A DNA stretch of 64,000 nt. It comes from Sulfurovum sp. TSL1. GTDB taxonomy: Bacteria; Campylobacterota; Campylobacteria; Campylobacterales; Sulfurovaceae. The notes under the pieces are model-generated. The model was not told the origin of the DNA. It saw only the letters and a list, made by a program, of their open reading frames with translations, and did not search any database. Position numbers and translations under genes: made by a program. Shown piece after piece: positions 1 through 64,000 of this stretch; positions within the stretch are counted from its first letter, which is position 1, and every line of letters starts with the position of its first letter. The stretch is from the NCBI RefSeq assembly GCF_019972135.1, contig NZ_BPFI01000001.1, positions 1,347,106-1,411,105 of the forward strand, given 5' to 3'.

Positions 1-90
1 AGACCACATAACATGTGACATGTGTGCTCTGGACGGCGGAGCTTCCAACCCCCTCATTCGGTTGAAATACCCATATAAATGACGACGCAT
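1..90 (-). CDS. 5' end of an unidentified gene, cut by the window edge
   Basis: A minus-strand frame opens with ATG at 90 and stays open to base 1 (30 codons, beginning MRRHLYGYFNRM). An AAAGGAG-like ribosome site lies just upstream at about 96-102, which supports the start. The visible part is basic and aromatic and I do not recognise a family. It reads away from the globin gene in the same orientation, so it could be the next gene downstream of the globin transcript. Only the first 30 residues are visible. Confidence 0.5.
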   Translation of the reverse strand, partial: MRRHLYGYFNRMRGLEAPPSRAHMSHVMWS

Positions 91-163
91 CAGAATCTCC
101 TTTGAAGGGTATTATTTTCGGTAACAAGCCCATAACAATCATTATCAGGCTTGGATCTTTTAT

Positions 164-592
164 TTAAGATGCGTAGTATAACTCTTTTTCTCTGGCAATG
201 AGTATATCAGCCAGGAAAAAATAGGCTTCTTTCCACGCATCAAGGATCTCATCTGTAGCAGCATCACCCAATACTTCTTTGATAGCACCAAGAATCGCGG
301 TACCAACCATTGGATAGTGTTCAGGCTTGACATTGGTACGTACATGGCTCTGTGCCATCTTCTCGACCGCTTTAGATAAAACATCCAGATTATCGATATT
401 TGCTGCATATGCGCCCACTGCCGAAGCAAGTTTTTTGTGTTGTTCAGGATCTGCATCTTTGAAGAGATCTTTGAGTTCTGGATGTTGGCTGAAAAGGATC
501 TCATACATTTTTGTTGTAATAGCTTCTGCATGCTGAGAAACCGCACCGGCTGTAGCTTTGACCGTATCGATCGTTGATTGTGAAAGTGACAT
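164..592 (-). CDS. Single-domain haemoglobin (Vitreoscilla/Cgb type)
   Basis: A 142-residue cytoplasmic globin of the bacterial single-domain (flavohaemoglobin-like, reductase-free) class, which binds O2/NO; Campylobacter Cgb detoxifies nitric oxide. The chain matches Vitreoscilla globin closely, including the block GAIKEVLGDAATDEILDAW near the C terminus. Expected haem-pocket residues are present: Tyr30 (B10), probable Gln51 (E7) and proximal His92 in EHYP. Length is normal and no FAD/NAD reductase domain follows. The start has a GGAGATTAA ribosome site. A perfect TTGAT-N4-ATCAA box lies at 649-662, centred 41.5 bp before the start predicted from TATACT (626-621), so a Crp/Fnr-type activator, most simply the one at 2350-2979, is likely to control it. 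Confidence 0.95.
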   Translation of the reverse strand: MSLSQSTIDTVKATAGAVSQHAEAITTKMYEILFSQHPELKDLFKDADPEQHKKLASAVGAYAANIDNLDVLSKAVEKMAQSHVRTNVKPEHYPMVGTAILGAIKEVLGDAATDEILDAWKEAYFFLADILIAREKELYYAS

Positions 593-648
593 TTAATCTC
601 CTGTTTTTTAAAGTGCCCGAAGTATAACCCAAAAAACGATTTAAAAAA

Positions 649-662
649 TTGATTTATATCAA
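649..662. promoter_or_regulatory. Fnr/NssR-type operator in the globin promoter
   Basis: Perfect palindrome TTGATTTATATCAA. The minus-strand -10 element TATACT (626-621) predicts transcription from about 614, placing the box centre at -41.5, the class II activator position for Crp/Fnr proteins. Confidence 0.8.
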
Positions 663-785
663 CTTCCATGGGAAATGAAACAAGATTTAAAATATTTACA
701 GACATTTATCTGGCTACTGACACAACATCATGCACTTGATCTGAATGAAAGATAGACGGGAGGAGCAAAACCATCCCATGCTTAT

Positions 786-1400
786 CTAATAGACTTGAAT
801 CATTTTATTTCTTAACGCTTTGGTAAGTAAAATGTCTTTGACCCTTTCTTGCCATAACGCTTTGAAAAGATTTTTCTCTTGATCAGATGCCTTTTTCTGC
901 AATATTTTTCCCATCAAAGGCTTGATTCTTTGATCTCCTGGAATCATTGAGGGGTCATAACTGAGTGAAACAGAGGTGTCATTGTCTCTTCTTTTTAAAG
1001 TGACTTCTCCAGCCATAGGTTGATCATAGGCAATCAAGTTGTTCCTTGAAAAATTCCCCTGTATCCCCTTAAACCCTTCTTCACCACTTGCACCAACAAT
1101 AAAGGAAATAATATTTCCTATGACACCCACTGCACCTTCGGTCCTTTTTCCCTTCATACCGATAGTGATATTCCCACGCTGGGGCAGTTCAGAACCGTAG
1201 AGCATTTTTAAACCAACCATTGTCATAAGATATGCGCCTGCAACAGTGGGACAGGAGTGGCCTGCCTGCTTGACACAGTCCAAATAACTCATTTCAACTT
1301 TACCCTCTTCACATGCTCCCAAAAAATCACTGAGCGGATCATAAAGTAAAATTGAGTCAACTTCATCAAAAAATAAGGGATATTTCATTTTCATCACCAT
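786..1400 (-). CDS. FmdE-like/uncharacterised cytoplasmic protein
   Basis: A 204-residue protein without signal peptide or membrane segment. Residues about 46-60 read GHSCPTVAGAYLM, which resembles the G-H-x-C-P motif of FmdE-family proteins (the small protein of molybdenum formylmethanofuran dehydrogenase operons, and relatives). The following Gly-rich stretch with IGMKGKRTEGAVGVIGN also fits that family. I infer a metal- or cofactor-binding protein, but the resemblance is by motif only. It sits between the globin and the cytochrome c gene on the same strand, 74 bp after the latter, and may belong to the same stress response. An 11-bp perfect inverted repeat (1423-1448) lies just upstream of its start. 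Confidence 0.6.
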   Translation of the reverse strand: MVMKMKYPLFFDEVDSILLYDPLSDFLGACEEGKVEMSYLDCVKQAGHSCPTVAGAYLMTMVGLKMLYGSELPQRGNITIGMKGKRTEGAVGVIGNIISFIVGASGEEGFKGIQGNFSRNNLIAYDQPMAGEVTLKRRDNDTSVSLSYDPSMIPGDQRIKPLMGKILQKKASDQEKNLFKALWQERVKDILLTKALRNKMIQVY

Positions 1401-1422
1401 CCTATTACATCTAGACTATCGG

Positions 1423-1448
1423 ATACTTATCTGGATACAGATAAGTAT
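1423..1448. repeat. 11-bp inverted repeat upstream of the FmdE-like gene
   Basis: ATACTTATCTG (1423-1433) and CAGATAAGTAT (1438-1448) are perfect complements around a 4-base loop. It lies between the cytochrome gene stop and the next minus-strand start and has no T-run after it on the minus strand, so an operator or mRNA hairpin is as likely as a terminator. Confidence 0.6.
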
Positions 1449-1473
1449 ACTAAAATTCAAGGGTTAAAAATAA

Positions 1474-2262
1474 CTATTTATATTCCCAGAAAGGGAGTAA
1501 ATACTCTATTTGCTCATCGTCCAATATCTCAAGTGTTTGAGAGATACATTGAATATGCACTTTTGTCACATATGCTTTGAGTTTTGCTATTTCATCTATT
1601 TTATGGTCCAAACTTTTTGGGGATGCATCATCCAGGAACAACGCTTCCATCATTTCTCTCTCCAAAGTATCGATGGTACGCTTTGTTTTTTGGACCTCTC
1701 CTATCGTATGATGCCGAATGACAAGAAGTTTCTTTTTCTGCTCGTCACTCAGTCCCAAAGCCTGTTTATCCCAATGTTTGATAAGAAGTTTTGTCATATG
1801 AGGCAACGCTTCCTTGTTGATCAGAAATGGAGAGTTCTGCAGTGCATTCATTTTGTCATTTCTTTGAATTTCATTGATCATATCTACAAATTCTTCGGAA
1901 GGGTAATGCTCGATCAGGTAATCCGATATTTTAGACAACTCTTCATCTGAAATACTCCCTTTAAGCGAAGGCATCACACCGTATTGCTGTACTTTGTTTG
2001 ACTCACACACTGATTTTTCTGCCGCAGGATTCATCACATAATCAGTAATAAAAGCTTTCATGGTCTTTTTATCATCCATCACCAGCTTGGTATGATACAT
2101 CACAGCCTCCATAGGCGGTGCTTTTAATTCAGGTATCATAGAGGGTGTTGGTTTTTCAAGCATATGGCATGTAGCACATTTGGATTTTACCAAATCAACT
2201 TCACTCGCGTGTAATGTACCCATACCTATGATGACTGCTGTTAAAATATTTATTTTTGTCAT
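1474..2262 (-). CDS. Exported c-type cytochrome with C-terminal Spy/CpxP-like domain
   Basis: A 262-residue periplasmic protein. Residues 1-19 form a signal peptide (cleavage after HA-S). One haem c site, CATCH (C29-H33), with a probable axial Met in GVMPSL about 75 residues later, makes a small class I cytochrome domain to about residue 120. The second half is helical and charged with LSDEQKKKLLVIRHH and LDDEQIEYLLPF, typical of the LTxxQ repeats of Spy/CpxP-type periplasmic proteins. I see one haem only. A perfect TTGAT-N4-ATCAA box sits 64 bp upstream of the start. The combination suggests a periplasmic redox/ligand sensor or a haem-tethered chaperone; its partner is unknown. Confidence 0.8.
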   Translation of the reverse strand: MTKINILTAVIIGMGTLHASEVDLVKSKCATCHMLEKPTPSMIPELKAPPMEAVMYHTKLVMDDKKTMKAFITDYVMNPAAEKSVCESNKVQQYGVMPSLKGSISDEELSKISDYLIEHYPSEEFVDMINEIQRNDKMNALQNSPFLINKEALPHMTKLLIKHWDKQALGLSDEQKKKLLVIRHHTIGEVQKTKRTIDTLEREMMEALFLDDASPKSLDHKIDEIAKLKAYVTKVHIQCISQTLEILDDEQIEYLLPFWEYK

Positions 2263-2325
2263 ATGTTGTCCTTCAAGCGCTTCATATTTTGTATTGTATC
2301 TTAAAGCAAAAATAAAAAAAGTGTC

Positions 2326-2339
2326 TTGATATATATCAA
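2326..2339. promoter_or_regulatory. Fnr/NssR-type operator upstream of the cytochrome gene
   Basis: Perfect palindrome TTGATATATATCAA. A -10-like TAAGAT on the minus strand (2303-2298) gives a start near 2291, with the box at -41.5. It lies 11 bp after the regulator gene's stop codon, so it serves the cytochrome gene rather than autoregulation. Confidence 0.7.
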
Positions 2340-2349
2340 GATTGACAGA

Positions 2350-2979
2350 TCAAGGTATTTTATAACCGGATGAAGTTTGTATGAGTTTTTCTTCCTTAAG
2401 AAGTTTAGAAATGTTTCGTGAGAGTGTTTCAGGTGTCATACTGAGTATAGAAGCTATCTCATACTGTTTGAGGTCTAAAGCCAGTTTAGGATTCTTCTGG
2501 TAAAAATTCAATACTTTTTCTTTTGAAGTGGCCGCAAGGTTAAAATGTATATTCTGTTGGAGAAGATCGATTTTTTCAAGCAGTGATTGGATAATGGCAT
2601 AAGATAGGCTCGTATGACTGAGAAGAAATCTTTCAAAACCATCCAATGAAATTTTCAGAATAGATCCATCCGTTTGAAACCTCGCCGATGAAGGTAAGGG
2701 AGTTTTTCTTAAAGTAGCTGCCTCAGCAAGCAGTGCATATCGGTTAAAGTATCCGATCACCACCTCGTTCCCCTTACTGTCATGTTTATAGACACTTACT
2801 ACGCCATCGATCAATATCATGACATTGTTACTGATCTCCCCTTGCGTAAAAACGATCGAATCTTTCTCATAATCAGATATGTGTGTCACTGTTGCAAGTT
2901 CACTGAGCTCTTTTTCAGTTAATGCAGAAAAGAGGCTGATTTGCTTCAGTATCTCCGTAATATTCCGTTTTTCCATCAT
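2350..2979 (-). CDS. Crp/Fnr-family regulator without cysteines (NssR/Dnr-like)
   Basis: A 209-residue transcription factor: N-terminal cyclic-nucleotide-binding-type beta-roll (about 15-110), long dimerisation helix (about 120-150), C-terminal winged helix (about 155-205). The recognition helix reads PETLSR (183-188); the E-x-x-S-R pattern is that of Fnr/Dnr proteins that read TTGAT half-sites, the sequence found upstream of three neighbouring genes. The protein contains no cysteine at all, so it cannot carry an Fnr-type iron-sulfur cluster. In Campylobacter the regulator of globin genes, NssR, is of this kind. I infer a nitrosative-stress (haem/NO) or other small-ligand sensor controlling the globin, cytochrome and hemerythrin genes. 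Confidence 0.88.
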   Translation of the reverse strand: MMEKRNITEILKQISLFSALTEKELSELATVTHISDYEKDSIVFTQGEISNNVMILIDGVVSVYKHDSKGNEVVIGYFNRYALLAEAATLRKTPLPSSARFQTDGSILKISLDGFERFLLSHTSLSYAIIQSLLEKIDLLQQNIHFNLAATSKEKVLNFYQKNPKLALDLKQYEIASILSMTPETLSRNISKLLKEEKLIQTSSGYKIP

Positions 2980-3131
2980 ATACCTTACATTTATTTATCT
3001 TACACGGAAGCACTCCAAACTTCCATGTTTGATAATGGACTTTGTGACTGTTTAGGGTCTTGTATTACCGATAGAAAGTGAATTATATCACAACTCCGCA
3101 GACCTGGATTAAAAACCAAAAGCCTGGCATA

Positions 3132-3145
3132 TTGATTTTTATCAA
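3132..3145. promoter_or_regulatory. Fnr/NssR-type operator in the hemerythrin promoter
   Basis: Perfect palindrome TTGATTTTTATCAA. A plus-strand -10 element TACAAT (3168-3173) predicts a start near 3180, with the box centred at -41.5, the same geometry as at the globin promoter. Confidence 0.78.
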
Positions 3146-3193
3146 TACACTTTTAATACTTCTATACTACAATTAATTAAAAAAGGAGCCTCT

Positions 3194-3628
3194 ATGGGAT
3201 TGATTTATGCTGAACAGGTCGAGTATATGAGTGTCGATCAGATGCAGAAGACACATGAGGATGAGATTAAAATTATCAATGAGATCGAGAAGCTTGCTGT
3301 AGGATACGAAAGAGGTACCACAGAACAAGGTGAGCTGGAGAACAAACTGGATGAATATATCGCACATGTGAAAGCACACTTTGCCAATGAAGAGCGTTTG
3401 ATGCAAGAGTATCACTTCCCATCGTATGAGATGCATAAACTGGCGCATGATATGTTTTTAATGGATCTTCAGTATGCAACAAAGCAGTGGAAAGAGTTTG
3501 GAGATATCAAAAAAATGATCAACTTTGTAGCCAAAACACCCGAGTGGATCGTCATGCATGTCAAATCGGTAGATGCACCCACAGCAGATTATATTGCAAG
3601 AAAAATGGAACAACAGAACGAAGCGTAA
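3194..3628 (+). CDS. Bacteriohemerythrin
   Basis: A 144-residue single-domain hemerythrin, a soluble non-haem diiron O2-binding protein; some relatives also deal with NO. The full ligand set is visible: H21, H62, E66 (HxxxE), H81, H85 (HKLAH) and H122 with D127 (HxxxxD). The start has a strong AAAAGGAG site with 5-6 bp spacing. The Fnr-type box at 3132-3145 places it in the same presumed regulon as the globin. A second hemerythrin follows 112 bp downstream on the same strand. Confidence 0.93.
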   Translation: MGLIYAEQVEYMSVDQMQKTHEDEIKIINEIEKLAVGYERGTTEQGELENKLDEYIAHVKAHFANEERLMQEYHFPSYEMHKLAHDMFLMDLQYATKQWKEFGDIKKMINFVAKTPEWIVMHVKSVDAPTADYIARKMEQQNEA

Positions 3629-3740
3629 AAGAGAGATTCCCCTCAGTCTTCTTGATAGTTTCAAACTAATGAGATTGCGAGTGCGATGTATAAAAACCTT
3701 GAACTTGAAAAGATATATAAGAACATACTAAGGATAAATA

Positions 3741-4142
3741 ATGCTCATAAAAGATAAAGAAATACAACATGTTTCCAATGATATGATGAATATGTTACAC
3801 GAAGAAGAGATCCAGATCATTAATGAGTTTCATGATGCTGTAGTAGCCAAAGACAGGGACAAGATAGATGAGCTCTTTAAGGTCGTCCAGTTTGATGTAG
3901 AAGATCATTTTTCTACTGAAGAAGCGATGATGGAAGAGAGTAAGTTTTATGCTATGCAGATGCATAAAAGTGAACATGATACGATGCGAAAAAAGCTCAA
4001 TCAACTCCAAACAAGCTGGGAAAACAATAGGGATCCCGAAGAGATACTAAGGTTCCTTGAGGATGAATTCAAGCATTGGCTGGTTCTGCACGTTGCGAGA
4101 TGGGATTCCGAAACGGCACTGCATCTTGGGGACTCGATGTAA
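3741..4142 (+). CDS. Bacteriohemerythrin, second copy
   Basis: A 133-residue hemerythrin with all ligands present: H20, H56, E60, H75, H79, H117 and D122. It is clearly diverged from the upstream copy (different spacing between the second and third ligands), so the pair is old. A ribosome site AAGGA lies 7 bp before the ATG. I see no separate Fnr-type box in the 112-bp gap, so it may be cotranscribed with the first hemerythrin. It is the last intact gene before the decayed serS tail. Confidence 0.92.
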   Translation: MLIKDKEIQHVSNDMMNMLHEEEIQIINEFHDAVVAKDRDKIDELFKVVQFDVEDHFSTEEAMMEESKFYAMQMHKSEHDTMRKKLNQLQTSWENNRDPEEILRFLEDEFKHWLVLHVARWDSETALHLGDSM

Positions 4143-4195
4143 GAACACCGCTATATACTTCTAGCATCTGCATAAGAAAATATGACTTGAATACA

Positions 4196-4326
4196 CTTTT
4201 GCAACACTATCAGGATGGGGACACCTCCCCCTCCTCATTTTGATCATTCTCCATGGTCAAGAGCAATGAACATCCCAACCTCAAATCTCGATCTGTTAGT
4301 CTATGAACGAAGCTATTCTTTTTACC
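4196..4326 (-). pseudogene. Decayed serS 3' end (tail C)
   Basis: Read on the minus strand this stretch begins GKKNSFVH and later has MENDQNE, matching the last ~45 residues of the serS product (GKKNSFVH...MENYQNE) at identical spacing: the DNA words cattttgat and tatgaacga are 66 bp apart both here (4236, 4302) and in intact serS (10711, 10777). Most positions between have changed and the end is lost. This is the most degraded of three serS 3' ends and lies downstream of the hemerythrins. Confidence 0.75.
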
Positions 4327-4437
4327 CTATTTCATAGAGGATTGCTTTTTTCATTATTTTATATTATTATATAACTATATTATTTTATTTAAAGGCTGTG
4401 ATACAAAAATGAGTGAGTGACAAAGAAGGAATCTATC

Positions 4438-4830
4438 ATGAAAAAGTCTGTTTTGTATAAAGGTTTGGTTTTAATGCTTTTCATTCTTGCTATAGGTAGT
4501 CAAACGATTGCGGATGCACCTAATTCAAATTATGATGACCCCAAATATACAGGTGATATAGTGGGCCAGATTAATACCTGTTTGCTTTTAGGATCAAATG
4601 AAGGTGTAAGGGTCTATATACCCGGCTCTTCCTTTGAAGCAATTACAGGTTCAGTTGGCAATTTCAAAATGAGTCATGTCCAGTCAGGCACATACAACTT
4701 AACCGTCACACAAAATGGCCACACTATAGGTACTATTCCCAAGGTCACTGTTGTTCCAAAACAAATTAAGAATATTGGAACGGTTACATTCTGCTTAGCT
4801 AATGACAGTGATGACTTACGCGAACAGTGA
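4438..4830 (+). CDS. Small exported protein with a carboxypeptidase-regulatory-like domain
   Basis: A 130-residue protein. I choose ATG 4438 rather than the in-frame GTG 4417 because AAAGAAGGA lies 7 bp before it and the product then begins MKKSVLYKGLVLM, a clean signal peptide (cleavage near TIADA). The mature part (GDIVGQIN... GVRVYIPGSSFEAIT... GNFKMSHVQSGTYNLTV) has the pattern of the CarboxypepD_reg/beta-sandwich family, in which a short domain begins with G-x-V and carries a G-x-F turn. Two cysteines could form a disulfide. It lies alone between two serS 3' remnants, convergent with both, and is probably imported cargo. Function unknown. Confidence 0.75.
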   Translation: MKKSVLYKGLVLMLFILAIGSQTIADAPNSNYDDPKYTGDIVGQINTCLLLGSNEGVRVYIPGSSFEAITGSVGNFKMSHVQSGTYNLTVTQNGHTIGTIPKVTVVPKQIKNIGTVTFCLANDSDDLREQ

Positions 4831-4867
4831 TAAAGCTATCAAAGAATTCAATCATGGCAGCGTCATA

Positions 4868-4885
4868 AGGCAGTCCGATCTGCCT
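4868..4885. terminator. Hairpin copied with serS tail B
   Basis: AGGCAG (4868-4873) and CTGCCT (4880-4885) form a stem corresponding to the terminator after intact serS (10591-10618). The flanking match (ATCATGGCAG at 4851 and 10581) shows that the repeat includes about 85 bp beyond the serS stop. The outer stem has decayed on one side. Confidence 0.6.
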
Positions 4886-4935
4886 ATTTAGAGGGTTTTA
4901 GTAGAACTAATTACTAAAGTGATGACAATCCAGAC

Positions 4936-5548
<613 letters not shown>

Positions 5549-5570
5549 ATTTTCCCCATTTTATGAATAA

Positions 5571-5612
5571 CCTGCATGCTTTCCACATTTACCTGTATGC
5601 TTTCCACATTTA
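5571..5612 (+). repeat. 21-bp tandem direct repeat, two copies
   Basis: Two consecutive units, 5571-5591 and 5592-5612, differ at one base (cctgcatgc versus cctgtatgc, then tttccacattta). They lie just upstream of the RlpA-like start in the 296-bp gap between that gene and the giant lipoprotein. No other structure was recognised here apart from a weak plus-strand TTGACA at 5779-5784. Confidence 0.75.
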
Positions 5613-5844
5613 ATTTGTATCAACCCTAAAATAAAGCCGGAGATCAAGTTTTTATTGAAGTAAAATAATAACATACCTAAGTGTCTATCAAAAGGGTGTC
5701 ATTCCAATCTATAATTGCTTTTTATTTATGACACATTAAGTTACAAATAAACAATAGCTTTTTAAAAAATTTAAGAAATTGACAAAATAAAATCTTTCCT
5801 GAATAGGATAGAAGGTATTTTTTTAATCATAAAAAAGGGAAATT

Positions 5845-8800
5845 ATGTCTATGGGGAAATATGTGAACAAGACTCTAATATATAATATATGCTTAATCGC
5901 ATCTGTGCTCTTATTTACAGGGTGTAGTAGCAAAAATAATGATGAAAACTCCTCTGAGGATGTGAACAATTATGAAGTGAACAGCTCTATTATCACAGAA
6001 AGTCACTTTATTCAAGATCCTTCAAGAGTTGCCAATGCTAATCAAAGAGTCTACTTAGCTGTAGAGCACCAAGATATGTTGGATACATATATGAGTAGCG
6101 ATGATAGCGGAGAGAAAGGATGTGATACGATAAAATACTATCTCGATGACTCTCTCAAAGAGATCACAGTTGACGACGATATGGAAATTAACGTAACGAT
6201 ATATAAAGATGATGTAGAAGTTGCAAAGATAGCCAAAGGTGAAAAAGCAACTATCGATAAAGCTGGCGAATATGTATTTGAAGTATGTCATAGCGGACAT
6301 GGTTATAAAGATATGCATTTACCTGTTTTTATTATTCCAAAGCCAGTAGAAGACAATAGCCCATCTATAAACAAGAAGTTGTTTCAACAGTTCGTAGATC
6401 AAAATATATCTGAAGAACAGCAACATGAACAAGCTGGACAAATCCCACTTACGAATATTGCATTTCAAGGGGATTATTTATGTACCCAATACCACCATGA
6501 AATGACAGGGTTATCTTTTATTCGTTCAGATTTTAGTGGTGTTAAAATGGAACAATGTAATATACATGACAATATATTTGATCATTGTCACTTTGATATG
6601 AAAACATCTTTTCAAGATTCTACATTAAATGACAACAATTTTACTGGGATGACATTTTTTCCTCAAACACTTCACAAGATTCCTTCATTTAGTGGAAATA
6701 ATGTTAGTAACTCTATTTTAATGGCACCATCATTTGTATATAAACAAGATCCATTTAATGTTGGAAAAACTGATTTAACTAATACAACTTTTAAAAACTC
6801 TCAAATATATTCCCCTATATTTGGTGCCGAAGTATCCTATCAAGTTTATGTTAAGCCGCCATGGTATGATGTACTATTGCATGGTCTTGAAGATGCCTGG
6901 GATGCAGCCAAAACAGCTAAGTTCTGGGAAAATGTTGGTGAGGCGGCAGGTATTGGAATTGCCATGGCAGGTTTAGCTATCGTCACAGATGGTGTAGCAG
7001 ATGCTGCGGCAGGGCCTGCACTGGCTGATGCTTTGGCAGATAGTACAGCTGACATAGTGACAGACGTTGCGAGTGATACAGCGAGTGATGCAGCAGGTGA
7101 TACAGCAGCGGATGAACTACCTGCAACTGGAGATGGCTTAAGTAATCTTAAGCAGTATGATGATGTAAATTTTGATATGATGGAAGATGGTGACGCTGGT
7201 AGTGATGTAACAGATTATGATACGGTAGATGAATTTGATCTTGGTTCCCAGTGGGATCAATATGATGAGATTAGTGATGATGAAGTTCCTGAGGATGCAA
7301 ATGCTGAAAATATCTGTGAGTCATCTTATGCTACGAAGGCACTAGTTGCAAGTAAAACTGCAATGGCTGGAATAGGGTTTGGTGTATCCTATCTTCAACA
7401 ATTACGAAGTGGTAAACCTGCAAATGCTAATTTTTTTGAAGAAACTGCATTAGCAAGCAGTGTGGGTGCTTTTGCAAGTGTGGCTGCAGGTAAAAAATGG
7501 TGTGATGAATATGATAAAATTAATAATAGAAACGCTGTAACCGGCAAAAGTGTTGTAGAATCAGTTCTTCTCAAACAAATAGCAAAAGGTAGTGCCATAA
7601 CCTTAGGTATTGATGCAATTTCTGCTTATGCAAATGATCTAAACTCTATACTTACTGCTGAGGAAGAGAAGCTTAAGGAAGCTTTTGCAGGATTAAAAAA
7701 TCCAAATGATGATATTACCGCTATTACCACTGCATTTGCTGAAATGTTAGTTGACGATAATGTTACAAAATATTTTACTAAAATTAAACGACATTACCTT
7801 GGCTCAGAGATAAGTAAAACAGCAACGTATATCGAAAATAATATAACAGTAGCAGTTAATGATGGTACTATAATCACTGGTCCTGCAAAAATACAACAAA
7901 TGAGTCAATCAATGCAAAAGAGTATACTAGAGGATCTAAAAACTGGAGGAGATCATAATGAAATAGCAAGTTCTACTGTGGCCGGTAATTTTATAAATTG
8001 TGTAATCACAACTCCAAAATTTGGTAATCTAGATGGATTTGATGTTACGTTTGGCGAGATGAACAACTCTATGTTTGCAACTTACAGTAGTGAGAGTTTA
8101 CCTTCACCTTTGTTCATGACTGAGTTAAACGATGTGAGTATATATGGGGGGACTTATGATTTAGGAAGTTATACGAAAAAAGATGGTGGTCGGTATGGGC
8201 TTATGTTAACAGGTTCTGGTATTACAATTTATAATGCAGTATTTAACAATGTCACTTCATTGAATTTAGATAAAGCTACGCTTTCAAATACACGAATCAA
8301 TACAAATCCTTCTGATCCTATGTTTGATCCAACTTCTGATAATAATATACCTATTACTAACTCAAATATACTCAATAATACAATCATTACTATACCTAAT
8401 AACGGTGCTGTTCAACAAAACATCATAGTTAGTGATAGTAATATTAGAAATTCATTTTTAGACCTACCTACAAACTCATCCGTTGACTTTTCAGGAACCA
8501 CAATTGGTAATTTGAATGATTGTCAAGTTTTTATGAATGATCCATACCCAGCAATGGATAATTGTCTTGGAGCCAATGCTTCTAATAATTTGACTGTACA
8601 ATTTTATAGCCAGCCTATAAATTCAGCTACACAAATCTGGTCAAATAGTTCATTATCGTGTCAAGATATTGCTAATATTCGTGTTCAAGGTAATTCTTTT
8701 GGAACTGCAGAAGTTTTTTTTGGTAAAGCTTCGAACATAAACCTTGAAGGTGTAAGCTTTAAAAATACCGATGGTTGTGTTTTGACAGGATTGGTAGATA

Positions 8801-10425
8801 TGCTTCATGATGGTAACATTACCAATAGCAATAATCTAACGATAGACTATAATATCTTTGGCATAAAAGATGTGTATACCTTTGATGATCGGATTAAGTA
8901 TAAAGATATCATAATTCATAATATGATAATTGATGCTAGTAATTGGTCTCAATCAACTGATGGAATAATTGATTTAACGAATATAGATATGAGTGGTTTT
9001 ATTTTTTCAAATTTAACATTTGGAGAAAATGTAGACTTCTCAGGTGCTAACTTTTCAGATGCTAACTTTACAAACGTTACTTTTAGTGCACCAGTGAATA
9101 TTACTATCACAGATGTTAACTTTAGCAATGCACACTTCAATAATGTGTCATTTAACGGTACGATTGATCATTCTGATTACAGCAATGCAGTTTTTGAGAA
9201 TGTACCAGTTAACATGGGTAATGGAAATGCACAACTTACAAATTCAAAATGGTATGGAGTAAAAGGGATAACCTTTTGCGATTATCTCGGATATGATGTA
9301 TATTGGAGTGAAAATCTGAATATTTTTGGGACATCACTCGCAGGAGCAGATCTTAGTAGTGGGTGTATCTTTGGTATAGATATCCCTACTAGTGGCTGGA
9401 GTTTAGTAGATTCAAACTTATCAGGTGCATCGTTTGGTGATAATACGAATCCTGATAATAAAGTATTCTTGAAAGATGTAAATTTAAGTGGATCAGATTT
9501 GACTTATGCAAACTTCGATAATGTTGATTTTTCTGGGGCAATTTTAAATGGTGCAAAATTCCGCCCGATTCGTGATACTGATCTTTTGAGCCAGCTTGTA
9601 AATAATGATTTATTAAAAGATGTTGATTGGTCAGTTGAAGGAGGAGCAGAAATATGTGCCTTATATAACACTAATCCAGACTTACTAGGTAAAAGGATGG
9701 TAGGTGCTGATCTGAATACATGTAACTTTGATGATCAAAATTTAAGTGGCTGGAATCTTAGTAATTCTATTATGCCTGATGTCGGATACGGTGAAATAAA
9801 TATCGATTTTTCAAATGCCGATCTTACAGGAGTTGATTGGAATCAAAATGATATGTGTTATAGTAAGATATTTCAGAAATATAAAGATCAACTTCAAAAG
9901 AGTATGATTAATGCGAATTTAATGGACTGTTCATATAATTCTGATCTTGGTTATGATTTTTCAGGCTGGGATCTTAGAAGAGCAACTTTACCGGAGGATA
10001 GTATGCAAAGTGTGAATTTTACTGGTGCCAATCTTCAAAAAGCCGATATCAATTACACGATAGTAAATCCTAATATAGTTACTTTGCCCACTAATGAAAA
10101 TAGTTTAAAGAATATAGATTGGTCTAAGCAAGGAAGTGCTGATATGTGTGATTTAGTGACGCCAACATATGCAAGTGCTTTAGGTAAGACACTGTATGGT
10201 GTGGATCTATCATTCTGTACAGGTGGGATGTACCCAATGACGTATAATTATTTTAATGGTTGGGACTTGACCAATGCAAAATTACCTGAAGACTTCAATG
10301 GCGACTTGAGTTGTGCAATCGTAGATGGTGCTTCAATAGGTTCAACACCTATTGGGTTTTATCAATGTGGACCAAACAGTACGAATGGTCAATGTTTGCA
10401 GACTAATTTTGAAAGTTGTTATTAA
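5845..10425 (+). CDS. Giant lipoprotein with pentapeptide-type repeats
   Basis: A 1526-residue predicted lipoprotein (lipobox LLFTGC, Cys27). After a Ser/Asp/Asn linker comes a short domain, a first set of pentapeptide-like strands (about 205-330), a Gly/Ala-rich hydrophobic region (about 365-432), a very acidic stretch (about 440-492), a helical region (about 500-720), then pentapeptide-type beta-helix repeats to the end (NFSDANFTNVTF, NLSGSDLTYANF, NADLTGVDW). In the last 380 residues four longer units recur, each with a Cys, then GADL..C, then GW.L, near residues 1147, 1261, 1331 and 1426. RBS AAAAAAGGGA precedes the start. Pentapeptide beta-helices can be surface, adhesin or toxin scaffolds; nothing here fixes the role. 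It is cargo of the serS-end region. Confidence 0.8.
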   Translation: MSMGKYVNKTLIYNICLIASVLLFTGCSSKNNDENSSEDVNNYEVNSSIITESHFIQDPSRVANANQRVYLAVEHQDMLDTYMSSDDSGEKGCDTIKYYLDDSLKEITVDDDMEINVTIYKDDVEVAKIAKGEKATIDKAGEYVFEVCHSGHGYKDMHLPVFIIPKPVEDNSPSINKKLFQQFVDQNISEEQQHEQAGQIPLTNIAFQGDYLCTQYHHEMTGLSFIRSDFSGVKMEQCNIHDNIFDHCHFDMKTSFQDSTLNDNNFTGMTFFPQTLHKIPSFSGNNVSNSILMAPSFVYKQDPFNVGKTDLTNTTFKNSQIYSPIFGAEVSYQVYVKPPWYDVLLHGLEDAWDAAKTAKFWENVGEAAGIGIAMAGLAIVTDGVADAAAGPALADALADSTADIVTDVASDTASDAAGDTAADELPATGDGLSNLKQYDDVNFDMMEDGDAGSDVTDYDTVDEFDLGSQWDQYDEISDDEVPEDANAENICESSYATKALVASKTAMAGIGFGVSYLQQLRSGKPANANFFEETALASSVGAFASVAAGKKWCDEYDKINNRNAVTGKSVVESVLLKQIAKGSAITLGIDAISAYANDLNSILTAEEEKLKEAFAGLKNPNDDITAITTAFAEMLVDDNVTKYFTKIKRHYLGSEISKTATYIENNITVAVNDGTIITGPAKIQQMSQSMQKSILEDLKTGGDHNEIASSTVAGNFINCVITTPKFGNLDGFDVTFGEMNNSMFATYSSESLPSPLFMTELNDVSIYGGTYDLGSYTKKDGGRYGLMLTGSGITIYNAVFNNVTSLNLDKATLSNTRINTNPSDPMFDPTSDNNIPITNSNILNNTIITIPNNGAVQQNIIVSDSNIRNSFLDLPTNSSVDFSGTTIGNLNDCQVFMNDPYPAMDNCLGANASNNLTVQFYSQPINSATQIWSNSSLSCQDIANIRVQGNSFGTAEVFFGKASNINLEGVSFKNTDGCVLTGLVDMLHDGNITNSNNLTIDYNIFGIKDVYTFDDRIKYKDIIIHNMIIDASNWSQSTDGIIDLTNIDMSGFIFSNLTFGENVDFSGANFSDANFTNVTFSAPVNITITDVNFSNAHFNNVSFNGTIDHSDYSNAVFENVPVNMGNGNAQLTNSKWYGVKGITFCDYLGYDVYWSENLNIFGTSLAGADLSSGCIFGIDIPTSGWSLVDSNLSGASFGDNTNPDNKVFLKDVNLSGSDLTYANFDNVDFSGAILNGAKFRPIRDTDLLSQLVNNDLLKDVDWSVEGGAEICALYNTNPDLLGKRMVGADLNTCNFDDQNLSGWNLSNSIMPDVGYGEINIDFSNADLTGVDWNQNDMCYSKIFQKYKDQLQKSMINANLMDCSYNSDLGYDFSGWDLRRATLPEDSMQSVNFTGANLQKADINYTIVNPNIVTLPTNENSLKNIDWSKQGSADMCDLVTPTYASALGKTLYGVDLSFCTGGMYPMTYNYFNGWDLTNAKLPEDFNGDLSCAIVDGASIGSTPIGFYQCGPNSTNGQCLQTNFESCY

Positions 10426-10590
10426 TAACATAATACTTCTCATAGCTAAAAACCATATCACCTGAATAAAGGTGCATTTATGTGTTTTTAGCAACGTTTA
10501 TATCATAGTAAACTTGATTCAATTAAACATACAATATAAAAAAATGACGTAATGAAGATAAAAATAAAAAAAGCTTGTTAATCATGGCAG

Positions 10591-10618
10591 TAAATAGGCA
10601 GTTCAATCTGCCTATTTA
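10591..10618 (-). terminator. serS terminator hairpin
   Basis: TAAATAGGCAG (10591-10601) and CTGCCTATTTA (10608-10618) form a perfect 11-bp stem with a 6-base loop, 46 bp beyond the serS stop. It also faces the end of the giant lipoprotein gene and may stop both. A decayed copy accompanies serS tail B. Confidence 0.8.
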
Positions 10619-10663
10619 CAGATATTTAGTAAAATTACTTACTAAACTGATGACGAGTAAAAT

Positions 10664-11911
10664 TTACATATACTTCTGTAAAACCGTAGGAATTGTTATG
10701 CTTCCATCTTCATTTTGATAATTCTCCATGATAGCAATCAGCGTACGTCCTACCGCAAGTGCTGAGCCGTTCAGCGTATGAACGAAACTGTTTTTCTTAC
10801 CGTCTTTGAAACGGATCTTTGCACGTCTTGCCTGGAACTCTCTTGTGTTCGAGATAGAAGAGATCTCGCGGTATTTGTTCTGTCCCGGGAGCCACACTTC
10901 CAAGTCTATAGTGGTTGCGGCAGAGAAACCTAGGTCACCTCCGCAAAGTTCCACAACTCTGTGTGGCAGACCCAGTGCCGTGAGTATATCAGAAGCATTT
11001 TGAACCATCATTTCAAATACCTCATCACTCTTATCCGGATGTGCGATGGCCACCATCTCCACTTTATCGAACTGGTGCTGGCGTATCATACCGCGTGTGT
11101 CACGTCCTGCAGACCCTGCTTCTTTTCTGAAACATGGTGTATACCCTGTCATAAGCACAGGAAGCTCTTTCTCTGTAAGTATCTCATCATGATACATATT
11201 GGTCAATGGCACTTCCGCCGTAGGGATCAGGTACAGATCTTCTTCCTCGATCTTAAAAAGATCATCTTCAAATTTCGGAAGCTGCCCTGTCCCTTGCAGC
11301 ATGGCACTGTTATTCATAAACGGTACACAGAGCTCTTCAAAGCCCTTGGTTGCATTCGTATCAAGGAAAAAGTTGATCAGCGCTCTCTCCAGCCTTGCCG
11401 CTTCACCACGAAGTACGGAGAAACGGCTCTTTGCAAGTTTTACGCCGCGTTCAAAGTCTATCCACCCGTTTTGCTCGGCTAGCGCCCAGTGTTCTTTAGG
11501 CTCAAAAGAAAATGTTTTTGGCTCCAGCACTTTACGAAGTTCCACATTATCCTCTTCATCTGCACCTTCCGGCACACTGTCATCCGGAAAGTTAGGCATT
11601 GCCAATGCTACATTATAAAGTGCTTCCTCTGCTTCTCTGGCTTTCTCCTGGAGTGGACCCATCGCTTCTTTATTGGCATCTACTTTCGCTTTGAGTTCAG
11701 TGATGTCTTTGCCTTCACGCATATACTGGCCAAAGAGTTTTGACATACTGTTCTGCTCCGCTTTTGCAGCTTCCAGTGTCGCATTGGCTTCTTTTAGCGA
11801 TAAAAATAAGCCTTGAAGGTTTTCAAGTGTGGCTGTATCTACACCTTTTTTTTGAAGTCTCGCGCTGGCTTCTTCGAAGTTGTTTTGGAGATATTTTAAA
11901 TCGATCATCAT
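10664..11911 (-). CDS. serS: Seryl-tRNA synthetase
   Basis: A 415-residue class II synthetase charging tRNA-Ser (and tRNA-Sec where present). It has the N-terminal antiparallel coiled-coil arm (about 1-105), motif 2 with [15 protein letters not shown] and QHQF, and motif 3 [18 protein letters not shown] near the end. Length is normal. The start is MMIDLKY; either of the first two Met codons is possible. Its 3' end and terminator occur twice more downstream as remnants, marking this as a place where DNA has repeatedly been added while an intact serS is kept. Confidence 0.97.
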
Positions 11912-12035
11912 CTTTACCTAGATATGGAATGTTTATGAAATTATAGTGGAAAGTTTAAAAGAAGTGGATTAAGTCCCTTCAGTAAGATAAGAGTAAAGAG
12001 CCTTGAACTTCTCTTGCTGCTCTTATGGTTGCCTG

Positions 12036-12914
12036 TTACTCCGATCTTAAGAGTGTAGGCAACTGCTCGTTCATAAAGACTTGAAAGGCTTTCTTGTCAC
12101 GGATCGCATCAAAACTGCTTTCACTCTCAATGTCATTGGCCAACACTGGAGAGATCTTGATCGCTTTGATGATATCACTGACCGCATTGTCTATATTTTC
12201 CATCTCTGCATTCACACAACTCCGCTGCCAATAAGAATAGGCATATCCGCTATCTAGCTCCAGTGCCTTGTTACACAGGTTCAGTGCCCACTCTTTTTGT
12301 CCCAGATCGAGTACAGCATCCGCTTTATAGGTCAATGCCTCTACATTGTTTTTATCAATTTCAAGGATCTGATCATAGATCTCGACCTTTGCCTGAACAT
12401 TATCTTCTAGATTGCTTCTTCTCCAAAGCGCATGTATGGCATTGGAACGGGCGATACTCTCCTGGTTCGTCATAATATCTTCAGAACGGCTCTGCATCTC
12501 TGCTTCAATTCTTGCAAGCTTTTCTGTATACTCTTTGGTGATCTCTTCCAGTTTTTGCTGTACGACCAGTTTGGTCTGTTCTTTGGCATCTCTCACACTT
12601 TTCCATCCTAAAATTGCGATCAAAGAGGCTATGGCCGTAAGGATGAGAAAAATATTGCTCACGGTACTGGTCATATAGTTCATCGCACGATCCGAAACAT
12701 CCAGACGCGCCTGTGCGATCTTTTCATGCATCTCCACACGTAAACTCTGCTGTTCTGTACGTAGATTCCTTACCTCATCCAATATGTAGCGTTCGACCAG
12801 CGGTTTATACATAGGCTCCTTTAAGGTATCTATCTCTTTTTGTACTTCGACCACATCACTTTGGGAAGCAAAAGAAAAAAGTGATAGACATAGATAAAAC
12901 AATAGTACCCGCAT
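12036..12914 (-). CDS. Membrane-anchored coiled-coil/TPR protein
   Basis: A 292-residue protein. I place the start at ATG 12914 (MRVLLFYLCLSL), which has an ACGGAG ribosome site, rather than an upstream in-frame ATG at 12944 without one. A signal peptide is followed by a coiled coil, a transmembrane segment (FLILTAIASLIAILGW, about 90-105), a second coiled coil (KLVVQQKLEEITKEYTEKL) and about three TPR-like helix pairs (AKVEIYDQILEIDKNNVEAL; ALNLCNKALELDSGYAYSY; AVSDIIKAIKISPVLA). This suggests a scaffold in the inner membrane. No partner can be named from context; it is divergent from the exporter operon that follows. Confidence 0.75.
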   Translation of the reverse strand: MRVLLFYLCLSLFSFASQSDVVEVQKEIDTLKEPMYKPLVERYILDEVRNLRTEQQSLRVEMHEKIAQARLDVSDRAMNYMTSTVSNIFLILTAIASLIAILGWKSVRDAKEQTKLVVQQKLEEITKEYTEKLARIEAEMQSRSEDIMTNQESIARSNAIHALWRRSNLEDNVQAKVEIYDQILEIDKNNVEALTYKADAVLDLGQKEWALNLCNKALELDSGYAYSYWQRSCVNAEMENIDNAVSDIIKAIKISPVLANDIESESSFDAIRDKKAFQVFMNEQLPTLLRSE

Positions 12915-13072
12915 GACAACTCCGTTTTTATTTGAGTGTAACATACTTTTTTAAAATAGAGCTAATGCAAAAAGAAGGTACATCCCTTTTTAAATTGACA
13001 TTACAACAATGCTCTGTTAGAATAGTATAGTTAGTACCTTCAGGGTTGACTGATATCCACAAGGATCGCCGT

Positions 13073-14281
13073 ATGGAAGAGATGCAAAAGATCATCAATT
13101 ATCACAAAGATACACGTAAATGGGTCAAATGGGCGATACTTTTCATTGGCATCCTACTTCTCTCTGTCTATGTTTTCTTTTTCAGAGAAAGCCATGGAAT
13201 GAAGTATCATTATGTGTCAGAAGCATTGAAAAAGTCCGATCTTTCTCTTACCGTATCGGCCAGCGGGTATATTCAGCCGCTTGAAAGTGTGGATGTGGGG
13301 ACAGAGGTCTCAGGTACCATCCAAGAGGTGTATGTCGACTACAACGATCAGGTTGTAAAAGGAGACCTTTTAGCCCGCCTGGACACCACCAAATATCAAA
13401 GTGCCTATGACAGGGCCAAAGCTGCACTGCAAATGTCAAAAGCGGCGTTGGAGAGTGCACAGGCACAATATTATCAGGCCGAAACAACCATCCAGCGCTA
13501 TCAAAAACTCAAAATATCTTCCGAGGGGACACTGCCTACACAAAGTGACTGGGACAGGGAGTGGGCGAACTACCTATTGAGCAAAGCGCAGATCGCCAAT
13601 GCCCAGGCACAGATCGCCCAGGCCACCCACGCTTTGAAGGCCGCAGAGTATGATCTGGAACGTACAAAGATCTATTCGCCTATCAACGGGACCATTTTGG
13701 TGAGAAACGTCGATCCGGGACAGACAGTCGCTGCGACATTTCAGACCCCTGTGCTTTTCAGCATCGCAAAAGATCTGAGCAAAATGGAGCTTCAGATCAG
13801 TATCGATGAAGCAGATATAGGAAAGATAAAAGCCGGACAAAAAGCAAGTTTCAGTGTCGATGCCTACCCCGATACCACCTTTGATGCAACGATCCGCCAG
13901 GTCAGGATCAATTCAGAAGTGCTTGAGAGTGTCGTCACCTATAAAGCGATCATGGAAGTGGACAACAAAAAGCTGCTGCTCAAGCCGGGGATGAGCGTAG
14001 ATGCTGATATCGTGACGAAAATGCTCAAGGATGTCTTTGTAGTCAAACGCTCTGCCTTGCTTTTTATCCCTGTCAAACCTCAATCCCAATCCTTTTTCGG
14101 CGGGGAGAGAAATGAGAAGATCGAAGTTGATCCCAAACCTCATGTCTGGATACTTGAAGAGGGTGTACCCAAAAAGGTCTATGTCAAAGTACTGGGCAAC
14201 AACGGCCCTCTAAGTGCCATAGAGAGCAGTGATCTTAAAGAGGGGCAGAAGGTCATCATCAATCAGGAAACGGCACCATGA
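13073..14281 (+). CDS. macA: MacA-like periplasmic adaptor of an ABC exporter
   Basis: A 402-residue HlyD/MacA-family adaptor. ATG 13073 with AAGGA 7 bp upstream is preferred to the in-frame TTG at 13046. One transmembrane anchor (about 20-38) is followed by the lipoyl/biotinyl half-motif (VDVGTEVSGTIQEVYVDYND), a helical hairpin rich in Ala/Gln (about 105-195), the second lipoyl half (INGTILVRNVDPGQTV) and beta-barrel domains. It overlaps the ATPase gene by 4 bp (ATGA). MacA links a MacB transporter to an outer-membrane TolC channel; no TolC gene is in this window. Substrate unknown. Confidence 0.88.
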   Translation: MEEMQKIINYHKDTRKWVKWAILFIGILLLSVYVFFFRESHGMKYHYVSEALKKSDLSLTVSASGYIQPLESVDVGTEVSGTIQEVYVDYNDQVVKGDLLARLDTTKYQSAYDRAKAALQMSKAALESAQAQYYQAETTIQRYQKLKISSEGTLPTQSDWDREWANYLLSKAQIANAQAQIAQATHALKAAEYDLERTKIYSPINGTILVRNVDPGQTVAATFQTPVLFSIAKDLSKMELQISIDEADIGKIKAGQKASFSVDAYPDTTFDATIRQVRINSEVLESVVTYKAIMEVDNKKLLLKPGMSVDADIVTKMLKDVFVVKRSALLFIPVKPQSQSFFGGERNEKIEVDPKPHVWILEEGVPKKVYVKVLGNNGPLSAIESSDLKEGQKVIINQETAP

Positions 14282-14958
14282 TCTCTTTGAAGAATATCAG
14301 CAAAGTGTATGGAAAAGGAGATGCAGCAACCACCGTACTGCATGGCATCGACCTGGAGATAAAAGAAGGTGATTTTATCGCTATCATGGGTCCCAGCGGA
14401 AGCGGGAAATCGACACTTTTAAATATCTTAGGTACGCTTGATGTTCCAAGCAGCGGAGAGTATACTTTTTTGGATACACAGATAGATTCTCTCAGTGCTG
14501 ACCAGCGTGCATTGTTTCGAAGGTATCTTTTAGGGTTTATCTTTCAGGGATATAATCTTTTAAAAAAAACGACTTCACTTGAAAATGTGGAAGTCCCTTT
14601 GATCTACCAGGGGATCGACAGCAAAGAACGCAAACGCATGGCAACCGAGGCACTCAAGGATGTAGGCCTGGAAGATAGACTCTATTATGACCCCGGCCAG
14701 CTTTCAGGAGGACAGCAGCAGCGTGTAGCGATAGCCAGAGCAATGGTAACACACCCAAAGATCCTCATCGCAGACGAACCTACAGGAAACCTTGATACCA
14801 AACGCGGTCATGAGATCATGGAGTTGATCCGCACCTTTAACCAGCAGGGGATCACCGTGATCATGGTGACACACGAAGATGATATCGCGGCCTATGCTTC
14901 ACGAACGATCTATCTGCGTGACGGGGCGATCGAAAAAGAGGTCAAAAGTGTTCCGTAA
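14278..14958 (+). CDS. MacB-type ABC exporter ATPase subunit
   Basis: A 226-residue ATP-binding subunit of the MacB/LolD/FtsE-like family. Walker [10 protein letters not shown] (about 39-47), Q-loop in FIFQGYNLL, signature [14 protein letters not shown], Walker [10 protein letters not shown] and switch His in VTHEDD are all present. In E. coli MacB this domain is fused to the permease; here the two are separate genes with overlapping ends, a common split arrangement. Translationally coupled to the adaptor upstream. Confidence 0.93.
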
Positions 14959-16159
14959 TGCATTTTTGCTGGCATTGCGTGAGATCAGGCGTAACCTTAT
15001 GCGTTCACTGCTTACGGCTGTGGGTATTGTGATCGGTATCGCTTCCGTGATCGCTATGGTCAATATAGGTCAAGGTGCCAGCCGATCGATCACACAGAGT
15101 GTGGAGCAGTTAGGAAGCAATACACTTTATATTATGCCCGGTCAGCGCAGAGGGCCCGGAAGCAGAGGTGTGATCGAAAAACCTTTTAAAAAGAAGGACC
15201 TCGAGATCATTCGCTCCTCGATCTATGCGCTTGACGCGATCTCACCCGTGGAGAACACTTCCATGACCGTGATCTACAAAGAACAAAATTACCGTACGAG
15301 CATCAGAGGTGTCGAAAATGAGTACCTGCAGATACAGAACTGGAAGATACAAGAGGGAAGAGGTTTTGAGAAGAATGAACTCAGGACAGGACAGAAAGTC
15401 TGTCTCATGGGCCAGAGCATCATCAAAAACCTTTCAGCCACTCCCGACTCGATCCTGGGCAACAAGATACGTCTGAAAAACTTTTCGTGTGAAGTGATCG
15501 GCGTGCTTGAAGCCAAAGGTGCAAATACATTCGGACAGGACCAGGATGATGTGGTATTACTGCCTTTTAATTTGTTTCAGCGTCGTATAGGCGGTACTGA
15601 CAACCTTCATTTAATGATGGCCGCTGTCAAGGAGAATGTGCCTTTGGAAGAAGCAAGAATTCAAATAGAGAGGGTGCTTAGAGAGCATAGACATATCACA
15701 AATCCCATAGATGATGATTTTCAGGTCCGAAGTATGACAGCACTGCTTGATACCATTTCACAAGTAACAACTGTACTGACAGTGATGCTGGGAGCCGTAG
15801 CGGCGATCTCCCTGATCGTAGGAGGTATAGGGATCATGAATATCATGCTGGTTTCCGTGACAGAACGTACACGGGAGATCGGTATACGTATGGCTGTAGG
15901 GGCCATGGCAAAAGATATCCTGATCCAGTTCCTAATCGAATCGATCGTACTCTCCGGTTTGGGAGGGATAGTAGGCATACTTTCGGGGATGCTGATCACT
16001 ATCGGTGTGGCAGAATGGCTTGATATCGAACTGGTCATTGATCCTTCTATCACGGTGATCGCACTTGTATTTTCCATGTTGATCGGTATACTATTCGGTA
16101 TCATTCCTGCACGGAAAGCTGCTGCAATGAATCCTATCGATGCGTTACGATATGAATAA
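14948..16159 (+). CDS. MacB-type permease (FtsX-like)
   Basis: A 403-residue permease. I choose GTG 14948 ([16 protein letters not shown]), which has GAGG 6 bp upstream and overlaps the ATPase end by 11 bp; the longer frame from 14879 would overlap the ATPase by 80 bp. It has an N-terminal transmembrane helix after REIRRNLMRSLLTAVGIVIG, a large periplasmic MacB_PCD domain (about 45-275) and three C-terminal helices with the FtsX signature (VTERTREIGIRMAVGA). With the two preceding genes it forms a tripartite efflux operon for a peptide, lipid or small-molecule substrate that cannot be told from sequence. Confidence 0.92.
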   Translation: MFRNAFLLALREIRRNLMRSLLTAVGIVIGIASVIAMVNIGQGASRSITQSVEQLGSNTLYIMPGQRRGPGSRGVIEKPFKKKDLEIIRSSIYALDAISPVENTSMTVIYKEQNYRTSIRGVENEYLQIQNWKIQEGRGFEKNELRTGQKVCLMGQSIIKNLSATPDSILGNKIRLKNFSCEVIGVLEAKGANTFGQDQDDVVLLPFNLFQRRIGGTDNLHLMMAAVKENVPLEEARIQIERVLREHRHITNPIDDDFQVRSMTALLDTISQVTTVLTVMLGAVAAISLIVGGIGIMNIMLVSVTERTREIGIRMAVGAMAKDILIQFLIESIVLSGLGGIVGILSGMLITIGVAEWLDIELVIDPSITVIALVFSMLIGILFGIIPARKAAAMNPIDALRYE

Positions 16160-16230
16160 TCAATTAGATAAAATTAAGAAATTTTTTAATATAGTGTTCA
16201 CAAATTATAATTATTAAAAAAGGAATACAC

Positions 16231-16659
16231 ATGAATAGAAGAGATGCATTGAAAGTAGCAGGTGTCGCAGCCATGATGGCAGCGGTAAGCGCTGAAGCAA
16301 AAATGGCCGAAGAACATATGAACCGTACGGAGATGAAACCAAAAGATCCATCAAACATGGACAAAAATGAGCTCAAACACTCTCCACTTGTCACCATCAA
16401 AGAAAAAGATGCCAACGGATATACAGATGTATATATCACTGTAGGCCAAGGAGGGATCATTCATCCCAGTACACCGGACCACTGGATCGACTTTATAGAA
16501 CTCTATGCAGATGATAAACTGGTAGGTAAAAGTGTCCTTGAACCGGAAATTTCTCGCGGTGCAGCTTCTTTTGCCGTGAAACTCGACAATGTCAAAGTAC
16601 TGAAAGCAAGATCTGGATGTAATCTGCATGGTATTTGGACTACCACGGTCACACTATAA
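16231..16659 (+). CDS. Exported superoxide reductase (neelaredoxin/desulfoferrodoxin family)
   Basis: A 142-residue single-domain superoxide reductase: reduces superoxide to peroxide at a His4-Cys iron centre. The ligand pattern is complete: H50 (KHSP), H78 and H84 (HPSTPDHW), C130 and H133 (CNLHGIW). The N terminus MNRRDALKVAGVAAMMAA has adjacent arginines and a hydrophobic stretch ending in AEA, which looks like a Tat-type leader, so the enzyme probably works in the periplasm, unlike the usual cytoplasmic forms. RBS AAAAAAGGA precedes the ATG. A -10-like TATAGT lies about 35 bp upstream. Confidence 0.82.
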   Translation: MNRRDALKVAGVAAMMAAVSAEAKMAEEHMNRTEMKPKDPSNMDKNELKHSPLVTIKEKDANGYTDVYITVGQGGIIHPSTPDHWIDFIELYADDKLVGKSVLEPEISRGAASFAVKLDNVKVLKARSGCNLHGIWTTTVTL

Positions 16660-16699
16660 TGTACTGTAGTCTACTATAAATACACAAAGGAAGTGACCG

Positions 16700-17050
16700 T
16701 TGGCTTACTATATCACCAAACTCGTGATCACCACAGTTTTAATTGTACTGATCTCCGAGATCTCTAAAAGAAGCAGTTTGATAGGTGCCATACTGGCAGC
16801 TATCCCTTTGGTCTCTATATTGGCCATGACATGGATGTATATAGACACCAACAGCAGCAACAAGGCAGTGGAGTTCTCACAGAGTATTGTTTGGCTCATA
16901 GCCCCATCCATGACACTCTTCATCGCTTTCCCTTTTCTCATCAAAAAAGGGCTCAGCTTTTATCCGAGTATGCTTATTTCCATCTTTTTAACGGTTTTAG
17001 CCTATTACAGCGTTATCTTTCTTCTCCATAAATTAGGCATTAGATCATAA
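16700..17050 (+). CDS. DUF3147-type small membrane protein
   Basis: A 116-residue protein with four predicted transmembrane helices and almost no loops. The pattern K-R-S-S-L-I-G-A-I-L-A-A-I-P near residue 30 and the overall length fit the DUF3147 family of unknown function. The start is TTG 16700, supported by AAAGGAAG 7 bp upstream. It follows the superoxide reductase by 40 bp and ends at a clear bidirectional hairpin. Confidence 0.75.
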   Translation: MAYYITKLVITTVLIVLISEISKRSSLIGAILAAIPLVSILAMTWMYIDTNSSNKAVEFSQSIVWLIAPSMTLFIAFPFLIKKGLSFYPSMLISIFLTVLAYYSVIFLLHKLGIRS

Positions 17051-17055
17051 GAATG

Positions 17056-17076
17056 AAGGTGTTTTTTCAACACCTT
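17056..17076. terminator. Hairpin between convergent genes
   Basis: AAGGTGTT (17056-17063) and AACACCTT (17069-17076) pair perfectly around TTTTC, between the stop of the DUF3147 gene and the stop of mntP. It is likely to serve both. Confidence 0.7.
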
Positions 17077-17095
17077 GCGTATCTACCCTATCTGT

Positions 17096-17650
17096 TTATG
17101 CATAAAGCGTGTGCTCCATGAGAATCTTTACACCGATGGCGATCAAAATCACACCCCCTATTTTTTCCGCCTTCTCTTCCAAAAATCCACCGCCCTTGGA
17201 ACCGATATAGACACCCAAAAAGCTGAAGATATAGGTAACCACCCCTATAATGACCATAGACATATAGGGGTCCAACTGAAGCAGATTGAGCGTGAATCCT
17301 GCCGCCATGGCATCGATGCTTGTGGCAATGGCCAAATAGAGTAGCAGTTTATTGGTGATTTGGCTGATATCCTCTTCAATGTTTTCATTAAAACTTTCAT
17401 AAAGCATTTTACCGCCAAGTATACTCAATAGGATAAAAGCGACCCAGTGATCGATGGACTCTATGGCACTTCCCAGACCCATATTCGAGAGATACCCGAA
17501 AAGTGGCATCACACCTTGAAAAAAACCAAAAAAAAGCCCCACTTTAAAAGCTAAAAATTTATCGAAATATTGATTTTTGACACCAATGCCTATGGAAACT
17601 GCAAATGCATCCATACTAAGAGCAAATGCCAACAAAAAAACTTCTAACAT
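17096..17650 (-). CDS. mntP: Manganese efflux pump MntP
   Basis: A 184-residue six-helix inner-membrane protein of the MntP (DUF204) family. The two internal repeats each contain the diagnostic acidic motif: ALSMDAFAVSIG (about 10-21) and ATSIDAMAAGF (about 108-118). It exports Mn(II). Length and topology are normal. I looked for a yybP-ykoY manganese riboswitch in the leader and did not recognise one. Confidence 0.9.
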   Translation of the reverse strand: MLEVFLLAFALSMDAFAVSIGIGVKNQYFDKFLAFKVGLFFGFFQGVMPLFGYLSNMGLGSAIESIDHWVAFILLSILGGKMLYESFNENIEEDISQITNKLLLYLAIATSIDAMAAGFTLNLLQLDPYMSMVIIGVVTYIFSFLGVYIGSKGGGFLEEKAEKIGGVILIAIGVKILMEHTLYA

Positions 17651-17935
17651 GATTCAATTCCTATCTTTATCTGAGTTCAGATTGTATTTTTGACATAGTA
17701 TCAAAATACAGATATAAAACACTTTCTTTAGCTTGAACACACATCATCAGGTAATGACATTTTCTCTTTTTTCAGGAAATCTTCAAGGGATTTAGTGAAT
17801 CGGAGATTTATTTTTTCTTAAGTGCTTATAGAGTATTATAAAAGTAATCATCATTAATTCATACAACTTATGTTTGTAAAATAAAAAATGTGAATATACC
17901 CTATTTCTGCACTCGGTACATTCTCTTTTGGCACT

Positions 17936-17951
17936 TCTTCTTTAAAGAAGA
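17936..17951 (+). promoter_or_regulatory. 16-bp palindrome in the ctaD leader
   Basis: TCTTCTTTAAAGAAGA is a perfect palindrome 25 bp before the ctaD start, in an otherwise featureless 325-bp gap after mntP. It could be an operator or an mRNA hairpin covering the leader. Confidence 0.4.
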
Positions 17952-17975
17952 GACACATAGCCATGGAAGGTGAAG

Positions 17976-19622
17976 ATGCGTAGTTTCTATCATGATACCC
18001 ATACTGTTTTCGGTTCACATAAAAACCAGGTACTACGGTGGGTCTTTAGTATCGACCACAAACGGATCGCCCTGCTCTACATGGGGGTTATGTTCAGCCT
18101 GTTTTTCCTTGCTGTCTCTGCAGCACTGACCATGCGTATGGAACTTTTCTCTCCGGGTTCACAATATATAGCACCGCAAACCTATAATCAGCTCTTTACT
18201 TTTCACGGTGTTACTATGATCTTTCTTTTTATCATACCGGGGATCTCCGCAACACTGGGCAATTTCATACTGCCGCTGATGCTAGGTGCACGTGACCTTT
18301 CTTTTCCCAGGCTTAACCTCCTGTCGTGGTGGCTTTATCTGCTTGGCGTCGTCATGGCCCTCTCCTCTCTGGTGACCGGTCACGGATTTGCTGATACAGG
18401 GTGGACCTTTTATGCCCCCTATAGTATCCGCACCGATGCACAGGTACTGACTTCTCTCAGTGCCGCTTTTATTTTAGGACTTTCCTCCATCTTGACGGGT
18501 CTGAATTTCGTTGTCACCATCCACCGGCTCCGTGCACCGGGTATGACTTTTTTCAAGATGCCTCTGTTTGTCTGGGGCCTTTACGCTACGGCATGGATAC
18601 AGATACTTGCTACCCCCGTGGTAGGCATCACACTGCTGTTAGTGATACTGGAGCGTACCTTTGGCGTAGGTATCTTTGATCCCAGTAAGGGAGGTGATCC
18701 GATCCTCTACGAACATCTCTTTTGGATCTATTCCCACCCGGCCGTCTACCTCATGATCCTTCCAGGCTTTGGCATCGTCTCAGAGGTATTGCCGGTGTTT
18801 ACCCGACGTACCATCTTCGGTTACCGCTCTATCGCTATCTCCTCTGCTTCCATTGCAGGGATAGGATACCTGGTCTGGGGGCACCATATGTTCACCTCCG
18901 GCATGAGTGATACCGCCAGGGTCATCTTCTCCTTTTTAACCTTTATGGTGGCGATACCCACAGGCGTCAAGATCTTTGACTGGGTCGCTACGCTGTATAA
19001 GGGTTCCATTATCCTCGCTACACCCATGCTCTGGATCCTGGGAAGCATCATCAATTTCATAATCGGTGGGCTGACAGGTTTGACGCTTGGAGCCCTTGGA
19101 GCAGACATACACCTGCACGACACCTATTTCGTTGTCGCCCATTTTCATTACACGATCCTGGGCGGGGTCGTATTTATGTTCATCGGAGGGCTGCACTATT
19201 GGTATCCCAAGATCACAGGGAAACTTTATGACGAGCTGAGAGGGAAGATCGCTTTTGGACTCATGTTTATCGGTTTTAATATTCTTTGGTTCCCGATGTT
19301 CCTTGCCGGTTTCTTGGGAAATCCAAGACGCTATTTTGATTATCTGCCCACCTTCACACCTTTCCATCAAGTGGCTGCCCTGGGCGCGGTGCTGGTAGCC
19401 ATAAGTCTGCTGATCATACTTTTCAATTTCTATAAGGGTCTTAAAAACGGAAAAATTTCCGGATCCAATCCCTGGGGAGGAACCACCTTGGAGTGGCATA
19501 TCCCCTCTCCTCCACCGCTGGAGAACTTCTCCAACGTCCCTTATGTTGATTTTGAGCCCTACGAATATGAAGAGGGTGAACCTGCGGTACATTTGGACGA
19601 AAATTTCCGGAGGGTAAAATAA
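17976..19622 (+). CDS. ctaD: Cytochrome c oxidase subunit I, A2 type
   Basis: A 548-residue haem-copper oxidase subunit with 12 predicted helices; it holds haem a and the a3-CuB centre and pumps protons. ATG 17976 (MRSFYHD) has GGAAGG 5 bp upstream and is preferred over the GTG at 17970. The key motif reads YSHPAVY: Ala replaces the Glu of the HPEV motif in A1 oxidases, and Tyr-Ser precede it, the hallmark of A2-type enzymes as in Rhodothermus caa3. CuB/haem ligands are seen in WGHHMFTSG and HDTYFVVAHFHY. First gene of a four-gene operon in the order I-III-IV-II. Most Campylobacterota rely on cbb3 oxidase, so this is a noteworthy extra terminal oxidase. Confidence 0.95.
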   Translation: MRSFYHDTHTVFGSHKNQVLRWVFSIDHKRIALLYMGVMFSLFFLAVSAALTMRMELFSPGSQYIAPQTYNQLFTFHGVTMIFLFIIPGISATLGNFILPLMLGARDLSFPRLNLLSWWLYLLGVVMALSSLVTGHGFADTGWTFYAPYSIRTDAQVLTSLSAAFILGLSSILTGLNFVVTIHRLRAPGMTFFKMPLFVWGLYATAWIQILATPVVGITLLLVILERTFGVGIFDPSKGGDPILYEHLFWIYSHPAVYLMILPGFGIVSEVLPVFTRRTIFGYRSIAISSASIAGIGYLVWGHHMFTSGMSDTARVIFSFLTFMVAIPTGVKIFDWVATLYKGSIILATPMLWILGSIINFIIGGLTGLTLGALGADIHLHDTYFVVAHFHYTILGGVVFMFIGGLHYWYPKITGKLYDELRGKIAFGLMFIGFNILWFPMFLAGFLGNPRRYFDYLPTFTPFHQVAALGAVLVAISLLIILFNFYKGLKNGKISGSNPWGGTTLEWHIPSPPPLENFSNVPYVDFEPYEYEEGEPAVHLDENFRRVK

Positions 19623-20272
19623 TGAAGAAACAGGAGATGGCCTATGACCCTCAGGGGAACGGTTACCCGGTCACTGACTACCATAATGATCCTATCGGAT
19701 CGAAGTTGGGATTTTGGATCTTTTTACTCACTGAGATGATGATGTTCGGTATTCTTTTTTTACTTTTTGCCATCTATTTCTACCGTCATACAGAAGCTTT
19801 TTCTCTCTCTTCAGGACAATTGAATGTATGGCTGGGCGGTACCAATACGGTGATATTGCTCGTAAGCACGTATACGATGGGTCTATCGACCATGAAAATG
19901 CACCAGGGAAAGGTCCGTTCTGCATCCCTCTTAGTGGGATCCACTGCGCTCTTAGCCGTCATTTTTTTGTCCATCAAGGCGATAGAATGGAGTGCCGATA
20001 TCCAACATGGTCTGTATCCAGGGTCTGCAGCATTGAGCACATTGGATCAAGGAGAGATCCTCTTTTTTGGCCTCTATTTCACAATGACCGGACTCCACGG
20101 CCTGCATATCATCATCGGGATCATTCTCATGTCGTGGGCACTATGGCTGATACATACTGAACAGATCCGGCCCGGTCACACTGCTATCATGAAAAATATG
20201 ACGCTTTACTGGGATTTTGTGCATATCATTTGGGTTATTCTTTTCCCTCTATTTTACATGATAGGAGCCTGA
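19622..20272 (+). CDS. ctaE: Cytochrome c oxidase subunit III
   Basis: A 216-residue membrane protein with the subunit III pattern (KLGFWIFLLTEMMMFGILF; FTMTGLHGLHIIIG; YWDFVHIIWVILFPLFY). It overlaps the ctaD stop by one base (TAATG) and has CCGGAGGGT upstream. It stabilises subunit I and shapes oxygen entry. It is the short, five-helix-type form common in bacterial caa3 oxidases. Confidence 0.93.
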   Translation: MKKQEMAYDPQGNGYPVTDYHNDPIGSKLGFWIFLLTEMMMFGILFLLFAIYFYRHTEAFSLSSGQLNVWLGGTNTVILLVSTYTMGLSTMKMHQGKVRSASLLVGSTALLAVIFLSIKAIEWSADIQHGLYPGSAALSTLDQGEILFFGLYFTMTGLHGLHIIIGIILMSWALWLIHTEQIRPGHTAIMKNMTLYWDFVHIIWVILFPLFYMIGA

Positions 20273-20273
20273 G

Positions 20274-20555
20274 ATGAAAACTACTACCCCCACTGTTGCT
20301 TTGTATACCAAAATATTGGGAGGTTTATTACTCTTGACACTGTTGACATTCATGCAGCCCTCACTGTTTCATCTGAGTCCCGGGAAAACCGCTGGCGTAC
20401 AAATGCTTATTGCTGCCATAAAAGTAGGACTGATCATCACCTACTATATGCATCTTCGCAGCGAAACTGATTATCTGAAAGGGTATGTGATCATGGCATT
20501 TACAATCTTGATGATCTTTTTTCTGGCCGTCGGTATCGACGTCTATTGTTCATAA
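20274..20555 (+). CDS. Cytochrome c oxidase subunit IV (small)
   Basis: A 93-residue protein with three predicted transmembrane helices and the motif MLIAAIKVGLIITYYMHLR, typical of bacterial oxidase subunit IV (CtaF/CyoD-like). It starts 1 bp after the subunit III stop. It is a structural/assembly subunit without cofactors. Confidence 0.88.
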   Translation: MKTTTPTVALYTKILGGLLLLTLLTFMQPSLFHLSPGKTAGVQMLIAAIKVGLIITYYMHLRSETDYLKGYVIMAFTILMIFFLAVGIDVYCS

Positions 20556-20565
20556 AGGAGCCCTT

Positions 20566-21873
20566 ATGCTGGAAGGATTTAATCAGAATGTTTCTACCTT
20601 TTCCGCTGATATAGACAGGGCATTTTGGATCACTACGGGCATTTCACTGGGTATATTTTTACTGATCACAGGACTGATGGTCTATTTTATCTTTCGCTAT
20701 CACCATAGCCGAGTCAAGTCCAAAGAGATCCGTAACATCAAAGATCACTTGGGGCTGGAGATCACCTGGACCGTGATCCCCACGATACTGTTCTTTATTA
20801 TTTTTTACTACGGGTACAGTGCCTTCAGGCAGATACGGACGATGCCAAAAGATGCCTTTACTGTCGACGTTCTGGGTAAACGCTGGTCATGGACATTTAC
20901 CTATCCCAACGGTAAACGGACGGACGAGCTCTATGTCCCGAGGGGAGAGAACATTAGGCTGCGTCTGCATGTGCCCGAGAAGGATGTAATCCATAGCTTT
21001 TACGTACCTGCGTTTCGTGTCAAGGAGGATCTGGTACCGGGACAGGAGAACCACCTATGGTTCAATGCAACCAAACCTGGACGTTACGATATCCAGTGTG
21101 CCGAATACTGTGGTACCAGACACTCTTACATGCTTTCCAAAATAGAGGTGATGGAAAAGACGGCATTTGACGCATGGTATGCCAGTGACAAACTGAACCC
21201 CCATGATAAGGGTACGCCCAGCGAAGGGGAAACCCTCTATAAGACACTGGGATGTGCATCCTGTCATAGTCTGGACGGGTCTACGATCATAGGACCTTCA
21301 TTCAAGGGAATCTACGGTAAAAAGATCACAGTGCTCACAGAAGGCAAACCCAGAACTTTGGTCGTAGATGAAACATACCTCCGGGATTCTGTACGAAACC
21401 CGGAAAAAGATGTGGTAGAAAACTTCCCTAAAGGGATCATGCCGGATCTTTCTGATCAGATCACGGAGAAACAGATGAACGCGATCATCACGTTTATAAA
21501 AGCACAAAGTACATCAAAAGACAAACCTTCAGCTCAACCTTCGGTAAAACAGGCTCCCGTCACCAAAACGCAGGAGAAAACACTTGACGGCAAAACCTTG
21601 TTTAATACCAAAGGGTGTATCGGCTGCCATAGCTTGGATGGAACTAAACGGGTCGGACCTAGTCTGAAAGGCATATACCAGAGCAAACAGAAGGTCATCA
21701 CCGAAGGTAAACCCCATGAAATAACCGTCGATCGAGAGTACCTCCATAACTCTATCCAACATCCTAATGCCGATGTGGTGAATGGGTTCGAACCAGGTAT
21801 TATGCCTCCGTTTGGGACCAAGCTTTCCGACGAAGAGGTGGAAGCGCTAGTGACATACCTCGAGGGAGTATAA
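20566..21873 (+). CDS. ctaC: Cytochrome c oxidase subunit II with two fused cytochrome c domains
   Basis: A 435-residue subunit II. Two N-terminal helices anchor it; the cupredoxin domain carries the full CuA set (H143, C178, E180, C182, H186, M189). It is followed by two cytochrome c modules, CASCH (C230-H234) with probable axial Met in GIMPDL, and CIGCH (C351-H355) with GIMPPF, joined by a Lys/Pro/Ser-rich linker. The modules resemble each other (GPS.KGIY, LTEGKP/ITEGKP), so one arose by duplication. Fusion of one cytochrome makes a caa3 oxidase; two is less usual and would give an onboard electron wire from the donor to CuA. Last gene of the operon. Confidence 0.95.
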   Translation: MLEGFNQNVSTFSADIDRAFWITTGISLGIFLLITGLMVYFIFRYHHSRVKSKEIRNIKDHLGLEITWTVIPTILFFIIFYYGYSAFRQIRTMPKDAFTVDVLGKRWSWTFTYPNGKRTDELYVPRGENIRLRLHVPEKDVIHSFYVPAFRVKEDLVPGQENHLWFNATKPGRYDIQCAEYCGTRHSYMLSKIEVMEKTAFDAWYASDKLNPHDKGTPSEGETLYKTLGCASCHSLDGSTIIGPSFKGIYGKKITVLTEGKPRTLVVDETYLRDSVRNPEKDVVENFPKGIMPDLSDQITEKQMNAIITFIKAQSTSKDKPSAQPSVKQAPVTKTQEKTLDGKTLFNTKGCIGCHSLDGTKRVGPSLKGIYQSKQKVITEGKPHEITVDREYLHNSIQHPNADVVNGFEPGIMPPFGTKLSDEEVEALVTYLEGV

Positions 21874-21904
21874 TACACCACTCACATTGAAAATGGGTCA
21901 CCCT

Positions 21905-22123
21905 TTATACTTTCCTGTGTGTCCCATCACAAAAAGGAAGATTTCCACTTTGCTTACAAGCACACAAAGAGTACTCCTTTGTTGTATCGACGGTAAATAG
22001 CTTTGGCCTGTAGGTTGTACCTTTATGGCTGCCGTCACACAGTACACCGTCTGTACTCTTACCGCAAGTACAGAAATAGTGTGTTTGGTCTGCTTCTAAT
22101 TTGACTTTTACCGGTGTTGCCAT
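21905..22123 (-). CDS. Double CDGSH iron-sulfur protein
   Basis: A 72-residue protein with two zinc-finger-CDGSH motifs: C-x-C-x9-CDGSH (CTCGKSTDGVLCDGSH) and C-x-C-x9-CDGTH (CACKQSGNLPFCDGTH). Each should bind a 2Fe-2S cluster through three Cys and one His. The start at ATG 22123 (MATPVKVKL) has a GGAGAG site; the longer in-frame start at 22162 lacks one. Function is probably redox or cluster transfer. It is convergent with ctaC, 31 bp away. Confidence 0.93.
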   Translation of the reverse strand: MATPVKVKLEADQTHYFCTCGKSTDGVLCDGSHKGTTYRPKLFTVDTTKEYSLCACKQSGNLPFCDGTHRKV

Positions 22124-22732
22124 GATCTCTCCTTTTTTCAATATTTTTATCACTTTACTCACGTCTTAATCATACCATGCAAGCTTTAAAACAAAAAAGC
22201 AGTCATCGAATATATTTTTATAGATCTTTGACCATCACTCATGCCTAGTAGAATCTTGGGAAGAAAGAAGGTAACTTTTTAAAGTTTTGGACAAGAGTAA
22301 AGGAAGCATACAAACAAGGAAGAATGATGCGGTCTCAAATAAAAAGTTACCAGAAAACCAGAAGTATCAAAAAGGGGGAAAGAGTACTTCATGGAATTCA
22401 TAGTGCCAGTATAGTCCTGTTGTGTGAAATAAGTGTGAAGTGGGTAAATAAGAACATCGTTGATAACTTGAAGGTATCAAAAAAGGGACTTGCACCTACC
22501 ACCTCTCATTCATCTATTTGATTTACACGCAGTTGCTACACATCCATTGCACACCTTTATCATACTCTATAAAAAAGCAGCATAAATATGAAAGCCTTAT
22601 TTTAGCTGCCGGTACTGCTATAGGAACTGGTTTTGGGTATTTACAAGATACCAATTGATGAAACTTTGTAGGTGGAGTGTTTCCATTCACTGTCCATAAA
22701 TTGGTAGTGGTCCATTTTTAGAGGAGCTGAAA
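22124..22732. other. Gene-poor stretch at the distal edge of the island
   Basis: About 600 bp with no convincing gene. It contains a weak copy of the tRNA 3' region (22473-22508) and, after it, a plus-strand open stretch without a start codon ending at 22658 (KYESLILAAGTAIGTGFGYL), which looks like the remnant of a membrane-protein gene. A 65-codon frame at 22324-22521 has no coding character and runs through the tRNA-like remnant. I take the region as scar tissue left by older integrations. Confidence 0.5.
22473..22508 (-). repeat. Degenerate tRNA-derived attachment remnant (outermost)
   Basis: Plus-strand ggtatcaaaaaagggacttg aligns with the 3' end of the tRNA at 45084 (ggtgtcaagagagggacttg, three mismatches), and similarity continues weakly through the T-arm. 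The 30 bp to the left (gtaaataag...ttgataacttg) resemble those left of the remnants at 23.6 and 29.3 kb, so the three share more than the tRNA part. Confidence 0.55.
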
Positions 22733-22798
22733 ATGAATCATTATATTTACAGTTCGTCACATTATTCTATAACAAAACTAAGGCAATACACAAGATGA
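22733..22798 (+). CDS. 21-codon leader overlapping the zeta-toxin start
   Basis: ATG 22733 has a good site (GAGGAG, 6 bp upstream) and encodes a 21-residue peptide beginning MNHYIYSSSHYSITKLRQY. Its TGA overlaps the ATG of the next gene (ATGA), so the two would be translationally coupled. It may be a real leader peptide or the N-terminal stub of a lost antitoxin. No longer upstream gene is present. Confidence 0.4.
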   Translation: MNHYIYSSSHYSITKLRQYTR

Positions 22799-23496
22799 GT
22801 GACGAAGAATTAATACAATCTATTGAAGATTTAATAAAGCTCGGCAGCGAGGCAACAAGCGAAGAGATAGAAAAGAATGCGCTTGAATTTATAGAGTCAC
22901 AAAAACATCATTTGCCCAATAAGTTTTTATCCTATAGAAACACCCATAAAAAAGCTATATTGATGGCAGGCGGCTCTGGTGCCGGGAAAAGTGAGACTGC
23001 CATAAGTATTTCTGAAAGTGAAAAAATAGATGTAGTCGATACGGATGCTATCCGAAAAATCTGTCCTTTGTATAGTGGGAAAAACTCCCACTTGTTTCAA
23101 AAAGCTTCTTCAAAAGGTGTTTCAATTTTAATGAATTATCTTTTCAAACATAACCTCTCTTTTATTCTTGACAGAAACTTTGCAAACCATTATATTCAAA
23201 AAAGAAACATAAAAAGAGCGATCAACAGAGGATATGCTATTGAAATAATATTTGTATACAGAGATAAAAATGTAGCCAAAGCCTACACAAAACAAAGAGA
23301 ACAAATTGAGGGAAGAATGGTTCCAGAGAGTGTGTTTGAGACAAAATACGAAAACTCGATCAAGACTACAAAAAAAATATTGGATGAATTTGACGGCATT
23401 TCCTTCAGATACATAGACTTGTCATCACGGGAAATTGTCAAAAATGAAAAAGGGGTAGAAAAGCTCTCAAAACTATACGATACACTGAAACTATAA
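22795..23496 (+). CDS. Zeta-toxin-like P-loop kinase
   Basis: A 233-residue protein with a zeta-toxin/nucleotide-kinase fold: Walker A AGGSGAGKSE (58-67), DTDAIRK strand-helix, FILDRNFAN and an arginine-rich lid (RDKNVAKAYTKQREQ, EGRMVP). Zeta toxins phosphorylate UDP-N-acetylglucosamine and block wall synthesis; other members are less well defined. No epsilon antitoxin is recognisable beside it, only the 21-codon overlapping frame. It is the only intact gene in the outermost 1.1-kb block of the island, flanked by tRNA remnants at 22.47 and 23.61 kb. Toxin role is inferred from the family. Confidence 0.82.
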   Translation: MSDEELIQSIEDLIKLGSEATSEEIEKNALEFIESQKHHLPNKFLSYRNTHKKAILMAGGSGAGKSETAISISESEKIDVVDTDAIRKICPLYSGKNSHLFQKASSKGVSILMNYLFKHNLSFILDRNFANHYIQKRNIKRAINRGYAIEIIFVYRDKNVAKAYTKQREQIEGRMVPESVFETKYENSIKTTKKILDEFDGISFRYIDLSSREIVKNEKGVEKLSKLYDTLKL

Positions 23497-23597
23497 ACCC
23501 AACCTCTTAGTGATTTTGTGGGTGACTAAAAAAAGTACGGCCCTGCATCTCAAAAATTGAAAAGTGTGCTATCAGTAAATCAGGGGTTTGTTCATAA

Positions 23598-23669
23598 TTT
23601 TAGTGGGGACTTGAACCCTCGACCTCCGGCTTATGAGTAAGCTAGACAAACTGGCAATGTCCTACTAAA
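23598..23669 (-). pseudogene. Chimeric tRNA-like remnant with a 32-bp core identical to the tRNA at 45.1 kb
   Basis: Bases 23606-23637 are identical to 45095-45126, covering the anticodon (CAU), variable and T-loop part of the tRNA. The flanks differ, yet TTTAGTG (23599-23605) and TACTAAA (23663-23669) can pair 6 of 7 as a new acceptor stem, and GACA/TGTC can form a D-stem. The T-stem is broken (CCCCA instead of CCCTC) and no CCA follows. I read it as a recombined attachment remnant, perhaps a decayed element-borne tRNA. Confidence 0.6.
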
Positions 23670-23822
23670 CCCTTCTGACAGACCTGTTTCATAAAACAAT
23701 TGGGACAAAAACGGGTCTTTTTCTGGTGGTTCTCGAGGTCATTTCATAGGGTTTACTTGGACAAACATTTGTGAACGATACTTAAAATTATTTTAAAGAA
23801 AAAACACACTATATCCTCCTTC

Positions 23823-23857
23823 AAAACCTTATAAAGTTATATATTTTATAAGGTTTT
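23823..23857 (-). terminator. Terminator of the paralogue array
   Basis: A perfect 13-bp stem, AAAACCTTATAAA (23823-23835) and TTTATAAGGTTTT (23845-23857), overlaps the stop codon of the last paralogue. It is AT-rich but flanked by T/A runs on both sides. A near copy occurs at 27795-27826. Confidence 0.7.
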
Positions 23858-24368
23858 ACTCCTCATATTCACTTACGTTAAAATCGCAGGCTTCTTTTCT
23901 CGCTTTACATCGTGGTATAGTATAACTATCGCCACTCAACAAAGAATCATATTGTATGTAAGCCTCCATCCTGGCGCTTGTATTAAAAATTATTTTTCTA
24001 AAATATTTGTCATTAATTCTATTATTTATAATAGGCTGTTCTATACAAACTCTAAAATAACTTTCACAATCAAGAGGAGCGACTACTTGATTATGTATTT
24101 CTTTCGCCTTGCTTGGATCTTTCAGCATTTTTTGTTTTGCTCTAGCTCCCTGCATAGCAATATCTATATGTATAGGATGTTTGTCTTTATACGTCTTGTA
24201 TATCCAACGCTCAACATCATCCCTCACACCATTATTGTTGGAGTCTATTCCAAGAAGTGTTGAATTATTAATTTTAGGGTCTGGTTCAGGTGGAAGAATA
24301 TGTCCGTTTATGGTTTCGGAAAAAGTATTTGAAGTTAAAAGTAATAATACGAGTCCAAGTCTTTTCAT
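23856..24368 (-). CDS. Secreted calcium-loop-type paralogue 7 (last in array)
   Basis: A 170-residue exported protein, seventh and last of a tandem family. A short signal peptide (MKRLGLVLLLLTSNTFS) is followed by the family core ETINGHILPPEPDP, then a D-x-N-x-N-G-x-x-D-D-x-E loop (GIDSNNNGVRDDVERWIYKT) like EF-hand/thrombospondin-3 calcium sites, then a conserved helix (HPIHIDIAMQGARAKQK). The second half is variable and ends with LLSGDSYTIPRC...CDFNVSEYEE. Two Cys in the tail are probably paired. It starts 3 bp after the previous stop. Function unknown; closest to paralogue 2 of the array in its C-terminal half (LDCES/LDCEL, INDKYFRKI/INNKYFREK). Confidence 0.82.
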   Translation of the reverse strand: MKRLGLVLLLLTSNTFSETINGHILPPEPDPKINNSTLLGIDSNNNGVRDDVERWIYKTYKDKHPIHIDIAMQGARAKQKMLKDPSKAKEIHNQVVAPLDCESYFRVCIEQPIINNRINDKYFRKIIFNTSARMEAYIQYDSLLSGDSYTIPRCKARKEACDFNVSEYEE

Positions 24369-24371
24369 GAT

Positions 24372-24899
24372 TTATTCCTCGTATTTGCTTGTGTTAAAAT
24401 CACATTGTTCCTTCATCTCGCTAATCTCAGGAAGGGCATAGCTATCACCACTAAGCAATCTATCGTACTGCAAATACACATCACTTCTTGCTTTAGTGTT
24501 AAAATATTTACTTTTTACAGGAACATCAATTCTTTCATTAACTAATACTGGTTGCTTAAAAAACTCCACATAATTTTGATAATATGAAGCACAAAAATAA
24601 GGACTATTGACTTTTAACCTTATCTCTTTAGCCCTCTCAGGAGTCTCCAATACTTTTTTATAAGCTCTTGCAGCCTGCATAGCAATATCTATATGTATAG
24701 GATGTTTGTCTTTATACGTCTTGTATATCCACCTCTCCACATCATCCCTTACACCATTATTGTTCGTGTCTATTCCAAGAAGTGTTGAATTATTAATTTT
24801 AGGGTCTGGTTCAGGTGGTAGAGTGTGTTCATTTATGGTTTCGGAAAAACTTGCAAGTGGGTATAACCATAAAAGAAATAAAAATAATAGCTTTTTCAT
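24372..24899 (-). CDS. Secreted calcium-loop-type paralogue 6
   Basis: A 175-residue member with signal peptide (MKKLLFLFLLWLYPLASFS), the INEHTLPPEPDP segment, the loop GIDTNNNGVRDDVERWIYKT, the AMQAARAYKKVLETPERAKEI helix and the tail LLSGDSYALP...CDFNTSKYEE. The middle (about 95-140) differs from its neighbours. Its core DNA is very similar to paralogue 5, consistent with recent duplication. It starts 3 bp after the preceding stop, so the array is one operon. Confidence 0.82.
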   Translation of the reverse strand: MKKLLFLFLLWLYPLASFSETINEHTLPPEPDPKINNSTLLGIDTNNNGVRDDVERWIYKTYKDKHPIHIDIAMQAARAYKKVLETPERAKEIRLKVNSPYFCASYYQNYVEFFKQPVLVNERIDVPVKSKYFNTKARSDVYLQYDRLLSGDSYALPEISEMKEQCDFNTSKYEE

Positions 24900-24902
24900 C
24901 TT

Positions 24903-25433
24903 TTATTTCTTGTCGTATTTAGTTGTATTAAAATCACAATATGCTTTTAAGGTTCTAATTTTTGGTAAAGCATAACTATCTCCACTCAAGAGACTATCAT
25001 ATTGCCAATACATATCTTTTCTTTCTTTAGTATCAAAGTAGATATTAAAAATAGAAGGATTAATATCTTTTTTCATCAAAAGTGGCTCATTGAAAAATTC
25101 TGCATATTCTTTATAATACCAATTACAATGTATCGATGAATTAACCTTGCTTCTAATCTCTTTAGCTCTTTCTGGTGTTTCCAGCACCTTTTTGTATCCT
25201 CTTGCAGCCTGCATAGCAATATCTATATGTATAGGATGCCTATCTTTATAGGTCATATATATCCAACGCTCTACATCATCCCTCACACCATTATTGTTAG
25301 AGTCTACTCCAAGAAGTGTAGAGTTATTGATTTTAGGGTCTGGTTTTGGTGGCAGAGTGTGCCCGTTTATCGTTTCAGTAAAACTTACATGTGGGTATGA
25401 CCATATAAGGAATAAAAATAGTAGCTTTTTCAT
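24903..25433 (-). CDS. Secreted calcium-loop-type paralogue 5
   Basis: A 176-residue member: signal peptide (MKKLLFLFLIWSYPHVSFT), INGHTLPPKPDP, loop GVDSNNNGVRDDVERWIYMT, AMQAARGYKKVLETPERAKEI, and tail LLSGDSYALPKI...CDFNTTKYDKK. The close match to paralogue 6 across signal peptide, core and tail, with a variable middle, shows the usual pattern of this array. It overlaps the previous gene's end by 4 bp (ATGA). Confidence 0.82.
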   Translation of the reverse strand: MKKLLFLFLIWSYPHVSFTETINGHTLPPKPDPKINNSTLLGVDSNNNGVRDDVERWIYMTYKDRHPIHIDIAMQAARGYKKVLETPERAKEIRSKVNSSIHCNWYYKEYAEFFNEPLLMKKDINPSIFNIYFDTKERKDMYWQYDSLLSGDSYALPKIRTLKAYCDFNTTKYDKK

Positions 25434-26011
25434 AATTTCTCAGACATCTTTATATACGGTGTTGTATTAAAATCACATCCTTCTATCCAACTTTCATCAG
25501 GCCAAGAACTCTCAAAAACCATTCCACTCAAATTTTGATTATATTCTCCATAAGCTCTTGCTCTTTGTGCAGTATTGAACTGAACTTCTTCTCGCTCTCT
25601 AAGCTCTTTTATCTCAGTTTCAGAATCTCTAAGAATCAGTGGTTTTCTACCAAATGAATTTGCCCATTCTGTTGTAAATACATATTGACATAGAGAAGAT
25701 TTTTCAGCTTCTTTATTTCTTTCCCTGGCCTGACTTGGATCCTGAATAATATAACGAAATGCTCTTGCCTCCTGCATTTTCAATGGTATCATAATTGGAT
25801 GGTCATTCTTATATCTATTATATATCCATCTTTCCACATCATCCCTCACTCCATTATTGTTGGAGTCTATTCCAAGTAAAGTAGAGTTATTGATTTTTGG
25901 ATCTGGTTCAGGTGGTAAAGTATGTCCATTTATCATAGTGGGGGTTTGTTCCTCAGCATTCAATGAAAATGTTCTTAAAATAAATATCGCAATAAGGATT
26001 ATCTTTTTCAT
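25430..26011 (-). CDS. Secreted calcium-loop-type paralogue 4
   Basis: A 193-residue, more diverged member. The signal peptide (MKKIILIAIFILRTFSLNA) is followed by a short insertion (EEQTPTM) before INGHTLPPEPDP; the loop GIDSNNNGVRDDVERWIYNR is intact, and the helix reads HPIMIPLKMQEARAFRYI. The second half is distinct (WANSFGRKPLILRDSETEIK) and the tail is NLSGMVFESSWPDES...CDFNTTPYIK. Coupled at both ends by 4-bp overlaps. Confidence 0.8.
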   Translation of the reverse strand: MKKIILIAIFILRTFSLNAEEQTPTMINGHTLPPEPDPKINNSTLLGIDSNNNGVRDDVERWIYNRYKNDHPIMIPLKMQEARAFRYIIQDPSQARERNKEAEKSSLCQYVFTTEWANSFGRKPLILRDSETEIKELREREEVQFNTAQRARAYGEYNQNLSGMVFESSWPDESWIEGCDFNTTPYIKMSEKL

Positions 26012-26658
26012 TTAAGTTCCTTTAACAACTCTTTAACCTCTTGACTACAGAGCATAAGTCCTACTTCATCTGTCGGAACAGAATAAACACCTCCACTCAA
26101 ATAATAATTATATTTAGCATATGCTCTGGCTCTTTGAATTGTATTAAAAAGTATTTTTATTAATCCATTTCCTTCCTTAAATAAAATTTTTTCAATTACA
26201 GCATATTCCTTATTATTGTAAACTCTTTTCTTTAGAAGTTTTACTGATATCTCACAGTCAGTTGCATTATTTAAAAACTTCATTGTATCCTTGGCTTTTT
26301 CAGGTTCCTGAATAATAATCTGTGCTGCTCTAGCTTCTTGCATTGCAATTGCTCTTACGATAGGATGATACGGTATTGCATTCTCTTCACATACTTCTCG
26401 TCCAGCTTTAAAGATACTTCCATCATCTAAAACAACATCATAAGGCTCTTGATGACAAGGCACGTACTCATCATATGTCTCATATATCCAACGCTCCACA
26501 TCATCCCTCACACCATTATTATTTGAATCGATACCAAGAAGTGTAGAGTTATTGATCTTAGGGTCTGGTTCAGGTGGTAGAGTGTGTCCGTTTATGGTTT
26601 CGGAAAAACTTACTATCGGGTATAGTCCTATGAGCAGTATTAAAAATATTTTCTTCAT
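26008..26658 (-). CDS. Secreted calcium-loop-type paralogue 3 (longest)
   Basis: A 216-residue member with the family signal peptide, INGHTLPPEPDP and GIDSNNNGVRDDVERWIYET. It has an insertion of about 35 residues between the loop and the AMQEARAAQIIIQEPEKAKD helix, containing two Cys and an acidic turn (VPCHQEPYDVVLDDG), and lacks the usual CDFNT tail, ending instead in LMLCSQEVKELLKELK. These changes suggest different binding specificity on a shared scaffold. The upstream gene ends 4 bp before its start. Confidence 0.8.
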   Translation of the reverse strand: MKKIFLILLIGLYPIVSFSETINGHTLPPEPDPKINNSTLLGIDSNNNGVRDDVERWIYETYDEYVPCHQEPYDVVLDDGSIFKAGREVCEENAIPYHPIVRAIAMQEARAAQIIIQEPEKAKDTMKFLNNATDCEISVKLLKKRVYNNKEYAVIEKILFKEGNGLIKILFNTIQRARAYAKYNYYLSGGVYSVPTDEVGLMLCSQEVKELLKELK

Positions 26659-26661
26659 ATC

Positions 26662-27195
26662 TTAATCCTCATATTTAGTTGTATTGAAGTCACAAAGTTG
26701 TTTGCGCTCACTGCACCAAGGAATAGTATAGCTATCACCACTAAGTAAAGTATCATATTGCCAGTATTTTTCTAATCTTTTTCCCGTATTAAAATAGATT
26801 TTTTCCCTAAAATATTTATTGTTTATTCTAGTATTTTCATCTATAAACTGAAGCTTTCTTCCATCACTACATCTTCTATAATACAATTCACAATCAAGAG
26901 GAGCATTCACTTCATCATGAATCTCCTTAGCCCTCTCAGGCGTCTCAAGCACTTTTTTGTATCCTCTTGCGGCCTGCATAGCGATATCCATATGGATAGG
27001 ATGCTTATCTTTATATGTCTCATATATCCAACGCTCCACATCATCCCTAACACCATTATTGTTAGAATCAATTCCAAGAAGTGTCGAGTTGTTGATTGTA
27101 GGATCTGGTTCATGTGGAAGAATGTGTCCATTTATGGTTTCGGAAAAACTCAAATGAGGATATACACATATAAGGAATAAAAAGACTTTTTTCAT
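26662..27195 (-). CDS. Secreted calcium-loop-type paralogue 2
   Basis: A 177-residue member: signal peptide (MKKVFLFLICVYPHLSFS), INGHILPHEPDP, loop GIDSNNNGVRDDVERWIYET, AMQAARGYKKVLETPERAKEI, and tail LLSGDSYTIPWC...CDFNTTKYED. Its second half (LDCELYYRRCSDG, INNKYFREKIYFNTGKR) is shared with paralogue 7, not with the adjacent copies, so copies have been shuffled as well as duplicated. 4-bp overlap with paralogue 1. Confidence 0.82.
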   Translation of the reverse strand: MKKVFLFLICVYPHLSFSETINGHILPHEPDPTINNSTLLGIDSNNNGVRDDVERWIYETYKDKHPIHMDIAMQAARGYKKVLETPERAKEIHDEVNAPLDCELYYRRCSDGRKLQFIDENTRINNKYFREKIYFNTGKRLEKYWQYDTLLSGDSYTIPWCSERKQLCDFNTTKYED

Positions 27196-27731
27196 TTACG
27201 TTTCTTTAATAATGTATCTACATCAAATTCACATTGTGCTTTAAGTTTAGATATTTTTGTTGCAGGAAATACTCCTCCACTTAATATTTGTTCATGAAGT
27301 AAATAGCCTCTTATCCTTTCTTTAGTATTTAGTTGAATAGATTTAAATCTTTTTGAGGTTAATATATATTCGTTTTTATTCAATAAAAGTGGATCACCTA
27401 AATATTTTGCGAAAACTCTAAAATAAGACTCACAATCTAAGGCCGCATCCATTATTTTATATGTCTCCCAAGCATTTTCAGGGTGTTCTATCACTGCATT
27501 ATAGGCTCTTGCCACCTGAAAGCCTATCTCTATGGTAATCTTCTCTTTACTGTATGTCTTGATGATGTAGCGTTCCACATCATCTCTCACACCATTATTG
27601 TTAGAATCAATTCCCAAAAGTGTTGAGTTATTGATTTTAGGATCTGGTTCAGGTGGGAGTTCATAACCGTTAATTGTTTCCGAAAATAGGAATGTACTCA
27701 GTATGGAAAGTAAAACTAGAATATATTTCAT
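27192..27731 (-). CDS. Secreted calcium-loop-type paralogue 1 (first in array)
   Basis: A 179-residue member and probably the oldest or most diverged: signal peptide (MKYILVLLSILSTFLFS), INGYELPPEPDP, loop GIDSNNNGVRDDVERYIIKT, helix ITIEIGFQVARAYNAVIEHPENA, and tail QILSGGVFPATKI...CEFDVDTLLKKRK. It heads the operon: upstream lie an AGGGAGAAG ribosome site and a good -10 (TATAAT, 27764-27759 minus). Beyond that lies a deletion remnant of a further copy. Confidence 0.82.
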   Translation of the reverse strand: MKYILVLLSILSTFLFSETINGYELPPEPDPKINNSTLLGIDSNNNGVRDDVERYIIKTYSKEKITIEIGFQVARAYNAVIEHPENAWETYKIMDAALDCESYFRVFAKYLGDPLLLNKNEYILTSKRFKSIQLNTKERIRGYLLHEQILSGGVFPATKISKLKAQCEFDVDTLLKKRK

Positions 27732-27758
27732 TTAACTCTTCTCCCTTTTGATGCTTTA

Positions 27759-27764
27759 ATTATA
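27759..27764 (-). promoter_or_regulatory. -10 element for the paralogue operon
   Basis: TATAAT on the minus strand, 28 bp before the ATG at 27731, predicts transcription from about 27752. No strong -35 was seen. It would drive all seven tandem genes. Confidence 0.5.
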
Positions 27765-27794
27765 GAGAAAAGTTATAAATACTTCCTGTTGCTT

Positions 27795-27826
27795 AACCTT
27801 ATAAAGTTATATAATTTTATAAGGTT
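27795..27826 (-). terminator. Copy of the array terminator
   Basis: AACCTTATAAA (27795-27805) and TTTATAAGGTT (27816-27826) form an 11-bp perfect stem followed on the plus side by T6. The sequence is nearly the same as the terminator at the far end of the array (23823-23857), so it was duplicated with the end of a paralogue. It would end transcription of the lipoprotein gene upstream. Confidence 0.65.
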
Positions 27827-27873
27827 TTTTCCTCCCCACATTTGCTTGTGTCAAATTCAGAAAATAATTTCAT
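27817..27873 (-). pseudogene. Collapsed eighth paralogue: start joined to tail
   Basis: A minus-strand mini-frame of 18 codons, MKLFSEFDTSKCGEEKTL, starts 2 bp after the upstream lipoprotein stop. MKLF matches the paralogues' first codons and SEFDTSK..EE their last (CDFNTSKYEE), and the copied terminator follows. The simplest reading is a full paralogue reduced by one internal deletion; loss of its stop lets it read into the terminator. Confidence 0.65.
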
Positions 27874-27875
27874 TT

Positions 27876-29015
27876 CTACAGTTTTTGAAATTCAAGTATA
27901 TATACCCCATGTCTTTTATATGGAATAGTAAATCCTTTTGTACCTTTATATTCATATTCCTCATAAGAAACTTCATCCCAAAAGTCCCTTCCAATAAAAA
28001 TTGGTTCTGAATATTTTTGAAACTCTAAACCTAAATTTCTCCTTTCCTCGTAACTATCTATGTAGTCAGGAAATTTCACGTCCAACTCCAAAGGCATATT
28101 ATCAATCATAAATACTGTTCTTTCTACTGAATCTTCAGGAACCTTATTCTTTATCTTTCTCTTCCATACATCTGCATACTCTACAGATCGAAGCTGCATA
28201 TTAGAGATATCCTCACCATTGTGCCCTTTTAACTTCATACCATAAAGATTAGAGTTTTTATCTATGACTATGAGTTCATTATTTACTATCTTAGTGGGTA
28301 TAATGGTAGTTTTTGGTACTTTAATGAGAAAGTTTACTTCTCCTTTATTTCCTTTAAAATCAGTTGCTTTCATTGTTATAGTATGAATTTTCTCTTCCAT
28401 ATCCATAGGTACATCCCATAGTATGTCTACTCCATCTATAATCCCAATCAGATCCTCACCTAAATCTGAACGCCTCACGATCATCATTCCATTAGGAGGA
28501 TCAATAAGTTCATATTTTAAATCTATCTTTTTTGATAATACTCTAAAATATATAGATACACCTCGGATTGCTCCTCGTCTTTGTTGTAAAGGAGGTTCTA
28601 TAAGCTTAATTTTGTTATTTTGATGTATTACTATATCATCAGGATTGTAGCCATTATAATTTTGTACTTTTATTTTAATTTCATTAGAAATGACATTATT
28701 CAAAGAAGCGCTTACAGTAAAGTTACCCTCTAATGCCATAAAATGATCATAATAAAATCTAATTCTTTTACTTGTCTTATTCCAAGTCACTAAATCTGTT
28801 ACTTCTTCACTATTGCCATCACTATACGTAGCCATTACCTTTATAGGTGCTTTTATATGGTGTTCATCTTTGTTTTTCACAAACCTTGTTTGTTCTGTAC
28901 TAAGTAACAAGCTTTCAAGTTTTGGTTTTTCTATTTTTGGTATTTCCTCATTTGCATAGCATCCATTAAAGACCAATAGTAAAACAAACATTGCATTTTG
29001 TATAAAATTAAACAC
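27876..29015 (-). CDS. Lipoprotein with bacterial Ig-like (Big2) domain
   Basis: A 379-residue lipoprotein: lipobox LVFNGC (acylated Cys18), then a Big2-type immunoglobulin-like domain (about 30-118; IKVMATYSDGNSEEVTDLVTW, LEGNFTVSASLNN), a second beta-rich domain (about 135-235; VSIYFRVLSKKIDLKYELIDPPNG) and a C-terminal part (about 240-379) of unknown fold. Ig-like domains of this sort are found in surface and adhesion proteins. It is upstream of, and in the same direction as, the seven secreted paralogues, with the collapsed copy and a terminator between, so it may be regulated separately although it belongs to the same 5.7-kb block. Confidence 0.72.
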   Translation of the reverse strand: MFNFIQNAMFVLLLVFNGCYANEEIPKIEKPKLESLLLSTEQTRFVKNKDEHHIKAPIKVMATYSDGNSEEVTDLVTWNKTSKRIRFYYDHFMALEGNFTVSASLNNVISNEIKIKVQNYNGYNPDDIVIHQNNKIKLIEPPLQQRRGAIRGVSIYFRVLSKKIDLKYELIDPPNGMMIVRRSDLGEDLIGIIDGVDILWDVPMDMEEKIHTITMKATDFKGNKGEVNFLIKVPKTTIIPTKIVNNELIVIDKNSNLYGMKLKGHNGEDISNMQLRSVEYADVWKRKIKNKVPEDSVERTVFMIDNMPLELDVKFPDYIDSYEERRNLGLEFQKYSEPIFIGRDFWDEVSYEEYEYKGTKGFTIPYKRHGVYILEFQKL

Positions 29016-29296
29016 AAGATACCCCCCCTTGAAGTATTAGTGTATTTATTTTAACTTCTTTATATTTGTTTTTGTTGATGTTTTAGTTTTTTACATATCA
29101 CATAAAAATACAAAAACTACTTCTCCCCATACGACCTAATTACACCAAATAGTATAAAAATTAGAGACAAAAATCGAGACAAATTTGGGACAAAAAATTA
29201 GACTCGCGGCTCAAATAATGGAAAATATAACAATGTGAATTATTTTTATTGATCTTCAGAATGCTAAGTAAATAAGGGGATTGTTAATAATTTGGA

Positions 29297-29316
29297 TGGT
29301 GTCAAGAGAGGGACTT
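29297..29316 (-). repeat. tRNA 3'-end direct repeat (inner attachment remnant)
   Basis: TGGTGTCAAGAGAGGGACTT is identical for 20 bp to 45082-45101, the 3' end of the intact tRNA including encoded CCA. To the left, aagtaaataaggggattgtt (29266-29285) resembles cagtaaatcaggggtttgtt left of the 23.6-kb remnant. This is the expected distal att copy for the integrase next to the tRNA, giving an inner element of about 15.8 kb. Confidence 0.78.
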
Positions 29317-29946
29317 AACAGTTTCCCGACACTCATCGAAAACACTCCCATTTATCGTATCTCTGGGAATATAATCGTTTCAAAGTTCAGAACTTAGTTC
29401 TGATAAAGTTCTGAAAATAATAACCAAATTTTTCTAAAAATAAGATTATTTTTCATTTCTAATATATACTTTTACCATAAAGCTTTTTTCGTTTGGTTTT
29501 TATAAGAGGAAGTGAGAGTTTTTGAATAGTATCAGCCCATATTACACTGATACCTCTTCACATCTGTTCTGTGATGCGATACAGAAAACCATCTCTATTG
29601 TTAAACTGCTCTCACACTAATTCCAAAAAAATCAGATGCCAATCCAATATATGGATGGCGGTTCCTATCCTTCCTAAGTCATACACATAAATGACAACAG
29701 CAGAAAAAGACTAACTTTGATATGGAGGGGCGGACATCTGTTCGGTAGTAATATCGAAACGAGTGGAAAAGATGGAGTGAGTGCGGTAAGTGGTTCAATT
29801 CTCCAACATAAGTCCCGCTCTTGTGGCATATGGGTGCTATACAATTTCTTGATACAGAGTTTGGAAACAAATCAATCGGTGAAACGGGGAGCCCTATCGA
29901 TTGGAAGTATGTATCTTTTCACTTTTCTTTTCGGAGTGAGGAATGC

Positions 29947-30075
29947 GAAAACCCCATTTTTAGGGCTTTATGGTTTTAGATACTCCTACACAGGGGTTTC
30001 TTATGCCTTTTATCAGGATGGGGATAAAGGGGTTTGCCCCTTTATCGCCAAGAAGTTCAAGCACAAAGGCATAAG
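29947..30075. other. Nested stem-loop element (candidate structured RNA)
   Basis: Inner stem GATAAAGGGG (30023-30032)/CCCCTTTATC (30037-30046), loop TTTG, lies inside an outer stem CTTATGCCTTT (30000-30010)/AAAGGCATAAG (30065-30075). To the left AAAACC/GGTTTT (29948-29953/29972-29977) forms another hairpin, and GAAAACCCC (29947-29955) could pair with GGGGTTTC (29993-30000). Perfect stems of 10 and 11 bp nested in 76 bp are unlikely by chance. Confidence 0.55.
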
Positions 30076-30179
30076 ATACAAAAAGATGGTTATTCATTTG
30101 GAGAATATTTATATACCTTTATAAAGAATACTTGTTTTATATATATAAAATAATTTTGTCGAAAATCGCCTTTGAAGCC

Positions 30180-31199
30180 CTAATTTTCGGTCTGATATTG
30201 ATTTGATGTGATTTGAACTTCATCTACACTGTAAGTCTTCGTTTCAATTGGTTCAAGGTCATCATCTTTAAAAATCGCATAGTTATCACCATCACCCACT
30301 GAACTTTTATATATAACACCATCAAAACCACAATGCTTAATGAATTCACATAAATATTGGCTTGATAAATATTCCAAGTGTGCTTCTCGTGGTAAGATAG
30401 GCTTCGATAGTTCCTCTCCTAAATGACATAGGTAATCTAAATCTTTGAACATTTGATTTAATCCATCATCATCAAAAGTAAATGGTGATATGGTTTCTCT
30501 TGGATCTCGTAAATCAGCAAGATTAAGATTACCCTTTACTTCAAATTTAGCTACTGTAATTTTATCACCTTTATGAGGTCTTATTTCTGCAATTGCTGTT
30601 TTTGTATTTGATGCAGTATATAAGTATGGAATTCCAATCGGATTAGCTCTTCCAGCTGACGAATATCTTTCGGGAGGTTTTCCCATTTCTTTAAGAGGAA
30701 TTTCTTCTATATCTTCATTAACTCTTGAACGATATAGATACTTTGGAATGTATTCATTGGAAATAATAAGATTAGTCAAGAGACCTTCTAAATGTTCCTT
30801 ATTGGGAGCTTTTAAAGGAAAATATCGATTGTAATGTTTAAGTTCTTTTTTAAATTCTTGCCAATTAGAAATCTTTGTAGTATCACCATTTTCTCTTGCT
30901 TGAAAATTTTTGTAGATTTTTATTTCTAAAATACTCTCTACAAGCAATAATGCTATCGCATCATCCATATGTGTAAAAAGCTTCCAATCATTATTAATTA
31001 CCTCAATAATTGTGTTCCCACTTTCTACCTCTTCATACAAATCAAATATTGGCTGAAAGTAATCATTTAGTAATGAGGCATCAATTAAACTAACATTTTG
31101 GGATTTACAAAATTCACACGTTCCAATAGTCTCAGATTGTTGAATAATAACATCACTCATAAATTTATCATTAAAGCAATGAGTGCAACAATTGTTCAT
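30180..31199 (-). CDS. RES-domain protein with N-terminal zinc-ribbon-like motif
   Basis: A 339-residue protein. The N terminus has paired cysteines (CCTHC ... CEFC), then a helical region (about 45-145) like the HEPN/RES N-terminal domain, then a RES domain (about 155-325; LYRSRV, GRANPIGIPYLYTASNTKTAIAEIRPH, YLSSQYLCEFIKHCGFDGVIYKSS). RES-domain toxins degrade NAD+. The R, E and S residues that name the family are present in this order. It overlaps the sce7725-type gene by 1 bp, so it belongs to a three-gene unit. I infer a toxin or effector of a defence system rather than a classical toxin-antitoxin pair, as no small antitoxin adjoins it. Confidence 0.78.
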   Translation of the reverse strand: MNNCCTHCFNDKFMSDVIIQQSETIGTCEFCKSQNVSLIDASLLNDYFQPIFDLYEEVESGNTIIEVINNDWKLFTHMDDAIALLLVESILEIKIYKNFQARENGDTTKISNWQEFKKELKHYNRYFPLKAPNKEHLEGLLTNLIISNEYIPKYLYRSRVNEDIEEIPLKEMGKPPERYSSAGRANPIGIPYLYTASNTKTAIAEIRPHKGDKITVAKFEVKGNLNLADLRDPRETISPFTFDDDGLNQMFKDLDYLCHLGEELSKPILPREAHLEYLSSQYLCEFIKHCGFDGVIYKSSVGDGDNYAIFKDDDLEPIETKTYSVDEVQITSNQYQTEN

Positions 31200-32134
31200 T
31201 ATTGCCTACTTAAAAAATCTGCAAGAACTTCAATATGATGCTGCATCGACAACTTCTTCACATATCCAAGTCCTGGAAAGTGCCCTTCATTATAGAATTT
31301 TTTATATATGGCATAAGCATTACTTTTATAAATTTGGTCATCATTATCTACTCGTTCTACCATTTTATATAATGCTTCCGCAAACTTACCTGCCGGGTCG
31401 CTTGGTGTTTCATTTGTATCTGATTTAAAATGACATATATTCATTTTTTCATCTTCATTTATATAAGTCAAATGAATTGCCACAGCATATGCTGGGCCTC
31501 CACTTTCAGAGTATTCATTACCAACTATAAGAAAATCACCGAAACCTTGAAGGTCCATCTCTGTATATGTTAAATGTAGTTCAGAAAACTTCTCATCATC
31601 AGGATAATCTTTATTTCTATTTCGCTTAAAGCCATCTTTTAATAATACTCTCTCAACACCTTCTTTTTTAAAAGCTCTTCGATATAAAATTTCTTCATCA
31701 ATAAATATATGCTTTTTTACATTATCAAACTGATTTACAAGTGCTGCTAATTCTTTTTCTTTTGGATAACCATTATGGATAAAAGCAATAGTTTTATCCA
31801 TAAATTTATTTAAAAAACTTTCAATATATATCAAACTACTATTAGCATTTACAATACACCCAATACAGTAGTTGTCATAGTCAGATAGTATATCATTAAT
31901 AATATTTTCTTCAATTGGAAGTGGATTATTTTTAAAATCACCCTCACTTGGATTAATAACTAAAACAAATGAAGCCGAATGCTCTTTTAATTTATTAATC
32001 GCCTTGCTTAAAGAAGTCAAATTCTCCTTTACTGGCTCAATAATTGGAACCATAGAAGCATCTTTGATTAACTTCGCATTCTCCCTAAGCAGAATTAGCT
32101 CGTATTGTTTTCCCCTCAGATACGGATGATACAT
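31199..32134 (-). CDS. sce7725-family protein
   Basis: A 311-residue cytoplasmic protein beginning MYHPYLRGKQYELILLRENA, the typical opening of the sce7725 family (also called beta protein), whose function is not established. The chain alternates strands and helices like a TIM-barrel-type fold (PIIEPVKEN, VLVINPSEGD, GCIVNANS, IAFIHNGYPK, HIFIDE). It ends at a 1-bp overlap with the RES gene and begins 11 bp after the sce7726-type gene. sce7725 and sce7726 genes are known to travel together, and this pair keeps that order. Confidence 0.8.
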   Translation of the reverse strand: MYHPYLRGKQYELILLRENAKLIKDASMVPIIEPVKENLTSLSKAINKLKEHSASFVLVINPSEGDFKNNPLPIEENIINDILSDYDNYCIGCIVNANSSLIYIESFLNKFMDKTIAFIHNGYPKEKELAALVNQFDNVKKHIFIDEEILYRRAFKKEGVERVLLKDGFKRNRNKDYPDDEKFSELHLTYTEMDLQGFGDFLIVGNEYSESGGPAYAVAIHLTYINEDEKMNICHFKSDTNETPSDPAGKFAEALYKMVERVDNDDQIYKSNAYAIYKKFYNEGHFPGLGYVKKLSMQHHIEVLADFLSRQ

Positions 32135-32145
32135 TGACTTTTCCC

Positions 32146-33015
32146 TTATATAAACAGCTTTTTAACTTTTGTATTTAAAGCCTTTAAGAATTCTTGCTGT
32201 TGCTGAATGTTTAAATCTTCCTCTATTATAGCTATTTTTAAACTATCAGGAAACTTTTTGATGTTTTCTACCAATTTTGTATGATTTTTTCGGGCTTTCA
32301 ATGCTTTTAAGACTTCTTGATGAGCCTGTTCTACTGGCAAAGTAATGAATAATTCCTTTGAAGCAGAAAATATTTTTGTGTTTGGAACATCTGGTATATA
32401 TCCGAAATTATTTTGAATAACTTTTAAATACTCATCTTTTCTAAGCATATTAAACAATGCTTCTTTATCAAGTTTATTCAATCTTGATTTGGCTTTACGA
32501 ATTGTTTTCAAAGTATATCTATCTGTTAATACAATAATACCTATGTCATCATCTACCAATGTCTTGATAGTATCTACTTTTGTTTCTACTGATACGATAT
32601 TCACATATTCAAAAACTTTCTTATAGTTTTCAATTTGCTTTGGAAGTCTTTCAAAAGTATCCAAGTCAGTCTTTATCTCATAGATATGAGAAGTCCCGTT
32701 AAATATAACTATATCTGCTTTTGAAGTTTCAACCCTCAATTCTGTAAATAAAGAAGAAGACTTTATTGAATGCCTTCCAATAAGAATTTTTTTGGCAATA
32801 GCATTTTTAAAAACATACTCATTACGATAGTTTTTTAATAGTTGTTTATATGATTTTTCAAATAACTCTCCAAGAGTAGTATTTTGAGAAATTAAATCAC
32901 CTAAACCTAACTCTTTAACAACATTAGACAATCTATCTGTATTCTGATTTATGTTGATAAAACTATTGAGTATCTTTGGAGTAAAAAGATAAGAAAGGGA
33001 TGTATTATATTCCAT
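32146..33015 (-). CDS. sce7726-family protein, PD-(D/E)XK nuclease-like
   Basis: A 289-residue protein. I use ATG 33015 (MEYNTSLSYLF), preceded by AGGAGG at 7 bp; the longer frame to 33108 has no ribosome site. Residues around 115-150 contain KADIVIFNGTSHIYEIKTD, with Asp and E-x-K spaced as in PD-(D/E)XK nucleases, followed by a helix with Q-x-x-x-Y (QIENYKKVF). The family is usually found with sce7725, as here. Together with the RES gene it suggests nuclease plus NAD-degrading effector, but activity is inferred from motif only. Confidence 0.78.
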   Translation of the reverse strand: MEYNTSLSYLFTPKILNSFININQNTDRLSNVVKELGLGDLISQNTTLGELFEKSYKQLLKNYRNEYVFKNAIAKKILIGRHSIKSSSLFTELRVETSKADIVIFNGTSHIYEIKTDLDTFERLPKQIENYKKVFEYVNIVSVETKVDTIKTLVDDDIGIIVLTDRYTLKTIRKAKSRLNKLDKEALFNMLRKDEYLKVIQNNFGYIPDVPNTKIFSASKELFITLPVEQAHQEVLKALKARKNHTKLVENIKKFPDSLKIAIIEEDLNIQQQQEFLKALNTKVKKLFI

Positions 33016-33132
33016 TTTACATACCTCCTGTCTCTTTTTTTTGAGTATTTTAACATTATTTTTCAAAATAGCATAAACCAAAACTTTACTTAAAATAAAA
33101 TTTAACAAGGCTGTTAATAACCTCTACAAAAG

Positions 33133-35811
33133 TTAAACCTGTGAAGTTTTTGTCAAAACCTTATACTCTGCATCAGGTGCAGCTCTTAAAGTATGCTCAA
33201 AGTGATGTTCGGCACATTTGATTTTAAACCACTCTCTTGCTCTTAAATCAAGTTCATCTTGACTTGTTTTAGTCTCACCCACAAAATAAAGAGTTCTTTC
33301 CAATTTGCCGGTCATAGGGTTCTTTTCTTCTTTAATATAACCCCAGTCAGGGTTATAGTTCCCTATCGGTGTAGGGATATGAAATTTACTTGGGAGTTTT
33401 ACAAAGAGTTTGATGTTTGGATTATCTACAAAATGCTTTGTAAAGTCTCTTTCGTTATCACTATCCACAACAATACTGTCATAGACAGATTTATCACTCA
33501 CAATATCCACGATTTTATTTTCAGGCACTTTGGTTAGGTCCGCAAATAACGACTGGTCATAGTAGAGTATAGCCCCATTTTCATCTTTCAGCTCTTCATA
33601 CTCTATACCGCTAAGCAGGAACTCTCTTTTCTCATTATTGATGACTTTCGATACTTGATAGATAAAGTCCTGTGGATTTCTGATAAAGTCTTCAAGCAAG
33701 TAATCATCCAATCCTTCCAAAATTTTCTTGATTGAAATAGTTGTAAGGTTTGTTTCTTTTTTCAATTCCTCTATGAGGTTTGGAAGGTCTCCTGTATAAC
33801 CGCTTGTATTGATAATACCGCTATCAGGAGTATTTGCTCCAACACCACTGCTTTCACTCATTGTAATCTCAAAGGTATCTATTTGATATACAATTTCATT
33901 GATTTCTACCGTGTCATTGATTGTATCAATACAGTTGTCAATTAATTCATCACTATCAAACTCTATTTTATACCGTGTTCTTGTAGATATTCTTTCCCAA
34001 AGCTCTTTAAACTCTTTACTATCCAACACATCTTTTTTGAGTTTGACAAGAGGTCTTTTATTATTGCCATTATCAGGGGTGATTTTCTTCTCACCTTTAA
34101 AGAACTCATTCTCATACTCTGTTTGTAGTCTTGATACAAACTCTTCATAACTCTCATTGGATACGACTGAGAGAACATTGATTTTTTTATCAAATACCCT
34201 ACTTCCATCACTATTGACACTGAGCCTTAATCCCCGTCCTATCTCTTGCCTTTTTTTGATATCAGAAACTGTTTCATTCAAAGTCGAGATTTGGAAAACA
34301 TTCGGATTATCCCATCCTTCTTTTAATGCGGAATGAGAGAAGATAAAACAGGTCTCTTCTTCAAACGACAAGAGCTTTTCTTTGTCTCGCATTATGAGGT
34401 TATAAACATCTTTTTCAATCTCTCTATCCGTCTTATTATTCCCCAACTCATCCTTATAGGTGATTTCACCGCTTTTCTTATTGACTTTTTTAGAGAAGTA
34501 TCCGTTATGAACCTTGGATTTATCTTTCATCTTGAAGTGTTCATATTCAAGCTTTATCTCATCAAAGAGCTTTTCAAACTCCTCTTTTATCCATCCATCA
34601 TTGACATAGTTATCCACTCTGTCGATAAAGAACAATGATAAAACCTTGATATCCAATCCTCTATCAATAAATTCCTGCTGTTTATCGAAATGAAGTCTTA
34701 TTGTCTTTTCAATTTGAAGCTTTTGTATCTCTTTTTTTGAAGCATCATTATCTTCACCCTGTGAAAATACTTGATGGTTTTCAAATTCTATCTGCTTAGT
34801 TGAAGTCATTATATTCATAAGCCGATAGCCCTCATAGATACTGTTTTTGGTCTTTCTTTCCAGTCTATCGCCCTGTCTGATAGTGATAATATCTACTGAA
34901 ACCTCTCCACTTCTATCTTTTACAAAACACTCTATGTTCGCATAGAAAGGTTTGTTTTTGTTATTGTCTTTACCTATCTCTATGACCCTGATATGAGGCT
35001 TGTTGAAGTTAAACTTCTCTTTCATCGAGACAACTTCGATTTTCTTTACAAGTCCTCTCTGATAACTTTCATATGGAGACAGTCTATAAAGCAGATTATA
35101 GTAGTTCTTGTGTGTTCCGCTGTACCTAAGTGTAAAGAGTGGATTGAGTTCAGCGATAGATTTTTTACTTAAATCACTCTCCATATTTTGAGGTTCATCA
35201 AGTATCACAACAGGTCTTGCTTTTTGAATGTAGCTTATCGGAGTATCTTCAAATCCATCTAAATCATTTTGTTTGATGACATTAGTCTCTTTATTGAAAG
35301 AGTGTAGTGTCATCACCATAATATTGATATGAGTATCCCTACCAAATGATTTAACCTGATTTGGCTTTCTACTGTCATACTCATAGCAGCTTGATACAAC
35401 ACTTGAATAAAGTTCTTCAAAATGGTCTTTGGTGATTTGGTAGCTTTTAAGAACACCTTCTTTGATGGATATAGACGGAACGATGATAATAAACTTAGTC
35501 CATCCATACTTTACATTGAGTTCAAAGACTGTCCGTAAATAGGTGTATGTTTTACCTGTTCCAGTTTCCATCTCGATAGAAAAGTCTAAGCTATCATTCC
35601 GCAGCTCAAAGGGGATATTGTTCTCTTCTTGTATCTGCTGTAAATTCTCAAATACTCTTTCTGTTGTGATATTCAAGTTATTTCCAAATACCCCATACTC
35701 TCCCATAAGTAAAGGCAGGTCTTGTTTTTTCGGCTGTCCTTCAAAAAGCCGTACAACAGACCTTATGGGAATAAGTTGAAACTCTTGATTTCCGTCAAAC
35801 TTGAACTTCAT
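33133..35811 (-). CDS. Type III restriction enzyme, Res subunit
   Basis: An 892-residue restriction subunit: superfamily 2 helicase with Walker A METGTGKT (about 79-86), DEAD-type box ILDEPQNM and motif VI EIGRGLRLS, then a C-terminal PD-(D/E)XK nuclease region (NPDWGYI ... LYFVGETKTS). Type III enzymes need Mod for DNA recognition, and the mod gene is immediately upstream with a 1-bp overlap. The gene has no frameshift, so the system appears active. Nuclease and helicase motifs are all in place. Confidence 0.94.
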   Translation of the reverse strand: MKFKFDGNQEFQLIPIRSVVRLFEGQPKKQDLPLLMGEYGVFGNNLNITTERVFENLQQIQEENNIPFELRNDSLDFSIEMETGTGKTYTYLRTVFELNVKYGWTKFIIIVPSISIKEGVLKSYQITKDHFEELYSSVVSSCYEYDSRKPNQVKSFGRDTHINIMVMTLHSFNKETNVIKQNDLDGFEDTPISYIQKARPVVILDEPQNMESDLSKKSIAELNPLFTLRYSGTHKNYYNLLYRLSPYESYQRGLVKKIEVVSMKEKFNFNKPHIRVIEIGKDNNKNKPFYANIECFVKDRSGEVSVDIITIRQGDRLERKTKNSIYEGYRLMNIMTSTKQIEFENHQVFSQGEDNDASKKEIQKLQIEKTIRLHFDKQQEFIDRGLDIKVLSLFFIDRVDNYVNDGWIKEEFEKLFDEIKLEYEHFKMKDKSKVHNGYFSKKVNKKSGEITYKDELGNNKTDREIEKDVYNLIMRDKEKLLSFEEETCFIFSHSALKEGWDNPNVFQISTLNETVSDIKKRQEIGRGLRLSVNSDGSRVFDKKINVLSVVSNESYEEFVSRLQTEYENEFFKGEKKITPDNGNNKRPLVKLKKDVLDSKEFKELWERISTRTRYKIEFDSDELIDNCIDTINDTVEINEIVYQIDTFEITMSESSGVGANTPDSGIINTSGYTGDLPNLIEELKKETNLTTISIKKILEGLDDYLLEDFIRNPQDFIYQVSKVINNEKREFLLSGIEYEELKDENGAILYYDQSLFADLTKVPENKIVDIVSDKSVYDSIVVDSDNERDFTKHFVDNPNIKLFVKLPSKFHIPTPIGNYNPDWGYIKEEKNPMTGKLERTLYFVGETKTSQDELDLRAREWFKIKCAEHHFEHTLRAAPDAEYKVLTKTSQV

Positions 35812-37703
35812 TACATCGTCTTTAATCGGAATGTTTTAGATAGGTTCTGCTTATCGCTATCACTAAGGTTGTTATCAAAACAGATAAAGAGGGTATCATT
35901 TGATATTCCAGCAAACTCTTTATGAGTAGTTATCTCTGTATCGACTTTATCAAAGGTGATATAGAAGAACTTACTTTTCTTCACATTATCAGTTATCTTA
36001 TAAATTTTACACTCTGTGATATCTTCTATAACTTCTATATCACTATTGAGGCTATACCCCTCTTTGAGGATATTCTCATAGATTACATTCAACTCTGTAT
36101 AACCATCTACCATACTCTCATCATAGACAGTTGATGTCTTGAACTGCTGTCTTAGCTTTTTGATAATTTCATCTTTATCACTGTCTCTATTGACTTTGAT
36201 AGCCTCATTCACTTTATAGTTTGAATTATCTAACTTAAAGACTTTAAAGCCACCATCAAGAGGCTTAGGATTTTTTCCATAACCATTGATAACTCTTCTT
36301 ACTCTTTCTTTTGTTATTTCACTGATTACAGTAGGCTTCTTAATCGATTTTAAAAACTCATAAGCTACCTTCTGCCCCTTCTGCTTCGGGTCTAATACCT
36401 CTTGAAGTTGAACCAAAATAAACTTTATATCTTTATTCTCTTCTCTGTTTAATTCCAAAACAGCTTGTCCAGTCGAACCACTTCCACTAAAAAAATCTAA
36501 CACTATATCATCACTTTTAGCATTACTTAATCGAATTAAATTTGATATTAATATGGTTGATTTTGGATTACTAAATATATTTTTCTGACCATCAAATATT
36601 TTTGTCATTACATCATTTGCTTCTTGGTTATAACCAAATTTGTCGTGGCTCCACCAGTTTGTAGCAGATTGCCCCTCTTCTTCTCGTTCAAATCTATAAT
36701 ATTTTTTTCTTGGAGCACCATCACCATTTTTAGGAAAAATTATTCTATTATCTTTTAATAGTTTCTTAAATGTTTTTTCCTCCCCCATCCATATTTCATC
36801 ATAGATTTTTCCAGAAGGAGTTTTAATTTTATATTGACTTCCACCTTGGTCTGAACCTACTTTCCAAGGCTTCGTAGCCCAATCCCCCTTTGGGTCATTG
36901 TCTGGATTTGAAAAATCACCTGTTAATTCCAATTTCCCAACACCAGATTTTTTATATTCTTCTTTATTTTTAGAATAAACCAATATATGCTCAGCAACTA
37001 ACCCAATCATTTTTGTCTTGTCATTTGGCTGATTATGTCTTCTCCTCCAATGAATATGACCCTCAAAATTTTCTTCCCCGAATATTTCATTACAAATTCT
37101 TTTAAGATTATCGACTTCATTATCATCTATTGAGATAAAAATGACACCGTCATCTTTTAGCAGAGTTCTACTCAAAAGAAGTCTCGGGAACATCATATTG
37201 AGCCATTGGGTATGCTTTCTTCCCTCTTTTGATTTTTTGGATTGGGTAGTCTCACCACCAACTTTTTGACCAGTAATTTCAAGATAGTTTTCAAGGGGAG
37301 TTTTAAAGTTGTCAGGATATACGAAGTCATTCCCCGTGTTATATGGAGGGTCAATATATATCATTTTGACACTGTTTTTATAGCCTGATTGCAGCAGTTT
37401 TAGAACTTCAAGGTTATCACCCTCTATGATAAGATTTTCGCTTGTATCAGGATTAAGGCTATCTTCTTTTACATACTTCAAAGTCCCGTTTGAAGGTGTC
37501 TGAATACTTTTATAGCAGTTCTTTTTACCTACCCATTCAAACTTATAGCTTTCATTGTCTGTTGCTATCTCTTCACCTAAAAGAAGCTGTAAAGCTTTGA
37601 AATCAACTTCACCATCCCTTACTATATCAGGGAATATTTCTTTTAGTCTTTCAATATTATCTTTTGCTGTATCACTACTTTCCAAATTTACCATTTCCGC
37701 CAT
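35811..37703 (-). CDS. Type III restriction system, Mod DNA methyltransferase
   Basis: A 630-residue adenine methyltransferase of the beta class: the catalytic DPPYNTGND (about 119-127) comes before the AdoMet-binding FFSGSGSTGQ (about 405-414), with the target-recognition domain (about 180-390) between. It modifies one strand of an asymmetric site and guides Res. I start at ATG 37703 (MAEMVNLES), preceded by GGGATG; the in-frame TTG four codons upstream is less likely. No phase-variable simple repeat is seen within the gene, unlike many Campylobacterota mod genes. Confidence 0.93.
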   Translation of the reverse strand: MAEMVNLESSDTAKDNIERLKEIFPDIVRDGEVDFKALQLLLGEEIATDNESYKFEWVGKKNCYKSIQTPSNGTLKYVKEDSLNPDTSENLIIEGDNLEVLKLLQSGYKNSVKMIYIDPPYNTGNDFVYPDNFKTPLENYLEITGQKVGGETTQSKKSKEGRKHTQWLNMMFPRLLLSRTLLKDDGVIFISIDDNEVDNLKRICNEIFGEENFEGHIHWRRRHNQPNDKTKMIGLVAEHILVYSKNKEEYKKSGVGKLELTGDFSNPDNDPKGDWATKPWKVGSDQGGSQYKIKTPSGKIYDEIWMGEEKTFKKLLKDNRIIFPKNGDGAPRKKYYRFEREEEGQSATNWWSHDKFGYNQEANDVMTKIFDGQKNIFSNPKSTILISNLIRLSNAKSDDIVLDFFSGSGSTGQAVLELNREENKDIKFILVQLQEVLDPKQKGQKVAYEFLKSIKKPTVISEITKERVRRVINGYGKNPKPLDGGFKVFKLDNSNYKVNEAIKVNRDSDKDEIIKKLRQQFKTSTVYDESMVDGYTELNVIYENILKEGYSLNSDIEVIEDITECKIYKITDNVKKSKFFYITFDKVDTEITTHKEFAGISNDTLFICFDNNLSDSDKQNLSKTFRLKTM

Positions 37704-37786
37704 AACACATCCCAAATTTTAATTCAAGTATTTTAGCTTGAAATGGATATTAGGCTACTGAGGAAATACCAATCAAATAAAATGGA

Positions 37787-38059
37787 CTATTCTTCACACT
37801 CCCAAGACACTACTTTCACACCTTCAAAAAATTCCTGAACAGAGCAGTCAAGGATAGCAGCAATTTTATACAAGTGCGAGAGGTTAAAATGTTGATTATT
37901 CAGATATAACTCTCCTTGGCTAATTAGTCCCGGAGATTTAAGGCACATCTTTTGAGATAGTTGAAGTTGTGTCAGTCCTTTTTCTTCTCTTTTTTTCTTA
38001 ACATTACTACCAACTGTTTTATAGAACTGTTCAAGTTCATCTTCCAAAGTGTAAGCCAA
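37787..38059 (-). CDS. XRE-family helix-turn-helix regulator
   Basis: A 90-residue protein with an HTH_3 domain (VGSNVKKKREEKGLTQLQLSQKM ... LSHLYKIAAILDCSVQEFFEG). It lies 83 bp upstream of mod on the same strand, the place of a controller (C) protein, so it probably times expression of the type III system. The recognition segment is slightly longer than usual (SPGLISQGELYLNNQ). Confidence 0.85.
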   Translation of the reverse strand: MAYTLEDELEQFYKTVGSNVKKKREEKGLTQLQLSQKMCLKSPGLISQGELYLNNQHFNLSHLYKIAAILDCSVQEFFEGVKVVSWECEE

Positions 38060-38158
38060 TTTTATTTTCCATTAAGTTTATGGATAATGATAGTTGGTTA
38101 TAATCTTTCTCTCAAATAGTAATTACTATGTGAATTATCTACATTTAAGGGAAAATCA

Positions 38159-38923
38159 ATGAAAAAAATAATCTTAGTTCTTTCTGCTCTTGCTACACTA
38201 TCAATGGCAGGAAGTGTTGAAGAAGACAAAAAAGCTTGTGATAATAACAACCTACAAAGTTGTTTAAGCCTTATGGAAAGATATAGTGAAGGCAAAGGGG
38301 TGAAAAGAGACCTATATCAAGCTTACCAAGCTATGTATAAAATAGGTGCTATTCTTGAAAAAAAATGCGAGAATGGTCATAAAAAATCTTGTACCGCACA
38401 TCCATCAATAAAAGAACAATTAAATTTTTTACCTGCTACCTTTATCTTTGATGGTGTTTTTTCGGGAATGACACAAAATGAACTTTTAGATAGAAAGTTT
38501 GAAAAAAGAACCGATGGTTTATATAATGTAGAAACCGGCACTATGAATACGGCTATATCTACATTATATGGGGGCAAAATCGAGGGAGACTTTTTAACAT
38601 ACTCGAAAAATATTTTAAATAAAAAAGCAATTGTCAAAATTTTTCTTACAGAAAAAAGTAAAAAGGTTTATGCCGTGATTGTTGAATGGAAAAATAGCGG
38701 TATTGATTTTGGTTCAACTGTTAAATCTTCCCTAAGTGATACTTACGGTTCTTATAATTCAATAGATAAACTTCCACCGGCAGTAATGAATGGAAAAGAA
38801 TGGAAACCAAATGAAAGAGCCACTGTTTCATACTATTTGGCAACGGATGAGATGATGAATATGAATACATATCTTACTTTTGTAGATAAAATTTATTACA
38901 AACAAAACAAAGAAGAAAAATAA
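38159..38923 (+). CDS. Exported protein of unknown function with a Sel1-like segment
   Basis: A 254-residue protein: signal peptide MKKIILVLSALATLSMAG, then a short Sel1-like repeat region with four Cys (ACDNNNLQSCLSLMERYSEGKGVKRDLYQA), then a beta-rich domain (about 90-250) that I do not recognise (FDGVFSGMTQNELL resembles the start of small lipoprotein domains that bind other envelope proteins). It is divergent from the HTH gene and ends at a GC hairpin. Codon use is AT-rich like its island neighbours. Confidence 0.65.
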   Translation: MKKIILVLSALATLSMAGSVEEDKKACDNNNLQSCLSLMERYSEGKGVKRDLYQAYQAMYKIGAILEKKCENGHKKSCTAHPSIKEQLNFLPATFIFDGVFSGMTQNELLDRKFEKRTDGLYNVETGTMNTAISTLYGGKIEGDFLTYSKNILNKKAIVKIFLTEKSKKVYAVIVEWKNSGIDFGSTVKSSLSDTYGSYNSIDKLPPAVMNGKEWKPNERATVSYYLATDEMMNMNTYLTFVDKIYYKQNKEEK

Positions 38924-38951
38924 TCCCCCCTAATTCCCCCATTGGGGGATT
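38922..38951. terminator. GC-rich hairpin after the exported-protein gene
   Basis: AATCCCCC (38922-38929) can pair with GGGGGATT (38944-38951); an alternative stem uses TCCCCC at 38935-38940. It sits between two converging genes and has no strong T-run, so its strength as a terminator is uncertain. Confidence 0.5.
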
Positions 38952-38991
38952 GGTGCTACGATTATACCCATCTTTCAGACATCATAGCACT

Positions 38992-39573
38992 CTAAAACAG
39001 ACCCCATAACTTCTTGGACCTGCTAACTTTTTGAAGCTCTCTAATATACTTATTTAACTCTCTTTTCTGTTTGCCTATACCCATATAATGAGGTAGGTTG
39101 TTGAACATAGATTTTAGGGTATGAAATTTTTTACCGTTGGAGTTCTTAAACGCTACCTCTAATTCTCCTTTGAAAAAAAGGAAAGTATCCTTACCTAATC
39201 TAAAAGTCCATTTCTCCCGTTCATCTTTAAAAAGTATCAAGGTCAGGAACCTTGAAATATCTAAGGCTATACCTCTTTTACCAATCTTTTTAAACTCCAT
39301 TGGTCTGTCAATGTTCTTTCCCTCAGTATGTAGAACTACGATTATATCTTTGTAATTCACTAAGGCATAGTTAGAAATATTTTTTTTTCTTCGATACTGT
39401 CGTTTTCCTTGACTTAAATTGGTTTGGTAATGCTCTGATACCTTTTTTAGTATTTGAGCCGTTTTATGGCTCTTTTTAGACGGTATATGAGTTATCTTGT
39501 AATAGTTGTATCCCGTTCCGACATAAGCCAATAATAGCCCTGTAAATTCTTTTAATGTTTCCGCTCTTTTCAT
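38992..39573 (-). CDS. Unrecognised basic protein of the island
   Basis: A 193-residue protein starting at ATG 39573 (MKRAETLKEF), which has an AGGAGG site 9 bp upstream. It is lysine/arginine rich (KKSHKTAQILKKV, QYRRKKN, KQKRELNKYI) with a central beta-rich part (ALVNYKDIIVVLHTEG, KWTFRLGKDTFLFFKG). No membrane segment, signal peptide or Cys motif. The charge suggests nucleic-acid binding, but I recognise no family. It lies next to a 1.4-kb non-coding region that could hold the element's origin or transfer site. Confidence 0.6.
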   Translation of the reverse strand: MKRAETLKEFTGLLLAYVGTGYNYYKITHIPSKKSHKTAQILKKVSEHYQTNLSQGKRQYRRKKNISNYALVNYKDIIVVLHTEGKNIDRPMEFKKIGKRGIALDISRFLTLILFKDEREKWTFRLGKDTFLFFKGELEVAFKNSNGKKFHTLKSMFNNLPHYMGIGKQKRELNKYIRELQKVSRSKKLWGLF

Positions 39574-39740
39574 AATGATTTTACCTCCTTTGGTAAAAAG
39601 CACCTAAAAAGAAGCGGACATTCACCCAATCGCACAGTATCCCGTTTCATACGGTATGTTCTCACATAGAGCGATAGAAGTCTCTCGACGACTGACACCT
39701 CCTGAACACTCCAAAAGTATTCAAGGGGTGCCAGCCCCAT
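39570..39740 (-). CDS. Possible 56-residue small gene
   Basis: Minus-strand frame from ATG 39740 to TGA 39570 (begins MGLAPLEYFWSVQEVSV), overlapping the next start by ATGA. The translational coupling and a run of plausible residues favour it; the lack of a ribosome site argues against it. Could equally be the leader of a structured transcript. Confidence 0.25.
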   Translation of the reverse strand: MGLAPLEYFWSVQEVSVVERLLSLYVRTYRMKRDTVRLGECPLLFRCFLPKEVKSL

Positions 39741-40040
39741 AATTATAAATCGCCTCGCATAGCCTTTTGAGTGATAGTTTTATTACAAGATGCCACTCTT
39801 GTCTATCATCTAATTTTCACGACACTCCCGCAAAAATTATCATCCTCTCTCAGCTAACCTCTCACACCACCACTTCATAAGAAATCGTTAGGTGTTTGTC
39901 TTGTTAGTTATATTTGTCTTACCGCTTTACTTAGATGTTGAGTTATCTACCATACTTCTCTGACGACAGAATATAGAAGCTTCGTATTACTCACCTTCAA
40001 AAAGGTTTTCTATGGATAGTATAGTTTCATATCAGTTGAG

Positions 40041-40307
40041 TTATTTCATCATATAAAGCATTACACGGTTGCCGATTTCATAAATCATCGGCTTTACCTC
40101 TTGCCTTGCCAAGAGACCTTTACGGATTAAGCTATTTAGTCTTGATATTTCTATCTAAGCAGTTCTTAACCTGCTTGACTTCCTCCGCCGTGATAGAGTT
40201 GTATTCTTTCGATATACCTCCTCTATGTGGATTTTCACCACTTCAAACATAACAGGCACTTTATCGCTTAGGTGATAAAGCACCGTTTCCAAGTCGCCCT
40301 TATTCAT
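40041..40307 (-). pseudogene. Frame-broken small gene (about 88 codons)
   Basis: On the minus strand, MNKGDLETVLYHLSDKVPVM opens at 40307 and continues to about residue 32; then the plausible coding moves to another frame (SKEYNSITAEEVKQVKN) and returns to the first for RLNSLIRKGLLARQEVKPMI and the stop at 40041. Total length is an exact multiple of three, so two compensating indels (or sequencing errors) explain the internal TAG. The end reads like a winged-helix tail, suggesting a lost DNA-binding protein. Confidence 0.5.
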
Positions 40308-40410
40308 TTGATATTATTGGGTAAAAGCGGATAATTTCAATCCACAGTCCCCACCACAGCACGGACAAACATATTTCTATGTATCCGGCCGCACGGGATT
40401 AATCTACTTA

Positions 40411-40427
40411 ACGGGTTGGCGGCCCGT
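40411..40427. other. Short GC hairpin in the non-coding region
   Basis: ACGGG (40411-40415) and CCCGT (40423-40427) pair around TTGGCGG; a second small hairpin (TTGGT/ACCAA) follows directly. Tandem small hairpins of this kind are seen at transfer or replication origins and in regulatory RNAs, but nothing more specific can be said. Confidence 0.35.
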
Positions 40428-41039
40428 CATTGGTGATTAACCAAGCGAAGTCTATTTGGCAATATCTTCGCTCTGCGATTTATAATGATTTGGTTGGCAA
40501 TGTCAATATAGTTATAGTTATTTTATTCTCCTTGTGTATTAATTGACATATCTGTTATAGGTAGTTTTTTTTAAAAACTTCACTTGAAAATAAAAAACTT
40601 TTAGCAAATTTTTCATCTTTTTCTCTCTATATTCCATTAATAGGTAAATCAAGCCCCTAAAATAGAGGTTGATACATTGATTGAGGGTAAATTTAAAAAA
40701 TTTGTAAAAAAAACAAAAGAATAAGCCTATTTTAATATTAGTTAATATATAATCCCATTATCTCTTGTGATGGAGAGTAAATAAACTACCTTGAAAAAGT
40801 AGCTTGGAAATTCTTGTTTCCGGGAATAACATCAATAATTCTATACAGGATATAGAATTCTTTTTTTCTTCAAAGGCAATCAAAATAATTATCACTGTTA
40901 AGTTTATAGGATAGTAGTGTTTTCACAGGTTTAATTATTTGTCAAATCAAGCACATAATTTCAACTCTGTGTTCAACTCACAGTTCTATGTTCGTAGAAC
41001 TTTCACATTCATTTAACTATAAAAACCTAAGGAGAAAAA

Positions 41040-41408
41040 ATGAAAACAAATGAAGAAAATATAGTAGTAGATATCAAAGATACAAAAGTTTTAAAAATCA
41101 TTAATAATATGTTGGCAAGTGATGACTTCTTTCCAGTTCTTGAAGATGATTTAAGAGATATAAGCAAAACTCAAACAATTCACTTTGGAAATATTCAAGA
41201 GCTGATGACGTACCTGAATTATGCTTTTGAGAGCAACTCCCATTACTATGATGGGTTGAAGTATCTTTTAGAGGTTGAAAAATTGCCTGTTGCCATTGCC
41301 ATTGAAAAGATGGATATTCAAAAAGAGAATGAAGATTTTCTTTATAAAGAGCTATTGACTTATTTGGTTCCTGATGTAATGAATAAAAACAATAAGGAGG
41401 TAAAATAA
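41040..41408 (+). CDS. Island protein of unknown function A
   Basis: A 122-residue acidic, soluble protein, starting after AAGGAGAAAAA. No signal peptide, membrane segment or known motif. It has helical runs (FPVLEDDLRDI, IQELMTYLNYAFE, YKELLTYLVPDVM). First of three genes joined by 1-bp overlaps (TAATG), so its product is probably made in step with the next two. No family recognised. Confidence 0.6.
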   Translation: MKTNEENIVVDIKDTKVLKIINNMLASDDFFPVLEDDLRDISKTQTIHFGNIQELMTYLNYAFESNSHYYDGLKYLLEVEKLPVAIAIEKMDIQKENEDFLYKELLTYLVPDVMNKNNKEVK

Positions 41409-41881
41409 TGAGTAGCATTGATAGAAAAATTAGAAGAAATAAGAAAAATCCAATGGTGGATGAGTATGTAGAAACTGTAATGACATTTGTATTAAACGGT
41501 TCAAAAGAAGATATTACATACTACTCTTATAATAGAGAGTTCTTTAAAAAGAGTGATGAGTTGAGAGTAAAGTTCGCTGGTCTAATTACAAAGCTAATGT
41601 TTGACTTGTGTATTAAAGAGATAGAAATATTTACATTTAGCGATATTTTCAAACAAATGATTATTGATATCGAGAAGAATGAGAATATTCAACAAATGAA
41701 TTTTACCGTAGAAAATGACAAAGTAATGTTTCAAAATAAATTTGTAGGATATAACCTTGGTAAGATACTTATCGGACAATTTATAGTGTATTTTGCCGGA
41801 TATAAGTTATTTTTCGAAGATACACAAACGAATAAGAGATATTTATTTAAAGATAAATATGATTGTTTGGAGGTGGCATAA
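41408..41881 (+). CDS. Island protein of unknown function B
   Basis: A 157-residue soluble protein with AGGAGG before its ATG and a 1-bp overlap with gene A. Its C-terminal third (MNFTVENDKVMFQNK ... YKLFFED) resembles that of gene C (FNFKVKDDHILFKQD ... YLFFTD), so the two are likely diverged duplicates. The N-terminal half is helical with a basic start (DRKIRRNKKNP). No family recognised. Confidence 0.6.
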   Translation: MSSIDRKIRRNKKNPMVDEYVETVMTFVLNGSKEDITYYSYNREFFKKSDELRVKFAGLITKLMFDLCIKEIEIFTFSDIFKQMIIDIEKNENIQQMNFTVENDKVMFQNKFVGYNLGKILIGQFIVYFAGYKLFFEDTQTNKRYLFKDKYDCLEVA

Positions 41882-42333
41882 TGAGTAGTATCATTTTAAA
41901 ATCCTCAGATAGTCATCCTATGAAAGAAATATTTGAACAATATTTTCTTGTTTTAGATTTTTCAAATGAAAATTACATAATAGAGCTTTCAACATTTAAT
42001 AGTAATTTTTTTAGTGATGGATATACACTTATCAATAATTATGCTTTGGTTCTAAATGACTTTAAAGATTATGCTAATTCAAAACAAAAAAGGGTTAGAT
42101 TTATTGAATTTATAAAATACAGTATAAAGCATAGCCAAATATCAGATAGAATAGAATATTTTAACTTTAAAGTGAAAGATGACCATATTCTATTTAAACA
42201 AGATGGAGAAAAACAAGACTGGATAAATATGGGTGAATTTTACATAGACAACTATAAAATAAATGTATGTTCATCATATTTATTCTTCACTGACCTGCTT
42301 TCAGAAGAGCAATTTATGTATTATGCTGATTAG
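41881..42333 (+). CDS. Island protein of unknown function C
   Basis: A 150-residue soluble protein. I use ATG 41881 (MSSIILKSSD) with GGAGG 7 bp upstream and a 1-bp overlap with gene B; a longer frame reaching back to 41863 overlaps more and has no site. The C-terminal part resembles gene B. Aromatic-rich (YIIELSTFNSNFFSDGY). Last gene of the unit; a stem-loop lies about 130 bp further on. No family recognised. Confidence 0.6.
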   Translation: MSSIILKSSDSHPMKEIFEQYFLVLDFSNENYIIELSTFNSNFFSDGYTLINNYALVLNDFKDYANSKQKRVRFIEFIKYSIKHSQISDRIEYFNFKVKDDHILFKQDGEKQDWINMGEFYIDNYKINVCSSYLFFTDLLSEEQFMYYAD

Positions 42334-42463
42334 TATTAAAATAATCCAAAATGGCTAACGAGAGGCTGAGTGAATTCGGTCTCTTGCCCCTATATACAAT
42401 TTGTCAAAATTAAAATCCATCTTTCCGGATACAGACAGATAAATCAATTACTCATTTTAAGCA

Positions 42464-42501
42464 CCTATAAACTGCTGGCCTCTGCGACCAGCCTATATAG
42501 G
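42464..42501. terminator. Interrupted stem-loop between converging genes
   Basis: CCTATA (42464-42469)/TATAGG (42496-42501) encloses GCTGG (42474-42478)/CCAGC (42488-42492). It lies between the end of gene C and the end of ardA, where a bidirectional terminator would be expected, but lacks a T-run and could be another RNA structure. Confidence 0.45.
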
Positions 42502-42533
42502 TCTTAGGACTGAAAAATCAAAAAATGAAGTTT

Positions 42534-43073
42534 CTAACCTAAAAATTGAAAAATATCTGAATTTTCTCGAAAAAAATTACCTTCAAGTTCTAAATCCCTG
42601 CCAATCCCCTCATAATCTATATGATGAACAACCAAAGGATGATAACCGTTCAAGTCTGTATATTCAAGAATATACTGTTCAGCGATATCTGCCATCGTGC
42701 TATTTTCATAGACGATAACATCATCGACTTTATCAATCGCATCTTCAATAGTATCGGCTAAACCGTTATCTAACAGGACTTTGACTATCCTGTGCTGCCA
42801 CGGTTCGATACGCTCTTCAATGAGCTTGATATTTTCGTTAAGAGTATCAATGTTTTCATACTCATCTATCGAGAAGATAGATACGTCTTCCCATTCGTAA
42901 TCGGTGATAAACCACTCTTCGTGGATACTATCACCGCATAACTCTTCGCCTTTTTCCAATATCACTTTAATATTGGCTTCAAGCTCTTCTGTTTCAAGTG
43001 GCAATGTCAGCCACTCACCTACTAAATATCCATTGTTATAAGCTGCTAAATCTGTAAGAAATACTTTAAGCAC
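42534..43073 (-). CDS. ardA: Antirestriction protein ArdA
   Basis: A 179-residue, strongly acidic protein with the ArdA pattern: YNNGYLVGEWLTLP near the start, HEEWFITDYEW (about 51-61), and YEGIGRDLELEGNFF near the end. ArdA mimics B-form DNA and blocks type I restriction enzymes (and some related ones), protecting incoming mobile DNA. It sits between the integrase and the unknown three-gene unit, as expected for an early-transferred region. On this island it coexists with a type III system, which ArdA is not expected to inhibit. Confidence 0.92.
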   Translation of the reverse strand: MLKVFLTDLAAYNNGYLVGEWLTLPLETEELEANIKVILEKGEELCGDSIHEEWFITDYEWEDVSIFSIDEYENIDTLNENIKLIEERIEPWQHRIVKVLLDNGLADTIEDAIDKVDDVIVYENSTMADIAEQYILEYTDLNGYHPLVVHHIDYEGIGRDLELEGNFFRENSDIFQFLG

Positions 43074-43127
43074 TCTAACTCCTTTTTTAAATGAGATAGA
43101 GTGTTATAGGAGTAGTTTAAGAAAAAA

Positions 43128-44960
43128 TTAAGTTTTAAAGATTTTTTTTGCAGTATTTATAATTTTTGAGAAATCAATGCTGCCAAATTCCATTTTTTCA
43201 ATGACCTTTTGTAAATCTTTGACATCATAGTTTTCACCGTGCCTACTATTTCCGTATCGTCCAAAAGTTAGATTTCCTTTTAAACTATGTGCCGATAGAT
43301 ATTTTATCTTAGTCTCACCGATACCCTCATAACTTCTTAGCTTGCTTGAAAGTAAATGTTTAAATGAATGAAAATCTATCTGAAACTTATCATTTTCAAG
43401 ATAGTTCTTATCCACGAACTGCGGTTTGAGCTTTTCATTGAAATCATCCCCGAAATCTTTCCAATAACCACTATCGGGGTAGTAGTTTAGATTACTGAAT
43501 ATCTGTTTTTCACCTTTTTTCTTTTGGGCTTCAACCAATCCCAAAAAACCGCATTCAATAATTTTTGAATGAATAGGAATAAGCCTTTTGGAATTCTCGG
43601 TTTTTACCCTTTTATCTTCTGATGACGGATAGATACTATAACAGTAGATACCGTCCTTTTCAATAATGCTATCCGTTGAGAGTTGAGCTATCTCGTTTCC
43701 TCTAAATCCCTGAAACATTGCAATGAGGGGAATAAATACTCTTTCAGGTCTATGTTTAAAATTATCTTCAAGTTCTTCATTGAACCAAGTCGTTTTAGCA
43801 ATCATATCACTAAGTTCTTTTTGTTCAAATCTCACTCTCTCAGATTTCTGTTTAATTTTTTTGAGTTTTTCGCTGTTAAGCCTATTAGTATCAAGATGAC
43901 CTTTCTCAATCATATGCTCTAAAAATGCCGATACTGTTGTCATTCTATCGCTTATTGATTTATCTGAAAGCATATCAAGTTTAGAAACAGTAGATAGCCC
44001 GTCATCAAAAATTTTCATTATTCGTTCAGTGAGTTCATCAACACCCATATCGGCAATCTCTTCTCTACTAAACTCTTCATATATCTTTCTATGGCTTCTT
44101 TCTGATATTAAATTTTTAAGCACCCCCGCATATGCTTCGTATGTCTCTTTCTCAATATCATATAGATACTCTTGATTACAAAAATATACAAAAAAATCTA
44201 TCTCTTTTTGTAATGAACTTTTAAAACTTTTTTCAGATGCAAAGTCTTTTCTCTTGCTGTTTAGATATTCCTCTTTAAGTTCATAAGCCGTCTTTTCATA
44301 ATATCTTACTTCGTGTTTTTCTTTTTTCTGTTCCATCCGACTTTGAACAGGTATCTCTTGTTGCGGTTGTGTCTGAGCTGATGTATCTTCAACTTCGTCT
44401 GCTAAGAAATAAGGCTTTACTTTTCTATTTTCACTTCTTTGGGCATCGCAAGACACAAGTTCATATTCTGCTTTCAATAGCTCTGTTCTAAATATATGTT
44501 GGTCTAAATGCTTAATCTCTTCAAAATTAATATTTGACCTTTGTAATATCGAATTTGCCAACTCTTTGGCATTATCACTATCAACATCGTATATTTCGGC
44601 ATCAATCCTTTTTAATGCCTTTTCGGCTGCCTTTTTATGTGCTCCATCCCTTTTTTTACCCTTTTTGGTTATGTAAGCAAAGGCTTCCCGCCTTAATCTT
44701 CCAAGCCCATTATAATCGGTCCAAGCTTCTCTGACATAGTTTTTTATAACTTGTGTAATAAAATCCAATTGTTCAGCTTCATTCATATCCTCTCCCTTAC
44801 AAAATTCAAAAAGTATATTTATTTTGGGCATTATTGTAGCTAAAATAAATTGTGCCGTTTCTAAATTACCGGTCCTTAAAGATGTAGAGAAGTTCCGTTT
44901 TGTAAGAGGGATTTTCCGTTTAAAGAAGTATGTTCCGTGTTCTAAATAGAGATATTTCAT
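43128..44960 (-). CDS. Large tyrosine recombinase (island integrase)
   Basis: A 610-residue site-specific recombinase. The N terminus (LYLEHGTYFFKRKIPLTKRN) is of the DUF6538 type; a Glu/Lys-rich middle and a SAM-like core-binding domain follow; the catalytic domain has Arg in GFRGNEIAQL (about residue 417), HSFKHLLSSKL (His about 533) and the Tyr in FGRYGN (about 568). In the H-x-x-R box the Arg is Lys (HSFK). The gene lies 121 bp from the tRNA 3' end and is oriented away from it, the usual place for an integrase acting on that tRNA. It is probably responsible for the inner 15.8-kb element ending at 29.3 kb. Confidence 0.9.
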   Translation of the reverse strand: MKYLYLEHGTYFFKRKIPLTKRNFSTSLRTGNLETAQFILATIMPKINILFEFCKGEDMNEAEQLDFITQVIKNYVREAWTDYNGLGRLRREAFAYITKKGKKRDGAHKKAAEKALKRIDAEIYDVDSDNAKELANSILQRSNINFEEIKHLDQHIFRTELLKAEYELVSCDAQRSENRKVKPYFLADEVEDTSAQTQPQQEIPVQSRMEQKKEKHEVRYYEKTAYELKEEYLNSKRKDFASEKSFKSSLQKEIDFFVYFCNQEYLYDIEKETYEAYAGVLKNLISERSHRKIYEEFSREEIADMGVDELTERIMKIFDDGLSTVSKLDMLSDKSISDRMTTVSAFLEHMIEKGHLDTNRLNSEKLKKIKQKSERVRFEQKELSDMIAKTTWFNEELEDNFKHRPERVFIPLIAMFQGFRGNEIAQLSTDSIIEKDGIYCYSIYPSSEDKRVKTENSKRLIPIHSKIIECGFLGLVEAQKKKGEKQIFSNLNYYPDSGYWKDFGDDFNEKLKPQFVDKNYLENDKFQIDFHSFKHLLSSKLRSYEGIGETKIKYLSAHSLKGNLTFGRYGNSRHGENYDVKDLQKVIEKMEFGSIDFSKIINTAKKIFKT

Positions 44961-45081
44961 TTTCTGCCCTTAGTGTCAAGAAAGTTCAGAAAAAAGTTCA
45001 GAAAATCAAAATGACCTATTCGCTTTAAATGCTTATAAGATACGGTTTTATGGGGTTTTTATAAAAAATGAAGTGTTATCC

Positions 45082-45158
45082 TGGTGTCAAGAGAGGGACT
45101 TGAACCCTCGACCTCCGGCTTATGAGACCAGCGCTCTAACCAGCTGAGCTACCTTGAC
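45082..45158 (-). tRNA. tRNA with CAU anticodon (tRNA-Met, or Ile2)
   Basis: A complete 77-nt cloverleaf: acceptor GTCAAGG/TCTTGAC, D-arm with AGCTCAGCTGGTTAGAGC, anticodon loop CTCATAA (CAU, complement of 45122-45124), T-arm GAGGGTTCAAGTCCCTC, discriminator A and encoded CCA (45084-45082). A CAU anticodon means elongator Met, or Ile2 if the C is lysidylated; I cannot decide between them. It is the attachment gene of the island and is intact. Confidence 0.95.
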
Positions 45159-45307
45159 ATCGTAGTGAAGAGACGGAATTTTATCTAAAGATACCTTTAT
45201 TGTCAACACATTTTACAAAAAAGAGGTAAAAAGGCCTTAATATTTTATAGACAACACATTGTTTAGTCTATGTCACTCATATTGTTTAAATAATTTAAAG
45301 AAACTTA

Positions 45308-45336
45308 TTGACATTTTTGGAAAAAATCACTACAAT
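45308..45336 (+). promoter_or_regulatory. Sigma70-type promoter of groESL
   Basis: TTGACA (45308-45313) and TACAAT (45331-45336) with a 17-bp spacer, 38 bp before the groES ATG. No CIRCE inverted repeat was recognised around it. Confidence 0.75.
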
Positions 45337-45374
45337 GCACCTATAAAAATTTACTCACATATAAAGGAGTCACT

Positions 45375-45641
45375 ATGGCATTTGAACCATTAAAAGACAG
45401 ACTGCTTGTTCTTCGTGAAGAGCAGTCAAATCAAACCGCTTCTGGGCTATATATTCCAGATACAGCCAAAGAAAAGCCACTGGAAGGAAAAGTCGTTGCA
45501 GTTGGTCCTGATGCAAAAGAAGATGGTATTAATGTAGATGATACTGTAGTCTTTGCAAACTTCAGTGGAATGGAGATCATGATCGAGGGTACAGAGTACC
45601 TCATATTAACAAGCAAAGAAGTGCTTGGTTTAATCAAATAA
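45375..45641 (+). CDS. groES: Co-chaperonin GroES
   Basis: An 88-residue GroES: mobile loop (EEQSNQTASGLYIPDTAKEK) and the roof motif are standard. It caps the GroEL chamber. RBS AAAGGAG at 6 bp. First gene of the groESL operon, reading away from the island. Confidence 0.97.
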   Translation: MAFEPLKDRLLVLREEQSNQTASGLYIPDTAKEKPLEGKVVAVGPDAKEDGINVDDTVVFANFSGMEIMIEGTEYLILTSKEVLGLIK

Positions 45642-45655
45642 TTTTAAGGAGATAG

Positions 45656-47287
<1,632 letters not shown>

Positions 47288-47691
47288 GTTCATTCCTGAC
47301 TGACATTCAGAATATAAAAAGAACCTGCTGAACATCCTGTTTGGTAGGTCTTTCTTCATACTCACTACTCTCTTACTTTTTACAATTTTGTACAACTGAA
47401 TGCATAACCTTTTATAACTGTATAATATTAATAAAAATAATAATATTGATAATTTAAGGAAATCATAGTAAATTGAATGAGATTTGTACAATTCTTTACG
47501 AAGGCTTAACACTTCTTTGCTATACTTCCTGCCTCAAAATAGCCTGAAGTATAGAAACATACCTGTCTAGTGCCCCTTCTAATAAGACAATAAGTGTTTC
47601 TCTTCTTTGTAGCTTTTTCCTTCACGTTTTAAAGACGAAACGGTATAGGGAATATGTTGGCTATTTTACAATTAAAGAAGAAAGGACGAGA
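47288..47691. other. Gap after groEL
   Basis: About 400 bp, AT-rich, with no gene seen apart from the small frame that follows. A -10-like TATAAT occurs near 47421. No convincing groEL terminator was recognised. Confidence 0.4.
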
Positions 47692-47781
47692 ATGGAGTTA
47701 CAATATATCTTTTTTGGTATAGTGACGGCACTAGTAGTTACTACAGGTGCTATTGTGGCAATGAATAAAGCTAAAAACTAG
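47692..47781 (+). CDS. 29-residue single-helix membrane peptide
   Basis: ATG 47692 has AAAGGA 6 bp upstream and encodes MELQYIFFGIVTALVVTTGA followed by IVAMNKAKN and a stop. The product is one hydrophobic helix with a charged C-terminal end, typical of small bioenergetic or regulatory membrane peptides. It stands alone between groEL and the GGDEF/EAL gene. No family can be assigned at this length. Confidence 0.45.
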   Translation: MELQYIFFGIVTALVVTTGAIVAMNKAKN

Positions 47782-47940
47782 ACAAGAGAAAAGGACAAGA
47801 CATTCCGACTACGTCCAAATCGAAAAAAGTCATACATTCAATCATAAAGAGTAAAATAGAGAATAATGAATGAAGGGGAAAGCTGTCAAATAGCGTGTTC
47901 AGTAGCTTCTCTATGAGCTCTGGTGATTGTCAAATACCTA

Positions 47941-49758
47941 TTACCTGATCAGTTTTTGGAATTCAAAGACCGGTAAGGGTTTTGAAAAATGGTATCCTTG
48001 CAGATAATCACATCCATATGAAGTGATCATATCAACCATTTGCTGGTTTTCAATACCTTCCACCACTATTTTCATACCTAAAGTATGTGCCAACTCTATA
48101 ATCGCTTTTACAATTCTTTGATCTTCTTCGTTCGTTAAAATATAATCAACCAGACTTTTGTCAATCTTTACAATATCTGCGGGGAATTTTTTCAAGTACC
48201 CAAAAGAGGTATACCCCGTACCGAAATCATCCAATGAGATACCTACGCCCAGTTTTTTCAATGCAAGAAAGTATTTTACAGTCTGCGCTTCATTGAGCAT
48301 GGCGATGCCCTCTGTAATTTCAAACTTGATACATTCCGGATCAAGCTGATGCTCAGCCAGTTTTCTCTCTACATGTTGAACGAATTCACCCGTATTGATC
48401 TCAATCATGGACACATTGATCGAAACCTCAATACGCTTGAAATTGAACATCTCCCAGCGTTTTTGCTGTTTCAGCACTTCATCCAGTATAAATTGGCCCA
48501 ATTTCACGATAAAACCTGTTTTCTCCATTAAAGAGATAAAGACATCCGGCGGGATCATACCATATTGCGGATGTTTCCATCGGATCAGTGCTTCGGCCGC
48601 TACAACTTCCTCATCTTTGACCCGTACAATAGGTTGATAATAGACTTCAAATTCGCCTCTGTTTAATGCACCCGGCATATCACTATGGAGTCTCAGTTCG
48701 TCATAAGCGGCTGTAAATTTTTCAGGTAGGAATATGGTGATGTTATTGTCGCCTTCTTTTTCTGCTTCTGCCAATGCCTTATAGGCATGATCCAAAAGTA
48801 GACGAATATGCCCGCTGTCGGGATAGATGGCGATACCTGCTGAAACGGTAAGATGTAAATGTACACCATCCATTTTATAGAATGTGGCCAATTTTTTCTG
48901 AATATCTTCTACAAACACTTTTGCCTCATCTATGGAGTGCAAATTCGTTACAGTCAGCATGAAATGGTTATCAAAAGTATGGTACACCGATACATTTGTA
49001 TTCTTGGTCAAAGTCTTCAGGTATGCAGCAAATTTCTTGAGTACTTTATTGGTCTGTTCATCCCCGATAATGGACCGCAACCTTGAGAGATTGTCCAGAC
49101 TCATCAGCATTAAAGCCAGTTTATTTTTTTCTAAATGGGCTTTCGAAAAAAAGGCCGGTAGGTCATTGTAGACCTGCAGTTGATTGGGCAAGTGTGTCAG
49201 TGGATGCTTAAAATCCGCAGCAGAGCGTTCCTTGGCTTTGCTTAGATCTTGTATCAATAGCACATCACACAAAACCTCCTTTGGCATTTCCATCACGATA
49301 GTATCTACATAGACATTTACAGGTATCTCATCCTCGGCTGAGATCTTTAATGTCGCATGAGAATACGTATGTACTTTATCCTTGGGTGATCCAGGCTGCG
49401 CATGAATAAATTGCTCTAACCCTAACCATTCCTTTTTGACTTTTATTTGAACCGTGTTTTTAAATGTTTTTAATAAAAAATCACCTTTTAGCTCTAAAAT
49501 TCGTACCATGGCGTTACTGGCATACATCACTTTATTTTTATCGGAGAGTATCAACACCGCATCATCAGAGATATCAAAGGCTTTTTGAAAAACCTTCAGG
49601 TTATTGTCAAGGGTTGCTTTTAATTTCTTTTTTTGTCTTGAAAATAAATAGGTAGAGAGGACACAGAAAATGAGTAAAAGCACTATTGCCACTATTCCAT
49701 ACTCTTCCTGTGTCATTTGCGCTAAAATGTCTTGAAATTTTTCCAATCTGATCTCCAT
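47941..49758 (-). CDS. Membrane PAS-GGDEF-EAL protein, probable c-di-GMP phosphodiesterase
   Basis: A 605-residue protein: one N-terminal transmembrane helix (about 20-38), a PAS-like domain (about 55-170), a GGDEF-type domain (about 185-350) and an EAL domain (about 360-605). The GGDEF signature is replaced by FDNHF, so this domain cannot synthesise c-di-GMP and may be regulatory. The EAL domain keeps the metal and catalytic motifs EALIRW, DDFGTGYTS, KIDKS, EGIE and LQGY, so hydrolysis of c-di-GMP to pGpG is likely. Probable control of motility or biofilm. Confidence 0.92.
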   Translation of the reverse strand: MEIRLEKFQDILAQMTQEEYGIVAIVLLLIFCVLSTYLFSRQKKKLKATLDNNLKVFQKAFDISDDAVLILSDKNKVMYASNAMVRILELKGDFLLKTFKNTVQIKVKKEWLGLEQFIHAQPGSPKDKVHTYSHATLKISAEDEIPVNVYVDTIVMEMPKEVLCDVLLIQDLSKAKERSAADFKHPLTHLPNQLQVYNDLPAFFSKAHLEKNKLALMLMSLDNLSRLRSIIGDEQTNKVLKKFAAYLKTLTKNTNVSVYHTFDNHFMLTVTNLHSIDEAKVFVEDIQKKLATFYKMDGVHLHLTVSAGIAIYPDSGHIRLLLDHAYKALAEAEKEGDNNITIFLPEKFTAAYDELRLHSDMPGALNRGEFEVYYQPIVRVKDEEVVAAEALIRWKHPQYGMIPPDVFISLMEKTGFIVKLGQFILDEVLKQQKRWEMFNFKRIEVSINVSMIEINTGEFVQHVERKLAEHQLDPECIKFEITEGIAMLNEAQTVKYFLALKKLGVGISLDDFGTGYTSFGYLKKFPADIVKIDKSLVDYILTNEEDQRIVKAIIELAHTLGMKIVVEGIENQQMVDMITSYGCDYLQGYHFSKPLPVFEFQKLIR

Positions 49759-49807
49759 CCCTTAACCCTGTAGGTATTAAACTAACTTATATTATAAATA
49801 TTAAAAC

Positions 49808-51058
49808 TCAAGTTTTACTTAAACATAAAGCTTCTATTCGTGTTTCCGCATCTTGAACCGTAAATGTTTGATTGAGTTCAATGGCACTCAGTTCAATGGT
49901 CTTACCCTCTGCAGATATTTGTGCCCATCCTTTACGACACTGCAGTTTGGGATCATTCATCCTCAATTTTTTATCCATATACTCTAAATACTGACTTTTT
50001 TGCTCAAGGATGAACCCCATATTCTGTCTATATTTTTTGTGCATTTCAGGTAACGAAGAAGAAAAACGCTCCAACTTATATGTCATAACTCTTTTAAATT
50101 CATCTTCTAAATGTATGAATTTTGTCCGGGTCTCTTTGAGTTGTCTGCTGGGTGAGCTTCGTAACAATATCTCTTCTGTATGCTTCAATTCACGTACAAG
50201 ATGGTGCAGCTTTTGATGCATCGCATAGGTAAACCGTTCACCCTGCTCATTTAAGGTATAGAGTATCTCTCTCATATCAGGAAGTATCATCTCCATCGCA
50301 GCACTCGGAGTCGGTGCACGCAGATCTGCAACAAAGTCGCTGATCATCACATCCACTTCATGTCCGACTGCACTCACTACGGGTGTTTGCATAGCAAAAA
50401 GAGCATCTGCTACCATCTCTTCGTTAAAGCTCCACAGGTCTTCTGCACTTCCCCCACCACGTCCTACGACCACGACATCAACCCCTAAACTGTCCGCATA
50501 GTGCAGGGCATGGGCTATCTGAACCGCTGCTTCATCTCCCTGTACCAAGGTATCGACGATCACGACTTCCAGTAACGGCCAGCGCTGCTCAATGATCTTC
50601 AGCATATCATAGAGTGCAGCACTCTCTTTGGCTGTGACCAATGCTATTTTTCTGATATGTTTAGGTATGGGTTTTTTTCTTTGTGCATCAAAGTATCCCT
50701 TTTCCTTTAATCGTTCTTTGAGCTGTTCATAGGCCAATGCCAAAGCACCCTTGCCGTAAGGTTCAACATGTACCGCATAGAATTGGTATTCACCTCTGGG
50801 CGTGTAGACGCCTACTGACCCTTCTATGACGATATGCATCCCTTTTTCTATGCGAAATTTTAATTTCGCAACCGAAGAGCGCCACATGACACATTTGATA
50901 CTGCTCTGCTGATCTTTAATGGAAAAATAGATATGTCCTGAAGTATGATAGGTGACCGATGCCACCTCACCTTCGACAAGGATATGCATAAAGGTGGCTT
51001 CAAGCAGTGATTTGATTTTTGTGTTGAGTGAGGAGACACTCATCATTGATTGACTCAT
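49808..51058 (-). CDS. xseA: Exodeoxyribonuclease VII large subunit
   Basis: A 416-residue XseA: N-terminal OB-fold (about 10-105), catalytic domain with VVGRGGGSAEDLWSFN, and a long C-terminal coiled coil (about 270-370). With XseB it degrades single-stranded DNA in repair. The short partner gene is not adjacent. It begins a minus-strand run of core genes (last in transcription). Confidence 0.95.
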   Translation of the reverse strand: MSQSMMSVSSLNTKIKSLLEATFMHILVEGEVASVTYHTSGHIYFSIKDQQSSIKCVMWRSSVAKLKFRIEKGMHIVIEGSVGVYTPRGEYQFYAVHVEPYGKGALALAYEQLKERLKEKGYFDAQRKKPIPKHIRKIALVTAKESAALYDMLKIIEQRWPLLEVVIVDTLVQGDEAAVQIAHALHYADSLGVDVVVVGRGGGSAEDLWSFNEEMVADALFAMQTPVVSAVGHEVDVMISDFVADLRAPTPSAAMEMILPDMREILYTLNEQGERFTYAMHQKLHHLVRELKHTEEILLRSSPSRQLKETRTKFIHLEDEFKRVMTYKLERFSSSLPEMHKKYRQNMGFILEQKSQYLEYMDKKLRMNDPKLQCRKGWAQISAEGKTIELSAIELNQTFTVQDAETRIEALCLSKT

Positions 51059-51081
51059 GGTACTCCTTTTTTATCTATGCG

Positions 51082-51819
51082 TTATATTTTTTGTGCAACA
51101 AGAAGGGTCGATATACCCATAGAGAAAGATTTGATATATTTCATCTCAAATCCGGCTTCTTCCAACTCTTTGGCCAACATTTCTGTGGTCAAGAACTCTT
51201 CTATCGAGTCCGGCAAATATTTATAGGCTTCATAATTCTTGGAGATGAGCCCGCCTACACGCGGAAGCACTTTCTTCATGCCAAAATCCACGATCTTGTC
51301 TACCACGCCGCTTCTGTCTTGTTTGGTAAATTCCAAGATCATGACAATACCGTTTGGCTTGAGTGCCCGGTTGAACTCTTGCAATGCCTCTGCCCTGTCA
51401 ACCACGTTACGGATGCCGTAAGAGATGGAGATCACATCCGTACTCTCATCCGCTATTGGCAGTTTCTGAGCTTTTCCCTCAATGAACTCTGCGAAATCCA
51501 CTTTTCCTCTTGCCACTTCCAGCATACCTACAGAAGGGTCTATCCCTACATATTTTTCTATATTTACGCCATTTTTTTTGGCCTGTTCTCTCCAGTAGAT
51601 CAACAGGTCGCCTGTACCCGTAGCGACATCTGTCACCTGTGTCAATTCTTTTTTATCCAGGATCTCAAATGCTTTGTCACACCCTTTTTTACGCCACTGG
51701 ATATCGATACCAAAACTCAAAACCCTGTTTGCCAGGTCATAGGTGCTTGCGATATCGTCAAACATTGTGACAATTTTTTCTTGTTTTTCTTCTTTATCTG
51801 CGAGTTTTTCAATGCCCAA
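51082..51819 (-). CDS. ubiE: Demethylmenaquinone/ubiquinone C-methyltransferase
   Basis: A 245-residue class I methyltransferase with the UbiE/MenG signatures: FDDIASTYDLANRVLSFG, AdoMet motif VATGTGDLL, and SISYGIRNVVDRAEAL. It completes (mena)quinone synthesis; menaquinone is the expected quinone in this phylum. It overlaps ribD by 11 bp. Confidence 0.95.
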   Translation of the reverse strand: MGIEKLADKEEKQEKIVTMFDDIASTYDLANRVLSFGIDIQWRKKGCDKAFEILDKKELTQVTDVATGTGDLLIYWREQAKKNGVNIEKYVGIDPSVGMLEVARGKVDFAEFIEGKAQKLPIADESTDVISISYGIRNVVDRAEALQEFNRALKPNGIVMILEFTKQDRSGVVDKIVDFGMKKVLPRVGGLISKNYEAYKYLPDSIEEFLTTEMLAKELEEAGFEMKYIKSFSMGISTLLVAQKI

Positions 51820-52801
51820 TGTTTTTGCTCCATATCATCAAATCTACATCTTTTTTGTCTTGATGTAAAAATTGTAAATTCATAGTTGTATTATAGGTTA
51901 AATTATTCGTAGAGAGCTTAGGTGTCTGGTAAATCAGCATCCAATCTATCTTCTCTTTGAGTGCATTTAGCATCCCTTCTCCGCCCTCTACCAAGACAAA
52001 AGAAGGTTGCTCTAAAAAATCCAATGTATGGATGATCTCTACCCTTCTCTTCTCAACAGTAAAAAGCGGGATATCTCTATCAAAATTATCTTCTTTGGTA
52101 TAGATCTTGACGTCAGGTGCCTGCGCTTGGATAAATCTGCAATCCAACGTAGGTCTGTCTTCTCTTACGGTATTGCCGCCTATGAGCAGTGTATCGCACA
52201 CTTCTCTTAGCTGATGCACATGGGTCAGGGAAGCTTGAGAACTCAAGTAACCCCCACCGATACGCCCGTTGGTTGTCTGTGCAAGTTTAAAAAGTACAAA
52301 GGCTCGCTTTTGCCATAAGAGAAAAGACTCTATCAACGCTTGACATGCCTCTTTGAGTACCCCCACACTCGCATTTCCCAACCGCTTCATACCGCCGCCA
52401 TGCCCTTCTATGGGATCCTCTGTGCCTATCACTACCCTGCGCAATGCAAGTGACTGTAATAAAGAGGCGCAAGAGGGTGTTTTCCCTTCATGCGAACAGG
52501 GCTCAAGTGTCACATAAATAGTGCATTGCGCAAAAAAATCTTTGGGAAGTGTTAAAAGAAATGCATGTGCTTTATGGGAATCACAGGGATCGAAATCTAC
52601 AGATCTGTTTGAGAGTGTTTCATAGGCTGAAAGCAGAGCCAAAACTTCAGCATGTGATGACCCTGCTTTCTGATGCGCCTCGATAGCTAAAATATTGCCC
52701 TCTAGCGTGACTACGGCACCAACCGCAGGATTGGGGTAGGTTAAGCCTTGGTATTCCCAGGCTTTATCCAGAGCAAGCTGCATATAAAATTCATCTCTCA
52801 C
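51809..52801 (-). CDS. ribD: Riboflavin biosynthesis deaminase/reductase RibD
   Basis: A 330-residue bifunctional enzyme. The N-terminal deaminase has the zinc ligands in HAEVLAL and PCSHEGKTPSC; the C-terminal reductase (about 170-330) includes GRIGGGYLS and TVREDRPTLDCR and is slightly shorter than in E. coli, with a weakly conserved end. It carries out two steps from the pyrimidine intermediate of riboflavin synthesis. Confidence 0.93.
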   Translation of the reverse strand: MRDEFYMQLALDKAWEYQGLTYPNPAVGAVVTLEGNILAIEAHQKAGSSHAEVLALLSAYETLSNRSVDFDPCDSHKAHAFLLTLPKDFFAQCTIYVTLEPCSHEGKTPSCASLLQSLALRRVVIGTEDPIEGHGGGMKRLGNASVGVLKEACQALIESFLLWQKRAFVLFKLAQTTNGRIGGGYLSSQASLTHVHQLREVCDTLLIGGNTVREDRPTLDCRFIQAQAPDVKIYTKEDNFDRDIPLFTVEKRRVEIIHTLDFLEQPSFVLVEGGEGMLNALKEKIDWMLIYQTPKLSTNNLTYNTTMNLQFLHQDKKDVDLMIWSKNIGH

Positions 52802-52831
52802 AGCAACTTCTCCTTTATGTAAAAGCTAAAT

Positions 52832-53263
52832 CTAGTTCCAGTCAAAATAGGTTTTTGCTGTACCCAATGCTCCATACTCAAAGCTTTCATCACCCTGCTT
52901 TGTTTCTACAACGATACCATCGTTATCAGCACTTTTGAGGATCCCTTTTACTTTCTCACCACCTGAGATCTTGAGCTTCACTTTTTCACCGATCGCATTT
53001 TGGAAGTGCACAGGTTTTGTGAGTTTTCTTTCTATCCCCGGAGAACTGACCTCCAAACGGTATTTCTGACTCATCGGAGGGTGGACATCTAGAAAAGGGG
53101 AGAGTTCGTGAGAAATATGCGCACACAGATCAAGATCCACACCGCCCGTTTTTGTTATCAAAACACGAAAGATCGTCTCTTCAAACTCTGTCACTACCTC
53201 TATATCATACAGAGAGGCACCATTGGCTTCTACAATTTTAGCGATTTGTATTTCAAGATTCAT
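52832..53263 (-). CDS. rimP: Ribosome maturation factor RimP
   Basis: A 143-residue RimP (30S maturation): LYDIEVV, LDLCAHISHELSPFLD and YRLEVSSPGIERKL are typical. I prefer ATG 53263 (MNLEIQIAK), with GGAGAG upstream, to the ATG at 53281; either way it overlaps rbfA. Part of the rbfA-infB translation cluster. Confidence 0.93.
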   Translation of the reverse strand: MNLEIQIAKIVEANGASLYDIEVVTEFEETIFRVLITKTGGVDLDLCAHISHELSPFLDVHPPMSQKYRLEVSSPGIERKLTKPVHFQNAIGEKVKLKISGGEKVKGILKSADNDGIVVETKQGDESFEYGALGTAKTYFDWN

Positions 53264-53639
53264 CTGTAGACTCTCCGTCATCTTTTGTTTTTCTGGTACT
53301 TATTTGTTTAAAAAGATCTTCCATACGACTCACTTTTTCTAACTGATGGTCAAACTCAAAGGTAAGTCTTGGAGCTTTGAACCACCCTTCACTCTGTTTA
53401 CAATGGTTTTGTATGTACCCTGCTACAGCACGTAGCTGCCGGAGTGCCTCATTCTGCTCTTTCTCATTAAGGAATGAAGTATCAAGGTAGACCTTCGCAT
53501 CCGATCTACCTTTTGAACACACCACGTCTGTCACTGTCAGTCCGTTGATACGCTCATCATCCAAACTGCCGAGTGCTTCGGGAATAATCTCTTTAAGTAC
53601 AGATTCTACACGATGCCTTTTAATCTCTTCATGTGTCAT
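53253..53639 (-). CDS. rbfA: Ribosome-binding factor A
   Basis: A 128-residue KH-like 30S maturation factor (RVESVLKEIIPEAL, VTDVVCSKGRSDAKVYL, PRLTFEFDHQLEKVSRMEDL). It follows infB and overlaps rimP, the classical order. Normal length. Confidence 0.93.
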   Translation of the reverse strand: MTHEEIKRHRVESVLKEIIPEALGSLDDERINGLTVTDVVCSKGRSDAKVYLDTSFLNEKEQNEALRQLRAVAGYIQNHCKQSEGWFKAPRLTFEFDHQLEKVSRMEDLFKQISTRKTKDDGESTDES

Positions 53640-53739
53640 CTTTAACCTTTCTTATGCATAATGCGACTGGTCGCATAGGCCAACTTCTGAAATGACATCA
53701 GCGTCAGCATAGTCATTTGGACTTTGTTCAAATGACGTC

Positions 53740-56394
53740 CTATAAAGTAACCTGTTCTTCAACATCTCTAAAGGTTTCGATCACGTCACCCTCTTTAATG
53801 TCATTAAAGTTTTCAAGCATGATACCACACTCATAACCGTTCTTCACTTCTTTAGCATCTTCATTGAAACGCTTGAGTGAAGCGATCTTACTTTCATAGA
53901 TGACCACGCCGTCACGGATCAATCTTGCTTTAGAGTTTCTGGTGATCACACCGTCAGAGACTTTACATCCGGCGATCGTACCCACTTTACCCACAACAAA
54001 TGTCTCACGTACATCTGCCTGTCCGGTAACTTCTTCAGAAATCACAGGGCTCATCATACCGCCAAGCAATGATTTTACATCATCAAGAAGATCATAAATG
54101 ATAGAGTAAGAACGTATCTCAATACCCAACTCTTTTGACTTCTTCTTCACTGCACCTGTCGGACGTACATTAAATCCAAGTACAACCGCATGCTCAGATG
54201 CATCGGCAAGTGCAAGATCACTCTCAGTCACACCACCCACACCTTCATGAATAATGTTGACTTTGACTTCTTCATTTCTAAGCTTCTCTAGGCTTCCTTT
54301 GATCGCTTCAAGAGAACCTTGAACATCTGCTTTGATGATGACAGGAAGTGACTTGAGCTGTCCTTCAGCAATGAGTGCAGAAAGATCATCAAGCGTTGCT
54401 TTCGTACTTTTAGAAAGTTGCTTAGTTCTATCATACTCCGCTCTTTTTTCAGCCAGTTCACGTACTTCTTTATCTGTATCCATCACAATAAGTTCATCAC
54501 CCGCCCCTGGCACTTCATTCAGTCCTACGATGGCTGCAGGTGTACTTGGTCCGATCTCTTTAACATTACTTCCGTCATCCAATTTAATGGCTTTAATACG
54601 TCCGTATGTCTTACCTACGATCACATTGTCACCTATGTGCAATGTACCGTTTTTAATGATCACATTGGCCACTGGTCCAAAACCTTTTTCAAGAGAGCTT
54701 TCAACGACAACAGCTTTTGCTTTTCTGTTTGGATTGGCTTTGAGTTCCATCACTTCTGCTTGCAGAAGAATCGTTTCAAGCAGATCATCGATACCCATAC
54801 CTGTATGTGCAGAAACAGGAACGAATTCATACTCCCCGCCCCAGTCTGCTGCCATGACACCTATCTCAGAAAGTTGGGCCTTCACATTGTCCGGATTCGC
54901 ACTCTCTTTGTCCATTTTATTGATCGCAACGATCATAGGTACACCTGCTGCCTTCGTATGTGCGATCGCTTCTTTGGTTTGAGGCATGACACCGTCATCC
55001 GCTGCAACAACAATAATAACGATATCCGTCGCCTGTGCTCCACGTGAACGCATCTCTGTAAATGCTTCGTGACCCGGTGTATCCACAAACGTGATCTTCT
55101 TACCATTCTTTTCTACCTGGTAGGCACCTACGTGCTGTGTAATACCACCCGCTTCCTTATCTGCTACTTTTGAAGTACGGATTCTGTCAAGCAGTGAAGT
55201 CTTCCCGTGGTCAACATGTCCCATGATCGTGATCACAGGTGGTCTCTCTTCAAGGTTCGCCTCATCCTCTTCTGCCTCATGATCTTCTGTGATTTCAAGT
55301 TCATCAAGAGGGTTGACAGTCGTCACTTCAACGCCAAACTCTTCAGCCAATATCTCGATCTCGTCTTTACTTAAAAAGTCATTCTTCGTTACCATCATAC
55401 CCAATGCAAACAGTACACCGATCACTTCACCTACAGAACGGTTTACCTTTTCTGCAAACTCATAGACCCTTACATTCTCTGGGATCTCTACGGAAGTCAC
55501 CACTTCTGTGCTTTCAGCTTTCTCATACTTCTTACGTTTACCACCACGCTTCAGTGAACGTTTCTGTTGGGGACGGAATGCTTGTCTGCCTTTACCGGTT
55601 GCTGCACCAGAAAGCTCTCTCTTTTTCGCTTCTTCTTTACGTTTTTGTTCTTGACGCATCATATCTTCATAGATGTTTTTATCAGAGAAATCCAAAAGGA
55701 CAACTTCTTCTTCACCAAAACCACTGTCGATATCACCACTCATACTTTCATGGTTGAAGATATCTATCTTCTTACCGCTGTCTCTGGCCTCTGCTATTTT
55801 TTTAGGCTTCTTCTTCGGTACGTATGATGTCTGATCTTCCATAGAGATCTGCTTAGCAGCTCTTACAGGTTCAGGTTTTGCTTTCCTGACAATTTTAATG
55901 CCACCACGAGAGAGGGTTTTTTTCTGTGGTTTATCTTCAGCCTCTTCTATCTTGACAGGTGCTTCTGTTTCTGTTTTTTTGCTTACAACAGAGATACCTT
56001 TACGTTTCTTCACCTTTTTGACTGAAGGTTGTTCGGTGCTTTCCTGAGCCGCTTTCTCAACTTTCTCTTCTCCTGCCACTTCAGGAGTATCGACTGTAGT
56101 TTCAGTTGCAGGTTTTTCTGCAGCCGTAGTGTCAACCTCTGGTGTTGACACTTTTGTCTCTACAGTTTCCTCTTTCTTCTTGACTACAGTAATTTTTGCT
56201 TTGCTGCCAGGTTTTTTGAACCCTTTTGGCAATGTTCCGCTAATCGCATAATCTACGAGGATACCAGCATTTTCCATACTGATAGTACTGTTGGCTGCTT
56301 TGACATCAAAACCTAACTCTTTGGCTTTGTCTAGCAAGTCTGCGTTTGACAATCCTGCTTCATCTGCTATTTCTTGGATTTTAACTTTATCCAT
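53740..56394 (-). CDS. infB: Translation initiation factor IF-2
   Basis: An 884-residue IF-2: N-terminal IF2_N domain, a long Lys/Glu/Thr-rich variable region (about 60-300), the GTPase domain with GHVDHGKTS, DTPGHEAF and NKMD, then domains that bind fMet-tRNA. RBS AAGGAG before ATG 56394. Standard. Confidence 0.97.
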   Translation of the reverse strand: MDKVKIQEIADEAGLSNADLLDKAKELGFDVKAANSTISMENAGILVDYAISGTLPKGFKKPGSKAKITVVKKKEETVETKVSTPEVDTTAAEKPATETTVDTPEVAGEEKVEKAAQESTEQPSVKKVKKRKGISVVSKKTETEAPVKIEEAEDKPQKKTLSRGGIKIVRKAKPEPVRAAKQISMEDQTSYVPKKKPKKIAEARDSGKKIDIFNHESMSGDIDSGFGEEEVVLLDFSDKNIYEDMMRQEQKRKEEAKKRELSGAATGKGRQAFRPQQKRSLKRGGKRKKYEKAESTEVVTSVEIPENVRVYEFAEKVNRSVGEVIGVLFALGMMVTKNDFLSKDEIEILAEEFGVEVTTVNPLDELEITEDHEAEEDEANLEERPPVITIMGHVDHGKTSLLDRIRTSKVADKEAGGITQHVGAYQVEKNGKKITFVDTPGHEAFTEMRSRGAQATDIVIIVVAADDGVMPQTKEAIAHTKAAGVPMIVAINKMDKESANPDNVKAQLSEIGVMAADWGGEYEFVPVSAHTGMGIDDLLETILLQAEVMELKANPNRKAKAVVVESSLEKGFGPVANVIIKNGTLHIGDNVIVGKTYGRIKAIKLDDGSNVKEIGPSTPAAIVGLNEVPGAGDELIVMDTDKEVRELAEKRAEYDRTKQLSKSTKATLDDLSALIAEGQLKSLPVIIKADVQGSLEAIKGSLEKLRNEEVKVNIIHEGVGGVTESDLALADASEHAVVLGFNVRPTGAVKKKSKELGIEIRSYSIIYDLLDDVKSLLGGMMSPVISEEVTGQADVRETFVVGKVGTIAGCKVSDGVITRNSKARLIRDGVVIYESKIASLKRFNEDAKEVKNGYECGIMLENFNDIKEGDVIETFRDVEEQVTL

Positions 56395-56423
56395 TCTTGA
56401 TTAACTCCTTTAATATACTGCAA

Positions 56424-56678
56424 CTAGTTGCATGTGTCGGCTTCATTTGCCAACGTTTTCAATAACCTAGTAAATCGTTCTTCATCTTGTTTAAAACGCT
56501 TCACTAAGCCTTTGATTTTTTTCTCATTATGTACACAAATATCACAGAGGTAGAAGCTTCTTCCTTTACCATCAGATGCAACGACCTCACTACCCTCTTG
56601 TTTTAAACGAATCAAAGTGTTTTGAGGATGTTTGCTTCGGCAAGCGATGCACATACGTATTGGCTGTGATTTATTCAT
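56424..56678 (-). CDS. rnpM: RNase P modulator RnpM (YlxR, DUF448)
   Basis: An 84-residue YlxR-family protein (RMCIACRSKHPQNTLIRL, GRSFYLCDICVHN), an RNA-binding protein usually next to infB, as here. Four Cys in two pairs suggest metal binding. In Bacillus it modulates RNase P. Confidence 0.88.
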   Translation of the reverse strand: MNKSQPIRMCIACRSKHPQNTLIRLKQEGSEVVASDGKGRSFYLCDICVHNEKKIKGLVKRFKQDEERFTRLLKTLANEADTCN

Positions 56679-56713
56679 GCGTATTATACCTAAAAAGAGA
56701 TTAAGCGTACAGC

Positions 56714-57595
56714 TTAACTCTTGGTGATGACACCATTATTGTCTAAAGAGAGAATAAAAACCCTGAATTGAGGGAAACGCGCCTGCAGTGCCTGTGCAAT
56801 TTTATTGGCATCTTTCTCATATACAAGGTTAAAAAATGTAGAACCTGAACCTGACAGTGTACTCATCAGTGCACCATGCTTCAGTGCCAGCTTCTGCACA
56901 TCGAACAGTTCAGGCATCATTTTCATTCTTCTTGCCTGATGCAGCTTATCTTTGGATGCTATACGCAATAGATCCCAGGATTCGCTCATAAAAAGTGCTG
57001 TCATATAAGAGGCACGTGAAAGTGAATAGACGGTCTCTTCTTTTCTATACATTTTAGGCAGGATCGTACGCGATTTTGCTGTGGATATGGTACGGTTAGG
57101 CACAACCACTACTGCTTTTAAATAGTCAGGCATACGTCTTTTTTTGCTGTAGACCCGGTCACCTTCCACACAGGCGACATTAAAACCACCCATCACTGCA
57201 GGGGTGATGTTATCCGGATGGTGTTCATAGCGCAATGCCTGGTTGAGTATTTCTCTTTTGTTGTATCTCTTATCTGCCGCGGTATAGGCTGCGCTCAATG
57301 CAGCCACGATCACCGCAGAAGAACTCCCCAGCCCTCTTGAGATGGGGATACGGTTATGAAATTCGAATCTGAAATTATCCTCTCTTCCGGAGAGTCTTTT
57401 ATAGTTTTCATTGAAAATACTTAAAAACAGGGAATTCTTCTTTATTTTAGGATTGTCGTCACCCTCCCCATGCGTGGAAAGACTCAAAAATTTTGAGGGT
57501 GTGATCGTAATTTCATTTCTTAGATCTACTGCAAGCCCCAAGGTATCAAATCCAGGGCCTAAGTTTGCAGAGGTTGCGGGTACGCTTATAAACAT
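56714..57595 (-). CDS. thrB: Homoserine kinase
   Basis: A 293-residue GHMP kinase: [19 protein letters not shown] at the start, [15 protein letters not shown] as the phosphate loop, and LSGSGSTFF near the end. Threonine biosynthesis. The start is ATG 57595 (MFISVPATS), with AAGGACA upstream; the open frame extends further but without a site. Confidence 0.95.
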
Positions 57596-57693
57596 CATTG
57601 TCCTTATTTTGAACGCTTTTAGAGTGATCTCCAAAAACCACGCTGACACTTTGTCCACTTCAGCTGTTCGATCATGCAACAGATCACAGGAGT

Positions 57694-58164
57694 CTACACA
57701 GCCGGAAGTATGTACTCAGGTGTTGATTCTTCATCCAATTCAAGATCTTGAATACTCTGAGGCAATGTAAATTTTACATTGATCGCTTGTTCAAATTTTT
57801 TTGTAATTATAGTCTCTTTTTCCTTGATAAAATAAAGGTTTCCTACCGCTTTGATAGGTTCCCCTCCATTTAAGGCAAAACCGCTGCATCCTGCACACTG
57901 TATACCCTTCACGATCTCTATCGTTTTAAGCATGATATAGGTGAGTTTTATAGCCATATACGAACCGGGACCTCTGGTATAGATGATCCTGCTGATATCA
58001 TATTTGTCCAGACATTCTTTGATCAGGGGTAAAAGGATTTCGGAAGTTTTTAACTCACTGGATATCGTGTCGATCAGCCTATCCTCTTCATAGACCCCCA
58101 ACAGCAGAGGTGAAGAGATAGATATAACGAGAAGTTCGTATCTCTTAGGCAAAACTTTTTGCAA
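57694..58164 (-). CDS. tsaB: tRNA threonylcarbamoyl-adenosine protein TsaB (short form)
   Basis: A 156-residue TsaB-like protein with [13 protein letters not shown] and the [17 protein letters not shown] motif. It partners TsaD in making t6A37 of ANN-decoding tRNAs. Shorter than the E. coli protein (about 230), as is common in this phylum, because the C-terminal lobe is reduced. It overlaps lpxC by 20 bp. Confidence 0.82.
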
Positions 58165-59029
58165 ATGCTCTACTTTGTAACGCTTCTACTGCGACAAGAT
58201 CATAGTTTTTACTGTCTGAGAGCAATTTAGATGTCAGTTTATAATTGAGATCATGACTGCCTGCAAATGATTCATATTTGGCCAGTATATTATGACCAGT
58301 GACCATCATATCGCCCATGGCATCCAGGATCTTATGTCTTGCAAATTCATTCTCAAACCGCAATCCTTCAGGATTCAGTACTTTATGGTCATCCAGCCCT
58401 ATGGCATTGTGAAGTGTTGCACCAAGTGCTAAATTTTGACTTTGCAGGTACTGGATATCTTTCGCAAATCCGAAGGTTCTTGCACGTGCGATCTCTTCTA
58501 TAAACGCTTTGGTACTGAATGCAAAATGCTCTTGCTGATCACCGATCACAGGATGGTCGAACTTGATACGAAAGTCAAATTCTGCACTCTCATGGGGCAA
58601 CAGACGCACGAATTTGTCACCTTCGCGTACCTCAACAGGCTGTTTCACACGGATAATTTGCTTTAAAGCATCCTGTTCATGAATACCTGCCTCCTCCAAC
58701 AAAAGACAAAAAGAGATGGATGAACCGTCCATGATCGGCATCTCGTTTCCATCCACGATCACGCGCATATTGTCTATACCATACGCATAGACAGCAGAGA
58801 GAAAGTGCTCGATCGTAGAGATATACCCTTTTTCATTTCCTATCACCGTAGCCATACGGGTATCAATAACCGAGTCGGGAGAAAGTGGTATTCTCATCGC
58901 AAGATCTTCACGGTAGAACATAATACCGGAATCTACATCAAGCGGCTCCAGTCTTAACTTGATCGGTTCACCTTTATGCAAACCTATACCTACAACTTCC
59001 ACAGCTTTTTTCAGTGTTCTTTGTTGCAT
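58145..59029 (-). CDS. lpxC: UDP-3-O-acyl-N-acetylglucosamine deacetylase LpxC
   Basis: A 294-residue zinc deacetylase, the committed step of lipid A synthesis. Zinc/catalytic motifs EHFLSAVYAYGIDN and HKILDAMGD are present, with the conserved GHNILAKYESFAGSHDLN near the end. ATG 59029 (MQQRTLKKAVE) has GAGGGAG upstream; the longer frame would use TTG. Confidence 0.97.
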   Translation of the reverse strand: MQQRTLKKAVEVVGIGLHKGEPIKLRLEPLDVDSGIMFYREDLAMRIPLSPDSVIDTRMATVIGNEKGYISTIEHFLSAVYAYGIDNMRVIVDGNEMPIMDGSSISFCLLLEEAGIHEQDALKQIIRVKQPVEVREGDKFVRLLPHESAEFDFRIKFDHPVIGDQQEHFAFSTKAFIEEIARARTFGFAKDIQYLQSQNLALGATLHNAIGLDDHKVLNPEGLRFENEFARHKILDAMGDMMVTGHNILAKYESFAGSHDLNYKLTSKLLSDSKNYDLVAVEALQSRAFAKSFA

Positions 59030-59121
59030 GACTCCCTCCTCTCTCAATTTTTATTGGCGTATTATAGTATAATATAATAATTATTGCAAAGAATATACTT
59101 TTGCTCTGTATCATTTTTAGG

Positions 59122-60513
59122 CTATTTACCCTGAATGATCTTGTCTGCGGCCTTAAATACATTATCCACATTCTTTCTGATCCACGCTTGATCGAACCAC
59201 TCTACCGGTCTGACCTCTATACCTTGAACCAAAAGACCAAAATGCAGGTGATCACCCAATGCCAGACCTGAAACACCTGTTTTTGCTATGTTATCTCCCG
59301 CCTTCACTTCATCGCCTTCATTGACCAGGAGTTGAGAACAGTGCCCATAGAGTGAATAGAGACCCAGTCCATGATCGATCATAGGCATATTTCCATAGAT
59401 TCCGTTTTCATTGGCAAAGACGACCTTACCGTCATTAGACGTTTTGATCGTCGCCATTTTTGTACTGGCCAGGTCATACCCTACATGATAGGAGTGAGAG
59501 ACCTCATTCTCCTTCTCTCCATAGTAGTAATGTCTTGCATCCCCGTAACTCGCAACCTTTTGCCCGTTTCTAAGCGGGTAGAATTTTTTTATTTTCCAAC
59601 TTTCCAGCACATCAGAAGAGAGCTCTTTGCTTAAGGAGTGGATCAAGGCTTCGTTTTTCAAACGCATCGTTTCATTGATCGCCTTTAGTTTTTCCAGTTT
59701 ATCATCGATATGCGCATACTCAGGATCACTTGAAGCGAGATCGGTGATCTTTCCGTCTATGAAGTTGTCTCTGGCTCTGATCCATGAAACTTTATACTGA
59801 TGGTTTATAACATAGAAAGGGATATCAGCCGTACGTTCGTTCTTCGCAGCATCGATCGCAACCACTTTCGCTTTAAACTCTGTTTGTGTAAACGGCCATG
59901 CTATCAGTGCCGCATAATATCCTTCTTTTTTATAAGGCTGTGCACTAAACCTTGTTTCACCTGCTTCTATATACAGTGTATCCAGATTCTCATCTTCTGC
60001 CTGAAATACAACCAAAGCACTTCCGCCTTGTGTAATACTGTAGGAGTTTGCTACGACATTGACATTGGGTCTTGTAAAGTCCACATTGATGTCGATCACT
60101 TTTTCACTCTTATTCCCCTGTGCAAAGTTCCATAAACTGCTGTCAGTGACCGAAACTTTTAATTTGAGTTTGGTTGCTTTTGCATCCAGTGTTTTACTTT
60201 GAGGATAGTTCACCAGCAGCGTTTGTTCTTTCGGTTTGCCTTCCAAAGTCCCCTCGCCAACGATCAGGCTGTTGGTGCCGTCACTCAGGATCAGTTGAAA
60301 ACTTTTTAATCCTTCATTGTCAGCAAGTTGCACTTTCAATGGGTCCTTACGGTTCCAGAAGAGATTATCCCCGCTATGCACAGTCGGGACCTCTCTTTCA
60401 AATTCCGGTGCCGTATAGACATACCCTGCTCCTGCAACTAAAGCCACCAATACAACTAAAAACAATCCGCCTGCTATTTTTGCTCCGCTTTTTTTACCAT
60501 TTCTATTTCTCAT
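59122..60513 (-). CDS. Membrane-anchored M23 (LytM) peptidoglycan peptidase
   Basis: A 463-residue protein: one N-terminal transmembrane helix (about 15-32), two beta-rich domains (about 40-230), a helical linker, and a C-terminal M23 domain with HVGYD (zinc ligands), IDHGLGLYSLYGH and HLHFGLL. All ligands are present, so it is probably an active endopeptidase, like the Csd-type enzymes that shape curved or helical members of the phylum. It overlaps the DHH phosphoesterase gene by 11 bp. Confidence 0.9.
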   Translation of the reverse strand: MRNRNGKKSGAKIAGGLFLVVLVALVAGAGYVYTAPEFEREVPTVHSGDNLFWNRKDPLKVQLADNEGLKSFQLILSDGTNSLIVGEGTLEGKPKEQTLLVNYPQSKTLDAKATKLKLKVSVTDSSLWNFAQGNKSEKVIDINVDFTRPNVNVVANSYSITQGGSALVVFQAEDENLDTLYIEAGETRFSAQPYKKEGYYAALIAWPFTQTEFKAKVVAIDAAKNERTADIPFYVINHQYKVSWIRARDNFIDGKITDLASSDPEYAHIDDKLEKLKAINETMRLKNEALIHSLSKELSSDVLESWKIKKFYPLRNGQKVASYGDARHYYYGEKENEVSHSYHVGYDLASTKMATIKTSNDGKVVFANENGIYGNMPMIDHGLGLYSLYGHCSQLLVNEGDEVKAGDNIAKTGVSGLALGDHLHFGLLVQGIEVRPVEWFDQAWIRKNVDNVFKAADKIIQGK

Positions 60514-61483
60514 CCAATATTCCTAACTCTTCTATCTTTTCTAAAATTGTATCGATACTTTCTTGTAATCCGCATTGTGACACCTTATCCTCCAGAATGA
60601 ACCCCGCAGCCACCTTATGCCCACCGCCTCCAAAGGCCATGGCCACTTTGGAAACATCCACTTTTTTACTGCGCAAAGAGATACGAATACCCTGCTCCAG
60701 CTCCATGGCAAATATGGCTATCTCCACCGTCGCTAAAGACCTGGCGTAATCTACCACACCCTCCATATCCGGTACCGTTGCACCGGATGCACGTATATCT
60801 TCCTTGGTTACCATGAGTGCAGCGATCTCCGCGTCATGATATAAAGATAAAGACGTCAAAGCCCTTTGCAAAATGCGCAATGAGCTCAAGGGTCGCCTCT
60901 GGGTGAAATGACGGGCTATCTCATCAGGTAAGGCGCCTCTTTGCACAAGCTCCTGTGCTACGGTAAACACCTCTTCATTGACCGAAGAGGTGGTAAAAAA
61001 ACGTGTATCGGAGAGCAGTGCCGTGTAAAAACAGGTTGACGCATCAGCCTTGACAGGATAGAGTGCCTTGAACAATGCAAATGCCACCTGCGATGCAGAG
61101 GCATATTCTGCTATCACAACATTGATACTCCCATAACGTGTGTTGCTCTGATGGTGATCGATATTGATAATATCTCTACCCTCCAGATCAAATCCCAGTC
61201 TATCCACACTGCCGCAGTCACAAGAGATTATCACACTGTCTGCGTAATCGATATGATGCTTGATCTTTTTAAAGTTCGGTAAAAAATCAAGATAAAGCGG
61301 TAACTCGGTCGAAGCATTCACGATTTCAACTTTTAATCTTTTGTCACTGCTTAACAATGCATAGAGTCCTAAAGCCGTACCTAACGTATCTGCATCCGGA
61401 TTCAAATGGGAAAGTATCGTAACAGAACCAGCATCTTCTATCTTGTTTCTTACTGCATCATAGGGGAGACTCTCACGTATCAT
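60503..61483 (-). CDS. DHH-family phosphoesterase (NrnA-like)
   Basis: A 326-residue DHH-DHHA1 protein: SHLNPDADTLGTALG, DCGSVDRLG, NIDHHQSNTRYGS and the DHHA1 GGGGHKVAAGF. NrnA enzymes degrade oligoribonucleotides (including pGpG) and pAp. The presence of a c-di-GMP phosphodiesterase elsewhere in the window makes pGpG a plausible substrate. Confidence 0.9.
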   Translation of the reverse strand: MIRESLPYDAVRNKIEDAGSVTILSHLNPDADTLGTALGLYALLSSDKRLKVEIVNASTELPLYLDFLPNFKKIKHHIDYADSVIISCDCGSVDRLGFDLEGRDIINIDHHQSNTRYGSINVVIAEYASASQVAFALFKALYPVKADASTCFYTALLSDTRFFTTSSVNEEVFTVAQELVQRGALPDEIARHFTQRRPLSSLRILQRALTSLSLYHDAEIAALMVTKEDIRASGATVPDMEGVVDYARSLATVEIAIFAMELEQGIRISLRSKKVDVSKVAMAFGGGGHKVAAGFILEDKVSQCGLQESIDTILEKIEELGILDEK

Positions 61484-61550
61484 TTTATTCTTTCATGGTT
61501 TAATTCACACCGTCTTGGATTATATACAAAGAGTGTTAATGAAGTGTTAC

Positions 61551-62369
61551 TTACTCCACCTTCATAGACAAATCGATCCAGTTTGCCTGATGAATGATCG
61601 AGCCTGAACTGATGGCATCGACCCCGGTACCTGCGATCTTTTCGATCGTCTCAAGGGTTACATTACCGCTGGCTTCCAGCAGAATATGGGGGAAATTTTC
61701 ATTTCTGTATGCCACAACTTTCGCGGTCTCTTCTGTAGACATATTGTCGCACATCACGATATCTGCTCCTGCTTTCATCGCCTCTTTGCTCATCTCAAGG
61801 CTTTCACACTCTATCTCCACCTTGGAAGTAAAAGGTATCTTCTGTCGTACCTCTTTCATAAAAACATCTAGATCTTCGATGGTCTGCAAATGTGTATCTT
61901 TGAGCATGAGACAGTCATCTAAGCCCATACGGTGATTGATCCCCCCGCCGCAGCGTACGGCATATTTCTCGAACTCACGCAACAAAGGTCTTGTTTTTCT
62001 TGTATCAAGCAACTTCACACCCGTATCTTTAAGGGCATCCACATACTTAGCCGTCAAAGTCGCTATAGAACTAGCATGAATGACCATATCCAGAATAGAA
62101 CGTTCCAGAGACAGAATGGTTTTTGAGTCTCCGGAGATTAAAAGAAGTTTTTCGCCTTTACCAAAACGACTGCCGTCAGATTTTTCCCACTCCAGTGTCA
62201 GGTCATACATCTGTGCCAAGGCATCGACATACTCCTGACCCGCAAGTACACCATCACTCTTGGCAATGATATATGCCCGTATGGGTTTGCTTGTACTGAT
62301 ACGTGAAAAGAGGTCCCCACGCCCCAGGTCTTCGGCCACTAAAGCCTTTAAAAATCTCTCTTTTAACAT
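61551..62369 (-). CDS. nadC: Quinolinate phosphoribosyltransferase
   Basis: A 272-residue NadC: DTRKTRPLLREFEKYAVRCG with the NHRMGLDD motif, and C-terminal ASGNVTLETIEKIAGTGVDAISSG. Makes nicotinate mononucleotide from quinolinate. Coupled to nadA by overlap. Confidence 0.96.
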   Translation of the reverse strand: MLKERFLKALVAEDLGRGDLFSRISTSKPIRAYIIAKSDGVLAGQEYVDALAQMYDLTLEWEKSDGSRFGKGEKLLLISGDSKTILSLERSILDMVIHASSIATLTAKYVDALKDTGVKLLDTRKTRPLLREFEKYAVRCGGGINHRMGLDDCLMLKDTHLQTIEDLDVFMKEVRQKIPFTSKVEIECESLEMSKEAMKAGADIVMCDNMSTEETAKVVAYRNENFPHILLEASGNVTLETIEKIAGTGVDAISSGSIIHQANWIDLSMKVE

Positions 62370-63376
62370 TATTTTATCGCCAGCATGCGTTCTAATGCCA
62401 CATTGGCATATTTGATCGTGTCTGGGTCCACTACGATCTCATTGATCGGCTTGTTATCCTCTATGGACTTGAGTGTATTGTACAGATCTTCCAACGTCGT
62501 TTCATTCATCGTCGGACACTCCGGTTTAGTGGAAGAGAGTACATAGGTATTACCCTTTCGCATTCTATTCACAAGATTATACTCTGTACCGATGGCTACT
62601 TTTTGTTCAGGGTCAAGGTCGTTGACATACTTGATCAGCTGTGAGGTAGAACCTGCAAAATCTGCTGCGAGTACGACACTTGGATCACATTCTGGGTGTA
62701 CGGCTATTTTAATGCCCGGGTACTTGTTTCGATAGAACTCCACGTCATCTACCGTAAAGAGTTGATGCACAGAACAGAACCCGTTAAAACAGATGATATC
62801 TGCTTCTTTGGGGTCACACTCTTTTCCGTCTACCTCTACACCGATCACACAGGACTTCAATCCCATCTGTATCGCGAAATTCTGCCCTAGACATCTGTCT
62901 GGCACAAAAAGGATCTTCTTTCCGCTCTCCAAACCTTTCTCGATGATCTTGTAGGCATTGGAAGAGGTACATACCAGTCCTCCCATCTTCCCTACCTTTG
63001 CCTTGACCGAAGCATCAGAGTTGATATAGGTAATAGGCAGTATATCCTCTTTGGCGATACCTCTGTCTACCATATACTGTACAGATTCGTCAAAGTAAGA
63101 GCCATCCATCATACGTGCCATTGCACAGCATGCGATCTTTGGCATAAGTACACGTTTTTCAGGGGCAATGACCTTGACACTTTGGCCCATGAACCCCACA
63201 CCGCAAAAAACGACCCAGGGGTTTGTATCTGCCTGGCATCTGCGTGCCAACTCAAGACTGTCCCCAGTGATATCAGCCATTTCAAATACTTCATCACGCT
63301 GATAATAGTGTGCCACTACCGTGACATTCAATTCTTTTTTTAGTCTGTTTATCTCAGCTTTAAAATCTATACTCAT
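62369..63376 (-). CDS. nadA: Quinolinate synthase
   Basis: A 335-residue NadA with a 4Fe-4S cluster held by three Cys (candidate ligands in the CCAMAR, CFNGFCSVH and PECPTM segments). Starts AHYYQRDEVFEMADITGDSLE. It makes quinolinate from iminoaspartate and dihydroxyacetone phosphate. No nadB is nearby. Confidence 0.96.
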   Translation of the reverse strand: MSIDFKAEINRLKKELNVTVVAHYYQRDEVFEMADITGDSLELARRCQADTNPWVVFCGVGFMGQSVKVIAPEKRVLMPKIACCAMARMMDGSYFDESVQYMVDRGIAKEDILPITYINSDASVKAKVGKMGGLVCTSSNAYKIIEKGLESGKKILFVPDRCLGQNFAIQMGLKSCVIGVEVDGKECDPKEADIICFNGFCSVHQLFTVDDVEFYRNKYPGIKIAVHPECDPSVVLAADFAGSTSQLIKYVNDLDPEQKVAIGTEYNLVNRMRKGNTYVLSSTKPECPTMNETTLEDLYNTLKSIEDNKPINEIVVDPDTIKYANVALERMLAIK

Positions 63377-63456
63377 ATTATATATCCTTAACTATTGTGG
63401 CTATTTTATCAAAATTCGGTTAAAATTGCAGTATAAATTTTAATTGTGGACAAATC

Positions 63457-64000
63457 ATGGACTTTTTAACAAATCAGAATATTTTACTCTATCTCTCAGC
63501 CTATCTTATAGCCGGGATCCCTTTTGGATACCTGCTCGCTAAAAAGTTTGCAGGGGTGGATATCAAAGAAGCCGGAAGCGGGAATATCGGTGCGACCAAT
63601 GTGCTTCGTGTGGTCAAAGAGCAAGACCCGAAACTGGCAAAAAAACTGGGAGCGGTCACACTCTTTTTAGATGCGATCAAAGGTGTGGTTGTGATACTCG
63701 CAGCCATAATGCTCGGTGCGCCTGAAAGTGTACTCTGGACCATTGCCGTACTGGCTGTTGTCGGTCACTGTTTTTCTGCATTTTTGTTTTTTGAAGGGGG
63801 GAAAGGTGTGGCAACCGGCTTTGGTGTACTGCTCATTATGATGCCTATTCCTGCGCTGATTGCCATTGTGGTTTGGCTGGTTGCAGCGAAAGGGTTAAAG
63901 ATCTCATCACTCTCGTCACTGATCGGGCTCGTAGCGTTCATCATTGCCTCTTATCTCATCTATCCTGAAGTACCTGGTATAGGTTCCCATGCCCCTATCT
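63457..64000 (+). CDS. plsY: Glycerol-3-phosphate acyltransferase PlsY, cut by the window end
   Basis: A plus-strand frame from ATG 63457 is open to the end of the window (181 codons). It begins MDFLTNQNILLYLSAYLIAG and contains the PlsY motifs SGNIGATNVLR and EGGKGVATGFG, with several membrane helices. It transfers acyl groups from acyl-phosphate to glycerol-3-phosphate. The C-terminal end is outside the window. Confidence 0.93.
   Translation, partial: MDFLTNQNILLYLSAYLIAGIPFGYLLAKKFAGVDIKEAGSGNIGATNVLRVVKEQDPKLAKKLGAVTLFLDAIKGVVVILAAIMLGAPESVLWTIAVLAVVGHCFSAFLFFEGGKGVATGFGVLLIMMPIPALIAIVVWLVAAKGLKISSLSSLIGLVAFIIASYLIYPEVPGIGSHAPI

Follow-up and report, generated by a model that had tools for sequence, protein, structure and literature searches.

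An array of seven paralogous genes on a tRNA-Met island of Sulfurovum sp. TSL1: probable orphan immunity genes against secreted serine hydrolases

Results

Organization of the array and its island

The seven-gene array of Sulfurovum sp. TSL1 described here probably consists of orphan immunity genes directed against secreted serine hydrolases and working in the manner of the (r)AID clusters of Bacteroidales. It occupies exactly positions 23856..27731 of the window (the whole 64-kb stretch of DNA analysed) and is made up of intact, co-oriented ORFs of 170 to 216 amino acids on the minus strand. The tight tandem arrangement reported in the preliminary description was borne out: junctions g1/g2, g3/g4 and g4/g5 are 4-bp overlaps and the remaining ones are 3-bp gaps. 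In transcription order, the genes are g1 (27192-27731; 179 aa), g2 (26662-27195; 177 aa), g3 (26008-26658; 216 aa), g4 (25430-26011; 193 aa), g5 (24903-25433; 176 aa), g6 (24372-24899; 175 aa) and g7 (23856-24368; 170 aa). Gene g3 contains an insertion of about 33 aa common to family genes L040, L049, L051 and L063. At about 27828-27864 on the minus strand, 11 residues read from the sequence (SEFDTSKCGEE, to be compared with CDFNTSKYEE) are what is left of an eighth family gene, of which they formed part of the tail. Upstream of this relic lies the gene for an exported protein of 379 aa with a weak match to bacterial Ig-like domains (27876..29015, minus strand). Four further family genes are found elsewhere in the genome, bringing the total to 11.

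The array is contained in a 21.5-kb island bounded by two attachment-type repeats of 32 bp, both on the plus strand. The proximal repeat (45095..45126) lies inside a tRNA-Met gene (45082-45158), and the distal one (23606..23637), an exact copy of the tRNA-Met sequence, adjoins the array. A 610-aa ORF on the minus strand (43128..44960), with matches to DUF6538 and Phage_int_SAM_5 that are weak and below cut-off, is the probable island integrase. A perfect palindrome of the E type (see below), CCTTATAAAATATATAACTTTATAAGG, directly follows g7 (23827..23853, minus strand); it forms a 13-bp hairpin with flanks and is also terminator-like. A palindrome search of the window revealed an E-like counterpart upstream of the array (27797..27824). 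When both strands of the 64-kb window were searched for both palindromes, 4 matches were found against 0.02 expected.

A conserved core joined to a variable half

The division of each copy into a fixed core and a variable second half, as originally proposed, is apparent from the identity values, which are 63-86% for the N-terminal halves and 21-62% for the C-terminal halves, that of g4 being the most divergent. The individual motifs named in the preliminary description proved less uniform. The PPEPDP core, LPPEPDPKINNSTLLGIDSNNNGVRDDVER, is nearly fixed, with g2 reading PHEPDP and g5 PPKPDP; the AMQAAR helix is there but its sequence is not constant (FQVAR, KMQEAR and AMQGAR also occur); and the full SGDSY...CDFN tail is present in g2, g5, g6 and g7 and in those four only. 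The loop, D-x-N-x-N-G-x-x-D-x-x-E, has the 1-3-5-9-12 spacing of EF-hand and dockerin loops, and its Asp residues are invariant. The EF-hand loop consensus has a hydrophobic residue at position 8; the array family fits positions 1, 3, 5, 6, 9 and 12 but carries Arg at position 8, and it further differs from EF-hand and dockerin proteins in having a single loop and no Pfam match. The loop is compatible with calcium, which it may bind.

The searches uncovered no known family of defined function, in keeping with the initial impression that the family had no name. Nothing convincing was retrieved from Pfam, NCBIfam, PHROGs, PADLOC or PDB sequences, and a Pfam scan of 115 family members returned one chance hit and nothing else. 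AlphaFold2 models are confident for g6 (pLDDT 96.6, pTM 0.91) and for the most divergent copy, g4 (pLDDT 93.7), with the helices in the same order in both; Foldseek searches against PDB and BFVD yielded no known fold (best E 2.0 and 2.2, TM-scores at or below about 0.3). A phage origin of the family was rejected, no relative being present in IMG/VR or phage records; relatives occur on a few plasmids.

Amino acid differences in the core average 7.5%, while 37% of codons differ where the residue is the same, a disparity attributable to purifying selection and not to chance. In the variable halves, pN is 0.13-0.31 and pS 0.53-0.79. Neutral decay of these halves, the alternative raised in the preliminary description, is ruled out by this low ratio of nonsynonymous to synonymous change together with the intact predicted fold.

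Scattered origin of the copies

Among the array copies, g2 and g7 have the mutually closest C-terminal halves (58/94 positions), as the suggestion of a common variable half had implied; the N-terminal half of g7 is nearest to that of g6. In AU tests, the trees of the N- and C-terminal halves are mutually incompatible (p = 0.004 and 1.6e-5). Exchange of segments is thus upheld. Diversity does not, however, stem mainly from swaps between array members, since for most copies the best-matching C-terminal half belongs to a gene of another genome. The C-terminal half of g1 is 67% identical to that of L035, against 35% for the best sister, and next nearest to L022, which is followed by a cut-short hydrolase gene (see below); likewise, cut hydrolase genes follow L012 and L013, the nearest relatives of the C-terminal halves of g2 and g7, respectively. 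A further copy, c1a, is 69% identical to the hydrolase-linked L114 and 36% to its best sister. More generally, the 11 copies of this genome are scattered over the family tree and most are nearer to genes of other genomes than to their sisters. Tandem duplication in situ as the sole source of the array is ruled out by the tree for most copies.

A secreted serine hydrolase encoded beside family genes

A hydrolase gene lies directly downstream of the family gene in 77 of the 136 domains with downstream room, mostly at a spacing of -9 to +10 bp. The linkage is seen in Campylobacterota, CPR bacteria (Adler-, Nomura- and Gracilibacteria), Bacteriovorax, Limnohabitans and a gammaproteobacterium. Invariant residues of the hydrolase are S134, in a [GA]HSQG elbow, D186 and H264, plus N32-G33 and D81. 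Nearly all copies have Sec-type N termini, as judged by eye, and the C termini are long and of adhesion type (cadherin, laminin-G-like, LVIVD or NosD-like). The linked hydrolase matched no curated family.

Seen from the hydrolase, a family gene lies just upstream of 73 of 74 hydrolase starts, and 527 bp upstream in the exception, in a search whose profile was built from copies adjoining family genes and so favours the detection of linked copies. Of 175 genomes, 30 have both genes, 2 the hydrolase only, 15 the family only and 128 neither (Fisher p = 2.6e-20). The co-occurrence is one-sided: the family is present in 30/32 hydrolase genomes, and the hydrolase is absent from 15/45 family genomes. 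Strain TSL1 itself has 0 hydrolase matches and 11 family genes; the absence is strong but not absolute, since the assembly consists of 6 contigs, with completeness of 99.94% and contamination of 3.45%. Hydrolases cut short inside contigs number 24, against 33 with the full N-terminal domain.

In Campylobacterota, distances between variable halves track those between the linked hydrolases (r = 0.75), while the core gives r = 0.14; when the variable half is reduced to its least variable columns, r is still 0.60. Because the variable half adjoins the hydrolase gene, this correlation may come from linkage alone. In g2, g3, g5 and g6, a hydrolase-type signal peptide is fused to the family core, as judged from both protein and DNA; the signal peptide of g7 is of the type found in solo family genes. 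These hydrolase-type leaders are probably the scar of deleted hydrolase genes.

Discussion

We propose that the product of each array gene is small, helical and exported, probably to the periplasm, and that its PPEPDP segment, EF-hand-like loop and first helix would form a fixed scaffold and its variable C-terminal half would recognise, bind and block one variant of the secreted serine hydrolase. The hydrolase would be toxic, and in other bacteria the family gene directly upstream of it would protect the producer. The presence in TSL1 of 11 family genes of different origin and no hydrolase suggests protection against several hydrolase variants of competitors; such protection from neighbours would be the selected benefit. 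The array probably arose from strings of immunity-hydrolase pairs that lost their hydrolase bodies, with the following immunity core in g2, g3, g5 and g6 taking over the start and signal peptide of the vanished hydrolase as its leader. The array now sits on the tRNA-Met island as a block bounded by palindromes.

The closest parallel is with the rAID/AID islands of Bacteroidales, whose immunity homologues are about 30-62% identical to effector-linked genes (PMC12247911). Here too, co-oriented short genes form an array on a mobile element, the hydrolase search having detected no cognate effector in the genome, and the variable halves are 39-69% identical to the nearest hydrolase-linked gene, the hydrolase being the presumptive effector. 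The array differs in belonging to another immunity family, without known fold, in a different phylum; in having as partner a serine hydrolase with Sec-type export instead of a known T6SS effector, the class of toxin against which rAID clusters protect; and in the lost-hydrolase leaders of four of its seven copies. Moreover, rAID clusters have a tyrosine recombinase immediately upstream and conserved intergenic motifs, whereas here the integrase-like ORF lies 15 kb off, at the opposite end of the island, the junctions are 3-bp gaps or 4-bp overlaps, and palindromes are present at the two ends of the array only. In Vibrio cholerae, immunity genes persist at T6SS loci while effectors are replaced or truncated, which leaves rows of orphans and shortened effectors at a single locus (PMC8189183), a pattern similar to that seen here; however, no T6SS linkage was noticed in our data, the family gene is upstream of the enzyme gene, and TSL1 has orphans only. 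Tle/Tli lipase pairs likewise combine a GxSxG-type serine hydrolase, to which the [GA]HSQG elbow and the conserved Asp and His correspond here, and an exported partner encoded beside it (PMC13133936). Tle enzymes lack a Sec signal and are delivered by T6SS, whereas the hydrolase linked to family genes carries a Sec-type signal peptide of its own and adhesion-type C termini and matches no curated family, with no VgrG or PAAR linkage noticed.

The Sec-type signal and the long adhesion-type C termini, together with the lack of a linked secretion system, are a counterpoint to the immunity reading, in which the hydrolase would have to reach the periplasm of a competitor. Linkage and co-variation would also be expected of a protein that chaperones or inhibits the enzyme of its own producer. 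Lipase-specific foldases are helical exported or anchored proteins whose gene lies beside that of a secreted lipase. A steric chaperone or export partner of this kind, with the array copies serving other hydrolases in trans, would account for the tight linkage and co-variation of a helical exported or anchored protein with a lipase-like enzyme, for the N-terminal membrane anchor of the CPR relatives and for the near absence of hydrolases without a family gene. We consider it unlikely, given that the partner is kept without any hydrolase in 15 genomes, that TSL1 has 11 divergent intact copies and that 24 hydrolases behind a family gene are cut short; the position of the family gene upstream of the enzyme and the orphan arrays are also unlike foldases, and the lack of Pfam matches excludes the Pfam foldase family as well. 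Should the exported protein instead inhibit or regulate the hydrolase of its own producer and play no interbacterial role, the many cut-short hydrolases adjoining family genes would be understandable, as would a need for periplasmic restraint of an exported lipase. Orphans would then be leftovers of hydrolase loss and should decay, yet all 11 copies are intact and under purifying selection and, coming from different lineages, look gathered and not left behind, which makes such a role quite improbable.

Of the functions initially envisaged for binding diversification, an immunity array has gained from the linked hydrolase, whereas receptor decoys and surface recognition found no support. A surface recognition or adhesion repertoire, or a set of decoys, diversified by recombination, would fit the Ig-like and cadherin-like parts fused ahead of the domain in many relatives and the adhesion-type modules of the linked hydrolases; with array genes devoid of anchor or adhesion part, and a hydrolase, not surface systems, as the constant partner, it appears very improbable.

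If the orphan-immunity reading is right, the family is a new immunity family and the hydrolase a new candidate family of antibacterial enzymes, the two being linked both in Campylobacterota and in the distant, ultrasmall CPR bacteria, and orphan-immunity arrays exist outside gut Bacteroidales and Vibrio. How such arrays form is an open question in the rAID literature (PMC12247911); the leader fusions would offer a readable mechanism, with toxin bodies lost between immunity genes. It is conceivable, if on balance doubtful, that two novelties meet here: an effector-immunity type, in Campylobacterota, CPR and Proteobacteria, in which the gene of an adhesive, Sec-exported serine hydrolase follows that of a helical immunity protein with a new fold, and an integron-like cassette platform of the same genus, devoid of integron integrase, that captures and shuffles such orphans.

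Palindromic cassettes in Sulfurovum

The genus of the array host also harbours a palindrome-bounded gene-cassette system with start (S) and end (E) sites. An integron integrase was rejected as its mover: there is no IntI, and TIGR02249, without a match above cut-off, picked up only Xer-like and phage-type ORFs. A Y1/RAYT transposase was rejected too, being absent from four site-rich, near-complete genomes (G090, G097, G137 and G139). The 122-nt start region gave no clear sign of attC-like folding (z only -1.6 on one strand, -0.5 on the other), no S or E sites were detected in viral contigs, and literature searches on sequence motifs and on Sulfurovum with integron retrieved nothing relevant. 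The start site reads CCTTATAAAATATGTTAGATTATAAGG, and the end site, which recurs after each cassette, CCTTATAAAATATATAAnTTTATAAGG.

Array genes and their two halves

The interval 23856-27731 is filled by seven intact ORFs on the minus strand (in order of transcription, g1, 27192-27731, to g7, 23856-24368), spaced by 3-bp gaps or overlapping by 4 bp. The copies are 63-86% identical in their N halves and 21-62% in their C halves; the preliminary description of seven tandem paralogues with a fixed core and a variable second half is upheld, with minor corrections. Among the 11 family genes of this genome, cores differ on average in 7.5% of amino acids and the codons of unchanged residues in 37%, indicating that the core is kept by purifying selection and not by recent copying. 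The C halves of the same copies differ by 67%. N-half and C-half trees reject each other (AU p = 0.004 with the N data, 1.6e-5 with the C data), which supports the segment exchange between copies originally proposed. In the variable halves, comparison of array genes with their nearest relatives gave pN values of 0.13-0.31 and pS values of 0.53-0.79, with synonymous sites near saturation. By this measure the variable halves are under purifying selection; together with the confident model of g4 (see below), the values speak for intact halves and against neutral decay.

Family distribution and predicted structure

Pfam, NCBIfam, PHROGs, PADLOC and PDB sequences yielded no convincing match to the family, consistent with the initial impression that it has no name. 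GTDB genomes hold 79 family loci, chiefly in Campylobacterota, with further hosts among Adler-, Nomura- and Gracilibacteria, Bacteriovorax, Limnohabitans and one gammaproteobacterium. Zero members were found in the viral collections searched. Twelve plasmids carry the family, including eight of Acinetobacter and one of Sulfurovum mangrovi, which has both a family gene and an S site (see below). In an alignment of 115 domains (g6 mature numbering), G23, D25, D33 and R119 are invariant and L8, P9, P12, T20, L21, N27, N29, G30, R32, D34, V35, E36, C84, N115, T116 and C147 nearly so. The two conserved cysteines suggest a disulfide, and calcium binding is possible. Variation peaks at residues 67-113 and 137-156. 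The AlphaFold2 model of g6 is mostly helical (pLDDT 96.6, pTM 0.91), and that of g4, the most divergent copy, has the same helix order (pLDDT 93.7). A Foldseek search of PDB and BFVD with the g6 model returned no structural relative. Alignment and models show that family proteins have a fixed scaffold with a variable face.

An exported hydrolase as the probable partner of the family

Clustering of the genes around the family gave one dominant neighbour, present at 43 of 74 loci. As a rule it is the gene that comes next on that strand, and its exported products share an N domain. Across some 300 aligned residues of this domain, N32, G33, D81, S134-Q135-G136, D186 and H264 are invariant, residues that, with the [GA]HSQG elbow, read as a serine-hydrolase signature. 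Pfam matches are weak and found in few members (DUF900, DUF676, DUF3089, lipase families); the top PDB sequence match is a putative lipase (E 0.25). The C termini vary (cadherin, laminin-G-like, Big_5, LVIVD, NosD-like).

Where enough sequence lies behind a family domain for a further gene (136 cases), the hydrolase gene follows in 77, with a spacing mostly of -9 to +10 bp. A family domain precedes 73 of 74 hydrolase starts, lying 527 bp upstream in the exception; counted over loci retrieved by the hydrolase itself, it does so for 27 of 28. Among 175 genomes of the bacterial family, 30 have both genes, 2 the hydrolase alone, 15 the family alone and 128 neither (Fisher p = 2.6e-20). Behind family genes, 24 hydrolases are cut short inside contigs and 33 have the N domain complete. 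The TSL1 genome, which at 99.94% completeness comprises 2.35 Mb in 6 contigs, has no hydrolase. The dependence is therefore one-sided, the pattern of an antidote and its toxin. A foldase would hardly persist, let alone be collected, without its enzyme.

For 34 Campylobacterota pairs, variable-half distances correlate with hydrolase distances (r = 0.75, Mantel p = 5e-4); for the core, r is 0.14 (partial 0.09, p = 0.08). Restricting the variable half to its 37 least variable columns leaves r at 0.60, so the weak correlation of the core is not explained by its low variability. These values are compatible with co-evolution of variable half and hydrolase at an interface. Linkage would give the same pattern: the variable half adjoins the hydrolase gene, and recombination inside the core would leave the two together.

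Family-hydrolase pairs also occur in Gracili-, Adler- and Nomurabacteria (L070, L071, L072, L074, L077, L078, L079), several of these loci encoding a membrane-anchored family protein; they are of interest for ultrasmall episymbionts. In Helicobacteraceae MAGs (L073, L081, L083), one protein carries two tandem family domains, without a linked hydrolase.

Origin and setting of the array

The signal peptides of g2, g3, g5 and g6 are of the hydrolase type (compare MKKLLFLFLLWLYPLASF of g6 with MKKILLLILIWLYPILGF of the L014 hydrolase), with best alignment scores of 47-68 against hydrolase leaders versus 32-35 against family leaders. Those of g7 and the solo genes are of the family type (55-75 against family, 39-45 against hydrolase leaders); neither type is favoured for g1 and g4. 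The DNA of g3, g5 and g6 aligns gap-free to the L014 hydrolase leader as far as the signal peptide extends (z about 7), and array junctions are spaced like family-hydrolase junctions. With these features the array resembles a row of immunity-hydrolase pairs that have lost the hydrolase bodies by deletion.

The array accounts for seven of the 11 family genes; the rest are a solo gene at C1:1707283, one gene at C3:966-1499 and a further two within C1:1458-2500. No other member of the bacterial family has more than four. The 11 copies are spread over many places in a 127-domain tree. Nearest to g1 is L035 (C half 67%, best sister 35%), and hydrolase-linked genes are nearest to g3 (L040; 52%, sister 31%) and to the non-array genes c1a (L114; 69%, sister 36%) and c1b (L304 and L057; 52%, sister 27%). 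For g5, the best sister and the best outside gene are about equally close.

An island of 21.5 kb, flanked by 32-bp exact repeats of tRNA-Met sequence (23606-23637 and 45095-45126; blastn E 6e-11), has the array at its distal end. The island's other cargo includes a type III restriction-modification pair, a RES-domain protein, ArdA and a probable integrase. Because the repeat has a further, partial copy of 20 bp at 29297-29316, the island may consist of two stacked elements, with the array in the distal one. At 30180-33108, a RES-domain ORF and, after it, two ORFs without Pfam match (31199-32134 and 32146-33108) lie beside the type III Res gene and may form a defence or toxin-antitoxin set. A zeta-toxin-like ORF (22795-23496; Pfam E 2.4e-26) lies just beyond the island end.

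Proposed mode of action

Judging from their N termini, family proteins would be exported to the periplasm. Linkage, asymmetry and co-variation suggest that each would recognise and block one hydrolase variant, and the presence of orphan copies of multiple origins in a genome without hydrolase suggests that the benefit would be protection from neighbours. In architecture and presumed function, the array is similar to rAID/AID clusters (PMC12247911) and to Vibrio orphan immunity arrays (PMC8189183). It differs from rAID members, however, in having neither an adjacent recombinase nor intergenic motifs; this does not touch the proposal that it works in a rAID-like way.

Palindromic cassettes

Solo family genes share a 150-bp upstream flank containing a palindrome. 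Of 76 genomes from the genus, 31 contain the palindrome pattern and 0 the reversed control. The sites are of two types: S, CCTTATAAAATATGTTAGATTATAAGG, which usually has about 84 bp of conserved sequence ahead of it, and E, CCTTATAAAATATATAAnTTTATAAGG, which stands behind each gene unit. Four genomes have, in 18 clusters, 33 E sites no more than 12 kb from an S; every one is downstream of the S and on its strand. Cargo differs between related genomes before yraN (G090, G097, G066) and also behind pcm (G000, G097, G137); in another case, S, a 177-aa gene and E in G097 correspond to an S without E in G090. Such cassettes may represent an integron-like capture system without integron integrase. 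E sites also resemble bidirectional terminators, so they may instead be terminators, with cargo changing by homologous recombination. Neither IntI nor a Y1 transposase accounts for cassette movement. Palindrome-bounded cassettes, with S followed by same-orientation units each closed by E, occur genome-wide, including loci L120-L124, L179-L180 and L256-L275. The array itself has a perfect E at its end (23827-23853), an E-like site ahead (27797-27824) and no E inside, and is thus one block.
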